In this document: in pieces, positions 1 to 64,000 of the stretch | Layout of the letters: the number at the start of each line of letters is the position of its first letter | Position numbering within the stretch: the stretch's first letter is position 1 | NCBI GenBank assembly: GCA_905250025.1 | Contig: CAJNOJ010000018.1 | Span: 62,001-126,000 of the forward strand | Origin: Adineta ricciae | Taxonomy: Eukaryota > Rotifera > Eurotatoria > Adinetida > Adinetidae | Reading direction: 5' to 3' | Length of the DNA: 64,000 nt | Notes under the pieces: generated by a model | Databases searched by the model: none | Told to the model about the DNA's origin: nothing | The model's input: the letters and a program-made list of their open reading frames with translations, nothing else | Translations under genes and position numbers: made by a program

Positions 1-190
1 CGATTGTACGAAGTCATATTTTCGACCTTATGCAATAGTTTAGACACGAGATTTATCAAATATTGAAACAATCGAATCACGTGTGATTCGATTGTTAATC
101 AAAAACATTCTCGCACTAGATTTTTCATTTCGTCATGAAAATATCAAATGATAAGATAAAGTTTGTTTGAGTTGTGTTTCATTTTCAACA

Positions 191-1675
191 ATGAAATCTT
201 TCTATTTATTCGCAATTTTAATCATCTGTCAAGCTAGTGATGATCTGTACCAAATAACTCTAATGAGTTATAATGTCATGCTCTTACCAAGTATCCTTGT
301 GTTCGAACGTGACCAAATAACACGTGCTCATCTTTTAACAAAAGCAAAATTCCTTCATACAAGTGACATCCTTTGTTTACAAGAAGTGTTTGAGAATAAG
401 CCAAGTGAGATTCTTCTCGATTCATTAATGAAAACATATTCATACAGCACACCTATACTTGGCAATGATGAAGACAGAGATGAATGGAATGATATCTGGA
501 ATGATCACATTAGTTCGAATCCATTGAAATTCGTTAGTGGTGGTGTAACTATTCTGAGTAAATGGCCAATTATCTATGCCGGACAATATTTTTATAAACA
601 TGCCTGCAGTGCGCATACGTTTGTTCGAACTGGTTTTGTCTATACGAAGATTCTATATAAGAAGAAACTGAACTTTACAATTCACGTATTTGGCACGCAT
701 CTACAACCGAATGATCATCGTGGTTGTTATTTATATGGCGAAGATAAAATCCGTGAGAAGCAAATGATGGAGTTACATGAATTTATTCAATCGAGAAATA
801 TTTCACAAGACGAACTGGTTTTCATTCTTGGAGATATGAATATTAATAAATATCATTCAAAACAGTATGAAACAATGTTGGAAATTTTAAACGTCACTCC
901 ACAGTATCTGCATTCATCCAGCGTTCCTTGCAGTTGGGACAGTTCATACAATGCAATGACGAATTCGAAACACGACAATCAACTATTGGATTATATTTTT
1001 CTTCGTAAAGATCATACGCCTAAAGATTCGCTTTGGTACAATTCAATAACTGATCGGCTAGCATCGAAACAGTGGCATTTACTTGGACGAAACCATTCAT
1101 TTTATAACGTAAGAAATATTCCTCTCTTAGAATTATCCGATCACTATCCAGTTCTTGGTTTCTTTCGTCAAACTCAACACCAATGGTCACAAAGACAATC
1201 AGGTGTGATAACTTATGTCAAATTCGTTACTGCTGATACGAATCTACCTGTGATTATTGTTGATCGAGAACTTCGCATTGCAACATCACAGAATGAAACA
1301 GGTGCATTGTTTCTTGTAACAAACAACGGTACACCACGTCGACATCGATGTTTAAGATCTGAGCAATATGTTCTTCTAATCGATGGTCATAAGTCAAACT
1401 TTTACTTATCCAATGAAAAAGTTCTTCGAATGAAATACGGAAAAGAACAAGTTAATCGTTATTTAAAAATTATCCAACTCGACCATCATTCGACATGTAT
1501 TCGAACGAATTCAACCATTGTTTTTCAATCCCGTTCACCAACCGGCAATTTTTATATTAAAAGCCATTCGGCACATCTTTGTTTTTGCACAGATGACCGC
1601 CAGCAAGCACAATTATTTCGTTTCATTGAAATCGAACGCAAGAATATCAGTTGCCATATCACATCTGAGAAGTAA
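191..1675 (+). CDS. Secreted sphingomyelinase C-like phosphodiesterase, intronless
   Basis: Predicted to hydrolyse sphingomyelin (or a related phospholipid) outside the cell. The start at 191 gives a signal peptide (MKSFYLFAILIICQA); an in-frame codon at 167 would bury it. Residues about 20-330 form an endonuclease/exonuclease/phosphatase-fold domain with the expected ordered motifs: MSYNV near the start, LCLQEVF (metal-binding Glu), GGVTILSKWPI, GTHLQ, GDMNIN (Asp/Asn pair) and SDHYPV (catalytic His). These match bacterial-type secreted sphingomyelinases better than the animal membrane-bound SMPD2 type (family knowledge). The last ~160 residues fit no domain I can name; alternating short hydrophobic stretches suggest a beta-rich accessory domain. 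The roughly 1.5-kb frame has no intron, unlike its neighbours, which together with the family affinity suggests horizontal acquisition. Substrate and toxicity are not shown by the sequence. Confidence 0.8.
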   Translation: MKSFYLFAILIICQASDDLYQITLMSYNVMLLPSILVFERDQITRAHLLTKAKFLHTSDILCLQEVFENKPSEILLDSLMKTYSYSTPILGNDEDRDEWNDIWNDHISSNPLKFVSGGVTILSKWPIIYAGQYFYKHACSAHTFVRTGFVYTKILYKKKLNFTIHVFGTHLQPNDHRGCYLYGEDKIREKQMMELHEFIQSRNISQDELVFILGDMNINKYHSKQYETMLEILNVTPQYLHSSSVPCSWDSSYNAMTNSKHDNQLLDYIFLRKDHTPKDSLWYNSITDRLASKQWHLLGRNHSFYNVRNIPLLELSDHYPVLGFFRQTQHQWSQRQSGVITYVKFVTADTNLPVIIVDRELRIATSQNETGALFLVTNNGTPRRHRCLRSEQYVLLIDGHKSNFYLSNEKVLRMKYGKEQVNRYLKIIQLDHHSTCIRTNSTIVFQSRSPTGNFYIKSHSAHLCFCTDDRQQAQLFRFIEIERKNISCHITSEK

Positions 1676-2011
1676 TTGTATCCGTCGCAGAGTTTTCTAG
1701 TATTATTCTATGTTCAACTAAATACATTTACAATCAAATATATATCGATGAGATCTGACGGTATAGATAGTGATAAACAACAAAATATGATATAAAGATA
1801 GAAGAGATGAACATTCATTGATCTCACAATAGAAATATATTAGTTTCTTTGTGCTTCTTTTATCTCAAACATGCACACAATACAAAAAAAAACAAACATC
1901 GTTTTTTCGAACTTCATTCTAGTCATTATTAAGACAAGAAAGAAATACACATATGTTTTCATGTCGTATGTACAATGGCACATGGCAAAGAAGAAGACGA
2001 ACAACATTTGT
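1676..2011. other. Short convergent intergenic spacer
   Basis: AT-rich spacer between two convergent genes, presumably holding both 3' UTRs. I see no RNA gene or repeat. Confidence 0.5.
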
Positions 2012-5000
2012 TCAACCGAATTGCTTTGTCCATAGGGATTGAAACAATGTTCGTAATAAATGTCCGGCTTGACCAACGGGACTCTCATCTTCATTGTAAT
2101 ATTCACAGTTATTCAAAATAAGTTCAATGTCATGAAAGAAATCGTCACGTTTTATGTATTGATTATGACGCATTTTCTTTTTCATCGTGGAGAAGTCCAT
2201 TGGTTCTTTGATACATTCATAATACTCCGGATGTTCTTTGGTATCAACAGGCGTCTGGAATGGCCATGACACATCACTTTTTAGTAATTCATTTAAGATA
2301 GTTCTAAACGGGAAAGTTTGCTTTAGAAGAGAAACATAATTTAATCTAATACTTCTACCGGCAAGCTTTGATATCGTTATTTGTCTTTGGCTTTTTCGAA
2401 GACTTCTTCTTTTGGTTATTATTCGTTGTATTACCAATTACCGGCGATGGTATATCATCATCGAGATCATTATTTTCCGTTGGCGACGTTTCATTGGTAT
2501 TATTCAGGGTTGTATCAGCGTGCGATGAATTTGAATGTGATTCTTGTAAGGATAAGTTTTCATGATTAGTCACTTTCGATTTTCGATTATTATTCGACCG
2601 GTTTCGGCTTGCAGTGGTTGTCGATGGCAATTGACTGTTTGTTTCGCCATTGGTAGTGCTTGCTGTTGTCGTCTGTCGAGAATTGATCGACCGAGATGTC
2701 TGACGACTGATTGTCTGAAAAAAGATAAATTCAGATTTTGAATCGGTGATACTAATCAAATTTCCTACCGGCTTGGTTGACGTTGTACCATTTGAAAACG
2801 AAGGATCATTAGCAGCACATAACACACACAACCATTTGCCACGTTGCTGTTTGGCATTCTTCAAACATCCTTCATGAAACAATTTTCCGCAATGTTCACA
2901 TCGATTTAATTGATCATTGTCGAAATTTCCACAGACAAAACACAAATTTTCACCTTTTGCCTTACCAATACAGACATAGCAGTACCTGAAACATAATCTC
3001 GCAACCATTGGAAATCAAATTTCAACTGATAAAGTCTTACCAATCATTTGGCGGTATACTCGACATTGGTGGAAGAAAACAATATGTATGTGTACCATGA
3101 TCACATCCATCGCATAATAATAATTTCTCTTCGTCATCATCGGAATTGCATATTTCACAATAGACCCGCAAAATTGATCTTTCCCATGCGATACAGCGTT
3201 CTAATTGTGTTAAACATAGCGCAACTTGTGCTGATGTACGTGATTCATTAACTGTTCGTCTCCACCGTTCAAGTTGTTGTGGTACTTCATCGTATCTTGA
3301 TGACGATACTATTTCATTCGTTGAATTGTCTAATGTATGATGATATGTACTATTTTGATTGATACGATTCAATGAAGACAGATTAATTTCACATTTACGA
3401 ACGAATGGATGCTTCAAATAGCGTCGTTCAATGTTACGTTCGAGTTCTGTTAAAAGATGTTTAGCTTCGTCGAGAACATCTGAACCTTTGGCTTGAATAT
3501 CAGAGTAAGATAGACGTTTACGAACAGTATCCGAATCATAGGATCGACATTGAAAACTGGACGAAATAATTCGATCGGATAGATTATAAATTTCATTTAA
3601 AACGTCTATTTCGTGTGTCACATCAACATTTGAATCGGTAATTTCGTTGAGATCATTTAATGATACTTGTCGCTCATGATTATCATCATCCATTTCATTT
3701 TCGGTTGCTGATACAGGTGTACTTTCATTTTTAACGTTAGATTGATTATGTTGTTTCATCAAATGTGTTATAACATCAAAGTAACGTTGCAACATTCGAC
3801 ATAGATATCGCTCACGTTGGCCACGTTTAGCGAGAGATTTAATCAACAGACGCAACTCGTCAGGTGTTTGAATGCACCACCAACCGGATTGAACGTCTTC
3901 AGGAATTGGTAATGGTTGTGGGTATTGATATTTCTCTCGGATAGTCTGTTCGATCTGTTTGTAAGCATTCATTACAGATTCTTGCTTTACGGATGCCGAG
4001 AAGTCATAGGGCGAGACGATTTCATTCGCATTTGTAAAATTAAGGATATTGGTTGAAAGTATATTTTCTTGTTTGATATTATCAAATAGCATTGACGTAG
4101 AAGCAAGACTGCCATTTAATTCGTGAAATTGATCATATTTGTTAGCAGTCGGTGGTAACAAATGCGCAGCCTGTGTATGTTGAGTTGTCCAATAGTCGTC
4201 TTCACATGAACGTTTCGGCTTGGAACAAGAAAGATCAAGTGGTAGGCCATTATCGACGCTATCATCCAAATCACGTTTGTTATTGCTAATAACCACATCG
4301 TTTTGTTCAGATTTAATCACATCTGCTTGTTCGTCTTTGACGTCTTCAAGTTTTACATCGTTTTCATCGTCTTGTTTCGTAGTCATACAGAAAGCAGATA
4401 AATCCATCGTCGAAAAATCTGCTTGCGCGTTTTTCGATGCATTCTGCTGCTGCTGTTGTTGTTCTTCTTCGTTATCAATCTGTTCAGTTTTGACTTTATC
4501 CAAATCCATTGGTGTCGATTGTTCAACAGAACTTTCCAATGATGATAGTTGTTGTGGCGTGGGAGTCGGATCCGTGGTCTTTACTTGTTGTTTTTTACGT
4601 TGTGTAGAACGCGATGAAGTAGTAACTTCGACCGTATTATCCAATTTTTGTTTTGTTGCATTTTCAACAGTATCCTTGATCAAGTTAGCACATATGTCGC
4701 CTGATGTCAAACCTTCGACATAGATTCCTGGTAAATGCGAAAAGTACCAATAACGACGGCGATATCGATCTTGTCCGAGATGAAGTGCACGTATGCGAGA
4801 ATATTTATCGAAGGCACGGCGTTTAATTAAGGTATATTTTCTTCCGACTAATGTTAAACGCTTATCTAAATCATCGATTTTAGTTTCGTCGATCGTTTCG
4901 ATATCTTGATCGTCTGCTGTATCTGCAGCTGGATCGCTGATAACTGTTGTATCTTCGTCGTTTTTAGGCGATTCTAAAAGCAGTTCATTGATGAATGAAA

Positions 5001-8000
5001 GATTCAAAAGAAATTCTATACACATACCATCATCATCACTTTCATCTGGACTTTCGTTATCTGAACTGTTCATATCTTTTTCGCGAATCAATGCGGCCAA
5101 TTTTTTGGTATTGTTACTATTTGCATTGTTTGATTTTTCGAACTTTAAACGACGTAGTCGTTTTTCGATTTCCAACTTTTCATGTTTTAGAACAATTAAT
5201 TCATCGAGATTATGATCTACTCCTCTAGAATGACACAGAATGAATCTAATCAGACGTTCGATAGACGACTTACTCGACAATTTGTTTATTCATTGATAGA
5301 TCATTACATAAGAATGCTAAGATTTCCAGTTTTTCATCGATAGTTAACGATTGAAACGATGTATCTGACAGATTTTGAGTGATCTATCAAATGAATACGA
5401 TTGTTAGGTGAAACCACGGCGGAAAACTTGTTTTTCTTACTTTATCATCAAATCCATTCCGTTCTCGAATGTACAATCGAAGAACTTCACCGAACGTATG
5501 TTCGTTAATGTCGATTTCTGACAGTTTTTGTCCAAGATTCGTTATACATTTCTTCGGATTAGGTATACCCGGATCTTCCAATGCAATATTAAGCAAAACT
5601 TGGCAAAGAGAGTTGATATCACGCGATGATGATGATGACGATTGTTGAAGACTGTTTAATGTCGGAATTAGATTATCAGCTAGAAACAGAAAACATCGTT
5701 GACGAATCACATTGGGCACGATGAATACATACGAATATGAAGAATATGTTTGAAATTATTGAGAAATTGAATTATCATTAAAGAATTAGCAAAGGCTTCA
5801 ATTGATAAACGCATATTATCCACCGGTTTTAGTGTCGGAAGTGGCTGAAAGAAAGCAACAGTAATGTTTCAAGACAAAAAGGATAGTTCCTACTTTAAGA
5901 TCTCGTAGTTGCATATCTTCAGCGATTCTTTTCATTTCTTTTGCTTGAACGATTTCTAGATATTTCTCTTGCTGAAAAAGAAGTTATTGAAGTAGATGGA
6001 GTAATCAAGAATACAAGAACTTACAATCTTTCTTTCACGTTCCGCATTTTTTTCTGCCTTTCGTTGTTCTATTAGGAGAAGCTTTTCTTCCTGCCGTTTC
6101 TTCAATTCTAATTGTTTTAAATAAGTCAATTCTTGACGTTTGCGTTCCTGTTCCTAACAATATTCTCAAGCATTTCGATCCTATCCGATTCATCAATGAT
6201 TATCTTACTTGTTGTTCTGCCTGTAGCTTCTGTTGATGTTCAAGTTCTTGCTGTTGAACTAGTTTTTGTTGTTCCATGAAGATCTTCAGAAACTCGCTTG
6301 CTTGAAATTGACTGCTTGCTAGATGTTCCGATATTTTCGAACTGTCACCAGTTAGATTTTGCAATAAACGCATGGTTTCACGTGTTGTATTGATTTCTGC
6401 GGCTCGTTTCGCCATTTCTATTCATCAAATGAGAGATTATCGCTGATTCTCGTTTCAATAGAAACATTCAACAGACCTTCTTGCTCGAGGCGAAGCTTTT
6501 TGTTTTCTTCATAGATCTGTTGAAAACTATCACCGTTGTGATGACTTGGAGTGACCGACGGACTCGATACAGCAGATGTTTTCGTTGGCGTTTCGCTTTC
6601 GTAATCAAATTTGATACGACGAAATTTGGGATTGATTTCCAAAATGCGATTGACAATCTCATCCTCTGTGGATTCATTGAAGATTGTCTAAATCATCGAG
6701 TGATTCATCTGTTGAAGAATTTTTAATAGAATATATCTACCTTTCCATCTGGACCTTCTTTCGGTTCATGAAAATGTCCAATATGTACTTTAGAACTGAA
6801 TGTAAAGTGTGAACGATCCAAATCAGTGATATTCTTTTTTGCCAGATACTAAGATAAAGTCAGATTTAGTGAATCACTATACGAAGACCTTCATTGTGTT
6901 TACTCGATCAATTTCTTGGAATGAACGTAATTTTCTTCCACATGGAGCATAGTATGAAACATCACCACGTACACCAGTCCGGGTCACTGCTCGAACGATT
7001 GTTACACGTTTCCATCTACGAAACCAACGAACATGAATACCTCGTGAAATTCCAACAGACAAGACGTACCCTCGACTCAATGGAATTCGAACAAGTGCTT
7101 CGTTCACTTCATCTGTTTTTCGTCGTTTTGGATTTGGATCGGAATCATCTAAAACATTGAAATCAAGTTTCAACCGCCATAAAGAAAACATCAGTCGTTA
7201 TCTACCGCCATCATTTGATCGAGATTCATCTGCTGAATGATTCACTGGTGTATCATTGTTACTACTTCGTCGACTTAAATTCAACAGATTTTCTCGTAGA
7301 CCGTTTCCATTATTTGAATCAGCCTAAAAATCAAAAGAACATTCAAATTCGATTCCTATTGAAACACTTCTTAACAACACTAAGGCACAGAGACAAACGA
7401 TCAATTCTCACATCATCTATTTTCGAGTCTTTAATAGGCTTAAATGCCCAGAGATCAGATGGTTGTTGATCGAATAGAATTGGTTTGAATAAAGAATCAA
7501 TGGATGTTAGGGAAGATGATCCAATAACATCCGATGAGGATTTTATCTTTGATTGGAATATATATTTTGTCGTAGGTGGAATCTCATGTTCGACTTACCA
7601 ATGTAGAATGAAGAAGACTCGGATTGTTTGTAAGAGATTTTCTTGCTGAATTATTCGGCGAGGTTCGTTCTCGATTCAATTCCTGTTCTTCAGCTAGATC
7701 ACGAATTGATTTGGCTCGTTTCTTTGACTAAAAGAGTATAACGGAATGATAATTCGTGACTATTGGTCAAGGATCTTTTCTTTTGTTGCATACTTTTGAA
7801 GGTGAAAGTGATTCGTTAAGTAGAGAGTTGAGAGTCGATGAATGTTTATTCTCAGGTGTTATATGTTTTTGTGATTGTTTTGATTTAGACTGATGAAGAA
7901 AATGAAATGAAAATATTATTATTCGATAAAGTTTTATTTACTGTTTGATGTGAAGTTGAGTCTTTTGAATCTGAAAAAAAAGAGTGTGAAAGAAAGTTTA

Positions 8001-8903
8001 GACAACGAAAAATGTATTTACCAGTTGATCCACTAAGTCCCTCGAGAAGCTTTGACGCTGGCGATGTTGTGAGCCAATCGGGTGATAAAAATGGATAAAG
8101 ACTGCCAGTTGGATTCATTAACGATGATGACAACGTAGAGAAAGGATATGATGTCGCAGTGTTATTATTATTATTATTTGTTCCTGTTGGTTGTGAGAGT
8201 AATGATGGAAGAAAATAAGGAAATGCCGTGAGATTACCGCCACTAGCAGCAGCAGCTGCTGCTGCAGCGGTAGCAAAGGCAAGTGGATCTAGTAGTGATG
8301 AATCGGTATTCGCTGGTGTTTTAGTTGAAGTTGTCGAGTTCGAGGATTTTGAATGGGAAGATTTCTTTTGGTTATTTGACGAGGAAGGCCGAGAGGACGC
8401 CGATGAGGATGTAGATGTAGGACGACGATATGATTCATCGGTAATTTTCGATGTGGACGTTTTATGATGTGTTGCATTAGCTGATGCTAACGATGTATTA
8501 GTAGCTGGGGTGGTTCGCTTTGATTTAGACGATTTAACACTCGGTGGTGCTAAAGAAAAACAGTTTTATTTAATGATAGCGATTTAAATAAAACGACATT
8601 GTTTACTTTTTGATTTGTCTATTTCTGTCTTCTGTGTTTGATCATTAAATGCATTCATAAGTAAACCTAATTGTTTAGCGTATTCATTGTAATCAATGTT
8701 AGAATTAGATGTAGATAAACCATTTGGCCAAACATCAGATGCAGTAGGATTTGTCGAATTACTCGATGATAATAATGAAGACAATGGTGGAGGAGGTGGA
8801 AAACTGTTCAGCGATGGAAAATTGGATGTAGGTAAACCAAATGGTGGATAGACTCCAAATGGTGCCATCGATGGAAAACCCATAGGCAAACCCCAAGGGA
8901 GAT
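2012..8903 (-). CDS. BAZ2: BAZ2A/BAZ2B-like bromodomain chromatin remodelling subunit
   Basis: Predicted nuclear ISWI-partner that reads DNA and histone marks. Reading from 8.9 kb downwards: low-complexity N-terminus (Pro/Ser-rich, poly-Ala near 8250, poly-Asn); an MBD/TAM domain at 7.16-6.9 kb (LVRIPLSRG, a 54-bp intron at 7016-7069, then WKRVTIVRAV...YYAPCGRKLRSF); a Gln/Glu-rich coiled coil at 6.6-5.9 kb; a DDT domain at 5.85-5.4 kb (AFANSLMIIQFLNNFKHIL); WHIM-like motifs (GQDRYRRRYWYFSHLPGIYV, near 4.75 kb, and GWWCIQTPDELRLLIKSLAK, near 3.88 kb); a PHD finger around 3.15-2.95 kb split by an intron at 2986-3040; a second Cys/His cluster directly after it; and a C-terminal bromodomain (WPFQTPVD, PMDFSTM, NCEYYNED) ending at the stop at 2012. 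Domain order is that of BAZ2. The 5' exon(s) above 8903 are not resolved: the exon there starts with a splice acceptor and needs one upstream base. Confidence 0.9.
2366..2441 (-). other. Candidate 76-bp intron bridging two frames in BAZ2
   Basis: The frame carrying the PHD region runs to a stop at 2355, while the bromodomain continues in another frame from about 2437. A GT-AG intron from 2441 down to 2366 joins the two frames at phase 0. Its acceptor lacks a pyrimidine tract. A 13-bp gtagaagtattag segment nearby also restores frame, but it is too short to be an ordinary intron. Confidence 0.45.
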
Positions 8904-9887
8904 CTAAAAAATAGCATTATAGATATAAAAAAAAACTTATTCTTCTAATGAAAAGAAAGAAACCATACTATTAAAATTTGAAGCAAGGTCATCTTGTTGC
9001 TTTTTTGTCATTGTTTCTTTGCTATTGCTCATGGTCGTTGTTATTGCGGATCAAAAAATGAATATGATGCACATATACAATACACACGACCACCGGGAAT
9101 GAAAGATGAATCTCTTTTCTTCTTCTGTTGTTGCACACAGCATCATCATATGAACATCACATCTAGAAATAAGAAGTGCACACACACATTATTCTCTCTC
9201 TCCCTCTGATCGGTCAGTAATAGTGGCATGAGAAGAGTAGAGAGAAAAATGAACACACACACACAAGGTTATGCCCGCTTGCCGCCGTCGACGACGTTGA
9301 ACATCCATTATTGACACTTCTCTTCTATGAGCATACATAGCCTTACACTAGCTGTGCGCGTCTTAATTTGATTTTGCTGCCTGGATGTGTTGATTTATTT
9401 CTAGCATCACTAAACAGAGTTTCTTTCTTAGAAGGATAATTTGATGAGATGACATTCGATGGTGCAGTGTTTGATGAGCAAGTACGATCTTGTTTGTTAA
9501 TGTGTATGAGAAGAAACAAGAGTAAAAAAAACGTTTAGTTAGGAATAAAAGAATAAGACAGAATTGGAGAAAAGAAACGTATGTAACAAACAAGAAGAAA
9601 GGATGAGTTGTGACATAAGAAGAAAAAAAGAAAGAATTAAAACAAGTACGTATGCATGAAGAGTAAAAATGTTTCTCATTTTGCTTTTTTTTTTTGGCAA
9701 TAAAATCAAGGAAGAAAACGAGCGACTTTAATGAAAGTGTGTGTGAAAAGAAGAGAGGAAAAATCGACTACGACCGCTGCAATTAACCGGAAACGGTATC
9801 TACCCTCTATATACACGACAAAAGACAAGAACAAGTAAAATGCTCAATAGTAGCAGAAACGACGACAACGTCAAGAAAGACGATTCC

Positions 9888-9927
9888 TCCCTCCCTCCCT
9901 CTCTCTCTCTCTCTCTCGTTCTAACTG
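9888..9927. repeat. CCCT/CT microsatellite
   Basis: Four CCCT-type units run directly into about nine CT units, a pure pyrimidine tract of roughly 40 bases on the plus strand. Confidence 0.9.
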
Positions 9928-12258
9928 CAAAATAAAACTCGCTTGCTCGCCGTCTCGTTCACTGCTTATGTTATTGTTGATGATAATGATCACACAGAGT
10001 ATAGTATATGCGAGTGTGTGCGTTCGATGGCATTCGTCGTAGTAATAGAAATAGTGGCTTCTAATCGTAAGAGCAAAAAAGAAGGATGGATGGATGAATG
10101 TGAGAAGGCAGACAAACTATCGAACATGAAGGAGGGGGAGAGAGAGTTGTTTCTATATTTTTTCATCTCTTTGCATTCGATGCTGACGTGTATGCCGTAC
10201 CCTTGTGTATACGTGTATATGTGCACGGATAAAGCAGACAAATCGACAAGTAAGCAGCACATCATTGTGTATACATGCATGTCTCTCGATTACTTTTACA
10301 TTTTTCATTACTTAGATTCTTTTTCTTTTTTTATTTAAAAAGAAAAAACATACATATATATATTTATAAGAATACACGTGGTGTTTTTTCGATTATTATA
10401 AAATACCTAATAAAATTCTTGTTTTTCTTACTTTTACTTATCTACGATCCTTGTCAATCAGTCAGTTAACCAATGACATCATTACCAAACATCTAGAAGT
10501 CACCGAGTGGTATAGTAATTTCCCGTGTACATACCATCAATGCTATGTCGATGTCGAATCATATCATGGTACTGGAGAAAATAAGAAACGAAAGAATGAC
10601 AGCACAAATATACTAAGAAAAAGCGCACATCTAACTCTTCCTTCTCTCTTTCACGCACACACATACACAAATATACATATTCTTTATGCAACTCTGTTGC
10701 TCTCATTTTTAGGCTTTCGCATTTAAACAAAACCGTTCGCAACTACTACTTTGTTGTAGTCTTTTTCTACTCCTTTCTCATCGACATGCGTTTGCACACA
10801 CACACATACATCGCCGTCTACTCTGTTTCTCTTTTTAAGCAGATTTCTATCTTTTATGAAGAGACACACCACATCTTTCGTGTAGTAACACACAACAATA
10901 ATCAGACAGACTAAGAAAAAGAGAAAAGAAAGCGATGGCGCACGCTACTTCAGTGAAGAGAGAGAGAGATGATGCTGTCGTCGATGTTGATAATGATTTG
11001 CCAATCTGCATCAATCCTAAATCTAAAACGCTTTTTTCTATCTTTTCTTCTTCTCATTCTCTTCTTCTCTCCTTTCTTTTGTCTAGAAGAAATAACAGTC
11101 ATTTTTTGTCTATGATCGGTGTAAGTGTCTGCTGATTGACCGCTTGCTTGTTCAAGGCGGTTAATAGTAACATTCGCATTCATTTACAAATTCAATATGG
11201 TCAACCATCATCCTTATTTCTCGCTTTCATACGTCGTATAGTAAAAGATAACATATATACGCATACATATACACTCGTCGTCTTTTTTTCTTCTTGAATT
11301 GCTGTAGTTGCTGTCATTGTCAGCGTTGCGACAAGATGTGAAAACAATAACCTTTTGCGAATGCTTATATGTTAGTAGATATGTGCTGCGATCATATCAT
11401 AGACGAGGACACTGAAGTACACAATTCATTTCTCTACTTCACCCTACCGCTACTACAACTATCATTCGTTGATATTGTATTTTGTTCTCTATACGCCTAC
11501 ACACATATGTACGTATATATCTATGTTGATGTCGGTATAGAAAAATTACAAAATATGCTTAATGATGGCGATATGTGAAACTGAAGAACAATTGACAACG
11601 AAATATAGACTATAATGATGTTAATATAAAGAAAAAAAAAGAAGAGAGAAATTTGTTCGTTTGCTTGCTTACCGTCTTTGTTGACAGCTGATAATGTCAA
11701 AAACGACATGCACACAAGAATGTTCATAAAAGAAAACGATGAAGAAATAGGAAAGATAGAAATTGAATGCGTGTATGAAATGATTGCGACAATGTCAAAT
11801 ACTCATTCACAATGTTCAGCAACCTACTAACCTAATTTGCATTCAATGCGCACATTGGCAGGCAAGCAAACAAGCAGCAATATATGTGAGACGAACGACT
11901 AAAAAGCTGGAAAAAAAGCAAAAAGATATGTGATCTCTATGTTTCCGTTGACTTATCGTCATCGTTAACGGTAGATGATGACTCTTGGAAACACAAAAAT
12001 ATATTATATTTATACACATATGTATGACGAGAAGAAGAAAGTGGGAAAGGGAATACGCAAGCGACATTGCGCATACATAGAGACACGCGCGCGCGAGAGA
12101 GTGTCAAATACATATATACATACATGGCGGAATCGTTAAGATAAGAAACCAGCAGGCGAGGAGTAAAGCAAGTGATCGATTGAAAGCATAGTAATGAAAA
12201 GAAGAAAAATTGCCGATGATGTTTGTTATAACCAATCTGAAACAAAGAAAGCAAAATA

Positions 12259-12283
12259 CATCATCATCATCATCATCATCATC
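12259..12283. repeat. TCA trinucleotide microsatellite
   Basis: About eight perfect TCA units in non-coding sequence. Confidence 0.9.
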
Positions 12284-13782
12284 TGCTCCAACTAGCAAAG
12301 ATTCTCTCTCTTTCTTCTTGTCTCGAAGGACAATAACAACTATGACAGATATTTATATGTATATGTATCTCTCCATCTATCTGTGAATATACGTATACAA
12401 ACATCAAGTACTGAATAAAATAACACTGGAACTGATGTCGTTCGTTGAAAGACAAAATTCCGTATTGTCTATAGTCTGTTCGTTAGAAAATCAGGATTTT
12501 TCATGAACTTGTGACCCCATAAGATACGTCTAGCATCTTCAATACCTCGACGTAATACGAGTACATGCTTACATTGAAATGATTAAAAGTTTATATGAAA
12601 GAAAAGACATGTTAGTGTGATAGATGCTTATCTGAATTCTCGTAATGCTCGATAGATAATAGATCGATGTCAAATATAATAATAATAGAATTTCTGTCAA
12701 GTGTTTAATTCTATTATGAAAAGATTAACTTTCTTGCAGTGCATCATGCCAAAAATATTATATAGAAGAGACTTCGATCGCCCATATAAGAAGAATGATG
12801 TTCACTACGGATAGCGGCAACATTTTAATTTTAACTGTATTGTCAGGGTGTTACATTTTAGTGTTGTCGTGTATTACTAAGATGAAAGATAGATTGGGTA
12901 TTCTATTAACAAATAGATCGAAAATGACGAAGAAATAATCTTGCAAGTATCGCTCGTTGTTGATTACTACTATGTCATTACTAATTTCCAATATTTGGAC
13001 GTATTATAGTCTGATTATTTGGGTATTAAATAGATCCAGTAGCTATTTCTCAAAAGTAATAATCAAAGTTGACGTAGTTCACGAGAACAATTTGCAAATC
13101 AAACTGGATAGTTTTTATACATTTGACAAATCGATCTTCTGCATGATGATCAAAGTGACATTCATCGTGTGTCAAAGTGTTAATCAGTAGAACTATTTTT
13201 GGAACGATTAGAAATATGTATATCTAAGACAGTATAGTTTCATCCTTTCCCGCATCTGTCAAGATTGAGCTACTCAAGATGAAAATATGATGTAATTCAT
13301 GTGCATAACTTTTCTTCATTATCAATTCTATCGTAAGTTTTTGCAAGAAAAACTTCAATTGCATCATCTTTTAGTACTTCCTCAAGCTCTTGAAATATAA
13401 ATTCATTTCAGTAGTACAAAATCGTAAACTTGTTCGACTAGCATCATATCCCTAACATTCCGTGATACAAGAACAGAAAGAGAAATCCATAAAATATTTT
13501 CCTTCTTGATCATTTGTCCTTCATACAGACCAATACAATGCTGGTAAACAAAATGCCTCCATCTTAAAAATCTTTTTCGTCTACCGAACCTGTTTTTTAT
13601 TTATACCACGTTTGCTTCACAAACTAGTCCATAGTATAATACAGAAGACGATGAAGACGAGGAACTTGTTTATCCAAACATTTATGCGCATTTCTTGTTT
13701 CGGTTTTCCATTACTTCTTACTTATTTGTTTTCTAGAGTGTTTTAACCATCCGTCAGCTCTTACGTCATTTACGAACCAATA

Positions 13783-15484
13783 ATGGCAGCAAACCAAGGC
13801 AAAGGCGTAAGATAGACTGTACATTGATAACTGATTACTTTCAGTAGTGATTCTTTTAGACACTTTATACATTTCCCGGTAATTTTCGTGCTTATAAAGC
13901 TCAAATTGCAGCTCAATACAGCGGAGCACAATTAACAATTGCTGGTAATGATAAATTCAAAATGAATGACACCAACCGATCGCAAGAATACCTTGAAAAG
14001 TTTCCAACAGGCAAAGTATGTTGAGGAGAAAACAATAAAGAAAAACGAGAAGACACATATCCTTTATTCATACGTCTAGGTTCCGGCTTATGAGAATGAT
14101 GCCGGTGTTCAATTATTTGAATCCAATGCTATTGCTCATTTTCGTACGTATACAAAATGATGCTTCCGCTTTGACGTTTTCTCTTTTTCAATTAATCCAG
14201 TTTCAAATGAACAACTTCGCGGTAAAACACCTGCAGAACAAGCTCAAGTTCTTCAATGGATTGAATATGGTGAACGAGAAATCAATCCTGCATCAGCTAC
14301 ATTGGTGTATCCATGCATGGGCATCATGCAGTTCAACAAACAAAACCACGAACGTGCTAAAGATGAATTAAACCATATCTTACAATTATTGAACAACTAT
14401 CTTCACACCCGAACATATCTTGTTGGTGAACGTATTACTTTAGCCGATATCGCCGTTGCTTGTGATTTATTATTACTCTTTCAATGGGTATGTCCAGATA
14501 ATCAGTCCGATGTGTAAAAAGACAGTTGCTCTCTGTTGCTATAGATCGTCGAACCAAGCTTACGTGAACCATATCCACATACTACTCGTTGGTTCTTGAC
14601 ATTGATCAACCAAAAGGAATTTCAAGCTGTTCTTGGCAACGACTACAAATTATGCGAAAAAACAGCACAATTTGATGGTAAATCCGAGGAAGTCGTTTTC
14701 GAGATATCATTTTTTTCAAAATTCATTTAGCCAAGAAATATGCTGAAGTTTCTCGTCAAGCACAACCAGCCCAAGCACAAGGACGAGCCAAGAACGTTTC
14801 ACAATCCACCGATGATGGTAAAGCTGACAAGAAGAAAGCTAAGGAAGAAAAACCAGCCAAGGAAGCTCCAAAACCGGCTAAGAAAGAAAAAGCTGCTGAA
14901 GCTAACGATGAAGAAGAAGAAGATGATATTCTTGCCAATGAACCAAAACAAAAGGATCCATTCGCTGATATGCCAAAAACATCACTCAATATGGATGAAT
15001 TCAAACGTGTTTATTCTAATGAAGATACAGCTACAAAAGCAATTCCATATTTCTGGCAACATTTCGACAAAGAAAATTGTTCAATCTGGTTTTGCGAATA
15101 CAAATATCCCGAAGATTTAACTCAAGTCTTCATGACCTGTAACTTAGTATCGGGATTCTTTCAACGTTTGGACAAATTACGTAAACATGCATTTGCCAGC
15201 ATGTGTGTTTTTGGTGAAAACAACAACAATACAATTGCTGGAATCTGGGTTTGGCGTGGTCATGAACTTGCCTTCGAGGTAAGATTTATTCGAAGACATT
15301 TATCTGCTTATTTTTATCTGTTTATTTTTAGCTTTCACCTGATTGGAAAGTTGATTACGAATCTTATACATGGAAAAAATTATCAGCTGATGATGAATCA
15401 ACTAAACAATTAGTTAATCAATACTTCCTTTGGGAAGGCGAACACAACGGTAAAAAATTTAACCAAGGCAAAATCTTCAAATAA
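13783..15484 (+). CDS. EEF1G: Eukaryotic translation elongation factor 1-gamma
   Basis: Structural subunit of the eEF1B guanine-exchange complex that recharges eEF1A in the cytosol. Seven exons can be joined in frame: 13783-13806, 13860-14015, 14080-14143, 14201-14487, 14545-14677, 14731-15278 and 15332-15484, giving 454 residues, close to the usual ~440. All introns are 53-64 bp and GT-AG. The start MAANQGKG runs into [20 protein letters not shown], the GST-like N-domain (ESNAIAHF and [19 protein letters not shown] follow). A Lys/Glu/Ala-rich charged linker leads to the conserved EF1G C-domain ([33 protein letters not shown]) ending [10 protein letters not shown]. The first exon is only 24 bp and was placed by phase and by the family's short N-terminus. 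Confidence 0.97.
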
Positions 15485-15750
15485 ACAAGAGATCATCAGT
15501 ATCACATAAGAAAAAAAAGAATAGATCGCAGACAAAACGTTTTGTTGTTTATTTTTAACCATTTGGACACTCATGACGTGTGTCACCTTCTATTGTCTTT
15601 TCCGTCTGTCTGCTTAAACGAAAATAAAATAAAGGAAACATCAAAGATAAAAACAAAGGATCCTTACATCTTATTGTTGATTTTCATCTGAATGCAAGAG
15701 TGAGTTATGTATGTGCACCGATTGTTATCATTTGAGATACTACTCTGAAA
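15485..15750 (+). other. EEF1G 3' UTR with poly(A) signal
   Basis: Overlapping AATAAA hexamers lie at 15623-15634, about 140 bases after the EEF1G stop, on the plus strand. The rest is AT-rich without other features. Confidence 0.6.
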
Positions 15751-15754
15751 AAAT

Positions 15755-16068
15755 GATGGTCATAGAATATTAGCAATGTCATATTTTACTGAGGATGATT
15801 CCTGATAAACTGTTACCGTCGGGCCACCGTCTGTATACTTATTGGGATTCGTTCTTGTTCTGTTATTTGCTTGAGATGGTACCATATTGATAAGTCTGAT
15901 TGGTTTGTGTAAAACCTGCTTCGTCTCTTTGACCGTCTAGAACATGACTATTAGTAAATTTATTTGTTGATTGTTCAATAGCCATGTTACCTAGCGGGAA
16001 AAGAATTACTATCTTTCTCACGAATGAAACGTCCCCATTTGCTGTTTTAGCAGAGTTTATTTCCATCT
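15755..16068 (-). pseudogene. Degenerate paralog of the small gene at 27.3 kb
   Basis: On the minus strand a segment reading PSQANNRTRT ... DGGPTVTVYQE resembles PSQANSRTRT ... TGGPKVAVYHE at 27.33-27.59 kb. The upstream half, which in the 27-kb copy is open in the same frame, is out of frame here and has several stops if read in the matching frame. The protein family is not recognised. Confidence 0.45.
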
Positions 16069-16499
16069 AACTGTATCCAAATTCCATTTCATTATAATAC
16101 TGATGCGGTCGAATTGACCGTAACTGACATTCAAATACAAGTGAAACAATTTTTAATAATGCTGGCTCAAGAATACATACTAAAACGCAGAAAATGTTCA
16201 GTGTTTTTCCAACCAACAAAGAAAAACCTCGATGATAATAATATCAATGTGATGCGTAATTCTCGCTCAATACTATTCATCTCGTTTAACAAATTGTTGA
16301 TTTTCGTTATTGGAAGGTGTTGTCGTTTGCGGTGAAACAAGAACGAACGATGCAGCACACATCATTTCAATTTCCACAGATGTTGCTGCCAAAGACGTTA
16401 ATGAACATGATAATATCTTGTTGATTTGTTTCATTTCTGCATTGCTTTCTTGATCAGTGTGTTGTGTCCAGGAATGATTTACATCAACAATACTTGGAA

Positions 16500-17545
16500 C
16501 ACATTTTATATCGGGCAGTTGTTGTTGAAATCGTTTTCAAACAGATCTCGTTCAAGATCAAACATTTGATCTTCGATAGCATCATTCGACATGTACAAAT
16601 GAAGACGTCCGAATGTTTCAAGGCTTATTTTGTGATTCCTCATTCTCCCTTTAACAGTCAAATAAACAGCTGGGAGAATATTCCTATGTGAAGCTGTCGA
16701 CGTGACAATTCGATCCATTGATAATTCAGACAGATTTATAAGTTGACGTGTGGAATGTAGAGAAGCAAATTTAACTAATGCTCTATCAAAGAAACAGAAT
16801 ATCTGACTGACGATTTTTGAATAGACTCACTTCACATTTTCGGATGTGATTTTCATATCCTCCACGTCAACTAGGCGTTATAATTATTCTCCAATCTGAT
16901 TTCGATATAAAATTCCTTCATTTAAAAAAATGTTTCGAACCTTAACGAAAAGAAAAGCAGAAATCTTGACGATGGAACATTTTTCTTTACCATAACTGTT
17001 GGTCCACGGCTTCCAGCTGAATTGGTTCACAAATATCAAAGTTCAGATAGAATCCACCAGCGATAGTGATCTAAAAAAAGCAAAGAGCTTCTTCATTGGG
17101 TATGCGCAAACATAAATACAAACTTGAAGATTGAGTCAATTCTCTCGTAAGCATTTTAGGTCAACACTATGTAATTGTGTTCAACGACGTTCAGGATCAT
17201 ATGTTCCAAATTGTTGATTATTTTCTTACTTTATAGTCATTGAGAAACACATGGCAATCACAGAATGTTCAAGAAGCAAAATTAAATTTACTCCTATTCG
17301 AATAGAAATTAGTAAAACATCGTGAGAAGAGATCATGATGATGATGAACTAACTCACTTGTAAACAACTTCACGATGTTTGTAATAAACTTTGAAAATAC
17401 TTTTGCTTGATAAACACGTAGCAATGCTCATTGCTTCAAAAACTAAACCAAATACATCTGATAGTTCAACATCAATGAGTGATACAGCAGCAATTATCTC
17501 AAATGTTAAATCTTCATTGAATGGACGAATATCAACTTGTCCTGA
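16500..17545 (-). pseudogene. Unknown gene, copy 1 of a segmental duplication
   Basis: Paralogous to 23.0-24.27 kb. One clear exon-like block lies at about 17360-17543 (minus), translating to a helix-rich stretch with FEIIAAVSLIDVELSDVFGL. Another small block near 17000-17080 reads ITIAGGFYLNFDICEPIQLE. Downstream, around 16506-16718, an open frame containing MDQIV matches copy 2 only briefly before diverging. I do not recognise the family and could not join the blocks into one frame, so it may be decayed or its exons misjudged. Confidence 0.4.
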
Positions 17546-18185
17546 AATAAAAGAAATAGTTTGCTAATTCTTTGAATGAAATGAGTTCTTCTTTTTCAAT
17601 TGAAAATGTTTAGACAAAGTCCTTTCCGTGAAAAAAAGCACGAGAAAATGCTTGGTGGACAAGTGCTGGTTTTCTTCACATTAGTTCACTTAGAGATTTC
17701 ATATAGATATCAATCAAATAGACACCAGACGTTTCTGGAGAAGTTCACTTCTATGAACCTATTTCTAAGTAAAACTACAATCTTTTTCCTCGAAACAAAC
17801 GATGAAAATTGTTTTGATTCGAAGCTATCAATTCCACAAGCTGAGAAAGAAGACTTAAATAATCTTCATTTTATCAATATCCATAATGACGTCAGTCTTT
17901 TTTAGTTTACTTAGCAATCATCACTTGAAGGAAAGAAAACTACTGAAAGAGAAGAACGTGTCGTCTCAACGTACAAATTCAAATCAAACGAGAAAAGATT
18001 GTTCTCCTAAATGAAAAGTTTCATTTGCGACAACAAAGTTCGACATGACACTCATTCACTATCCATCAATTAATTGCCAATGATCCTGTCTTTCTACACC
18101 ATCACATTATCAACAAATTAGGCGAAAAACATCATTGAACAATAGCCAGCCGATCTGAACACTTCTATGCTCAAACGTATACATA
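16840..18185 (+). repeat. Segmental duplication, copy 1
   Basis: About 1.3 kb closely matching 23567-24912 in the same orientation, with scattered substitutions and single-base indels. Similarity ends abruptly near 18185, just before the plus-strand coiled-coil gene. It contains the unknown minus-strand exon block and a plus-strand open frame at 17600-17905 that is also open in copy 2 (24352-24630); whether that frame is translated is unclear. Confidence 0.85.
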
Positions 18186-18621
18186 TATATGTCGTAGTCC
18201 AATCCAGGATTGATCTAGGCGAATCTTAGATTGGTATAAATCTCACATTGGACACCAACATATAAGTTTTTCCTTTCCTTTCGTTTTTTTTGCATTTCGT
18301 TATCATGTTCAGTGTTAAACTTTTTCTTTCGTTCTGTCAGATATGTGTGCGGACACACAATTTTCTCGTTAAGGGTCGACTGTTATAGGTGACATCTCTC
18401 TCTGCCTAGATCTTTTGTATTAGTGATATCTTCCTTTGTTCTTGTGGTGTCTATTCACTTTTCTTTGTACATTGGCATATAAATATGTACGTGTGATAGT
18501 GTGAAGAAAGAGAGCAACGAGAGGAGTGTTCTTCCACGCGTGTAACTTTTTCATTTTCACAATAAACTAAGAAGTTCCGAAAACACAAACCTCTTGTCTC
18601 TAATAGTGATTATTTTTGATA

Positions 18622-20583
18622 ATGGAGGTAAAAGAAACGTAGATTTGAGACTAATTTATCTCTTTATTCACCTTTTATTCTAGTCATCGAACAGAAGACA
18701 CCTATTATTCGTCGAAAACCACCTGTACTGCCGTCTATTCGTTCATCGGTGGATTCGATGCCTTTGTCAATGACTCCACCTCCGATGGCACCACCCAGGT
18801 CGAACAATCCGGCACGGAAACGGCCGGTTCCATGGTATTCCGGAGATTTCATGGAAGCAGTATTCCCGATGAGCGGATCCGGTGACCGGATTTATCGGGT
18901 TTGGACCGGAACCGACAGAAACATGTCAAAACCGGTAGCCGGAAATGGTTACCGCTTTTCTCCATCGGATTCCTGACATTTTCCGGGCGGGTTCCGCTCA
19001 GAAATGGCGAGTTTCCTCAGTAATTTTGTCGGAAATTCATGGAATCCTGCTTCAGGAATCATCGTCCTGGGCATCGTCTTCTCCAGTTTTAACACCACCA
19101 CAGCCTGCAACAATAATAGTAACTGCTCCACCGTCTGCACCAACTGTTGTTCCACCAACTACTGCTTCGACATCTTTTGCACTCGTTAACTCAGCAGTCT
19201 CACTTCCTGGTTTGCAACTTCCCACAATTCATTCACTACCGCCTTTAACAACTGCTGCAGCTTCAGCTCAAGGTAATATATACTTCTAACGATGAATTAT
19301 GTTAGCAATGATACTTCTGATAATAATAATTTATTCACTTTGATGATGCTTAATCTTTCAATGGAGACTAGTTTCAAAATGTTCTATGTAATCCTATATC
19401 GACCGATCAATGCAAAATCTAAAGTTTTTGAAGAGAAACCAATGTGTTTTCTTGATGAAAAAGCTTGCTGATATCAACAAAAAGAAGACTCCTTTTGATA
19501 CTTTAGATTCATCATCATCACCCGATCGTTTGACGTCTCAAGTTGATGATGTGTCCAAGTTGAGCCAAGTAGTGCGACAGTAAGCGATGATTTTCACATA
19601 ATCTTTTCAAATGCTGACAATTTGGCTTTCATTAGGATGACCATCACCACTCAAATGCTGAGGTCAGATGATGTTCGTGTTTGTTCGATTAACAAAGTAA
19701 TGAACGAATCATTCACCCGAGTTCTACAAGGAAAATAAATATTCAAATTTTTCTGGACTAATGCGGAACAGAATTCTATTGAATGAGAAAATAGATGGAA
19801 TAGTTTCTTGGTACAATTTGTACTCAAATGTGTATAACTTACACGATGTACTCATTTGTTGTGAGAAAAAAATAGATAGAAGAGTGGTTCCCCAAGCATC
19901 ACTAATCCAGTTTGAGATAAGAACGAAGCATCCAAATCTAAATGTTAATAAGGGCACTGATTTTTGGAAAAGAGGAACTTATTGCTCTTACATTCTTCAT
20001 TGTTTGTTTTTATAAAGGAAAATGAACCTGTGTGGCTCACTGGCCTGCGAAAAGACCATCGTGACTTTCTGGCAACGGCTGATTTTGAATTAAAGGAGAT
20101 AAGCGACAGCATTGATAACATGCAGGATCAGTATGCTCTAGCAGAAAATATGATAAAGACGGCAGATATTGACACACAACGATGGACTCAAAAACAAGAG
20201 CAGTTGAATGAACAGCAGAAACTGATCAATTATCAGAAAAACTTGGTTAACGAAAACATTGTTTTAGCAATGGAACACAAACAAGAAGGTGAATCCATGA
20301 GACAAGCATGTAAGATTCAATCTGCACGAATGCGTGAAAAATTCGAGGAAACTAAAAAGTTTCGCGCAGAAACAAACGAAATCTTCCTCGATTTAATCGA
20401 GAGACGCATCCAAGAACATGGATTGAATAATCTTTGGTGAGTAGCCTAAAATAAAAAGTGCATAAGTACCTCTTACGAGTGACCTTCTCAAGAAAAACAA
20501 TTTTCTTTCGTTGACTTTTCAGTCGCGGTGCCTCGTCCAAGAAAGCGGTGGTGAAACGTTTGCAGAAAGCTGTTGGTCATTAA
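18622..20583 (+). CDS. Coiled-coil protein, paralog A, with Pro-rich exons; probably disrupted
   Basis: Family not recognised. The C-terminal part is clear: an exon at 20018-20436 starting ENEPVWLTG, a long charged coiled coil, then an 85-86-bp intron and a last exon at 20523-20583 ending in a basic tail (CRGASSKKAVVKRLQKAVGH). It matches paralog B (25014-26013) in exon layout and in the W(L) and CxGAS-type motifs. A tiny first exon at 18622 (ATG GAG then gtaaaag) is phase-compatible with 20018, as in B. Between them are extra exon-like blocks absent from B: a Pro/Thr/Ser-rich exon at about 18684-19272 and blocks near 19470-19580 and 19640-19697. The Pro-rich exon needs one base from upstream, which the first exon does not supply, and a 278-bp mobile element shifts its frame. 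It may be a pseudogene, or the extra exons may belong to a separate gene. Confidence 0.5.
18794..19071 (+). mobile_element. Short non-autonomous TIR element, copy 1, inside a coding exon
   Basis: A 278-bp GC-rich segment bounded by CCCAGGTCGA and TCGTCCTGGG, imperfect 10-bp terminal inverted repeats (9 of 10). The flanks carry CA on both sides, a likely 2-bp target duplication. Removing the element and one CA restores an open frame (TPPPMAP then SSSPVLTPPQP). It encodes no protein of its own. The second copy is inverted at 21088-21340. Confidence 0.85.
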
Positions 20584-21087
20584 ATACCATAGCTTTCGTT
20601 CTTTGTCTTTTCCTTGTGCTCATATGGACATTGCTTTGTTAAATTGATTTTTTTGTGTTTTCGATCTGTGTTTCCGATCTGTACATATAAAAAATTAATA
20701 TTCAACTTTGAATTAATTCAATTTTTGCAATAAAATAATCTTTGTCGAAGAACGAGATCAAAATGGTTTTTCTTTTCATATTAATATATCATTTCAACTA
20801 GAAAAAAAGTTCTACATATATGTGATCATTATCAAAAACTAATTTCAAAACGCCAACTATTCCTTATCACCGAACTAGATGAAAAGAAACATTGAACTAT
20901 TAGAAATCATGATAAATTCTAGAACAAATGCATTTATACATACCTTTTCCTTTCCAGCTGCCGTCGAATACACATTGATTGATTCACATTTCACTGCCCT
21001 TTATCAAATAAACCTTTACTCTTATCATTAATTCTATTTTATTTTCGGCATAAAGTTTGGTTCTTCACCTTACACTAAAAGAAATAA
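20584..21087. other. Gene-free AT-rich spacer
   Basis: Follows the stop of coiled-coil paralog A. AATAAA near 20730 could be its poly(A) signal. Nothing else is seen. Confidence 0.5.
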
Positions 21088-21340
21088 CCCAGGACGATGA
21101 TTCCTGAAGCAGGATTCCATGAATTTCCGACAAAATCCCTGAGGAAACTCACCATTTCTGAGCGGAACCGGCCCGGAAAATGCCAGGAATCCGATGGGGA
21201 AAAGCGGTAACCATTTCTGGCTACTGTTTTTGACATGTTTCTGTCGGTTCCGGTCCAAACCCGATAAATCCGCTCATCGGATCCGCTCATCGGGAATACC
21301 ATGGAACCGGCCGTTTCCGTGCCGGATTGTTCGACCTGGG
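21088..21340 (-). mobile_element. Short TIR element, copy 2, inverted
   Basis: Reverse-complement relative of 18794-19071: same terminal CCCAGG/CCTGGG ends, 253 bp, with internal deletions and a small GCTCATCGGATCC-type local duplication near 21270-21295. AA flanks both ends, again consistent with a 2-bp target duplication. It sits in non-coding sequence. Confidence 0.85.
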
Positions 21341-21794
21341 AAAAGCTATATATTTGTGAAGAAAAACAAAACTAAACTGATACTGGTGCAAAAATTTACA
21401 AAGCAAACATCACATATAACGACATAAAAATAAACAGAAAACAAACTATACGCAACTAGTAAGTTCAAGTTGTCAAATAAGCTATCGATGTTGACACAGT
21501 CATAAATGGGGCAGTAAATCTGACGTACAATTGAAATTCACATAGCTTACAGACTACTTCACACGTAAATGTTGTGCTGCAAAAGAATAAAATCAACATA
21601 GAAGCGAGTTATCAACACAAAAGAAGGCTAACCTCGTCACTTTTTCGCTTAGTCAAATTAGATGGTACATCATCGTACGACGATATTCGTTATCGCTTTT
21701 GACTGTACGTGCGATCGCATTATCATGAAGTGGAAACAATCGAAGATGATCAGGTGAGACATCTTCAGTCATTTTTGAAATACGATCATCCTAG
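21341..21794. other. Gene-free spacer
   Basis: AT-rich sequence between two mobile elements. Short open frames show no recognisable motif. Confidence 0.4.
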
Positions 21795-22720
21795 CGGGTG
21801 TCACAAAATGAATGGTCCTCTCAATATTTTGCAAGTATCTCTCTCAAATTGTGATGTATATACTTTAGGTTTTTTTCAAAAGATAGCCCATAAAATTCTC
21901 TACAAACCCTTATGAAGAGACTTCTTCCAACGAATAGCTATAGGGTTATATCCGTCAACACTACAATGTCATAAAATGGATCACTTTCAAAACCACATTT
22001 TTATCAAATTAATGACGTCATTTCTTCTAGCGAAACAGATACGAGACGCAATTCTAATGCAAGCTTCCTATTTTTTTAAGCGTACTCTTTTTAACAAAGC
22101 TTAAAAGATGACATCCAGAAGCAATTGCAAGTTTCCAGAGACCAACATTAAACAATAAACGAGTCGAAACCACTGATCGTTCCTCATATACACCTCAAGC
22201 GTTGCAGAAAAACACTATAGCATTCTGTGCGCATCGAAATGATAGAGAAAGTATTTTCTCCAACTTTGTAATAAATCTGAATGCATAATAGTTTTCTATT
22301 TCACAGAACAAAATTAAAAAGTAATTAACCTTAATGGAAGGTTCAGATGACTTGGACAGAAGAGAATAAGGAAAAGGTTTTCTCCGAGTAAATTCATCGT
22401 ATGTGACGAAAATTTATTCGCTTAACTGATAGAGCTTTTCGAGGGCTACAAAATAGCCTATTTATTCTGTTTGTGTCATGTCGAAAAACTGGCGCAACAT
22501 CGTTAATATGCAAATGAATGCTTTGAAAGTTGGCTCCTTTGGAGTCTTAAAATGTTGATCTGACATAACCCCATAGCTGTTCGTTGGAAGAAGTCTCTTC
22601 ATAAGGGTTTTGTAGAGAATTTCATGGGCTATCTTTTGAAAAGAAACTAAAGTATATACGTCACAATTTGAGAGAGATACTTGCAAAATACTGAGAGGGC
22701 CATTCATTTTGTGACACCCG
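21795..22720. mobile_element. 926-bp fold-back element with ~165-bp terminal inverted repeats
   Basis: The left arm (21795 to about 21960) starts CGGGTGTCACAAAATGAATG and is matched in reverse complement by the right arm (about 22555-22720), with roughly one mismatch per 12-15 bases. The ~600-bp centre has no convincing open frame. The arms are open for about 65-80 codons (frames at 21709-21915 plus and 22462-22707 minus), but this is probably chance. Flanks share TAG, so the target duplication is uncertain. Most likely a non-autonomous DNA transposon or foldback remnant. Confidence 0.75.
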
Positions 22721-23019
22721 TTAGTTAATCTACAGTTGAAGCATTTCAGGATATGACAAGGAGCTATTGTATAAGAACTACTCTTACCTTATTTCATTAA
22801 AATATTCCAAATTAATTGTTTCGATTTGGTGGTTGTTTTACTTTAAGTAATCTACGATTTCAGAGAATGAATTTCGATTTAACATCACAAAAGGTAAAAA
22901 ACACTAACTATTGCAATTCAGCACGATGATTCGTCGAACCGATCTCATCAAATCATTATTTTCAGCAGATTCAGCACTGTACAATGCTAAATTCATTTGT
23001 TTGCGAATTTTATTGATCT

Positions 23020-24270
23020 ACATGAAACAATGAACATGAAAACACTACAAAATACTAAACTTACTTAAACAAGGCCTTCAGTAGATATTTGCACATCGAA
23101 TCCAATGTCCATATCGTGATCTAGATAGAGAGAAGTGTTTGTAACTGAACTGAAGTCTAGACCACAAAGAACACAAGTTTTCAATTGACCTTCTTCATCA
23201 AGTGTGAAACGAAACAATATATTTCTGAATTAACACGCCATTTTCTTCTACCTCAATTCCATAGTTGGTGCAAATGTCATTGCAATCAATGCAGGCAATC
23301 CATGAATGGGAGGCATTAATGTTATATAATGAAGTGAAAAAATTTGTATTTTTTTGCGGAAGATAAGCACCATACGATACAAGTAAACGACGATAATTAC
23401 AATGTTGTTCTTCTTCTAAACTAACGCTGACAATTTGATCCATTGGCAATTCAGATGAATTCACTAATTGACGTGTGGAATATGGAGAAGCAAATTCTAC
23501 CAATTGTCTATGAGAGAAACAGAAGATTTCATTCGGAATCTTCGAAAAGTATTACTTCATATTATCGAATGTGATTTTCATATCCTCCACGTCAACTAGG
23601 CGTTATAATTATTCTCCAATTTGATTTCGATATAAAACTCCTTCATTTAAAAAATGTTTCGAACCTAAACGGAAAGAAAAGCAGAAATCTTGAAGATGGA
23701 ACATTATTCTTTACCATAATTGTTGGTCCACAGCTTCCAGCTGAATCGGTTCACAAATATCAAAGTTCAGATAGAATCCACCAGCGATAGTGATCTAAAA
23801 AAAGCAAACAACTTCTTCATTGGGTATGCGCAAACATAAATACAAACTTGAAGATTGAGTCAATTCTCTCGTAAACATTTTAGGTCAACACTATGTAATT
23901 GTGTTCAACGACGTTCAGGATCATATGTTCCAAATTGTTGATTATTTTCTTACTTTATAGTCATTGAGAAACGCATGGCAATCACAAAATGTTCAAGAAG
24001 CAAAATTAAATTTACTCCTATTCGAATAGAAATTAGTGAAACATCGTGAGAAGAGATCATGATGATGATGAACTAACTCACTTGTAAACAACTTCACGAT
24101 GTTTGTAATAAACGTTGGAAATACTTTTGCTTGATAAACACGTAGCAATGCTCATTGCTTCAAAAACTAAACCAAATACATCTGATAGTTCAACATCAAT
24201 GAGTAATACAGCAGCAATTATCTCAAATGTTAAATCTTCATTGAATGGACGAATATCAACTTGTCCTGAA
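23020..24270 (-). CDS. Unknown gene, copy 2 of the duplication; structure uncertain
   Basis: Not recognised. From the 5' side: an exon block at about 24090-24267 (FEIIAAV...DVELSDVFGLVFEAM), a block near 23750-23800 (GGFYLNFDICEPIQLE), an open frame 23503-23198 with SWIACIDCNDICTNYGIE, then in another frame about 23225-23065 EEGQLKTCVLCGLDFSSVTN followed by DMDIGFDVQISTEGL and a stop. Two C-x2-C pairs (CIDC, CVLC) could bind a metal. The last two pieces are in different frames without a convincing intron between them, so this is either a frameshifted pseudogene or my exon boundary is wrong. Its upstream region adjoins the plus-strand coiled-coil gene, as in copy 1. Confidence 0.4.
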
Positions 24271-24912
24271 ATAAAAGAAATAGTTTGTTAATTCTTTGAA
24301 TGAAATGAGTTCTTCTTTTTCAATTGGAAATGTTTAGACAAAGTCCTTTCTGTGAAAAAAAGCACGAGAAAATGCTTGGTGGACAAGTGTTGGTTTTTCA
24401 TCACATTAGTTCACTTAGAGATTTCATATAAATATCAATCAAATAGACGCCAGACGTTTCTGGAGAAGTTCACTTCTATGAACCTATTTCTAAGTAAAAC
24501 TACAATCTTTTTCCTCGAAACAAACGATGAAAATTGTTTTGATTCGAAGCTATCAATTCCACAAACTGAGAAAGAAGACTTAAATAATCTTCATTTTATC
24601 AATATCCATAATGACGTCAGTCTTTTTTAGTTTACTTAGCAGTCATCACTTGAAGGAAAGAAAACTACTGAAAGAGAAGAACGTGTCGTCTCAACGTACA
24701 AATTCAAATCAAACGAGAAAAGATCGTTCTCCTAAATGAAAAGTTTCATTTGCGACAACAAAGTTCGAAATGACACTCATTCACTATCCATCAATTAATT
24801 ATCAATGATTTTCTCTTTCTACACAATCACATTATCAACAAATTAGACGAAAAACATCATTGAACAATAGTCAGCTGATCTGAACAGTTCTATGCTCAAA
24901 CATATACATATA
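23567..24912 (+). repeat. Segmental duplication, copy 2
   Basis: Same-orientation match to 16840-18185; similarity stops near 24912, about 100 bp before the ATG of coiled-coil paralog B. The unit therefore carried the shared upstream region of two divergent genes. Weaker similarity continues left to about 23200 versus 16500. Confidence 0.85.
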
Positions 24913-25013
24913 TATATCCGATTCACAGCCAACATCGTCGACAATCACATTCTTTTCAGCTACTTCACTTTCTCTCTTACACATAATTGCGTTATCAACG
25001 GATCAGAAACGAT

Positions 25014-26013
25014 ATGGATCAACAGGTAAAAGAACTTTCTATTTTCTTAAATCGTTTGCGTTTCGAGATAAATTCTGCATAAACGCTCTTTACAACGGCG
25101 AACGTTGTTTCAACACAAATCGGATACAAGATCGTTTACACCATAGCTAATGTTCCAGATCTTTGAGAAATATTGCTATGGGAGATGAATTGTGTAAGGT
25201 AGTTTCGACAACAGAAATATTCATTTTGATCAATGCATCGTTCGCGAGTACGGATGGACAGTAATCTTTGGAAGTCATGGATCGGTGCGTGAGCAGTGGA
25301 GTACACGATAGTTATTTAGAATTGATGAAAGGTGACTCTTTATTTATAACGAAATATATGAAGTGATATTTTGCATCCAATTATGAAATAGTTCTTTGAT
25401 TCTAGAATGGCGAACCAGAATGGCTGAACGAAGCACGCGAAATAAATCGTGAAAACATGAGAAAATTCAACGAAAAGATTCATGAATTAAAAGATGAATT
25501 AAGCGGCTGGCTGGCTGAAATGAAAAGAGCGGACGATATGATACAATCGGCGAATGAACTTGAAGCAGTTTCTTTGAAACAAGTGGAGTCAATTAATGCC
25601 GAAGTAGAAGCACACAATGCTCAAGTAGAAGCTTGGTACGCCGAAATGGATGCTTACAAAGCCGAGCGGAAAGCTTGCGATGAAGGTTTGGCTCGATGCA
25701 AGGCGATCATTGCTGCTGAAAAATTGAAACTGCAAGAGTTAGCTAAACTACGAGAAGAACAACTGAAGAAGATGCACGAAGTTCAATTGAAACGAGCACA
25801 AGGTGATCAGTACTGGAAAGATCGCATCGCCGCAGAAATCGAAAAACGTATGGGAAATAGTGAAGCCTTACGGTAGGTTGAATAATCAATATCGAAATGT
25901 TTTAACAATGATTTGTGTTTAGATGTGGTGCTTCGCAGAAAGAATCTTCGACAAAACGAATAAACAAGCGTGGGTATCACCGCAAACGTTTTCAAAAAAA
26001 ACGGACAGAGTAG
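25014..26013 (+). CDS. Small coiled-coil protein, paralog B
   Basis: Three exons join in frame: 25014-25025 (MDQQ), 25406-25872 and 25923-26013, giving 189 residues. The introns are 380 and 50 bp, GT-AG. After NGEPEWLNEARE the protein is almost wholly an Ala/Glu/Lys-rich coiled coil with a short acidic-basic heptad pattern, ending in a strongly basic tail (RINKRGYHRKRFQKKRTE) that might bind nucleic acid or direct nuclear import. It is the intact counterpart of paralog A, with the same last-intron position and the conserved CGAS at the start of the last exon. No known family is recognised. The first intron is unusually long for this genome and occupies the place where paralog A has Pro-rich exons. 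Confidence 0.75.
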
Positions 26014-27330
26014 GATTGTGTTGTTTTCTGTTGCTAAATGTAGTTTTGTTCGAATAAAAGTTAATAAACGGAATGCTTGGAAATGGAAAGTCGTTTCGCA
26101 TAAATAGTGCAATAACAATGATTTTTCATACGATATATTCGGTTGGCTTGAGAGTGCTCTATGTAGATGCTGTAGGTATGATACTTGTGTTGATGGATAG
26201 AAGTTTGGGTGAGTAGTTGTAGGTGGTTTTGCTTGATGTAGTAGTAAACATTTTAATGGATAGGTATGAATAAAAGTAGAAGGCGAATTTGATGTTTAAT
26301 TGTACTGATTGGTTACAGGGTATGAATTGTGGTGCACAATGATTTCGTAAAGACTTAATGTTTCGAGTGAAAGTGATATGTAGGTGATTCGAATCCTGGT
26401 GGAACGAATAGAAAATGTTTGAGTTTACAATGATTTGTTTTGGTGTGTTTCAGATCAGTATGGGTTGCAAACGAGTGAACTTTTTGAATGAAGGTTTCCC
26501 GTTTGTAAAAAATGACGCAAGAAATAGTTTATTCGCGAAGAGGTAAGCTTATATCTTACGATCTTTTGTTTAGTCGAGCGCTTCGTTCTCTTTCTATGTG
26601 CAGTATAATCTTTCGTTTGTATTCTGACGTTTGTAGTCTATAGGTTAGCATTGCATCTTCCATGCAAAGTCGACTTCAATTAACAACACAACTTACAGCA
26701 TTTTATTTTCTTGGTTTGTTTTGAAATAGATCAGTTGCTTTATATCATTTTAGTTTTTTTTTCGTCACTCGCTCTTTTTAATTGTTACAGGTAAGATTTT
26801 CTGATAAAATTCTGAGTGCATTGAAATTGTGTCATATCTCGTGCTCCCCATTGCTCACTTCGATTTGTTTGAAGAATTACTTCGTGATTTCTCACTCTCG
26901 AATGACTATTCCATGTCAGATTGAAAGAATAATTAACTCACAAGCATTGTTCTTGTTGAGCTTTGACAAAAATATAAATGATTAGAAGAATGTTCGGAAG
27001 TGCAGGTGTAGTCAATAGAAAAGGTGGACAAATTGATGATTCGCTTAAATGAGCTGTTTGAAATGAATTAGAAGCAGCGAAGACAGTTCTACGAATGTTT
27101 TTGTTAAAGTAAATCACATAGATAAATTTCGAAATGGTACTTTGTTCGCTTTGATGTAAATTAATGTTTTTAATTGATATTTAATTTGGTTTCAAAATGG
27201 AAATTGCTTTTGTTTTGAAAGGATATCTCGAGCGTAAGAGAACAGAATATTTCTCATATGCAGTATTAGTCAGCACTACGACGAATTTGATCATCGTCAT
27301 TGAAAATAATAGTTTGAAAAAAAAATGATG
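26014..27330. other. Gene-free AT-rich spacer
   Basis: About 1.3 kb with only short open frames (the longest is 26782-26985 plus) and no recognised domain, RNA gene or clear repeat. An AATAAA-like motif near 26055 may end paralog B. Confidence 0.4.
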
Positions 27331-27331
27331 G

Positions 27332-27592
27332 TCATGGAGTGGTAACAGTGTGATGTTTGAATTGTGGATATTCGTGATAAACTGCTACCTTCGGACCACC
27401 AGTTATACATATATTGAATACCGTTCTTGTTCTGCTATTGGCTTGAGATGGCGCAATAACATAGCACTGTGTGTGTACATACTGCTCTAATCCAATTCGT
27501 AGTGTGCATGATTGTACTGTTAGAAGATCGATTCTAGTATAGGGAGCTAAAGGACATCCTTTCTCGCGATGATAAGAATCGAAATGACTCAT
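27332..27592 (-). CDS. Small unknown protein, last exon or whole gene
   Basis: An 86-residue minus-strand frame starting MSHFDSYHREKGCPLAPYTR and ending in GGPKVAVYHEYPQF. A splice-acceptor-like CTAG stands directly before its ATG, so it may be a 3' exon. A decayed relative lies at 15755-16068, which suggests the sequence was once part of a duplicated block. Family unknown. Confidence 0.4.
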   Translation of the reverse strand: MSHFDSYHREKGCPLAPYTRIDLLTVQSCTLRIGLEQYVHTQCYVIAPSQANSRTRTVFNICITGGPKVAVYHEYPQFKHHTVTTP

Positions 27593-27928
27593 CTAGGTTG
27601 AAGATAATATGATGTTATCAAAAATATCGAATGTATTACTAATAGATCACATCGACTCATCAGTCTACACTCAACATCGTAAAACTATTGTTTACCTAAC
27701 AATTCAATTTGAGTATTATTAATGAGCATGCTTGCCTGTCGCAAGAAATGAAAAGTAAAGTTGAAAATATAGGTCGTTCAACAATCTAGAAACAGATATT
27801 ATGATATGAGTCATATTATTGACAAGGTGTTTATCCTTATCTTTTCTTGTTGTCACAACTATATAAAACAAGAAGTATATTTTCATTTGGTTTTTGAAAA
27901 ACATCGACACACTACAGCTAGAATAACC

Positions 27929-28488
27929 ATGAACAACTTTTCTGACACAAAACCTGGACTTTATCCGACATTACCAGCTGCAGAGCCCGATGCTCGTGCG
28001 TCGGACGCGTGTGAGCCCAACAGCCGTGATCCACACGGAATCAATACACATCTCCAGGTATAAATATAAGATTGTTCTCAACGATTGTATCAAAACGTGT
28101 GTCTCGTTTTTTTTAGTTAGATTTTTATCGCGTCATCGGTGAACCCGATCGAAGTGCTTATAGTTTCGCATTATTACATAAAGGTGCCAGCAAGGTCTAT
28201 CACTACAGTAAAGTGATTATCTATCGTTTCCTAACAATTTTTGTTGGTTTGCCTTTGATGTTGATATGGGGTCTTATTTTTGGTACATATACATTTGCTA
28301 TGATTTGGATTTTGACACCAGTACGTCGTTTAAGTATATCAGCTATAGGTGAAATTGGTGTTTACATTCAAGCAATATGCGATGCTGTTATAGCTCCTGT
28401 TTTTCGATCAATGGGACAAATATATTCAAGTGTTCATACAACAATTTCAACCCGACAATTAGAAGCAGTCAAACAAATTCAAGTATAA
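27929..28488 (+). CDS. Caveolin family membrane protein
   Basis: Membrane-shaping scaffold of caveolae-like domains. Two exons, 27929-28057 and 28117-28488, with a 59-bp intron, give 166 residues (vertebrate caveolins are about 150-180). The N-terminal 40 residues are polar. Then come DPHGINTHLQLDFYRVIGEP, equivalent to the family's conserved N-terminal segment, a scaffolding-like region, and the long hydrophobic hairpin (FLTIFVGLPLMLIWGLIFG followed by TYTFAMIWILTPV) with central Pro. The C-terminus has the family's D(A/P)xxxPxF-like turn (CDAVIAPVFRSMGQIYSSV). Typical C-terminal palmitoylation cysteines are mostly lacking: one Cys precedes DAVIAP. Which vertebrate paralog it matches cannot be said. 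Confidence 0.92.
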
Positions 28489-28579
28489 ACACTGATATCT
28501 TTTCATTCGATATAAGAGGATATAAATGTAAAAAAAAACATAACAACACTTCAAACTATAATGTTTTGCTTCCTTAGTG

Positions 28580-30400
28580 TCAAAAAGGAATTTCAAGCTT
28601 TTGAAAGGCTTTCGCTAACATATCGTATTCACACTTTAATAGACGATCAATAGAATCATTGTTTGTCAAAGACGTCACATTCAATGAACGAATTAGCAGT
28701 TGTAGACGTGTTTTGAGATATGTTCGAATATCGTTATCTTTGTCCAATGTATACCTATCGAAGAAATCATCCAGCGTCATATTTTCTGCAAGTACTTTGA
28801 ATACGTCGTCTAGAAAGAAAGCCTTCAAGTAAAAAGAATAGATTATATCGGATGTATTTACTCGAATTCATAAGAAATATTTTGAGAAAAATAAATATCG
28901 ATGGGTTTAAAAGTTCATTGTCGACGAATAAGGGAAACTTCTCTGATCTAACAAGAGAAAAGCCGTTACAAACAACTTCGACTGATCACATTTTCTTACG
29001 TTTCGAATCCGTATCGTTGGAGAAGTTCACTCTTTCGGTCGAACGCTGTGTCCGTTTTTGGGAGAACTAAAATAATCGAAGTTAGCCATTTTTACTAGAA
29101 TTTATACTCTCTTACCTAATTTTAACAAATATGTGTCATGTGGATTATGTTGATCAGGAACGAAAGCATTGTGAATTAAATATTCAGCATTTGTTCGCCT
29201 TCCATAAAACATAAATATTTGTTCACCTTTTTCAACATCTTTCATTGCTTTACACTCGATTTGTTTGAGATTTTCATCATAGTGAATGCATTCTCGACCG
29301 TTCTGATGATTCACAAAATCCATAAGTGGGATTAGCCCTAATCGAGGTTCGCCTTGGTCATTCAAAACATTGTTTTGCCGTGTTGAAACAACACTTACTG
29401 CCCATCTACACTCGAAAGTGAAACCTAAATTGGTCATTAGTAGAATGTACTAACGTACCTATATGCATCGTATGAAAAGTTTTCCGCAAGTTTTGAAAGT
29501 GCTAGTTGGCCCTGTGAACAGGCTCAAATAAGATACGAAATAGAATTATTTCGAAAGATTGTACTTTGAGTAGATTGTGTAGATAGCAATACTGTCTGGC
29601 AATTCTTTGTATGTGCATTAAAACATCGCCTAAACAATGATTGAGTTGGACAAATGAATCAAGAAGAATTATTCTTACAAAGTACGGCAGACGATTTCAA
29701 TCGATTTAATTGATCAAGATTAAAATATAATGGTGTATTGAACTCATTTGGCAAAACATCAATATAGGGTTTCCATTTTGATTGTGAACCTTCATGAAGA
29801 AGGAATAGTGCTAAAGCGACGTTTGGCATAGAACGAAGTAATTGATCACTTGTCACTAACGAAGCAAGTGATGGAGAATTCATGATTGTATCTGTTGTAA
29901 TCGTAAGGGAAAGTGGTATAGTTAGATAACAATCGTTGGTCTAAATATAAATGAAAAGATAAATTGTGAAAGAAGGAAATTAGTCAATTTTACTGAAAGC
30001 GATCTCCGAGCTTTTAAGCCAAAGCCATAGTTTTCAAATAGACAGATCTCAACATTTGAAGTATCGACACCATTCGAATGTAGCCACACATTGAAATCAT
30101 TCAATCGTTCTTCTCGGTTTGATGTTGGATTTGATTTTGATAGATCTTCATTAGAACAAAACTCGTGTTGAAAATCATCATGTACATCACTTTACCTTTT
30201 TCAACATCGATGACTTTTTGCAATTTCTCATAAATTGGTTCAAATTGTGACCATTTCGTTATTTCTTTTATCGATATGCATTCTATAATGATTATGAACA
30301 TTCTTCAATCAACATATTTCTCAGTCAAACTACCTTGATAAAGTTGAGTGATGAAGTCTTCACGATTTTGTAATAATTGTCTCTTTTTCTTTTTATCCAT
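28580..30400 (-). CDS. SETD3: SETD3-like protein-histidine methyltransferase
   Basis: Related to SETD3, which methylates an actin histidine in animals. The first exon (30334-30400) begins MDKKKKRQLLQNRE, a basic start as in SETD3. Following exons give a helical segment (ITKWSQFEPIYEKLQK), then the SET region: EICLFENYGFGLKARRSL, MPNVALALFLLHEG, YIDVLPNEFNTPLYF, YRWAVSVVSTRQN, the SAM-binding LIPLMDFVNHQNG and the GEQIFMFYGRRTNAEYLIHN motif. The Rubisco-LSMT-type substrate-binding C-domain follows (FDRKSELLQRYGFET, then FFLDDVFKVLAENMTLDDF) to the stop at 28580. It is split into about eight exons by short introns. It converges with the caveolin gene, with 91 bp between stops. Confidence 0.88.
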
Positions 30401-30783
30401 CTACAATATATGTATAGTTATCTTTCATGGTTCAATATATTCATCCAAAAACAAACATCAATCAAGCAGTAATTGCCCTATCTACATGTCTATGAAACTT
30501 AGATATAAAATAACAAGTCATATATGCATAGGTGTATATTGTTACTAAAATCTCGGATAAATTTCAACACGTAAAAATAGAACGATCTTTCACTTTTTTC
30601 AGCATTGTTAAACAAACAAATCTTTGTTATAATAAATAGGATTGACACTATCATCGAGTGTTACGAAACGGAAAAAACTAAATATTTGTCAAGCGCGGAT
30701 AAATAAAACTAACGCCTGAGCTTCACAAACATTCAACCTATCACACATAGGTTCACAAGAACATTTATGTATAAACAGTTATT
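30401..30783. other. Intergenic spacer between SETD3 and PSME4 copy 1
   Basis: AT-rich, about 380 bp. It should hold the SETD3 promoter and the PSME4 3' UTR. No discrete element is recognised. Confidence 0.4.
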
Positions 30784-33700
30784 TTATGCATAATAACTAG
30801 GTGATATGAGAACATCAGCAAGAATCACAAGTTGATCTTCAGTAAACTTTTCACGATGTTCATGCCACGAATCATAGTGAGTTCGACGAAATTCCGATAA
30901 TGCCTTCTTGATCGATTTCTACAACAAACACTCATTCACCTGCAAATGCATTACTCTCATCACACTCACTTGAATCAGATCAGGATCATGTGAATGCTCA
31001 CACAGTAACATCAATGCTTCAGGAACATGATTGGGAATATCGTATGGACTCGACAGCACGATCGCACAAAGACCAAGAACACCTCCATGTCGTTTGACAA
31101 TGTTCTCAGCCGACGTCACTTTCTTGCCATCGACTTTTACGAAATAACTAGTTTTGCTCATCACGCGAAAGTGTTTCTATACACAACAAGCAGACACAAT
31201 GAATTAGAGGGTGTGGGTGAGAGAGAGAGACAGAGAATGAGCATACCAGATCATCGTTGCTGACTTGAATGAATCCACACTGGTAGAAACCAGAGAGAGT
31301 GACCGAGGCGACAGTTCGCACTTCGAACTGTTCGTCGAAAAGACGCTTGAAGACGAGCTGTCGCAATCGTTGAGCATAGGGTCTGGTAGTGAAAAGATTG
31401 CAGAAGATCATGTTCTGAACGAACTCGATGGCAGCGCGTCGTGCATGCCATTTTGTGCTAGAACAAACCTAAGAGGAGAGAAGTGAAAGATGTGGATATG
31501 TGGGTGAACTGTTTACATGTTCGAGTTGTTCGATCAATGGTTCAATGAATGACGTTTGAAGGTAAGTAACTGCTAAGTACATTCGACTTATAACAGTACT
31601 TTCACGAATAAAGTCATCGTTAGAGATAATACTGTCAATTTCGCAGAGCTAAAATAGACAAGAAATTGATGATGCATAAATCTTTGCAATTGGATAAAAA
31701 AAAGTGTACATGAGGAAATAGACGGATGATCGAACTTTTGACCGGTTGAAGGTAACCAGAAAACATCAGTGTGTGTAGTTGAACAACTATGTCAAAAGGG
31801 AAACGAATGTATTGTTAATAGAAGAGGGAATAAATTTGTACCTGACTCGATATAATTCAACGCTCTACGTGCTTCAGAATCGATTTCAACTCGTTCACCA
31901 GAGATGTTTGCTAGGAAAATCAAAGCAAAAGATTGATGGAAAAATAATTCAACGAAGATATACTACCTAATGGTGTTTGTTCATAGATTCGAATTGCTTG
32001 ATCCAATCGTTGACGTATGCCATCAATAAATTCATCAATTTTTGGATGACGAATTGATTGACCATCCGATAGTATCATATCAAAACTCAAGGAAGTTGAT
32101 AAAATACTAATAGACAAATAGAACTTTTCATTCGCTAGTCACAAAAAATCTCTTGTTATACCTGGCAATCCGTTCTCGTATGGCTTTGTATGGATGATCG
32201 AGATAGTCTTTTGCATACTGATTAATGGTGCACCATATCGCAGGAATACGCCATTCGAAATTGCTTAATTTTTGTACAAGAGTCCATTGCGATGTGGCTA
32301 GAAATGTGTTTCCTGTAGCATGTGTATTTATCAATGATCGAAGAAATTCAATCGGACGATACATTCGACGTGGATCCTCATCTTCCTAAAAATGTAAAAC
32401 AATATGTATTTGATGACAGAGTGCATCTTTCTTAGTACGAACTATGCCGAATTTGAAACAAGATCCCCAATGTCCAACCGTTTCTGGACTAAGATTTGTA
32501 CAAACTTCAGCGAGAAATGGTGTCAACTTCTTCCACAGTTCTTCCAACTAAACATAGAATTGCCGTGAGTGAAAGCTCCACTTCTTGAATTGACTACATA
32601 CCATGTCTAAAGTCCAATGTTTCGAACCACGAATCATCGCTCCTGTTATCTCAGCTGCTACTCGATGACTTCCTTCTTGTGTTGTTGTTTTATCATGAAT
32701 AAGTTCGTATAAATACTTCATAAAACTATGCACTAACGGCAAACCGAAATTTCGAAAGAGGCCCTGCGAATGCAAAATGAAAATTGCAATGATTAGGTGC
32801 GTACAAGTTCAATCTACCTTGAACATTCGAAATCGATGAATATCAAAATTGATTTCTTCTTCTTCTTCATCTAACACCATAAACTGGATAAATTTACCTA
32901 TGAACTCTTGGTCGATAAATCTCTCATACAATATCAACACATCTTCTGGCATTGTTTCTCTCGTGTATCGTTCTCGCTTGTTCATCGGATATCGAATCAC
33001 TTTTGGCCACTTATAATATCCATGAAAGCTCTTGTCCAAGAAACAAGTTTCTTCCCATTGTTGCTGAGATGTAGGTGGTTTGTAGTCATTGATGGTGATC
33101 CAGAGATTGTCATCACGATCACCTGGACGACATTGATCGATATCGACAGGTCGCTGAAGAATCTGATCGAGTGTCTTTTCGACGTATATTCGAGGTGGTT
33201 TTTGAATGCGAGTAAATGCTGCGATACCTTTTTCTGAGATCTACACAAAGTCGTAAGACTATTTATGAATACGTTGGAGTAGAACAAAAAAGAGAAACCT
33301 TTCGTAGTTCGACATTATCGTGAATGAGAAAAGCGACGAATGTCCGAATGCAGGACGCTGGAATTGGAATACGTCTTTGTAGGAGTAGCCAAATAAAAGC
33401 CATCGTCATTTCTTGTTGTCGCCATGTTCTTCAAATATCAAGAGAAGAATTCATAGTATGTCGAGAGAAGAAAAAGATGAGAACATACAATACATCTCCA
33501 TAGAATAGAGCGTTTAAAGTTTCCATCAAATTGTTATAAGACAGAATATTCGCTTGATTTCGTTCTTCTCTCAGTTGATCTCGTGATACTAATTCACTAG
33601 CGTCCAGTGGTCTCCACAATGCAACAGCAGCTTGTACAGACGCATCATTGGTATCTTCAGTAATCGCAGGTGTATCGAATTGTTTGCCGATTTTTTCCAT

Positions 33701-36700
33701 AATTCGATCGAGAAGGTTTTGTGTGCTGATTTTCGTCGCGTGCTTCGTGCGTGCAAGTGACGGCCATAGTTTTTCAAGTAATGTCCATGAATGTTTTGTT
33801 GGAATAAAAATCGAGTCATTGCCAAGAAGGATATAAAGACAACCTTTGATTTGATCGTGATCTGCTTCACCTGGACTGTTGAGCAATTCCAGAATTCGAT
33901 CAATAATCACTTGATATGAGAAGAGATAACGTCGTAAAATATGAAACAGGTACACTTGCGCATTGCGTCGTACCTTGAAAGAAGATATTTCAGCGACGGA
34001 TCAAGTATCTTTCGGCTTACTTCACTGTAACGATGGATTGATAATTCGAATAGTTTCAAAATGACTTGTTTATCGATTTCAGTCAAACTTTGATAATTAC
34101 TGACCGAAAACAACTATGAACAAAAAGCGGCTATATCACAATGTTCTACTGCAGATGAAAGTGTTACTTCTAATTGAACATTAATACGTTTGATAATGAT
34201 ATAACGCGGATGCTTTCGTTTGCCAACTAATTTATTTTTAAATAATGCTTTATTCGTTTCGAGACTTTTGCATAGTTTTTCGACATAATTTTCAAATACG
34301 CCAAAGTAGACAGATGTTATTGAATATATCTAAGCAAAAAGAGGAGACGAATTTTCGCGAAGAGATACTAAACATCAAAATTACCTTCAGAGCTGTTTTT
34401 AGCGATGAAGCATCATCAGAATGATTTTCGACAAGATCATCTAAATAGACAAGAAATATATACATTTCAGTTCATTTGACCGCTTAAGCAATTACCAAGT
34501 AACTTTCCAATGTCGGTTAATAGACGCATTCGTAGATTTTCTTTGAAATCTAAAAAATTGGGAAAATATCTTTACGATCAGAACTGACTCTTTTGATTTA
34601 CTCGTAACTTACGAGGCTCTTTAGCGTATAACGCGCATTTGGCACGTTTATTCGTATCAATTGGTACCACAGATGGTACTCTACAGACGAAATAGTTTTC
34701 AGTTTCGAAGTTTTCAAATATGACTCACAGATTTTTCACTTCCGGACTATCAATACGTGGCACCATACGAAAACATCCAATAGCCATGAATCGAATTAAT
34801 GTAAGTGATCTTAATCGTTCATCGTTCGACATTTTCGAGCATTTTTCATTCAACAATTCCAATTCCGGATAAATGAATCTTTCGACAAACTCACATGCAA
34901 AGTCGACTTCTTCAGCATTTGGAATATGGAATTTCACTTGAAGTTTGTCGAATTCAACATGTTGGCCCCATGCCTACAGTACAATCAGGATTTTGTTAAT
35001 GGTCTGGCATACAACACAAGTAAGCTTACTCGAATAGGAAGAAAATCAGTGAAGGGCTCCTCGATGTTTTCTACCGTTAAACGATAATCTATTGGATGGG
35101 TGTAGGCCAGAGATTTGATCAAGTTTCTTGCCGCATTGGCCAAAGCTTCATAAGATTCCTTATGAATGATATGTATGCATTGATGGAAAACCGAAAGAAT
35201 CACTGGTTTATAGACGAGTAGTGTATCACCTCGAGCACGAAGAAGTTCAGAAAATAATGTTAGACACCAAGTTAATTCTGCATCTCCCTTATGATCAGTT
35301 AATACCAACGAATCGGATTGCTGGATTATCTTTGTAATTCGTTCACATGTTTGTGGTAGAAGAGACTTAAGTGTTTCTTCGGGTTTCCCTGTAAGAATAG
35401 CTCGTACTAAACCATTAACAAATTTGCCTGTTTTAGGCGAAAATGAAGATACTGCTATGAAGTTTGTTATTTTCTCTTTAATCATCTAAATCGATGTTAT
35501 TCCAATGTGTTGGGATCGAATAGTTGAGATGAACAAAACATACTTGGAAGATTTTATCACTACACTGTTCAGTGATGCCAGAAATCATGTTAGTCAATTC
35601 TTGAGTAGCTTCTTGATCTTCAGAATTTGTTTCGTTCGTTAACATTACTGCATCGGACATCTCAGTTGCTACAGTGTCAATCATTTGAAATGTTCGATTG
35701 AGAAATTCACTGATGAAATCTTCGAACTTTGCTGTTGACAAACACACCTCTTTTTCAATCTAACACACGTGAACAACAAGAAATAATTCACACTATTCGA
35801 TACAAGTATGACGCACCTCGGTGAGATCGTTTCGAGTATGTACAGCCGATGAGCAATCAACACATGTGATAAGTATGAGTATAGCATTGAGAAATTGAAA
35901 AGTAACCGCTGTCTTTTTGAAATCATTGGAATCGATACCAGGTAGAACGGCCATCAACAATGGCAAGACATAGGTTTGACCTTGGGAAAAGCTCGGCGTT
36001 TGCTGTACAATCTGTCTTGTCATACCAGCCAGACAAGTGATAACAGCAGTGAAACGATGTGGCTCAGTAATACTATCGATGGAAGAAAATAATCTAGACA
36101 ATTGATTTAAAAAAACAATCGATTAGATATTTGAAGACGAAAAAGCAAAACGAATACGAACAATTCAACTAATGGTGGAACAATTAATTCTGGTCGAAGT
36201 TGAGATAGAGATTGACATGCTTTCGCTGCTTCTTCGAGATTTGCTTTGTTGAATATCGAAATGAACACACATTCTTTCACGCAATTAACAAACTCCGTAA
36301 TATCGTCTTCGGTAAGTTGATGCGACGCAAGTGGTTTGAAATGCCAGACACGATCAGGTTTTCGTTCTCTAGAAGACATTTATCAGCATAATTAGAGAAC
36401 GAAACTGAATTGCACATACAAATGAACTCGATCGACGAATGCTTGCGATAATTTCGAAAGAAATCGAATGAGATCTCGTTGGAAATCTCCCGTATTCGAC
36501 GGATGATAAAAACTCTTTGTTGCCGTAAAGAAGTCTTTCAAATACCGTAAGCACGAACTTCCATTGCCCATCATCGCGACAAGCCACGTTGATATAATTG
36601 TCAACGAATAATTTTGCGATTGAGTAGATACTTGAACATTGGCAACCGGAAGTGAAAAGCTTTTCAATATACGTGTAAAAATCTAATGAGAAATCATAGG

Positions 36701-37724
36701 ATATTATATAAACATAACCGTGATAATGTATAGAAACAATACTTTTGGAAGCCAAGGTTCCCAATCAATGTAACCAATATTACACCATGCCACAAAGGAA
36801 AATATATTGATTACATTCTAAAAGAGTTCATCTCGAAATTGTCGGATTCATTTTGTAGACAAAAAACAAACTTGTTCCCAGTCCGGATTGTTTGTTACAC
36901 TTTCCCAGATGTTCAGAAATTCCGGTAACCACAATCTAAATACAGAGCATTCATCCATCAAAGTTTTCATTCGTATCGAGGCTTCGTACTTAAATCCTTG
37001 TTCATGTAGTTCCGGTGGTAAATGAACAGGTAATAGTAAATCAAAATAACACATCGCATCACTAAATGCTGAATCAAAGGGACATAGGGATGGTCGAAAT
37101 TGATCCAAAATCTCTTGTGTTGCTGTGGCAGATAAATACGGTCGACAACTGCGGACACAGTACAGAAGCGATTTTTCAACATCACTAAATAAGTGAAGGA
37201 CAAATGACTTCGTTTGCATCGAAAATCAATACAAACTTTGGCAAAGCTACTAATGAATAGGATTCATCGTTATTGAAAAGAATCAATTTGATCCATGTAT
37301 GAAGTATATGCCAATCGATAATGAGATCATCTCTTGTGATTAAACGAGACTTGCTAAAATATAGATTGGAACATATGAACGTCGGATGAAGGTAGACTCA
37401 CCTTAAGAGTTCGTCCATGATGTCGAAACTTGTTTTCGCATTGGAAAAGTTCAAGTCCGGAATTGTCAGAACGGTTAAGTACAAGTGAATTAATTTCAGA
37501 TGATCGCTCTTCGTAAATGAATAACCATAGAGTGAAATGAATTGTTGTAATTTCGATGACCATAATGGAAAGCCGGGTCTTAATTCACGTAATTGAATAA
37601 TTCGAGAAAGATTTTCACAAATTTCTTCGAATGATTCTAAACTTTGCTGTTTGATGGTATCATAAAATGGCAAAAATGTGTTATAGACATTCGGTTTTTG
37701 TAGATTAGTTTTTTCATAAGTCAT
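30784..37724 (-). CDS. PSME4: Proteasome activator PA200 (PSME4), copy 1
   Basis: Large HEAT-repeat cap that binds the ends of the 20S proteasome and opens its gate, mostly nuclear. The start at 37724 gives [20 protein letters not shown] and then [20 protein letters not shown], matching the PA200 N-terminus. Landmarks along about 30 short exons: [112 protein letters not shown]-like HEAT segments, [40 protein letters not shown]. The protein ends in ISPSYYA: a C-terminal Tyr-Tyr-Ala, the tail that PA200/Blm10 inserts into the 20S alpha ring. All blocks I inspected are open. A second copy lies directly upstream in tandem. Confidence 0.93.
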
Positions 37725-38834
37725 TGGTTTTTATTTATCTAATGGAAAACAAAAGAAATATACATTGATTTTTCGAACGAAAGAAAGAGTTGAGAACATA
37801 TGTTCGTTTGCAAAAAAAAAGAACGTCACATGTAATGAAGTAGAAGTCATATGATGATTCATTATCACGATAGCTTATCTATCACATGAGCGTAACTACT
37901 AAATCATTAACACCAAAAATAGGGTGATGATTCGATACAATCAGGTCATTCGTTCGTTTATTGAGTTAATGAAGTCGATAAATATATGATAGAAATCATC
38001 GAGTTACTTAGACAAGTCGCATCATTTATGAGAGTATATATTTTTATCTTGATAAAACTCTTATCGATATGGTTTCTCAATAATCTAAAGAAAAATAACA
38101 TAATAACACTTCTATGAGTCTTTATATGCGGCGACACATTGCTGAGAAAGAATAAAAAACACTACACCTATGGCACGACACTCTATTAGTCATCAGAGAA
38201 AAGTGAGAGTGAATAATAGAAAAGATCTAGATTTTTATTTCTATGGAACATGACGTGTATTGTAATAGAATTATATTAGTTTTAACCTAACATATATATC
38301 CGGTAAATAGTGTGCTTTCTATTCGATGACATACAGGTAGGATCCAGTTATAGACTAGTAAAACATGCATTCGAGGTCGGATTACGGTCTAAGGTTAACT
38401 CATATTCATGCACTGCAAATCTCACCAACGTCATGAAGCCTTTATTATATATATGTAAACGCCTAAATCAATCGATATTTCATCTAAAGAAAAAAATTCT
38501 TTTTTTTTCCTGATTTTTGTAATATATATGTACACATATATATATTTGTAGAATAAAAAACAAGAATAAAGAACACGAAAGAATTGTCTCCGTTTCGTAG
38601 GAACGAAAAATCGATATTTTCTTTTCTTTTTTTTTGCCGACCAAAAAGCAGAATATGAAGTTTTCACCGAAGACAAAAGAAAAACAATCGTGGATATGGT
38701 AAATGATTACACTAGACAGTAACAAGTTTTAAACAAAAAACCGGGGCATCTTTTATCATTTCGATTCTTGATTTGAGAAAGGGAAACAAAGCATCACAGG
38801 AAGTACATTCACTGCACAAAATCATTGAAATGTC
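37725..38834. other. Spacer between the two PSME4 copies
   Basis: About 1.1 kb, very AT-rich, with poly-A/poly-T runs and ATATAT tracts near 38440-38550. It should contain the promoter of copy 1 and the 3' UTR of copy 2. No gene is seen; short open frames here are low-complexity. Confidence 0.5.
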
Positions 38835-41800
38835 TCAAGCATAATAACTAGGTGATATGAGAACATCAGCAAGAATCACAAGTTGATCTTCAGTAAACTT
38901 TTCACGATGTTCATGCCACGAATCATAGTGAGTTCGACGAAATTCCGATAATGCCTTCTTGATCGATTTCTACAACAAATACTCATTCACCTGCAAATGC
39001 ATTACTCTCATCACACTCACTTGAATCAGATCAGGATCATGTGAATGCTCACACAGTAACATCAATGCTTCAGGAACATGATTGGGAATATCGTATGGAC
39101 TCGACAGCACGATCGCACAAAGACCAAGAACACCTCCATGTCGTTTGACAATGTTCTCAGCCGACGTCACTTTCTTGCCATCGACTTTTACGAAATAACT
39201 AGTTTTGCTCATCACGCGAAAGTGTTTCTATACACAACAAGCAGACACAATGAATTAGAGGGTGTGGGTGAGAGAGAGAGACAGAGAATGAGCATACCAG
39301 ATCATCGTTGCTGACTTGAATGAATCCACACTGGTAGAAACCAGAGAGAGTGACCGAGGCGACAGTTCGCACTTCGAACTGTTCGTCGAAAAGACGCTTG
39401 AAGACGAGCTGTCGCAATCGTTGAGCATAGGGTCTGGTAGTGAAAAGATTGCAGAAGATCATGTTCTGAACGAACTCGATGGCCGCGCGTCGTGCATGCC
39501 ATTTCGTGCTAGAACAAACCTAAGAGGAGAGAAGTGAAAGATGTGGATATATGAGTGAACTGTTTACATGTTCGAGTTGTTCGATCAATGGTTCAATGAA
39601 TGACGTATGTAAATACGTCATGGCCACACACATTCGACTAATAGTTAAGTTCTTTCGGATAAAATCATCATTGGCAACGATGCTTTCTAATTCGCAAAGC
39701 TAAAACAGTCAACGTGTTACATTGATATTTGTGTAAAAAAACATCATACAGATGGAAATAAACGAATAATTGCAAGTTTCATCGGTTGTAAACATCTGGT
39801 GAAGAAATGTGTATGCATTTGTATCACTGAAGAGTGGAAAGCTTTCAATTGTACTTCCGAGGAGAACATTTTCTTGCTTACTGACCTGTTTCAATGAAAT
39901 TCAAAGCTTTGCGAGCTTCAGGATCGATTTCGACCACCTGTCCTGATACGTTGGCTGAAATAGAATATATTATATAATAGTTATCACTTTGCAGAATTAT
40001 TTACCCAATGGTGTTTGTTCATACACTCGAATTGCTTGATCCAATCGTTCACGCATGGCGTCAATAAACTTATCTGCATTCGGATGACGATCTGCTTGGC
40101 CATTAGGTAATTTGACGTCATAACTCAATGACACCGATAGAATACTGAACGAACAAATGGATTTCATGTACAAAATGACTGTCTCATAATTCCTTACTTC
40201 GCGATTCGTTCCCGAAAAGCTTTATATGGATGATCAATCAACTCTCGAGCTTGTTCATTGATCATACACCACATAGCTGGTACGCGCCACTCAAAATTGG
40301 TCAACGTTTGCACCAGATACCAACGTGAAGTTTCAATAAATGTGTTTCCTGTGGCATGTGTATTTATCAATGATCGAAGAAATTCTATTGGACGATACAT
40401 TCGACGTGGATCTTCATCTTCCTGCGAGTAAGACGTGAGATTTTAAGTGATGAATAGATCATTTCCACTTACTATTCCTAGTTTAAAACATGTGCCCCAG
40501 TGTGAGAGCGTTTCAGGACCAAGATTTGAGCACACTTCAGTGAGAAATGGTGTCAACTTCTTCCACAACTCATCAAGCTAGAAATCAGGAGACGGGTTCT
40601 TTTTGCGAAAGATAAATTTCCCAGCAACAAACCATTTCTATTGTCCAACACTTTGAACCTCGAATCATTCCAGCTACAATTTCGGCTGCGACTCGATGGC
40701 TTCCTTCGTGTTTTTCTTTTGTTTTCTCACGTATTAGTGTGTATAATCGTTCAATAAAATTATCAACAAAAACCAAACCAAAATTACGAAACAATCCCTA
40801 TGAAAATAAATCAAATAATATTTCAGATGATGAAAAGTAAATGTTCGTCTTTACTTTGAACATATTGAATCGTCTTGCATCGAAATTAATCTTTCCTTTC
40901 TCTTCATCCAACACCATAAACTGGATAAATTTACCTATGAACTCTTGGTCGATAAATCTCTCATACAATATCAACACATCTTCTGGCATTGTTTCTTTCG
41001 TGTATCGCTCTCGCTTGTTCATCGGATATCGAATCACTTTTGGCCACTTATAATATCCATGAAAGCTCTTGTCCAAGAAACAAGTTTCTTCCCATTGTTG
41101 CTGAGATGTAGATGGTTTGTAGTCATTGATGGTGATCCAGAGATTGTCATCGCGATCGCCTGGACGACATTGATCGATATCGACAGGTCGCTGCAGAATC
41201 TGATCGAGTGTCTTTTCGACGTATATTCGAGGTGGTTTTTGTAAACGACAAACGGCTGCGATACCTTCTTCAGCAATCTACAAAAACTGAGATAAGCGAA
41301 ATCAATTGAGAAAGAAGAAAATGTAACCTTTCGTAATTCAACATTGTCGTGAACGAGGAAATCGACAAACGTGCGGACACACGATGTTGGGATTGATACT
41401 CGTTTCTGAAGAAGTAACCACATTAATGACATTGTTGTTTCCTGTTGTCGCCAAGTTCTAAACATTGCAAAAAGGCAAAGTAAATGTATTTTAGGTCGTT
41501 ATCGTGACTTACAGAGAATCACCCTTTAGTAGTCCATTCAATGCTTCCATAAGATTGTTATAGGATTGAATATTTGCTTGATTTCTTTCTTCCCTCAATT
41601 GATCTCGAAATTTCAACGCCTCACTGTCTAATGGTTTCCATAAATCGATTGCCGCTTTTCGTGCTATGTCATTTGTATCTTCAATTAGTGCTTGCGTATC
41701 AAATTGTTTGCCAATTGTTTCATTGATAAGATCCATTAGACGTTGAGTAGTGGGCTTTTTCGCATGTATGGTTCGTGCCATCGCTGGCCAAAGTTTTTCA

Positions 41801-44800
41801 ATCATTGACCAAGAATGTTTAGTTGGTAAGAAGAATGATTGATTGCCAAGAAGAATATAAAGACAGCCTTTGATTTGATCGTGATCTGCTTCGCCTGGAC
41901 TATTCAGCAATTCAATGATTCGATCGACAATAACTTGATAAGAAAATAAATAACGATTAAGAACAGAGAATAAATAGCCTTGTGCATCACGTCGAACCTT
42001 AATGAGCAAAGAATAGTTAAGAGAAGATTAGCTGAGAATCAGAATACTCACTTCACCGTATCGATGTATGGATAAATCAAATAATTTTAGAATAACTTGT
42101 TTATCGATCTCAGTGAGCGATTGAAAGTTACTTAGAGAGAATTGCTAAAAAGAGCACAGCAAATGTATTGATTGAAAAATCGTTTTCATGCAAGATCTTT
42201 ACTTCACACTGCAATGTCATTCGTTCAATCATCAAAAATCGTGGATATTGTCTTTCGCCGTATAGTTTGTTAATGAACGAATTCTTTGCAGCCTCAAAAT
42301 GCTTATGTAACTTATCTGCATCGTGTTTAAATACACCATAATAAATCGATGATAGAGAATAAATCTAAAAGTAATTTTCTAGATCGTCTCCAAAGTAATC
42401 GAGATGAATGAACGTACTTTCAATGCCGTCTTTATCGATGAGGCATCATCCGAATGATTTTCAACAAGAATATCTAAATGAAAAATGAATATATCCCATC
42501 TGGTAGTTTGTGTACTAAATTTTACCGAGTAATTTGCCGATGTCAGTTAAAAGACGCATTCGTAAATTCTCTTTGAATTCTAAAGAAGATCATGTTTTAC
42601 AAAACGTAACACTTTGCTTATACAATGACTATACTTGGTTCTTTTTCATAGATTGAATACTGTGCTTGATATTTTGAACCATATGGAGCAACAGATGGAA
42701 CACTAAAATTAGAATAGATCATCCGATCAAACAAACGATAGCTGAAAGTTCCTTACAGATTTTCTATATCTTTACTATTGATACGTGGTACCATTCTTAA
42801 ACATCCAATAGTCATATAATGAACAAGAGTAAATGATCTTAATCGTTCGTCATTCGACATTTTCGAGCATTTTTCATTCAACAATTGCAGCTCCGGGTAG
42901 ATAAATGCTTCGGCAAACTCACATGCGAAATCGACCTCTTCGGCGTTTGGAACATGAAATTTCACTTGAAGATTATCGAATTCGACATGTTGACCCCATG
43001 CCTACAGTACAATAAGGATTTTGTTAATGATCATGCATACAAAACGAGTAATCTTACTCGAATAGGAAGAAAATCAGTGAAGGGCTCCTCGATATTTTCC
43101 ACTGTTAAACGATATTCAGTTGGATATACATAAGATAATGACTTGAGTAGATTCTTCGCCGCACTTGCTACTGCTTCATGTGTTTCTTTATGAATGATAC
43201 GAACACATCGATGAAACACCGACAGAATCATCGGTTTATAGATGAGCAGTGTATCACCACGAGCACGAACTAATTCCGAGAAAAGAATTAAACACCAAGT
43301 CAATTCAGTATCCCCTTTGTGGTCAGTCAAGATAGTTGTTTCCGAATGACTCATGATCTTTTCAATACGTTCACATGTTTGTGGTAAGAGATATTTCAAT
43401 GTTTCCTCCGGTTTGCCTTTAAGAATAGCTCGTACAAGACCAGTGACAAGCTTTCCAACTTTTGGAGTAAAGAATGATCCAGCAAGGAAATTGGTGATTT
43501 TCTCGCGTACCATCTAAAGAAATACTTCGCAGCAGATTTATTATCAATGAATTCGTTTACCTGAAAGATTTTATTACTACATTGTTGAACGATGCCAAAC
43601 ATCATCGATGTCAACGCTAATTCAGTTACATGATCTTCAACATTCACCTTTGATATAACCACAACAGCATCTGACATTTCGGTTGACAAGGTATCAATCA
43701 TTTGAAATGTTCGATTGAGAAATTCACTGATGAAATCTTCGAACTTTGCTGTTGACAAACACACCTCTTTTTCAATCTAACACAAGTGAACAACAAGAAA
43801 TAATTCGCACTATTCGATACAAGTATGACGCACCTCGGTGAGATCGTTTCGAGTATGTACAGCCGATGAGCAATCAACACATGTAACAAGCATGAGTATA
43901 GCATTGAGAAATTGAAAAGTAACCGCTGTCTTTTTGAAATCATTGGAATCGATACCAGGTAGAACAGCCATCAACAATGGCAAGACATAGGTTTGACCTT
44001 GAGAAAAATACGGTGTTTGTCGCACCATTTGTCGCGCAACACTTGCTAAACATGTCATAATTGACGTGAATCGATGTGGTTCACTCATACTATCGATGGA
44101 TGAGAAGAGTCTAAATTGGCAGCAAATGACATTTATTTTCGAACAAAAATTTGAATAGAGTGGCTGACTTTTCGACAATAGGTGGAATAATCAGTTCAGG
44201 TCGAAGCATTGATAAGTATTGACATGCTTTAGCAGCCTCTTTCAAATGAGCCTTTGTGAAAATTGCTATAAATGCACATTCTTTGACGCAATTAACAAAA
44301 TCTGTTATATTTTGTTCAGTCAATCGATACGATTCCGGTGGTGTAAAATACCAGATGGGATTTGCTTTACGTTCTCTAAACGAATCAAAACAATTAATTT
44401 ACTTTTGAGATTTTCATTCACTCACAGATGAACACGATCGACTAATGCTTGAGATAATTTCGAAAGGAAGCTAATTAATTCATGTTGAAATTTTCCCGTA
44501 TTCGAGGGATGATAGAAGCTTTTCATAGCGGTAAACAAATCCTGAAGATATTGTAAACATGTGCTGCCATTGCCTAACATAGCAATAATCCATGTTGTTA
44601 CACTCGACATCGAATAACGATATTGTTGAAGTGAAACTTGAATCTTTCCAACTGGCAAAGTAAAACTTTTCAGTATACGAGTGAAGATCTATGTGACAAT
44701 GGAATGACCGATAAGCAAAATCCATTTTCGAAAGCAATTACTCGTGGCAGCCAGGGTTCCCAATCAATATAACCAATATTACACCATGCCAATAGGGAGA

Positions 44801-45780
44801 AGAGATTAATCATATTCTTCAAAAACAAAGAAACATTGTTAATCAAGGGGAAAATCTCATCAATTCGTATTTACAAGTTCCCATGCTGGATTACTATAGA
44901 CACTTTCCCAAATGCCCATGAATTCTTCTAGCCATAGTCTAAAATGCACGGTGTCTTGGTAGATTCGAGAAAATTAATCTGAACGTGTCCTACTTAAATC
45001 CTTGATCATGTAGTTCTGGTGGTAAATGAACTGGTAAGAAGAGTTCAAAGATTCTCATTGTATCCGAAAATGCTGAATCAAATGGGCATAAATATGGCCG
45101 AAATTCATCAAGAATTTCTTGTGTCGCTGTTGCTGAAAAATAGGGTCGACATCCTCGTACACAATAGAATAAAGAATTATCGATATCACTTAAAAAAATA
45201 ATAAACAAAAGAATTAAGATGAACAAAAAACAGAGAAAACAAACTTCGGTAATGAAACTAATGAATATGGTTCATCATGATTGTGAAGAATCGTTTTCGA
45301 CCATTTGTATAACAGACGCCATTCAACCACGACATCATCCCGTGTGATTAACCGTGTTTTTCTAATACGAAGTAATTAATAGTAAAAATTCGATGAATAA
45401 AGAACAAACCTCATCAAATCATAGAGCATGTCAAAGCATGTTTTAACATGAGAAAAATCCAAATCATTGATAGAAAGAACTGATAAATATAGATGAATCA
45501 ATTTAATATGATCCGTTTTGGTGAAACATAGGCCATAGAGTGAAATGAACCGTTGTAACTTCGATGACCAATGCGAAAATCCCGGTCTTAATTCTCTGAG
45601 TTGGATAATGCGCGATAAATTCTCTTTGATTTCCTCGAACAAGTCATAGCCTTGTCGTTTGATCGAATCATAAAAAGGTAAATATTTATTGAAAATATTC
45701 GGCTTTTGAAGATTATCATCAGATGTATCCATCTCATCGATATCCGTACTCCGTTCACTTTCAATTTGTTGATCGTCCAT
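38835..45780 (-). CDS. PSME4: Proteasome activator PA200 (PSME4), copy 2
   Basis: Tandem paralog of the gene at 30784-37724, with the same exon order and nearly the same length. It starts [20 protein letters not shown], an acidic N-terminal extension that copy 1 lacks, then [18 protein letters not shown]. Conserved blocks include SCRPYF-type [83 protein letters not shown] and the C-terminal SPSYYA (stop TGA at 38835-38837; copy 1 uses TAA). Some segments are almost identical to copy 1 at the DNA level and others are clearly diverged (see findings). No stop or frameshift was noticed, so both copies probably work, perhaps with different N-terminal regulation. Confidence 0.92.
38839..39620 (-). 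repeat. Near-identical 3' block shared by the PSME4 copies
   Basis: Matches 30788-31569 with only a handful of base differences, including the introns. Similarity stops abruptly a few bases past the stop codon on one side and within the coding region on the other. Confidence 0.85.
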
Positions 45781-46350
45781 CTAAATAAAAATGTTCAACA
45801 AACTTTTCCAATACAATTCAAATCACACAAGATTTTACAATACGTAGATGTCTATTCTTTTGACTTATATAAGAGAAAAATACTTATTCATCGATTGTAA
45901 CCGTGTGACAAATAACGATAAAGAAAATTTCAACTTATCAAAAAAAACTAAATAAAATGAAGGACAACAAAAAATATATGCATTATCATTATCGAGAAGG
46001 ATAAATTATTTTTTGAACATGGTTGATCAAAAAGTATCCATTCATTCAATAATATGTGGCCTCTTTCTTCTTTCGTATTAGAAGACATCAGCGTACGACA
46101 TCTACTTCTTCTCAGTGCTTTCATGTTTTTTTTTCTTATTATTATGCATACGCACATAGAGAAAAAGACATCCAATTTCAAATACTAAATGTAAGAAAAA
46201 CTATCATGTTCGATGCCACGTCTTGAGGTGAGAAAGTTTATTTAGAAATAAACATAAAACTGAACAACACTAGGAAAACATCGTGACTATATAAATAGCA
46301 TGTTGGTGAAGTTAGCATCATATTCGTTCAGAAATGGGTTCCAATCGTTC
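45781..46350. other. Gene-free AT-rich spacer
   Basis: Upstream of PSME4 copy 2; its promoter should be here. No discrete feature was found. Confidence 0.4.
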
Positions 46351-46354
46351 CAAA

Positions 46355-46537
46355 CAGCGGTCCAAGTAGAACTCAACGAGCTCTATCTAGTGTATGCTCA
46401 GTTTTTCCATAACTCAAGTTTTGATTTTTAGGCTTCCAGTAACGGCAGTACTGATCCGAAAAACCAAAGTTGGGACTAGGTCGCAACTGAGCATACCACT
46501 AGATAGAGCTCGTTGAGTTCTACCTGGAACGCATTCC
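46355..46537. repeat. Short fold-back repeat (~180 bp)
   Basis: The arm at 46368-46405 (GTAGAACTCAACGAGCTCTA onward) is matched in reverse complement by 46485-46523, ending TAGAGCTCGTTGAGTTCTAC, with one single-base indel. Weaker pairing extends a further ~10 bases outward. The ~80-bp centre has no coding capacity. It is probably a small MITE or foldback remnant. Confidence 0.75.
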
Positions 46538-46806
46538 TAAACAAATATGGAAAGCTTTGACTCGAATATTTCGTAAGGATATTTTCAACAAGGACAAGGG
46601 AGTCATGACATCTATAGGAGGGAGATGTCCCATGACATCACTATATCACATTCGAAATTACTTTTTCATTTCTTGGGCACTTGATTTTTTAATATTAGAT
46701 GACAATGGATAAATAGACTGTAAAATATCTGTCGACTTGATTATCCATTGAACGTATTTTTGGTTAACTTTGAACCGTGAAATGTACTTAACTAAGAATT
46801 ATGAAT

Positions 46807-46965
46807 GGCCTGCGCGAACGCAGGCCAGCGTCAAGAAATTAGCGGATCTCTTCTATTCATATGAATAGAAAGCGTACGTCAGCCGTGGACCGATGTGCAA
46901 TGGCCGGACCTTCACACGGCGGATCGAGGTTCTTGATCCTCGAAACCGCATCCGAAAGTAAGTAT
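46807..46965 (-). ncRNA. U1 snRNA with variant 5' end
   Basis: Read on the minus strand from 46965. The RNA begins ATACTTACTTTCGG; the first eight bases equal the standard U1 5' end, but positions 9-11 are UUU instead of CUG. Stem-loop I carries the U1-70K-type loop GATCAAGAAC closed by CGAGG/CCTCG. Stem-loop II carries the U1A-type loop ATTGCACATC. A perfect hairpin follows (TTCTATTC-ATAT-GAATAGAA, stem III). An Sm-like site, AATTTCTTGA, precedes a terminal hairpin GGCCTGCG-TTCG-CGCAGGCC, like the U1 3' stem-loop. Length 159 nt (U1 is about 160-165). The intact stems argue against a random pseudogene. Expression is not known. Confidence 0.88.
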
Positions 46966-47245
46966 GATTTGTACTTTAGATTTTTCATTTATTATATCAA
47001 GTTTAAATGCGAAACAAAACCGGTGAAACGTCTATAGTCATTTGATAAACAAACCGACAAGAAATCAGCGACAGTCGTGTGGGGAAGAACGAACGACACG
47101 ACACAATATTTTTATCACACTGATTCATACGTATGGAAGAACACAGAAAAGAAATGAATCATCAACGAGAAAACAACAGACATCTACTATGAAATTTGTG
47201 CGCTATCGCATATTATATAATAATGAAGAAGTCGAATTCATAAGC
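46966..47245. promoter_or_regulatory. Bidirectional snRNA promoter region
   Basis: 280 bp between two head-to-head U1 genes. An AT-rich element, ATATAATAATGAA (47215-47227), lies at -31 to -19 of the plus gene, and ATATAATAAATGAA (46984-46997, minus) lies at -32 to -19 of the minus gene. The matching sequence and distance from both 5' ends mark it as a probable core snRNA promoter element. I could not identify a shared distal (PSE-like) element by eye. Confidence 0.6.
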
Positions 47246-47406
47246 ATACTTACCTGCCACAGGAACTTCCTTGAACAAGAAGAAGGAAGCCCCTGGCGGA
47301 GGCCTTGTCATTGCACTCCGACAGCGCTAAAGCCAGCGAAAGGTTCACATAGAACCTTCTCGAGTGGATCATTTTTCCCAACGGATCGAGCGTTCGCGCT
47401 TGATCC
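47246..47406 (+). ncRNA. U1 snRNA with canonical 5' end
   Basis: Starts ATACTTACCTG, the standard U1 sequence that pairs with 5' splice sites. Stem I is CTTCCTT/AAGGAAG with loop GAACAAGAAG, one base off the usual GAUCA core of the U1-70K site. Stem-loop II has the exact U1A-type loop ATTGCACTCC. Stem III is built on GAAAGGTTC...GAACCTTCTC. A U-rich Sm-like site, ATTTTTC, precedes the terminal hairpin GGATCGAGCG-TTCG-CGCTTGATCC. About 161 nt. It is divergent from the variant U1 at 46807-46965. The long plus-strand open frame over this locus (47042-47626) is incidental. Confidence 0.93.
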
Positions 47407-47803
47407 TGCAATTTCAACTAACAATGAAACAACTCCAAATCCTTCATTTATTCTCCTTCCTTGCATAAATATATACCGACAAACATCTTTCTTTATTCAT
47501 ATTCTATTCCCCGATTCTCGCTTTCGAATATATAACGCACAGTACATGATAAACAACAAAAGAGTAACTCTCTTAAAAACTATACAAAATTCATGCATAA
47601 CATATATTTGGTTTTTGCAAACATAAATTAAAAGAGAAAAAGATGCATTTCTTCCGTTCGAAACAATAATAAAATTAACCATATTGATCACTAATATTTC
47701 ATTGGAGCTATTCCAATGTATTCAAAACTCAATACGAGATATTCTGAATGGAAGGCAAGTAAAGCAAGATTGTCTGGTTTTTTTCAATTTACATTGAACC
47801 GAA
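47407..47803. other. Gene-free spacer
   Basis: AT-rich, between the U1 gene and the 3' end of the MARVEL-like gene. Nothing else is seen. Confidence 0.4.
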
Positions 47804-48733
47804 TCATCGACCTGTATTACTATTGGTATTCTCTACTGTTTCCTGACGTCGTGCCAAGAAGATGGTAATAGCATCACCAGTCAACAATAGAAATGCTATA
47901 AGTCCCATCACCTACAAAACAAAGAATTGTTTCTGATGCTTCCTTGTGCTCGAGAACTTACACCGCCAGCCACCTGACCCGGAACACGACAATAGTTAAT
48001 GGTGATACTTGACGAAATCTAATCATACACAGAAGACGCAGTAAAATATCAAACGAAATACTTTTCTTTGATCATACCAATAGATAAAGTGCATCATGAG
48101 ACGTTGCAAAGAAATCCTATGAATAAATATTACACAGTGAATGTATATTGACAATCACCGAGAACACAGAAGCTTTTGTCAATCTATTGACTTGAAGTGA
48201 TGATGTGTCTTATGTATTTGTGGACAAACAATCATTCTAACACTCTTATTCTTCTCGCTCTTGTTTTATTGACTCTCGGCGCGTCGACTGATCAATACAT
48301 TATATAATTTCTGTAACAGACAACGTACTTACAAGAAATTCAAAATCAACGCCAGGAAATTTGACTTGTAATCGAAGGATAAATATAATGATAATCATCA
48401 CTTGCATGATAATTACAAGCCATGTTACAGTAGCAAGAAATACATGTGTACCATTGCACTGTGCTGTTGCTACCAAACAGATAAATGCAATCAAACACAC
48501 TAACTATTCAAAGAAAAGCGTTTCGTGTCTTCGTAGAGTAATGTTCGTCGTTTATTGAAAATTGTACAGAAATGCGTACTTACTAGACAAGCAAATTTGA
48601 GAATAGCACGAATTGATGTGAGATAAGCTTTGTCAATTCGACTTTCCGATTCTCTTGTTGATGAAGGTGCACCATACGTAGATTGACTGTATTCTGTTGC
48701 TGTGTGATTCGATGATGTATTCTGTGCATTCAT
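47804..48733 (-). CDS. MARVEL-like four-transmembrane protein
   Basis: Predicted tetraspan membrane protein of vesicles or plasma membrane. The start at 48733 gives MNAQNTSSNHTATEYSQSTY, a polar cytoplasmic N-terminus. Exons at about 48584-48733, 48333-48503, 48079-48116 and two more join in frame and end RRQETVENTNNTGR. Four hydrophobic segments are visible: KFACLLVCLIAFICLVATA, FLATVTWLVIIMQVMIIIIF, a weaker one around SHDALYLLISSITI, and VAGGVMGLIAFLLLTGDAIT. The spacing (AYLTSIRAILKFA before TM1, short loops, a final ITIFLARRQ) fits MAL/plasmolipin/CMTM proteins, but sequence motifs are too weak to name a subfamily. Confidence 0.65.
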
Positions 48734-50044
48734 ATTCAAAAACGTTTGTTAATAACTACAGTAGTTTGTCAACGTAGTCTCTAAGTTGAAAAAACGAAAA
48801 TGTCGGTTATAATTTGTCTTTCCCCTTCTTCTTCTTTTCTTTCTCTCTCCCTCTCTTCCTGCTCTTTCGTATTAACAATATACGACCGAGAGGAGACACG
48901 TACATTGTCGTCTTCCGAATCTCTTTCGCCTTTTTTTGTCGAACTTATCTGGCATCATGGGTACACACACTAAACAAGAGGAGAAAAAATGCGAGCATAC
49001 AATGATGTGCTCTATTTATGCGACACAATATGAAACAAAAGCACAGAGGCACGTTAGAGACTATCACCGAGCACGATTTGCCAGAAGAAAAATGAACAAA
49101 ATATACGTAGACATTCGAAGTCGTTGATAGCTATATCTTGAAATAAAGAACAAGATTAACGATCACTCTTACGATAAAAAATGTCCAGTATGATTGATTT
49201 CTTACCGAATGCGAAGAAAGTCATGCGAAGTCACAGCTGTTATTGTTAAACCCGAGTCGAACCAGATGGCTCACGATAAAATGATTATTAAACAGTAGTC
49301 CTGTCGTCTGTCTAAATGTTTACTTATTTGTGATTCGAAACAAATAACGTATACATACGATTGAGAAAACAATGTACTACTGAAATTGCATATCAATTAT
49401 TTACATTTAGTATGTTACAACTCACCTACTGTGTAATCAAAGACCTCGAAGTTCTTGTTACGTTTTAATTAACAATCACGTTCTTCTGCTAAATATCGTA
49501 ATTACTGCATCAATAACAGTCTCTCTTGCATGATGAAATAGACACAAATGAAACAGAATAAGTATTGGTTCGACTATAAAAATCCGCACAAGAAATAATC
49601 TCAACTAATCACTCGAAGTGCTTAAATTTATTTGTCTTTTCCAAGTGAGCAAATCGTAATGCCTGTTGTTTTGAAGGGCTCGTTTTTTTGTTAATAAGAA
49701 GTATGTATTGAATGAAGACAAGAAAAGAAAGAAAGAAATGAAATGAGAAGACAAAAAAAAATAGAAGTTATCTTCAAGTACATTTCCAAGCATGAACATA
49801 AGATAATAAAAACAGCCAAGAACATCAAATACAGCAAAAGACATGAGTACATAGGTGAAATTTAGGTTTTGTTATATAAAGACAATATTCATAATCGTAT
49901 AAGAGATACAACAATTAGGATACACGTATACAAACACATGAGATGGAAGACAGCGACAAGAAATATGCTCTGGAATGTAATCTACTAAGTAGATCGGATT
50001 GTTGGATCAAAACACGAAAAAGCAACTAAAAATCGATTGAAGTA
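48734..50044. other. Gene-free spacer
   Basis: About 1.3 kb, with pyrimidine-rich and poly-A runs (48810-48860; 49730-49760). It includes the presumed promoter of the MARVEL-like gene and the 3' UTR of the cytospin-like gene. No coding or RNA gene is recognised. Confidence 0.45.
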
Positions 50045-53000
50045 TTAGACAGTTTGCAATGCTGAGCAGAGAGTTGTTGGAATTGAATTTGATGTTCGCA
50101 ATGCTGCACACAGAGACGATGCTGAGGAGGAGGAGGACGAGGACGAACTTGAGAATGTTGGTGAGGAGTTAGAAGATGAGATAGGCGATGATGTTGCTTG
50201 TGGGATTGGCATTGCAGGTGATATTGGTTGAGTCGATGATAATCCCTCGAAATGACGAAAGATCAGTGCTACATAATACATTACGCGTTCCCAATCAGGC
50301 CATTCCGATGCGCACATCTCCTCCACATCCTGAAGACGAAAAAAAAGCCCATTATTCAATAATGTTCAGATGACGTTTACTACTTACCAATATTGATACA
50401 ATGCCAACACTACTGGCAACATTAAAAGCGATCTCGAAACGTTTTTTCTAAATAGAAGCAAAAGAGATGAGATTTCAGTCTGACATGAAGTTTCTTCATT
50501 ACCTTAGATTCTTTCTTAACTATCTCAAGATCAATACAATCTGGAAGATATGAATGCAATAATGAACAGAATGCAATACCATCGATCCATGAATTCGAGA
50601 AGTTTGTTATCGAAATTCCCTAAAAGCATTCTCAATGTGATCATTTTCTTTCGTGAAAAATTCGTTCTTACGTAATTTGCTAGTTTTTCTCCACACCATT
50701 TCAATAGAGCATCACGTTTGCAAACACTTCCTGGCATTCGAGCAAATACCGCTTCGACAATTGATTTCATTTCATCATATTGTTCACTAAAACCGAACAC
50801 ATTTACAAATCATTCTACAACCTACGCTTATTTACTTTGTTATCGAACGAAGTGCCGTATCCGACCGCTGACTACTATTCAGACAATTGGCTGAGGGTGA
50901 TGTAGTGTGTTTGGTTGCTGAGGATAGGAGTTTCGCATCGTCCGTCGTTGTACCGAATTGTCGCTGGTGATTGTTTGTTAAGATAGCATTCGTTTCTGTG
51001 CGAGTGCACGGTTGAGATAAAGGACGCTGACGAACAGGAGATTCCATTTGACTAGTTAGTGAATCTGAATAAAACATAAATGAGAAGTATGTTTTTCTAC
51101 ACATGAATCTTACTGTTTCGAGAGTTAGCTTCTAATGTTCGAATCATTTCCTTGATTCTCAAATGACCGAAATCTATGAATGATAATAATATTATAGAAA
51201 CAAAGATTTGACCTTAGTCGTTCTTCTCACCACAAAATCCGTTTGCACCATTGCGACTTGTTGAAGGCAATTGCATCTAAGTAAATAAAGAATCAATATT
51301 TATAGATTAATTTCATTCTTCAACGAGCATTTCGTCTACCTGTCTTCGTTGAACTTCTTTATTAATTGCTTTTTCTTGTTCAATATGCTCTGTAACACGT
51401 TTTAAATCATCCGTTGCTTTATTCAAACGATCCTCCGCATCTAAAAGAACAATCAAATCATCGAAATGGCTTCATTTTGAATTTAATCATTACCGTATCG
51501 CATTTCACTTGCTACTCGCACGGCAATGAGCATATCAGCTAATGTTTCGTCCTTTTCAATTGTTACTAATTCCAGTTGTTTCTTTGTGTCCGCCAGTTTT
51601 TTCTCCACTTCATCGATCTGTGTCGATAATAACGAGTTTTTCTCTCGATATTCAGCAATTTTCTCTTCGTAATCATCTTCTTTATCAATCAAGGCCTTTT
51701 CTAATCGCCGATTTTCTTCCATCAACTCTCCGCAGCGTATCGAAGCTAATGCTTTGTCTTTAATAACTTCTTCGATCTTCATTTCCAATTCGTTGATATG
51801 TTGTTTTAATTCTTGAATTTCTTTTTCATGTTTATCTTCCATTGTACGTTGATTTTGTTGTAAAGTTTGATTTTGTTTTTGAGCATATTTCAATGCGTCA
51901 TCCAATGTTGCAATTTTGGTCTCATGTTCATAGCGTTGTGAGCGTAACTTATCTTGCATGTTTTGTAGCTCGATTTCGGTTATCGTTTTCGATTTGGAAC
52001 ATTCTTCGACCTGAAGACAATGAAAAGCGAAGTGAACGATCGAGTTTGACTTCTGTGTTCATACTTTTTTTCGTTCATTTTCGATTTGTGCTTTTAGTTT
52101 TTGATTATCTTGTTCGAAACGTTCACAAAATTTCTTCATTTCGGTACACTCACTAATTAGACGCTCGTTATCATCTACTTTCTTTTCAAGTTTGATTTTC
52201 GAACATAAAACATTATCACGCATCTTGGCCGCATCACCCTCGTAATGTTTTAATTGCTCTTCTAACTTTTGCATACGTTCGTGGTTTTGTCGCTAGATGA
52301 ATATTGAATCAAATTTCGGATGTGTTTGAGAAGTTTGTTATCATACCTGTTGACTTAATAACTCATCGCGTTCCTCTTGAGATTCTTGTAGTAAAGATAA
52401 GAGTTTCTTTTCGTCGTTACTGTGCTCGTGTTCTGAAATACATAAACAAAACGCATTCAGTTTTAGATAGAAAAGAAAGAAAGAAAGAAAGAGATAGTTA
52501 ATGTGTCTTTTAGAGGATTTATCTGTTATATTATTTACCATTTCTTATCATTTGCTCCAATTGTTCATTCTTTTGTTTTAGATTATGTAATTCATTCGAA
52601 CGTTCATCAACAATAAAGCACAACTGATCACGGTCTTTCTTGCCGTTCGCCAATTGTTGTTCCTGCTGTTTGATTATTGCCTGCATAGCACACCAACATA
52701 AAAGAGAAGAGAGAAAAAAACGAGTATGAGACGAAGCATAGATTAACACTTGTAGTGTGTGAATACGTGATGTGAAGACAAAAGAAAAATCTAATCAATA
52801 AACACAAGACGAGAATGTTTCGATTCTCTTTATCTTCAATCTCACCTGACAATCATTAAGTTCACGTAGGATCGCTTGGATCTTTTCGTTTTTTGATAAA
52901 GATTCATCCGTCAACGCTTTTAATTGTTGCTGTTGTGCTTGATGATCGTGCGGATTGAATTGTAACGGTGGAGTTTGAGTTTGGATGGAATTCGTGACAA

Positions 53001-53417
53001 TTCGACGTTTGATTGATTGATACTGTTGTGGTGTCGGTTGTTCATCAAAAAGTATTGTAGGCGTACGTTTGTTTGTTGAAGCAGTCGGTCGTAAAACTGG
53101 AGGAAATGACGATGTCGATGACGGTGAAGTGTTGTTATTATTGTTATTATTTGTATTTGATTTTAGTTGCCGTTGCTTTTCATGTTTAACTTCAATCTCA
53201 ATTTCACTCTTATGACGTATTTCAGCACGTGAAGTAGGCACTGAACCGGTAAAATTTGTCGATTTAATTATTGAATTATTTGATTCGGAACTACTTGGAG
53301 TAAGAAGAGAATTATTGGGAGATGTGTTTGGAGCTGAAAAGATAAACAAATCAAATATTGAATCGAAACAAAAGTGCTGAAAATCGGAAATCTAATCTGT
53401 TCTTTACCTTGATTCAT
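50045..53417 (-). CDS. Cytospin/SPECC1L-like coiled-coil protein with C-terminal CH domain
   Basis: Cytospins link actin and microtubules. A short first exon (ATG at 53417, MNQ) splices at phase 1 to the common exon 52846-53333, Ser/Thr/Asn/Gln-rich. Next come coiled-coil exons (about 52539-52680, 52347-52432, 52065-52292, 51494-52010, 51340-51440), which join in frame and give about 350 residues of heptads. A Ser/Thr-rich linker follows (50.83-51.06 kb), then a single calponin-homology domain at the C-terminus: KRDALLKWCGEKL, ISITNFSNSWIDGIAFCSLL, KRFEIAFNVASSVGIVSILD, EWPDWERVMYYVALIFRHFE. Coiled coil plus one terminal CH is the cytospin layout. A roughly 60-residue Ser-rich tail after the CH is unusual. 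Three more candidate first exons lie upstream. Confidence 0.85.
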
Positions 53418-53709
53418 TTCTTACTATCTGTACTTATTTATATTTACAAATCTTTTCACCTTGCTTTTATCGTCTTTTCTCTTTTTTTTTTCTTGAACTA
53501 AAATGAATTTGCCTTTCTTTTCTTCTTCGTCTTCTTTTTTCTCTTCTTTTTTCTTTAATTTATAACACAAATGGTAGTTGTAACCTTCAAAATATATGAG
53601 ATGACTTTTAACATGATGAAAAATGAATAAGTTATATCGAGCTCTTTTCCCTTCATGATCAATCACCAAGGGAAAAGCTATTGGGTCAAGCAAATCAGCT
53701 TTTTTCTAA

Positions 53710-53982
53710 TCAACTCTTTGAACACATATCTACAGAGAAAACGATTCGAAAATAAACACAACGCTCGAAGTTATCAACGGTATCTCTGATTGAAAAATAT
53801 CGATTTCTAGTATAGTCACTCAACTCGTTGTTCTCTAACTCTTTACCGTCTTCTTCATCTTGTTGTCGTTTAATTTCATGCCATGTTATTGTAGACGGAT
53901 ATCGTGTACGTCTTATCGGTACCCATACATAAGGTTGTAACGAACAATAATTAACTATCGTTGTCGAAGAATTATTGAACAT
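53710..53982 (-). CDS. Possible exon of an unknown protein
   Basis: A 90-residue frame with MFNNSSTTIVNYCSLQPYVW and ITWHEIKRQQDEEDGKELEN looks protein-like rather than low-complexity. A second frame at 53424-53705 begins after an acceptor-like AAAAAAG and reads LLDPIAFPLVIDHEGKRARY before a Lys/Glu-rich tail. They could be two exons of one small gene, or alternative exons of the cytospin-like gene. I cannot place the donor site between them. Confidence 0.3.
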   Translation of the reverse strand: MFNNSSTTIVNYCSLQPYVWVPIRRTRYPSTITWHEIKRQQDEEDGKELENNELSDYTRNRYFSIRDTVDNFERCVYFRIVFSVDMCSKS

Positions 53983-54894
53983 GATAAGATCGTCTATTGT
54001 ATTTAATAATATCTACTCTATTTCAATCGTGTTCACTCTCGTCTTTTGTCTCCTATGTTAACTTAACAATGTTGCGTTTTTGTTCTCTCATTTGTCGTTG
54101 TCGTCGTCTTCGTCATGTCAATTATTTCAGGGTCGATCATTGATACTTGTCTCTCTATCGTGATACTAGATCTTACAATCGACTTCGATACTCTATTCAT
54201 AAGTATAGAAGTACAAACATAACATCTAATAAGGTCAGAACAATCATGATGATGAATATACATCTCTCATCGCCGTCGTGTATAGAGAGGTGTGCTTCGA
54301 GCCTTGATAGATAAATACAATAGACTAGAAAGTTATATCTATCAAAATATTTGTAATAGTGACAATGTTAGTGTCACAAATTACCTTCGAATCGTCTTCT
54401 ATTGTCACACGTACAATATCGAAGCGAAGACATAGTTCGATTTCTTTCGTTTGATTCGAATGACTACTCAAATATGACAACGATCGCTGAGATAGAATGA
54501 AATACATATATATATATACATAAATATTTCTTTAATTAGATCATTTTGCAGTACTTTGCTATGATCATTTACACACTCTCAAGATTGAAATATTACATTT
54601 GAAAAAAAAGAAGAAGAAACACAACTGAAATGTATACCTTCTTCGACCTTACGTTAGAACGCAAGTGTTTATTTGTCACTCGAACTTCGTATATATATAC
54701 AAATGACGTTGTAATGAACTAACACATCTATACAAGGATTTTCTTCTTTTCCTATTATCTATAGTGATGATGCAATCGGACTAGTACGTATGGATTTCAA
54801 GAAATCGAGTCGGAGAGAAGATTAACAAGAGACAATGTCGACGGCGCGATGATATTCAATAGCGGTAGATTTCTAAAAGCTCAACTTACTCGCT

Positions 54895-55325
54895 GGTATC
54901 GTACAACAAATGTCGGGCAATAGAAGCAGCTGAGAATCTCCAGACACTTGCTGAGGATAAGTGTTCAGTGATGACGACGATGATGAACAAGAAAGAGAAT
55001 TTCGATTTTTCTTAATAGTAATATAGATTGTATGACAAAAAGACAATGCATCTAGATCTGAATTTGTCATCTTCTTCGATGGTGGCGAATTGGATGGTGA
55101 TGGTGGAAAGAATGATGGCGAAGAAGAAGACAATGGCGTATGATTCAAAAGAGATGAATTGATCAGAGATGTTGATGATGCGAATTCTTTTCTTCGATTA
55201 TGATAATAGAAAGAATTTTCTTGTCGGCTATGTTGATGTTCTTGTTGGCCGATGGAATGCATCTGACGAAGAAGAACTTGTTCTTCGTATGGTGAATAAT
55301 AAGGAATTAAGTTTTCGTAAAACAT
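54895..55325 (-). CDS. Candidate alternative first exon of the cytospin-like gene
   Basis: Open from MFYENLIPYYSPYEEQVLLR to IPA followed by a strong donor (A then GTAAGT) at phase 1, the phase accepted by the common exon at 53333. Composition is Ser/Pro/His/Gln-rich, like the other N-termini of this gene. Support is only frame, donor and phase. Confidence 0.4.
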
Positions 55326-55385
55326 TTTCGTATGTAAAGAACGAGAAGAGGATCGAATAGTAATCTTCTTCTGGTTTGGTTTGTC

Positions 55386-57307
55386 TTAATTAAAATCAGT
55401 CGATGGTAAGTTCGATGTAATTAGATCAAAGACGGATATAAGTAGGAAAAAAGGCGAGAGAGAGAAAAAGAAAGAAAATCTAATAAAATTAAAGCGATAC
55501 AAATGAAATAAATCCGAAGTATTTAAATAATCAAATAATCGTCTTATCAACGATGCATAGACACCTTCGATCTGTCTACATATGTATATATATTGAATAT
55601 TGTGCCTGGCAGGAGTCCATCGAATATTAAACAAGAGGTGGTAATTTTGACAATCATGCGCGCGGGCGCGCCACTTTAAAATGCATCGTATATTTCAAAT
55701 AAACGTTCGATATACCAGAACGCAAAGAGAGAAAAAACTGTATATACATATACGTGTACACTGATCACTCTCTCTCTCTTTCTTGGCCTCCCTGTATATA
55801 TGCGATATATCGTAGGGTGAACTGAGCCTTTAATGATGTTATATAAGATAGAAAACGCGAAAGTGAAGTATAGTGCGAAAAATGAAATCAATTTTGTTTT
55901 TCTTACTGCTTGAATACAACGTTTTTTTTTTCGTGCTTCATATAATGAGCAAATGAACGAATACAAATATATCGTTTGAAGATAACATTTCACTACTAAT
56001 GGACATGCATCAGAGAAGAGAGGTCGCAGTAAACACGAAGGCGAAGACGAACGAATATTAAAATAATAAATGGATTTCTTTTCAACAATCGAAGAAGATC
56101 TTTTCTACTTAAAAGAGAAGAAATAGAAGCCATAATAGCGATTATTGAGACAACTATCGTTGTCAATTCAGTGTGTACTTGAGAGAAAAGATAAATATCA
56201 ATGTAGAAATCTTTTCAGACATTGTTTTATTTTCTTTACCTTGAAATAAGTAAACGATAAGCACTGAACATTCAGATGACATTGATCAATCGTTTCTGTC
56301 TTATTTCTATTTTATTTGGCTTAACAGTAATTGAAAAAAAGAGAGAAATGAATGTAAACTCTCTTTACTTAAAATGAAATATGCAGATCTGTTTTCTTAG
56401 TTCATCAACGGATTACTCATGTAAATAGGCAGGTTTACTCGAACTCTTCGATTGGATACACATTTCGTACTGACCTCGATTAAGCTTCGGATGTTTCCAT
56501 TTAAAATAATACATTTGATAACTAGTGATCAATTGATTTGACGTGTATGATATGATGCACATAGACAGCGACGAGTGCGCAACGATAATTGATAAATAAA
56601 AAAAAAGAAAAACGAAGAAGCAAAGAACGAGCAAGAGAGTAGGGCGCCTAATATCATCGAGTCACTCGAAATTAACATGTCAGGTAGACGATGACGATGT
56701 TGTATCATTTTAAATAGGATGAATGTCTCGTCTTTTCATTTGAAAATGCGAAAGAAAGATAAGTCAAACAGTAATTATCATTTGTTTCTTTTTCTACATC
56801 GACAATCATACATGTCTAAATATACAGATACGAAAATACACAAACATTAAGCTTCTTTCTTTCATTCTATTTTGAAGGCTTAATGCTCTAATTGGCTAAT
56901 GCCGACAGAACATAAAGCATGAACTACTTGAAGAAAAGAATAGAATTTCTATGTACTAAAACATAACAATAACAATTAATCCACCTTCAAACATTCGGGC
57001 CAATTATCCTAGAAAGATGAATTTGTCTTTCTGTTAAGCCAAGGTTTGGTCTCTTTGTTGTGAAATTAACTACGTGCAAATCGAGCATTTGTCGATCATC
57101 GGTTATATATGTATGTCTTCATGCGGACGTGACAATCATTAGATTAATATTGACTAGGTTAAATTGCCTGACATGTACACCTGGCGATCGTCTAGCGGTC
57201 AGATTTCGACTGAAAAATGTTTGATTTTGTTAGGGGAAGGATGAAGAGAAGAGGCAGGCATATCTGATTTCTTTTGAACCAAACCAATTTGTTACCTTTA
57301 TGTACAG
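55386..57307. other. Intronic or intergenic sequence between candidate first exons
   Basis: AT-rich. Contains ATATAT and GA/TC tracts (for example 55770-55790). No further exon is convincing. A short tRNA-like 5' segment occurs at 57183-57210. Confidence 0.35.
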
Positions 57308-57377
57308 TGGTTGAGTGAGACGGTGGAGGCGGAGATGATTGTGTTGGTGGTTTTCGAAATCGTCGAAATAGACGCAT
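57308..57377 (-). CDS. Candidate alternative first exon of the cytospin-like gene (short)
   Basis: MRLFRRFRKPPTQSSPPPPS then HSTTVHK and a phase-1 donor (AAAG then GTAACA). The basic start and Pro run are protein-like; the exon would code for about 29 residues. The phase matches the acceptor at 53333. Confidence 0.35.
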
Positions 57378-58098
57378 GATAGGAACTGGAACGAAGACAA
57401 TCCGATTGTTGCTCCTAATACCGATCAGAAGAGGAATGTTGTTGATCAGCTTTTAGTTCGACCGATACATGCATGTATATATGTATATAAAGATGTGCGT
57501 GTTGTTGTGGCGAGTGTGATGGAGAGAGCGAAGGAGACGAAAGTGCAAAGGAGAAGAGAAGCTTAATGTGTACATCTATGTACAGAATAAGAATAAGAAG
57601 AGAAGAGAAATAGAGCAGAAGTGAGGTAGAAGAAGTTTGTCGTCTTTTCTTTCTTCTTTTTTTAGTTATTTGTGTGAGACATATTATACACCAAACAAGG
57701 TCGGTCAAACGACAATTCTTGGTCACATATGTCCCCGATAATACAACAACGGTTGATTGAGCGCACACGTCCTCGATCAGTTAGTTACCCCATAACATTT
57801 TATCATAGTATAATGTAAAATAAGATTGATAGATCAGTTCTCGAAATCGATTGCTAATTCGTTGTGAAGTACATCAGTTTAACGAATCTATTATGTCAGA
57901 AAATGTTTTTCTTCGAATGATATTCTGCGCATTTGTATAGACAAACGAGTTGTCTGTCTCTCTTCTCTTTTCGTCTAAGTGAGCTTCCTGCTGAGTGACT
58001 TCGCTTGTCAACAACAAGAGTAATCAAACATGATTTATATATGTCTCATATGGATAAGAATAGAGCTTTTGATCGATGACTAGTGTATACGACTTACG

Positions 58099-58668
58099 TT
58101 TTTGCTGCAAAGCAAAAGCTTCAAGTTCTTGAATACTTTTCTTGAGTAAATCGTTTTCAACGAGCATTTCTTCGAGTCTTGCATTTAACATTGTTTGCAA
58201 TTGCATTGCTTGGCCAATAGTTTCGTTGGATGAGACGGCAATGCTGCTGCGTTTCTTTTCAATACGTTGTCGCATTGTTTCAAGTTCATTAGTTTTCATC
58301 TGTAAATCATGTCTCAGCTGATCAATGATTTGTTGAAGAGCTTGCACATTGGAAGTTTCGTTTGATGCATCAGTTATTGCGGATTGTTGTTGCTGTTGCT
58401 GCTGTTGTGGACGTTTGATACGAAAAAGACTGAAGCGACGACGTAATACCGATGTAGTATTGAACAAAGATTGAGACGATGGGCCGTTCTTGGATTCGAA
58501 TCCATTTAAAACCGTTTGAGATTTTTTCATTTTTGTTGATTTTGCCGGTTGTTTTTGTGCTTGAAGATCGTTGTTCGAATCGATCTTTGCCAACGACTCC
58601 GAGCTCCTACTTAAAAACTTCGATGATACGAATTGATAATAATGTGATGATAATTTATTCGTTGACAT
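58099..58668 (-). CDS. Candidate distal first exon of the cytospin-like gene
   Basis: MSTNKLSSHYYQFVSSKFLS begins a 190-residue exon with a basic Ser-rich region, a poly-Gln run (near 58400) and then a clear coiled coil (IIDQLRHDLQMKTNELETMR; MLVENDLLKKSIQELEAFAL). It ends with a strong donor (C then GTAAGTCG) at phase 1. A coiled-coil N-terminal region with LR-repeats is expected in full-length cytospins, so this probably starts the long isoform. The intron to 53333 would be about 4.8 kb, very long here. Confidence 0.55.
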
Positions 58669-61244
58669 CGATAATCGCTAAAATTCAAAGTTAACCTAAA
58701 AAAGATAAAGATCACGGTAAATCAGAATCAAGTTCGACCAATGAAAGAAGATAAGGCGTACATCTCTCTCTCCAAATACATATATATATGAATAAACACA
58801 ATAACTGACTGACTGGCTGGAGAAGTATTGATCGATTTTTCTGTCTTGAAAACAATTAATGAAATAAGATCAGCTCAACAGATGGTTTCATACATGTCTG
58901 TATAAGCTTTCACAATAATGAACATGCATTAAACATCGAACGTGTTAGAGCTAATCTACAGAGTATTTTCTTTTTTTCGGATATATATGGCATCTCTTCG
59001 GCTATTAAGCTTAGTTAAATACACCTTATTCAATACACATACATATATATGCCTTCTGCTGATGACACAGCTCTCAAAATGTTTCCTATGCTGCATGTAC
59101 ATATGCATATGTATATATGTATGTACAAAGAATAGGCTATCACCGGATTCATCACTTCATTAAACGTATCCATATGATGCTGCCTACATTACGAATCTTA
59201 AACGCAAAGCAAATGGACATCGTCCGTGAAACTTGTCAATCTGTTGAGTGCGAGGAAAGAAACCAGCATGCTTTCTTTATGAAAGCAAACAAAATGATCT
59301 CTTCTCTAACCTTGTATACATATATGATATCTCGTTGGCTGATAAGTAAAATATACAATACTTGTACCTGTCCCACCTTTCTCTCTTGATCACGACTGCT
59401 CTTTCCTTGTCTTCGAAATAAAACGACCTTAGACAAATATGAACATTCAAACCCGATCAGATACTCGATAGATATGTTTTGATCTGTCTTACTTGATTGT
59501 ATGATGAACATATGTTCTCATTATAATCATCATATTCAACAATAATTGCGATGATAGAAGTAAAGAAAAACGCTATGAAGCGTAAAACAACTGCACATTG
59601 TAATTAGCTTGGATAGAAATACACAAGAAAAGAAACGAGAGGGAATTACAGTGATCTGTAGACGAATAACTATTATGATTGTCTGAAAACTTCAAAAAGA
59701 TACCGCAAATCACGTCCTACGCCTAAGGAAAACAAGCCGGACAATATTAATAAGACCCGTGAGGCGAACAAGGAAATAGACTTAATTTCCGCTTAGTTTC
59801 AGTGATCCCAATCAAATTATAGTTACGATAACAGCATCATTGCATTTTCTTTTGTATTACATCAACATGATGTGTCATTTGTTTCCTTTCTACACTAACT
59901 ATTTCTCGTTTGCATTCTTTGGTCAAGGGAAAATTTAAAGGTCATTTTTCCTCATTCCAACTATCTATCTATTCACTCGAAAGAAGACATTGATATTAAA
60001 CATGAGATCATCTACTAATGTGCATCAAAGAACAAAGAAATGATCATAATGATTGACATAGACAAGAAAGAGATATACAATCTGACTACAACTATATTAA
60101 CTAAAATTTAAAACGATGTCGAATTGGGAGCGTAGACTAAGCACGTCGGTGTACATGTTGATAACTATGTGCTAGAAACTGAGAAAAGAAAAAAATTCAA
60201 TCGATCAAATGAGAGAAGACAAGGTTTATTTCCTTTCCTGTGCGCTACTAAGTGTTCTGTGTGTATTATTAAAGAATTAATAAAAACTTTGAAACTTGCT
60301 AAGAACAATTATTCTCTACTTTCATTGAAATCGTCAAGGTCATTTTCTCGCTTAATCGTATGTCCAATAATACTTAGAACACCAATTACTACGGTAGCAG
60401 AAAAAAAGAAATTAAATCTACGAGCAAAGGAAAAAATGAATAAATCATCAACGACTATAATCAACGTTACTACTGTACTCATTTATTCTTTCACTCATAA
60501 GAAGAAAATGAAGTGTTTTTAACCTATAGCTGACTGGCATAGATCAGAAAATGTACACGTGTATGAACGACAAGAGAAAAGAAAAACGAGAGAGAGAGAG
60601 ACAGACAGAAAGAATTGAAAAAAAGAGCTGTGAACAGTGAGTGTTCAATAGAATAATAATTACCATGTCAAACTAAATGGGAAAAAAGGAGCAGCTGCTG
60701 CTACTACATGGCGATCGTTGATTGACCAGACGACACATTTCGTTGTAGACAAAAAAAAACTTTTAAAAGGACAAAAAAACGAGGATAAAGAAAAGAAAAG
60801 GTCATGAGTCGTTCAGCGAAGAGAAGTTTGATGTTTACATATGGAAAGGTAGATGGACACTTACTCAAAGATGGATAAAATATCTTCATACAAGAGAATC
60901 TAATCACTTCAAGTAAGAACGGATTTCTTTCTTTCTTTCTCTCTCTCTCTTTCGTTTGACTTTAACAGTCTATAACATTTCCTTTCTCTCTCTCTTTCTC
61001 TCAACAAGATTGTCGTTATTAAATTTCAGCGTAAGACCTATCGACGCCGTATATCGAGATGTAAATAAGACAGAAGAAAATGTCCAACAATTGATTATAT
61101 ATACTCAGTCAATCTTTTTCGTTAAAAGGTTTGATGATATAATAAAGACATTAACTCATTCTCAGTTGGAGTTTTCCTTTTTACAATGGTAGAATGAATG
61201 CGCCTTATTGAATAATAGAATCGCGTTTTTTTTCTTTGTCTTGA
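58669..61244. other. Gene-free region with microsatellite-like tracts
   Basis: About 2.6 kb upstream of the long cytospin exon. Contains TATATA and TTTC/CT tracts (60930-61000) and GA tracts (60585-60610). Open frames (59117-59389, 60169-60522) lack conserved motifs. Confidence 0.45.
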
Positions 61245-61829
61245 ATGGACTCAATTTTGAAATTATCTTTTCGTCAAACAGATCAACTTCTTCGTCTAAC
61301 GAAAACGATTCTACATGCCTATCGATTGCAACGTGTTCTTGCCAATGATAGTCTTAATCTTTTCGAAAAGAAAACAAATGATCACTGTGCTTTTTCACAT
61401 GATTTATGTAATGAACTTCGATTGATACAAAAGCAACTACATTCGACTTGTTTTCTACTTCAACAAGCACTTTATCGGTTGCAAGCGTTGAGACAAAACC
61501 GAGGGGATGTATCCATTCGAATCCAGAAGAGTATTCTTAACCGATATGAAGAATATCTTGCTCCGCAATTGAAGTCGACTCAACAAACTATTTCATCGAT
61601 TATCGAAGAGAATATGTTAACGAATTCTCCTTTGAACACTCTTCGACAATTGTTCAAACAGATTCAAGAAAATTTCGATATCTTTCTTGAGTTTATTTCT
61701 CAAATGCCAACTTTGAAAAGTACACTCTATCTGGGAAGTTTAATTTCGGATACACTGGAACGATTTTATTTGATACTCGGGACACTTGCTCGACTTGTTA
61801 ATGACATTGAAGAATTCGAACTTGAATAA
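61245..61829 (+). CDS. Unknown all-helical protein, single exon
   Basis: A 194-residue frame beginning MDSILKLSFRQTDQLLRLTK and ending NDIEEFELE. It is rich in Leu, Gln and Arg with regular amphipathic spacing (QLLRLTKTILHAYRLQRVL; LRLIQKQLHSTCFLLQQALY; LGSLISDTLERFYLILGTLA), so it probably folds as a helical bundle. The balanced composition, length and codon use argue that it is real. I do not recognise the family. Its stop lies 6 bp from the stop of the convergent DNAI1 gene. Confidence 0.65.
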   Translation: MDSILKLSFRQTDQLLRLTKTILHAYRLQRVLANDSLNLFEKKTNDHCAFSHDLCNELRLIQKQLHSTCFLLQQALYRLQALRQNRGDVSIRIQKSILNRYEEYLAPQLKSTQQTISSIIEENMLTNSPLNTLRQLFKQIQENFDIFLEFISQMPTLKSTLYLGSLISDTLERFYLILGTLARLVNDIEEFELE

Positions 61830-61835
61830 ACATAA

Positions 61836-64000
61836 TCAATCTTCATTGCTATTACTTTGAACATAGAGACTATCTTGCATCAAATCACCAGCAGTCGTGC
61901 GAGCTAATTCTTGAGCGAGTTTATCCAATTCAGGGTCATAATTTGCAGGATATTCGATACCTTTTCGCACCTTTAAAGAAAAACAGTGAGCATAAACGAA
62001 AGAATACGAGTTTCCACATACCTTAGCTTTCTTGCGAAGATTAGGTGACAGTTTCAAGCAATTCGTCCAACCACTACACATCTTTGATAAAATGAGATTT
62101 CTATTGAAAGAGAAAAACCTACGTTTCGTCTCCAACTAATAGAATCGGATGAATAGGATTGAAAGCCAATTTTGTGCATGATTTTCCCGATTCGTTTGCT
62201 AACAGTTGTTCGCAAATAGGTTCGAGTTTATTGGAATGAATATCGAATATGTAAACTTTGCCATCTGCACCAGCTACAGCAAATAATGTCGATGTATACG
62301 GCGACCAAACAACGTCTTGTAAGCTTGTGCACAAATCGAATTTCATCAAACATTCGCTGCAACAGAAGAGCACGATTTTGACTTATTTGTCAACGAGAGA
62401 AAATGAAACGAACGATAATTGTTCATGCCATAATTTGACTGTTCCATCAGCAGAACACGAAGCAAAAGTATTCGGATGAAAAGGACTATTATAAACAAAA
62501 GAATAGATTCAATCGGATATGAAACATTACATTACCTCCATCGTACTGAATAAACAGCAAAATCATGAGCGTCAAATGTCATATCAATTATTCCCGGATC
62601 ATTCATAGACGCTTTATAAATCTTGCCATCTTCGGTTCCAACAAGAAATGTCTCTTTATGATGCCGCTGGAAATCGAATGCAAGGGCAGGACCTGCTCAA
62701 TACTTTCAAATCTTTGAAGTTCAAATTCAAACACTAAAACCTGGCAAAGTCAAAAGGGTACCATCATCCAGTCGCGTTGATTTTGTTGCACTTGGTAAAG
62801 TCAATAGAATCACTTGTCTCAATTCTCCCTTAATACATGTCCATCGAATCACTTTACCATCACTTCCCACCGAACAAAATCGAGGATAATGATCATCGGG
62901 TGATGTACACCATTGAACCTATATGTTACATCACTGCGACGAAAGAATTCTTGATTATTAAATTTGCATACTTGCCATACACATCCGAGATGTTTACATG
63001 TATATGATGAATTGATAAACACAGCTTTACCAGATGAGATTGATATATCATAAACAATCACATCACCATCCATTAATCCAACACAAATAAGATATCTAAT
63101 AGAAAATTTGCAAAGACCGAGTCTAATTTCGAATTCAATCATCATATCTTACGATCGAGAGGGTAAACAATCAATAGACAGAACAGTACTCTCCGTATGA
63201 ATCAACGTATCTGGGTGATTGTTGTTCAACGTAAAAATCGCTATTGTACCTTGAACACGTTCAGCTCGATCATCTTCAGAGTGAATGAGAAGTAGATGTC
63301 AAGTGTTTGACGTCAAACAGAGAAGATCTTACAGAGTCCATATCCAATGATTAACATATCTGAATAAGTTGGGTTCCATGCTAATGCTGTGACTGATCGG
63401 TTAGGGATTGTCGATGCAAACTTCCATAAAGGAAATAATGTGCCCATCGGATCACGTATTTCATCCGTTTGATCTTCGAAATATTTGAAATCTACAAAGA
63501 TGAAAATGTTAGTCCTATGTTTTATATCAAAGAGTTTAAAGATTACTATAAATCATTTCATGATATCGATTTTGATTCAAAATACGTTCGATGGATTTTA
63601 GAACTTGCACTTGACGGCGCTTGACAATAGTCTATGGAAAATGTGACTTATGTAAGTCAGTGAACAAAGTCTTTTTTCGTACTTCTGGCTTGAGGCGATT
63701 CGTTTTCATTATTTTCCTGTCCAGTATGTCTTTACTTAGCCCATAGTTTGGTTTCTGTTTCCTTTTGTCTTTATCTTTTTCCTGAAAATATTCTGGTAGT
63801 ATTCTTCTGTCTAAAGAGTAGAGTTTAGATACTTGTTCGGTATAATCAATCGTATATTCTTGGTAGATTATTCGTTGGTTCGCTAATCCAACAAATTTCT
63901 TATTCGGTATCGGATCAGTCAATGTCATAACATCCTGGAATTATGATATGTTTTGCTAGACTAAGTAGAACCAATCAAACTTTGCTAGGTGAAGAATATG
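61836..64000 (-). CDS. DNAI1: Axonemal dynein intermediate chain 1, 3' part (5' end beyond window)
   Basis: WD-repeat intermediate chain of the ciliary outer dynein arm. Visible from the window edge: NYGLSKDILDRKIMKTNRLK (non-WD region), then RDPMGTLFPLWKF, equivalent to the family's GTLLPLWKF before the WD propeller, ALAWNPTYSDMLIIGYGLY, ICVGLMDGDVIVYD, a GTEDGKIYK repeat (62.6 kb), VRWSPFHPNTFASCSADGTV, VVWSPYTSTLFAVAGADGKV, and the C-terminal KLSPNLRK signature followed by an acidic tail ending SNSNED. Exons are separated by ~50-bp introns. The exon at 63632-63936 starts with a splice acceptor, so more coding sequence lies to the right of the window. Confidence 0.9.

Follow-up and report, generated by a model that had tools for sequence, protein, structure and literature searches.

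U1 small nuclear RNAs with a changed 5' splice-site recognition end are already known from flatworms and humans. In the planarian Schmidtea mediterranea, the variants U1C1 and U1C2 carry a C-to-U change at the base that faces donor position -1 and are expressed and enriched in stem cells, and in the excerpted text of that report the authors propose that the variants may read specific donors (PMC6312358). Excerpts of a human study describe a C-to-T change in the recognition end of vU1.3/.4 as allowing AT donors and state that vU1 knock-outs alter splicing (PMC13172311). The introns of the tunicate Fritillaria borealis are mostly non-canonical, and in the excerpted part of that paper divergent U1 is said not to be the route taken (PMC13326754). 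In human donors, A at -3 rises where G at +5 is missing, an effect attributed to U5 in the passages of a further paper that concern it (PMC8283771).

Whether a single animal can run two functional U1 particles, each with its own donor code, is an open question. Here we describe U1-UUU, a U1 gene of the bdelloid rotifer Adineta ricciae found in a window of 64,000 nucleotides (the whole stretch of DNA analysed). It resembles canonical U1 (RF00003) in its stem-loops, protein-binding loops, Sm-like site and the stretch AUACUUAC, and it differs from canonical U1 in carrying UUU instead of CUG at positions 9 to 11 and a PSE-like element of the U6/U11 type.

Results

A full-length U1 gene with a changed exon-side end

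The RNA encoded by U1-UUU is 161 nt long and matches the Rfam U1 model RF00003 with 86.2 bits (E 5.9e-20 within the window), above the Rfam cut-off of 69.5 bits; its extent is 46965-46805 by cmscan and was given as 46807-46965 in the original prediction. The parts of the locus, its neighbour and the donor example used below are as follows.

46805..46965, minus strand: U1-UUU (L005), variant full-length U1 snRNA gene (cmscan, RF00003, 86.2 bits, model positions 1-166 of 166)
46955..46965, minus strand: 5' splice-site recognition end AUACUUACUUU (sequence, position map)
46919..46949, minus strand: stem-loop I with U1-70K-type loop GAUCAAGAA (fold and position map)
46895..46902, minus strand: stem-loop II, U1A-type loop CAUUGCAC (cmscan and position map)
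46848..46873, minus strand: stem-loop III, base pairs reversed relative to canonical U1 (CUUUC/GAAGAG), common to L006 (alignment A1, pair counts)
46832..46842, minus strand: Sm-like site CUAAUUUCUUG (position map)
46807..46826, minus strand: 3' hairpin (stem-loop IV) GGCCUGCG-UUCG-CGCAGGCC (cmscan and position map)
46989..46998, minus strand: TATA-like sequence GATATAATAA at -33 (by eye; position map)
47007..47028, minus strand: PSE-like element TTTCACCGGTTTTGTTTCGCAT at -63, U6/U11 type (U6/U11 weight matrix; scan p 0.0032, optimistic)
47183..47204, plus strand: PSE-like element of canonical U1, U1/U5 type, at -63 (matrix scan, position map)
47246..47408, plus strand: canonical U1 neighbour, start AUACUUACCUG (cmscan, 107.8 bits)
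14010..14015, plus strand: example exon end GGCAAA before the predicted donor GT at 14016 (gene-finder intron list)

The original prediction of a minus-strand U1 with loop I, a U1A-type loop, an Sm-like site and a UUCG 3' hairpin was borne out by cmscan, fold and position map, and the UUU claimed in place of CUG at its 5' end is indeed what the sequence reads. U1-UUU starts AUACUUAC-UUU where canonical U1 starts AUACUUAC-CUG; positions 9 to 11 (46957-46955) are thus UUU, as they also are in a second gene, L006. Since canonical U1 also has U at position 10, the two forms differ at position 9, where U replaces C, and at position 11, where it replaces G. The GAUCA of the U1-70K-type loop, the U1A-type loop CAUUGCAC and the AAUUU of the Sm-like site are all present in the sequence.

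Six U1 genes in two classes

The genome of A. ricciae (130 Mb, 1033 contigs) was searched with the Rfam model and with the exact pattern ATACTTAC...CATTGCAC, and both searches returned the same six U1 genes, with the qualification that the Rfam-model search scored 41 of 1097 candidates and that unscored candidates and U1 fragments lacking the exact pattern words would escape both. The six exact-pattern places are the Rfam-found genes and the reversed control gave 0 matches, so the match at U1-UUU is not a chance one. The UUU pattern had 0 matches in a viral collection.

The intron-side pairing stretch AUACUUAC is identical in all six genes, and positions 9 to 11 read CUG in four and UUU in two (L005 and L006). 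The two UUU genes are unlinked, L005 lying on contig C18 and L006, which scores 76.7 bits (cut-off 69.5), on C131. Identity between the two is 58%, and that of each to the four CUG genes is 50-57%. All four canonical genes keep CUG, even though one of them shares no more than 64-66% identity with the rest. When a tree of the six genes was built by maximum likelihood, L005 and L006 came together in 94% of 200 bootstrap replicates, with branch lengths of 0.61 and 0.68 substitutions per site, a grouping to be read with the possibility of long-branch attraction and the inclusion of the UUU columns in mind. The two genes also share reversed pairs in the lowest part of stem-loop III (96-119, 97-118, 98-116 and 99-115).

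Two of the U1 genes detected by cmscan lie head to head in the window, with 280 bases separating their starts. The regions that surround the U1 genes of contigs C24 and C35 are homologous, with 93-94% identity, and C18:644k is their more distant duplicate; bdelloid genomes have a degenerate tetraploid structure. Collinearity between the window and the ohnologous contig C472 extends over both flanks of the U1 pair, where the genes are presumably PSME4 and EVI5, but C472 has a different gene in between; cmscan (E up to 1) gave no Rfam match in the ohnologue stretch C472:1-15105. Comparison of the 40-kb L006 region with the window yielded no syntenic block, and one window stretch matched twice. 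The window also contains a tandem duplicate of a large gene, which we take to be PSME4-like (31263-37703 and 39314-45711, both matching C472 1190-7619), and encodes a single-exon protein whose identity to a protein of Adineta vaga is 83% and to one of A. steineri 77%.

Fold and covariation

Covariation among the six genes was assessed on alignment A1 with an RNAalifold structure, in which 91.3% of 286 cells pair and 30 of 48 pairs have changes on both sides. None of 500 shuffles reached any of the five observed pairing values, and slid versions had 6-9 both-side-changed pairs, against which the RNAalifold structure is favoured, having been derived from A1 itself. When L005 and L006 were compared alone, 12 of 46 comparable pairs were changed on both sides, and 13 of 46 were unpaired in one or both genes, partly through alignment error.

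Helix H, which is CGGA/UCCG in U1-UUU, is paired in all six genes in three different sequences (CCAC/GUGG, CGGA/UCCG and CCUC/GAGG). It lies directly behind the changed bases, and positions 9 to 11 are therefore the last free bases. A four-helix fold with helix H is predicted for U1-UUU. When the minimum-energy fold is computed without constraints, the U1A loop is hidden, but the canonical cruciform that leaves this loop open lies only 1.7 kcal/mol higher (-58.4 versus a minimum of -60.1). By covariation and the exact-pattern scan, U1-UUU is free of the stem or functional-loop decay expected of a pseudogene.

Upstream elements and flanks

The canonical U1 genes and the U5 genes have a common upstream element like TCTACTATGCAATTTNTGCG at -62/-63, and the U6 and U11 genes have a different one, like ATTCACCGNTTTTGTTTCT. 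A U6/U11-type PSE matrix, made from four genes (three U6 and one U11) in which the element starts at -64, -52, -65 and -66 from the Rfam match start, found its best match at -63 in L005 and at -65 in L006, with a scan p of 0.0032 each that is optimistic because the matrix seeds were picked by eye once the L005 upstream sequence had been seen. With the U1/U5-type matrix, L005 scored at chance level (p 0.74) and L006 matched only at -80 (p 0.014), p-values to which the same optimism applies. Shortly downstream of the four canonical U1 genes, an ATGAAA was noted by eye that may be a 3' box; no clear 3' box was visible by eye downstream of L005, and L006 had a weak likeness to one.

The flanks contain two inverted repeats. 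A 22-nt repeat, 73% complementary, comes from the TATA-like regions of the head-to-head genes (46976-46997 and 47215-47236). Just downstream of U1-UUU, at 46357-46532, another has arms of 36 nt that are 94% complementary and 104 nt apart, and is possibly a small mobile element.

Exon ends at predicted donors

Donor sites were taken from our own gene finder, which models the intron side of the donor only and leaves the exon side flat. Run on 236,981 bases, it predicted 316 introns, mostly 50-60 bases long, of which 228 were kept (42-90 bases, with an exon of 40 bases or more on either side) and 190 remained with one per paralogous group. Support for the predictions comes from thirty groups in which two or three introns lie between similar exons.

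At position -1 of the 190 donors, the counts were A 64, G 72, T 33 and C 21, against phase-matched expectations of 61.9, 34.2, 57.4 and 36.4, from which it follows that G is twofold enriched, that A as such is not and that the exon side is weak. T or C stood at -1 in 54 of the 190, and several of these have counterparts in paralogous copies of the gene. Donors of the form AAA|GU numbered 23 of 190 against 7.7 expected, an excess of about threefold (Poisson, 6e-6). The donor GCAAA|gtatgt cited in the original prediction, where the gene is named EEF1G, is among the predicted ones, as GGCAAA|GTATGTTG at 14016.

The neighbouring A residues depend on the base at -1. Among the 228 introns, the 82 donors with A at -1 had A at -3 in 37 (23.8 expected) and at -2 in 52 (31.1 expected); the 83 with G at -1 had A at -2 in 30 (19.1 expected) and little shift at -3 (A 30 versus 26.8, C 16 versus 15.4). 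With T at -1 (42 donors), A stood at -3 in 12 and at -2 in 16 (13.2 and 14.7 expected), and with C (21 donors) in 8 and 8 (7.5 and 6.4 expected). The interaction of A across the exon positions has an odds ratio of about 4 (z about 2.6). An excess of A at -2 and -3 given A at -1 is what a helix of U9-A(-1), U10-A(-2) and U11-A(-3) predicts and what C9 facing A(-1) does not. The excess stops at -3, A being found at -4 in 6 of the 23 AAA donors, and the stop coincides with the start of helix H in U1. These donors often have C at -4 (10 of 23), for which U1-UUU gives no account.

Synonymous codon choice at donors agrees, though not significantly, with U1-UUU pairing. At phase-0 donors, lysine codons were AAA in 16 cases and AAG in 5 (interior 1222 and 349), with no shift to G; glutamine and glutamate codons taken together ended in A in 12 and in G in 6 (interior 2444 and 470), a trend to G (p 0.058); and ten other codon pairs, pooled, leaned the same way with 7 against 8 (4970 against 2333 in the interior; p 0.096).

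The intron side speaks differently. G at +5 was present in 54 of 64 donors with A at -1, in 45 of 54 with T or C at -1 and in 46 of 72 with G at -1. Donors with A at -1 keep +5G as those with T or C do, so A at -1 acts as a mismatch that needs +5G. This strictness is the outcome that would be expected from a single CUG U1; if abundant U1-UUU served the donors with A at -1, some relief at +5 would be expected, though A-U is weaker than G-C. Within the AAA donors, 20 of 23 had +5G. By pairing energy, 64 of the 190 donors, about a third, would prefer U1-UUU.

Other spliceosomal RNA genes

Four U5 genes were found, all with the canonical loop GCCUUUUAC; a changed U5 loop as the partner of U1-UUU was rejected on this ground, and an origin of U1-UUU in the minor spliceosome was rejected since U11 genes exist separately. 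The U11 genes are two in number (L057 and L058, on C60), and a minor spliceosome may be present in A. ricciae. In a divergent U2 gene (L018, C155:54217-54417), the branch-site-pairing stretch is UUAGUA instead of the GUAGUA found in the 11 other U2 genes retrieved; this gene may be to U2 what U1-UUU is to U1. Three further U2 variants (L015, L016 and L017, on C8 and C6) share several changes in the 3' part and the loss of 2 bases from the 5' stem; their branch-site stretch is unchanged, and their upstream elements are unlike those of the main U2 genes. Among the U6 variants, L054 and L055 (C502) have changed bases before the ACAGAG box, and L056 (C237) looks decayed and is without the T run.

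Discussion

We consider U1-UUU to be, with high confidence, a real and maintained member of a second U1 class and not a decayed copy, on the strength of the covariation, the PSE-like elements and the UUU common to a second, highly diverged gene. Its retained U1-70K loop, U1A loop, Sm site and positions 1 to 8 would let it read the intron side of the donor (GURAGU) like ordinary U1, and on the exon side the UUU at 9 to 11 would pair best with AAA|GU, with G at -1 or -3 accommodated by wobble. Beside the four canonical CUG genes, U1-UUU would in this manner widen the set of donors selected by U1 particles. We infer its transcription, its assembly into a particle and its causal use at AAA donors. 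That it is a working gene of a second, old U1 class acting through UUU on AAA|GU donors is the reading towards which we lean, with modest confidence. Besides the +5G pattern, what weighs against this reading is that A at -1 is not enriched as such, that C is common at -4 of AAA donors, that L005 shows no clear 3' box by eye, that the ohnologous stretch of C472 contains no U1 and that 13 of 46 pairs are open in one or both UUU genes. The favouring of AAA|GU put forward in the original prediction gains from the approximately threefold excess of such donors, but the +5G pattern and the U5 loop leave room for an explanation with a single U1. Likewise, the proposal that a structurally intact U1 with changed exon-side specificity could form a second particle is upheld as to structure, promoter-like element and a second UUU gene, but the particle and the dependence of donors on it have the standing of candidates.

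The serious rivals to action of U1-UUU at AAA donors are redundancy and a U5 origin of the donor bias. The AAA|GU bias could stem from loop 1 of U5 (UUUU), whose U run can pair with AAA and is present in all four U5 genes found, and the A-3 effect of human donors is attributed to U5 in the relevant passages of PMC8283771. This account covers the donor bias alone and is compatible with other readings; we regard it as rather unlikely, because the excess of A at -2 and -3 occurs with A at -1 and hardly with T or C, and because most AAA donors have +5G, whereas the published effect, as excerpted, concerns donors without it. Among donors with A at -1, A at -3 was found in 28 of 54 with +5G and in 5 of 10 without, which in these small numbers is no trade-off. 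Alternatively, both UUU genes may be expressed and ordinary, exon-side pairing mattering so little that UUU is tolerated without donors of its own. The weakly constrained exon side, with T or C at -1 in 54 of 190 introns, is in keeping with such redundancy, and if positions 9 to 11 were free, a Jukes-Cantor estimate gives the two UUU genes, 1.29 substitutions per site apart, a chance of about 6% of still agreeing at all three. The AAA|GU excess, its dependence on A at -1 and the retention of CUG in four canonical genes, despite the divergence of one of them, argue against redundancy, which we judge unlikely.

Functions other than the cis-splicing of AAA donors, such as stage-specific regulation, protection from premature polyadenylation or trans-splicing, would suit a promoter element whose subtype differs from that of the canonical U1 and U5 genes, through which expression may differ, and recall the stem-cell enrichment of the planarian U1C variants in the excerpts of PMC6312358; nothing in this analysis points to any particular one, and we hold such a role to be improbable. 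The lack of a clear 3' box at L005, by eye, is what could be said for a U1 pseudogene or chance copy, the alternative that accompanied the original prediction. It is set aside as highly improbable, given stems that are intact and covarying, intact loops, a promoter-like element, a second diverged UUU gene in the genome and no further exact-pattern copy.

If the preferred reading of U1-UUU as a working gene is extended, bdelloid rotifers would possess two U1 particles with the exon codes CUG and UUU and their own shares of donors, donor ends and U1 classes having co-evolved; this is a tentative proposal, and its being correct is possible but doubtful. Two well-preserved UUU genes on different contigs, together with a matching donor bias, make the two-code question directly testable in Adineta, and a culture method for A. 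vaga has reportedly been published (PMC12650600).

Among the literature matches listed, there was neither an exon-side UUU class of U1 with a matching donor bias nor a rotifer U1 variant, and such a class beside an excess of AAA exon ends in one genome is apparently without precedent among them. In the excerpts available for comparison, F. borealis is like Adineta in combining unusual donors with a U1 that exists in multiple versions, but its two versions have identical 5' ends, whereas those of the Adineta classes differ (PMC13326754). The human vU1 genes (vU1.3/.4 and vU1.8) are, as excerpted, paralogous U1 genes changed in the recognition end and at other sites, as is U1-UUU (PMC13172311); the change in vU1.3/.4 falls on the intron side (AT donors), whereas bases 1 to 8 of U1-UUU are unchanged. 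The planarian U1C1 and U1C2 resemble U1-UUU in being structurally intact and in having U in place of C opposite donor position -1. According to the excerpted report, they have one alternative base in the motif and have been shown to be expressed, whereas the predicted RNA of U1-UUU has two, at positions 9 and 11 (PMC6312358).
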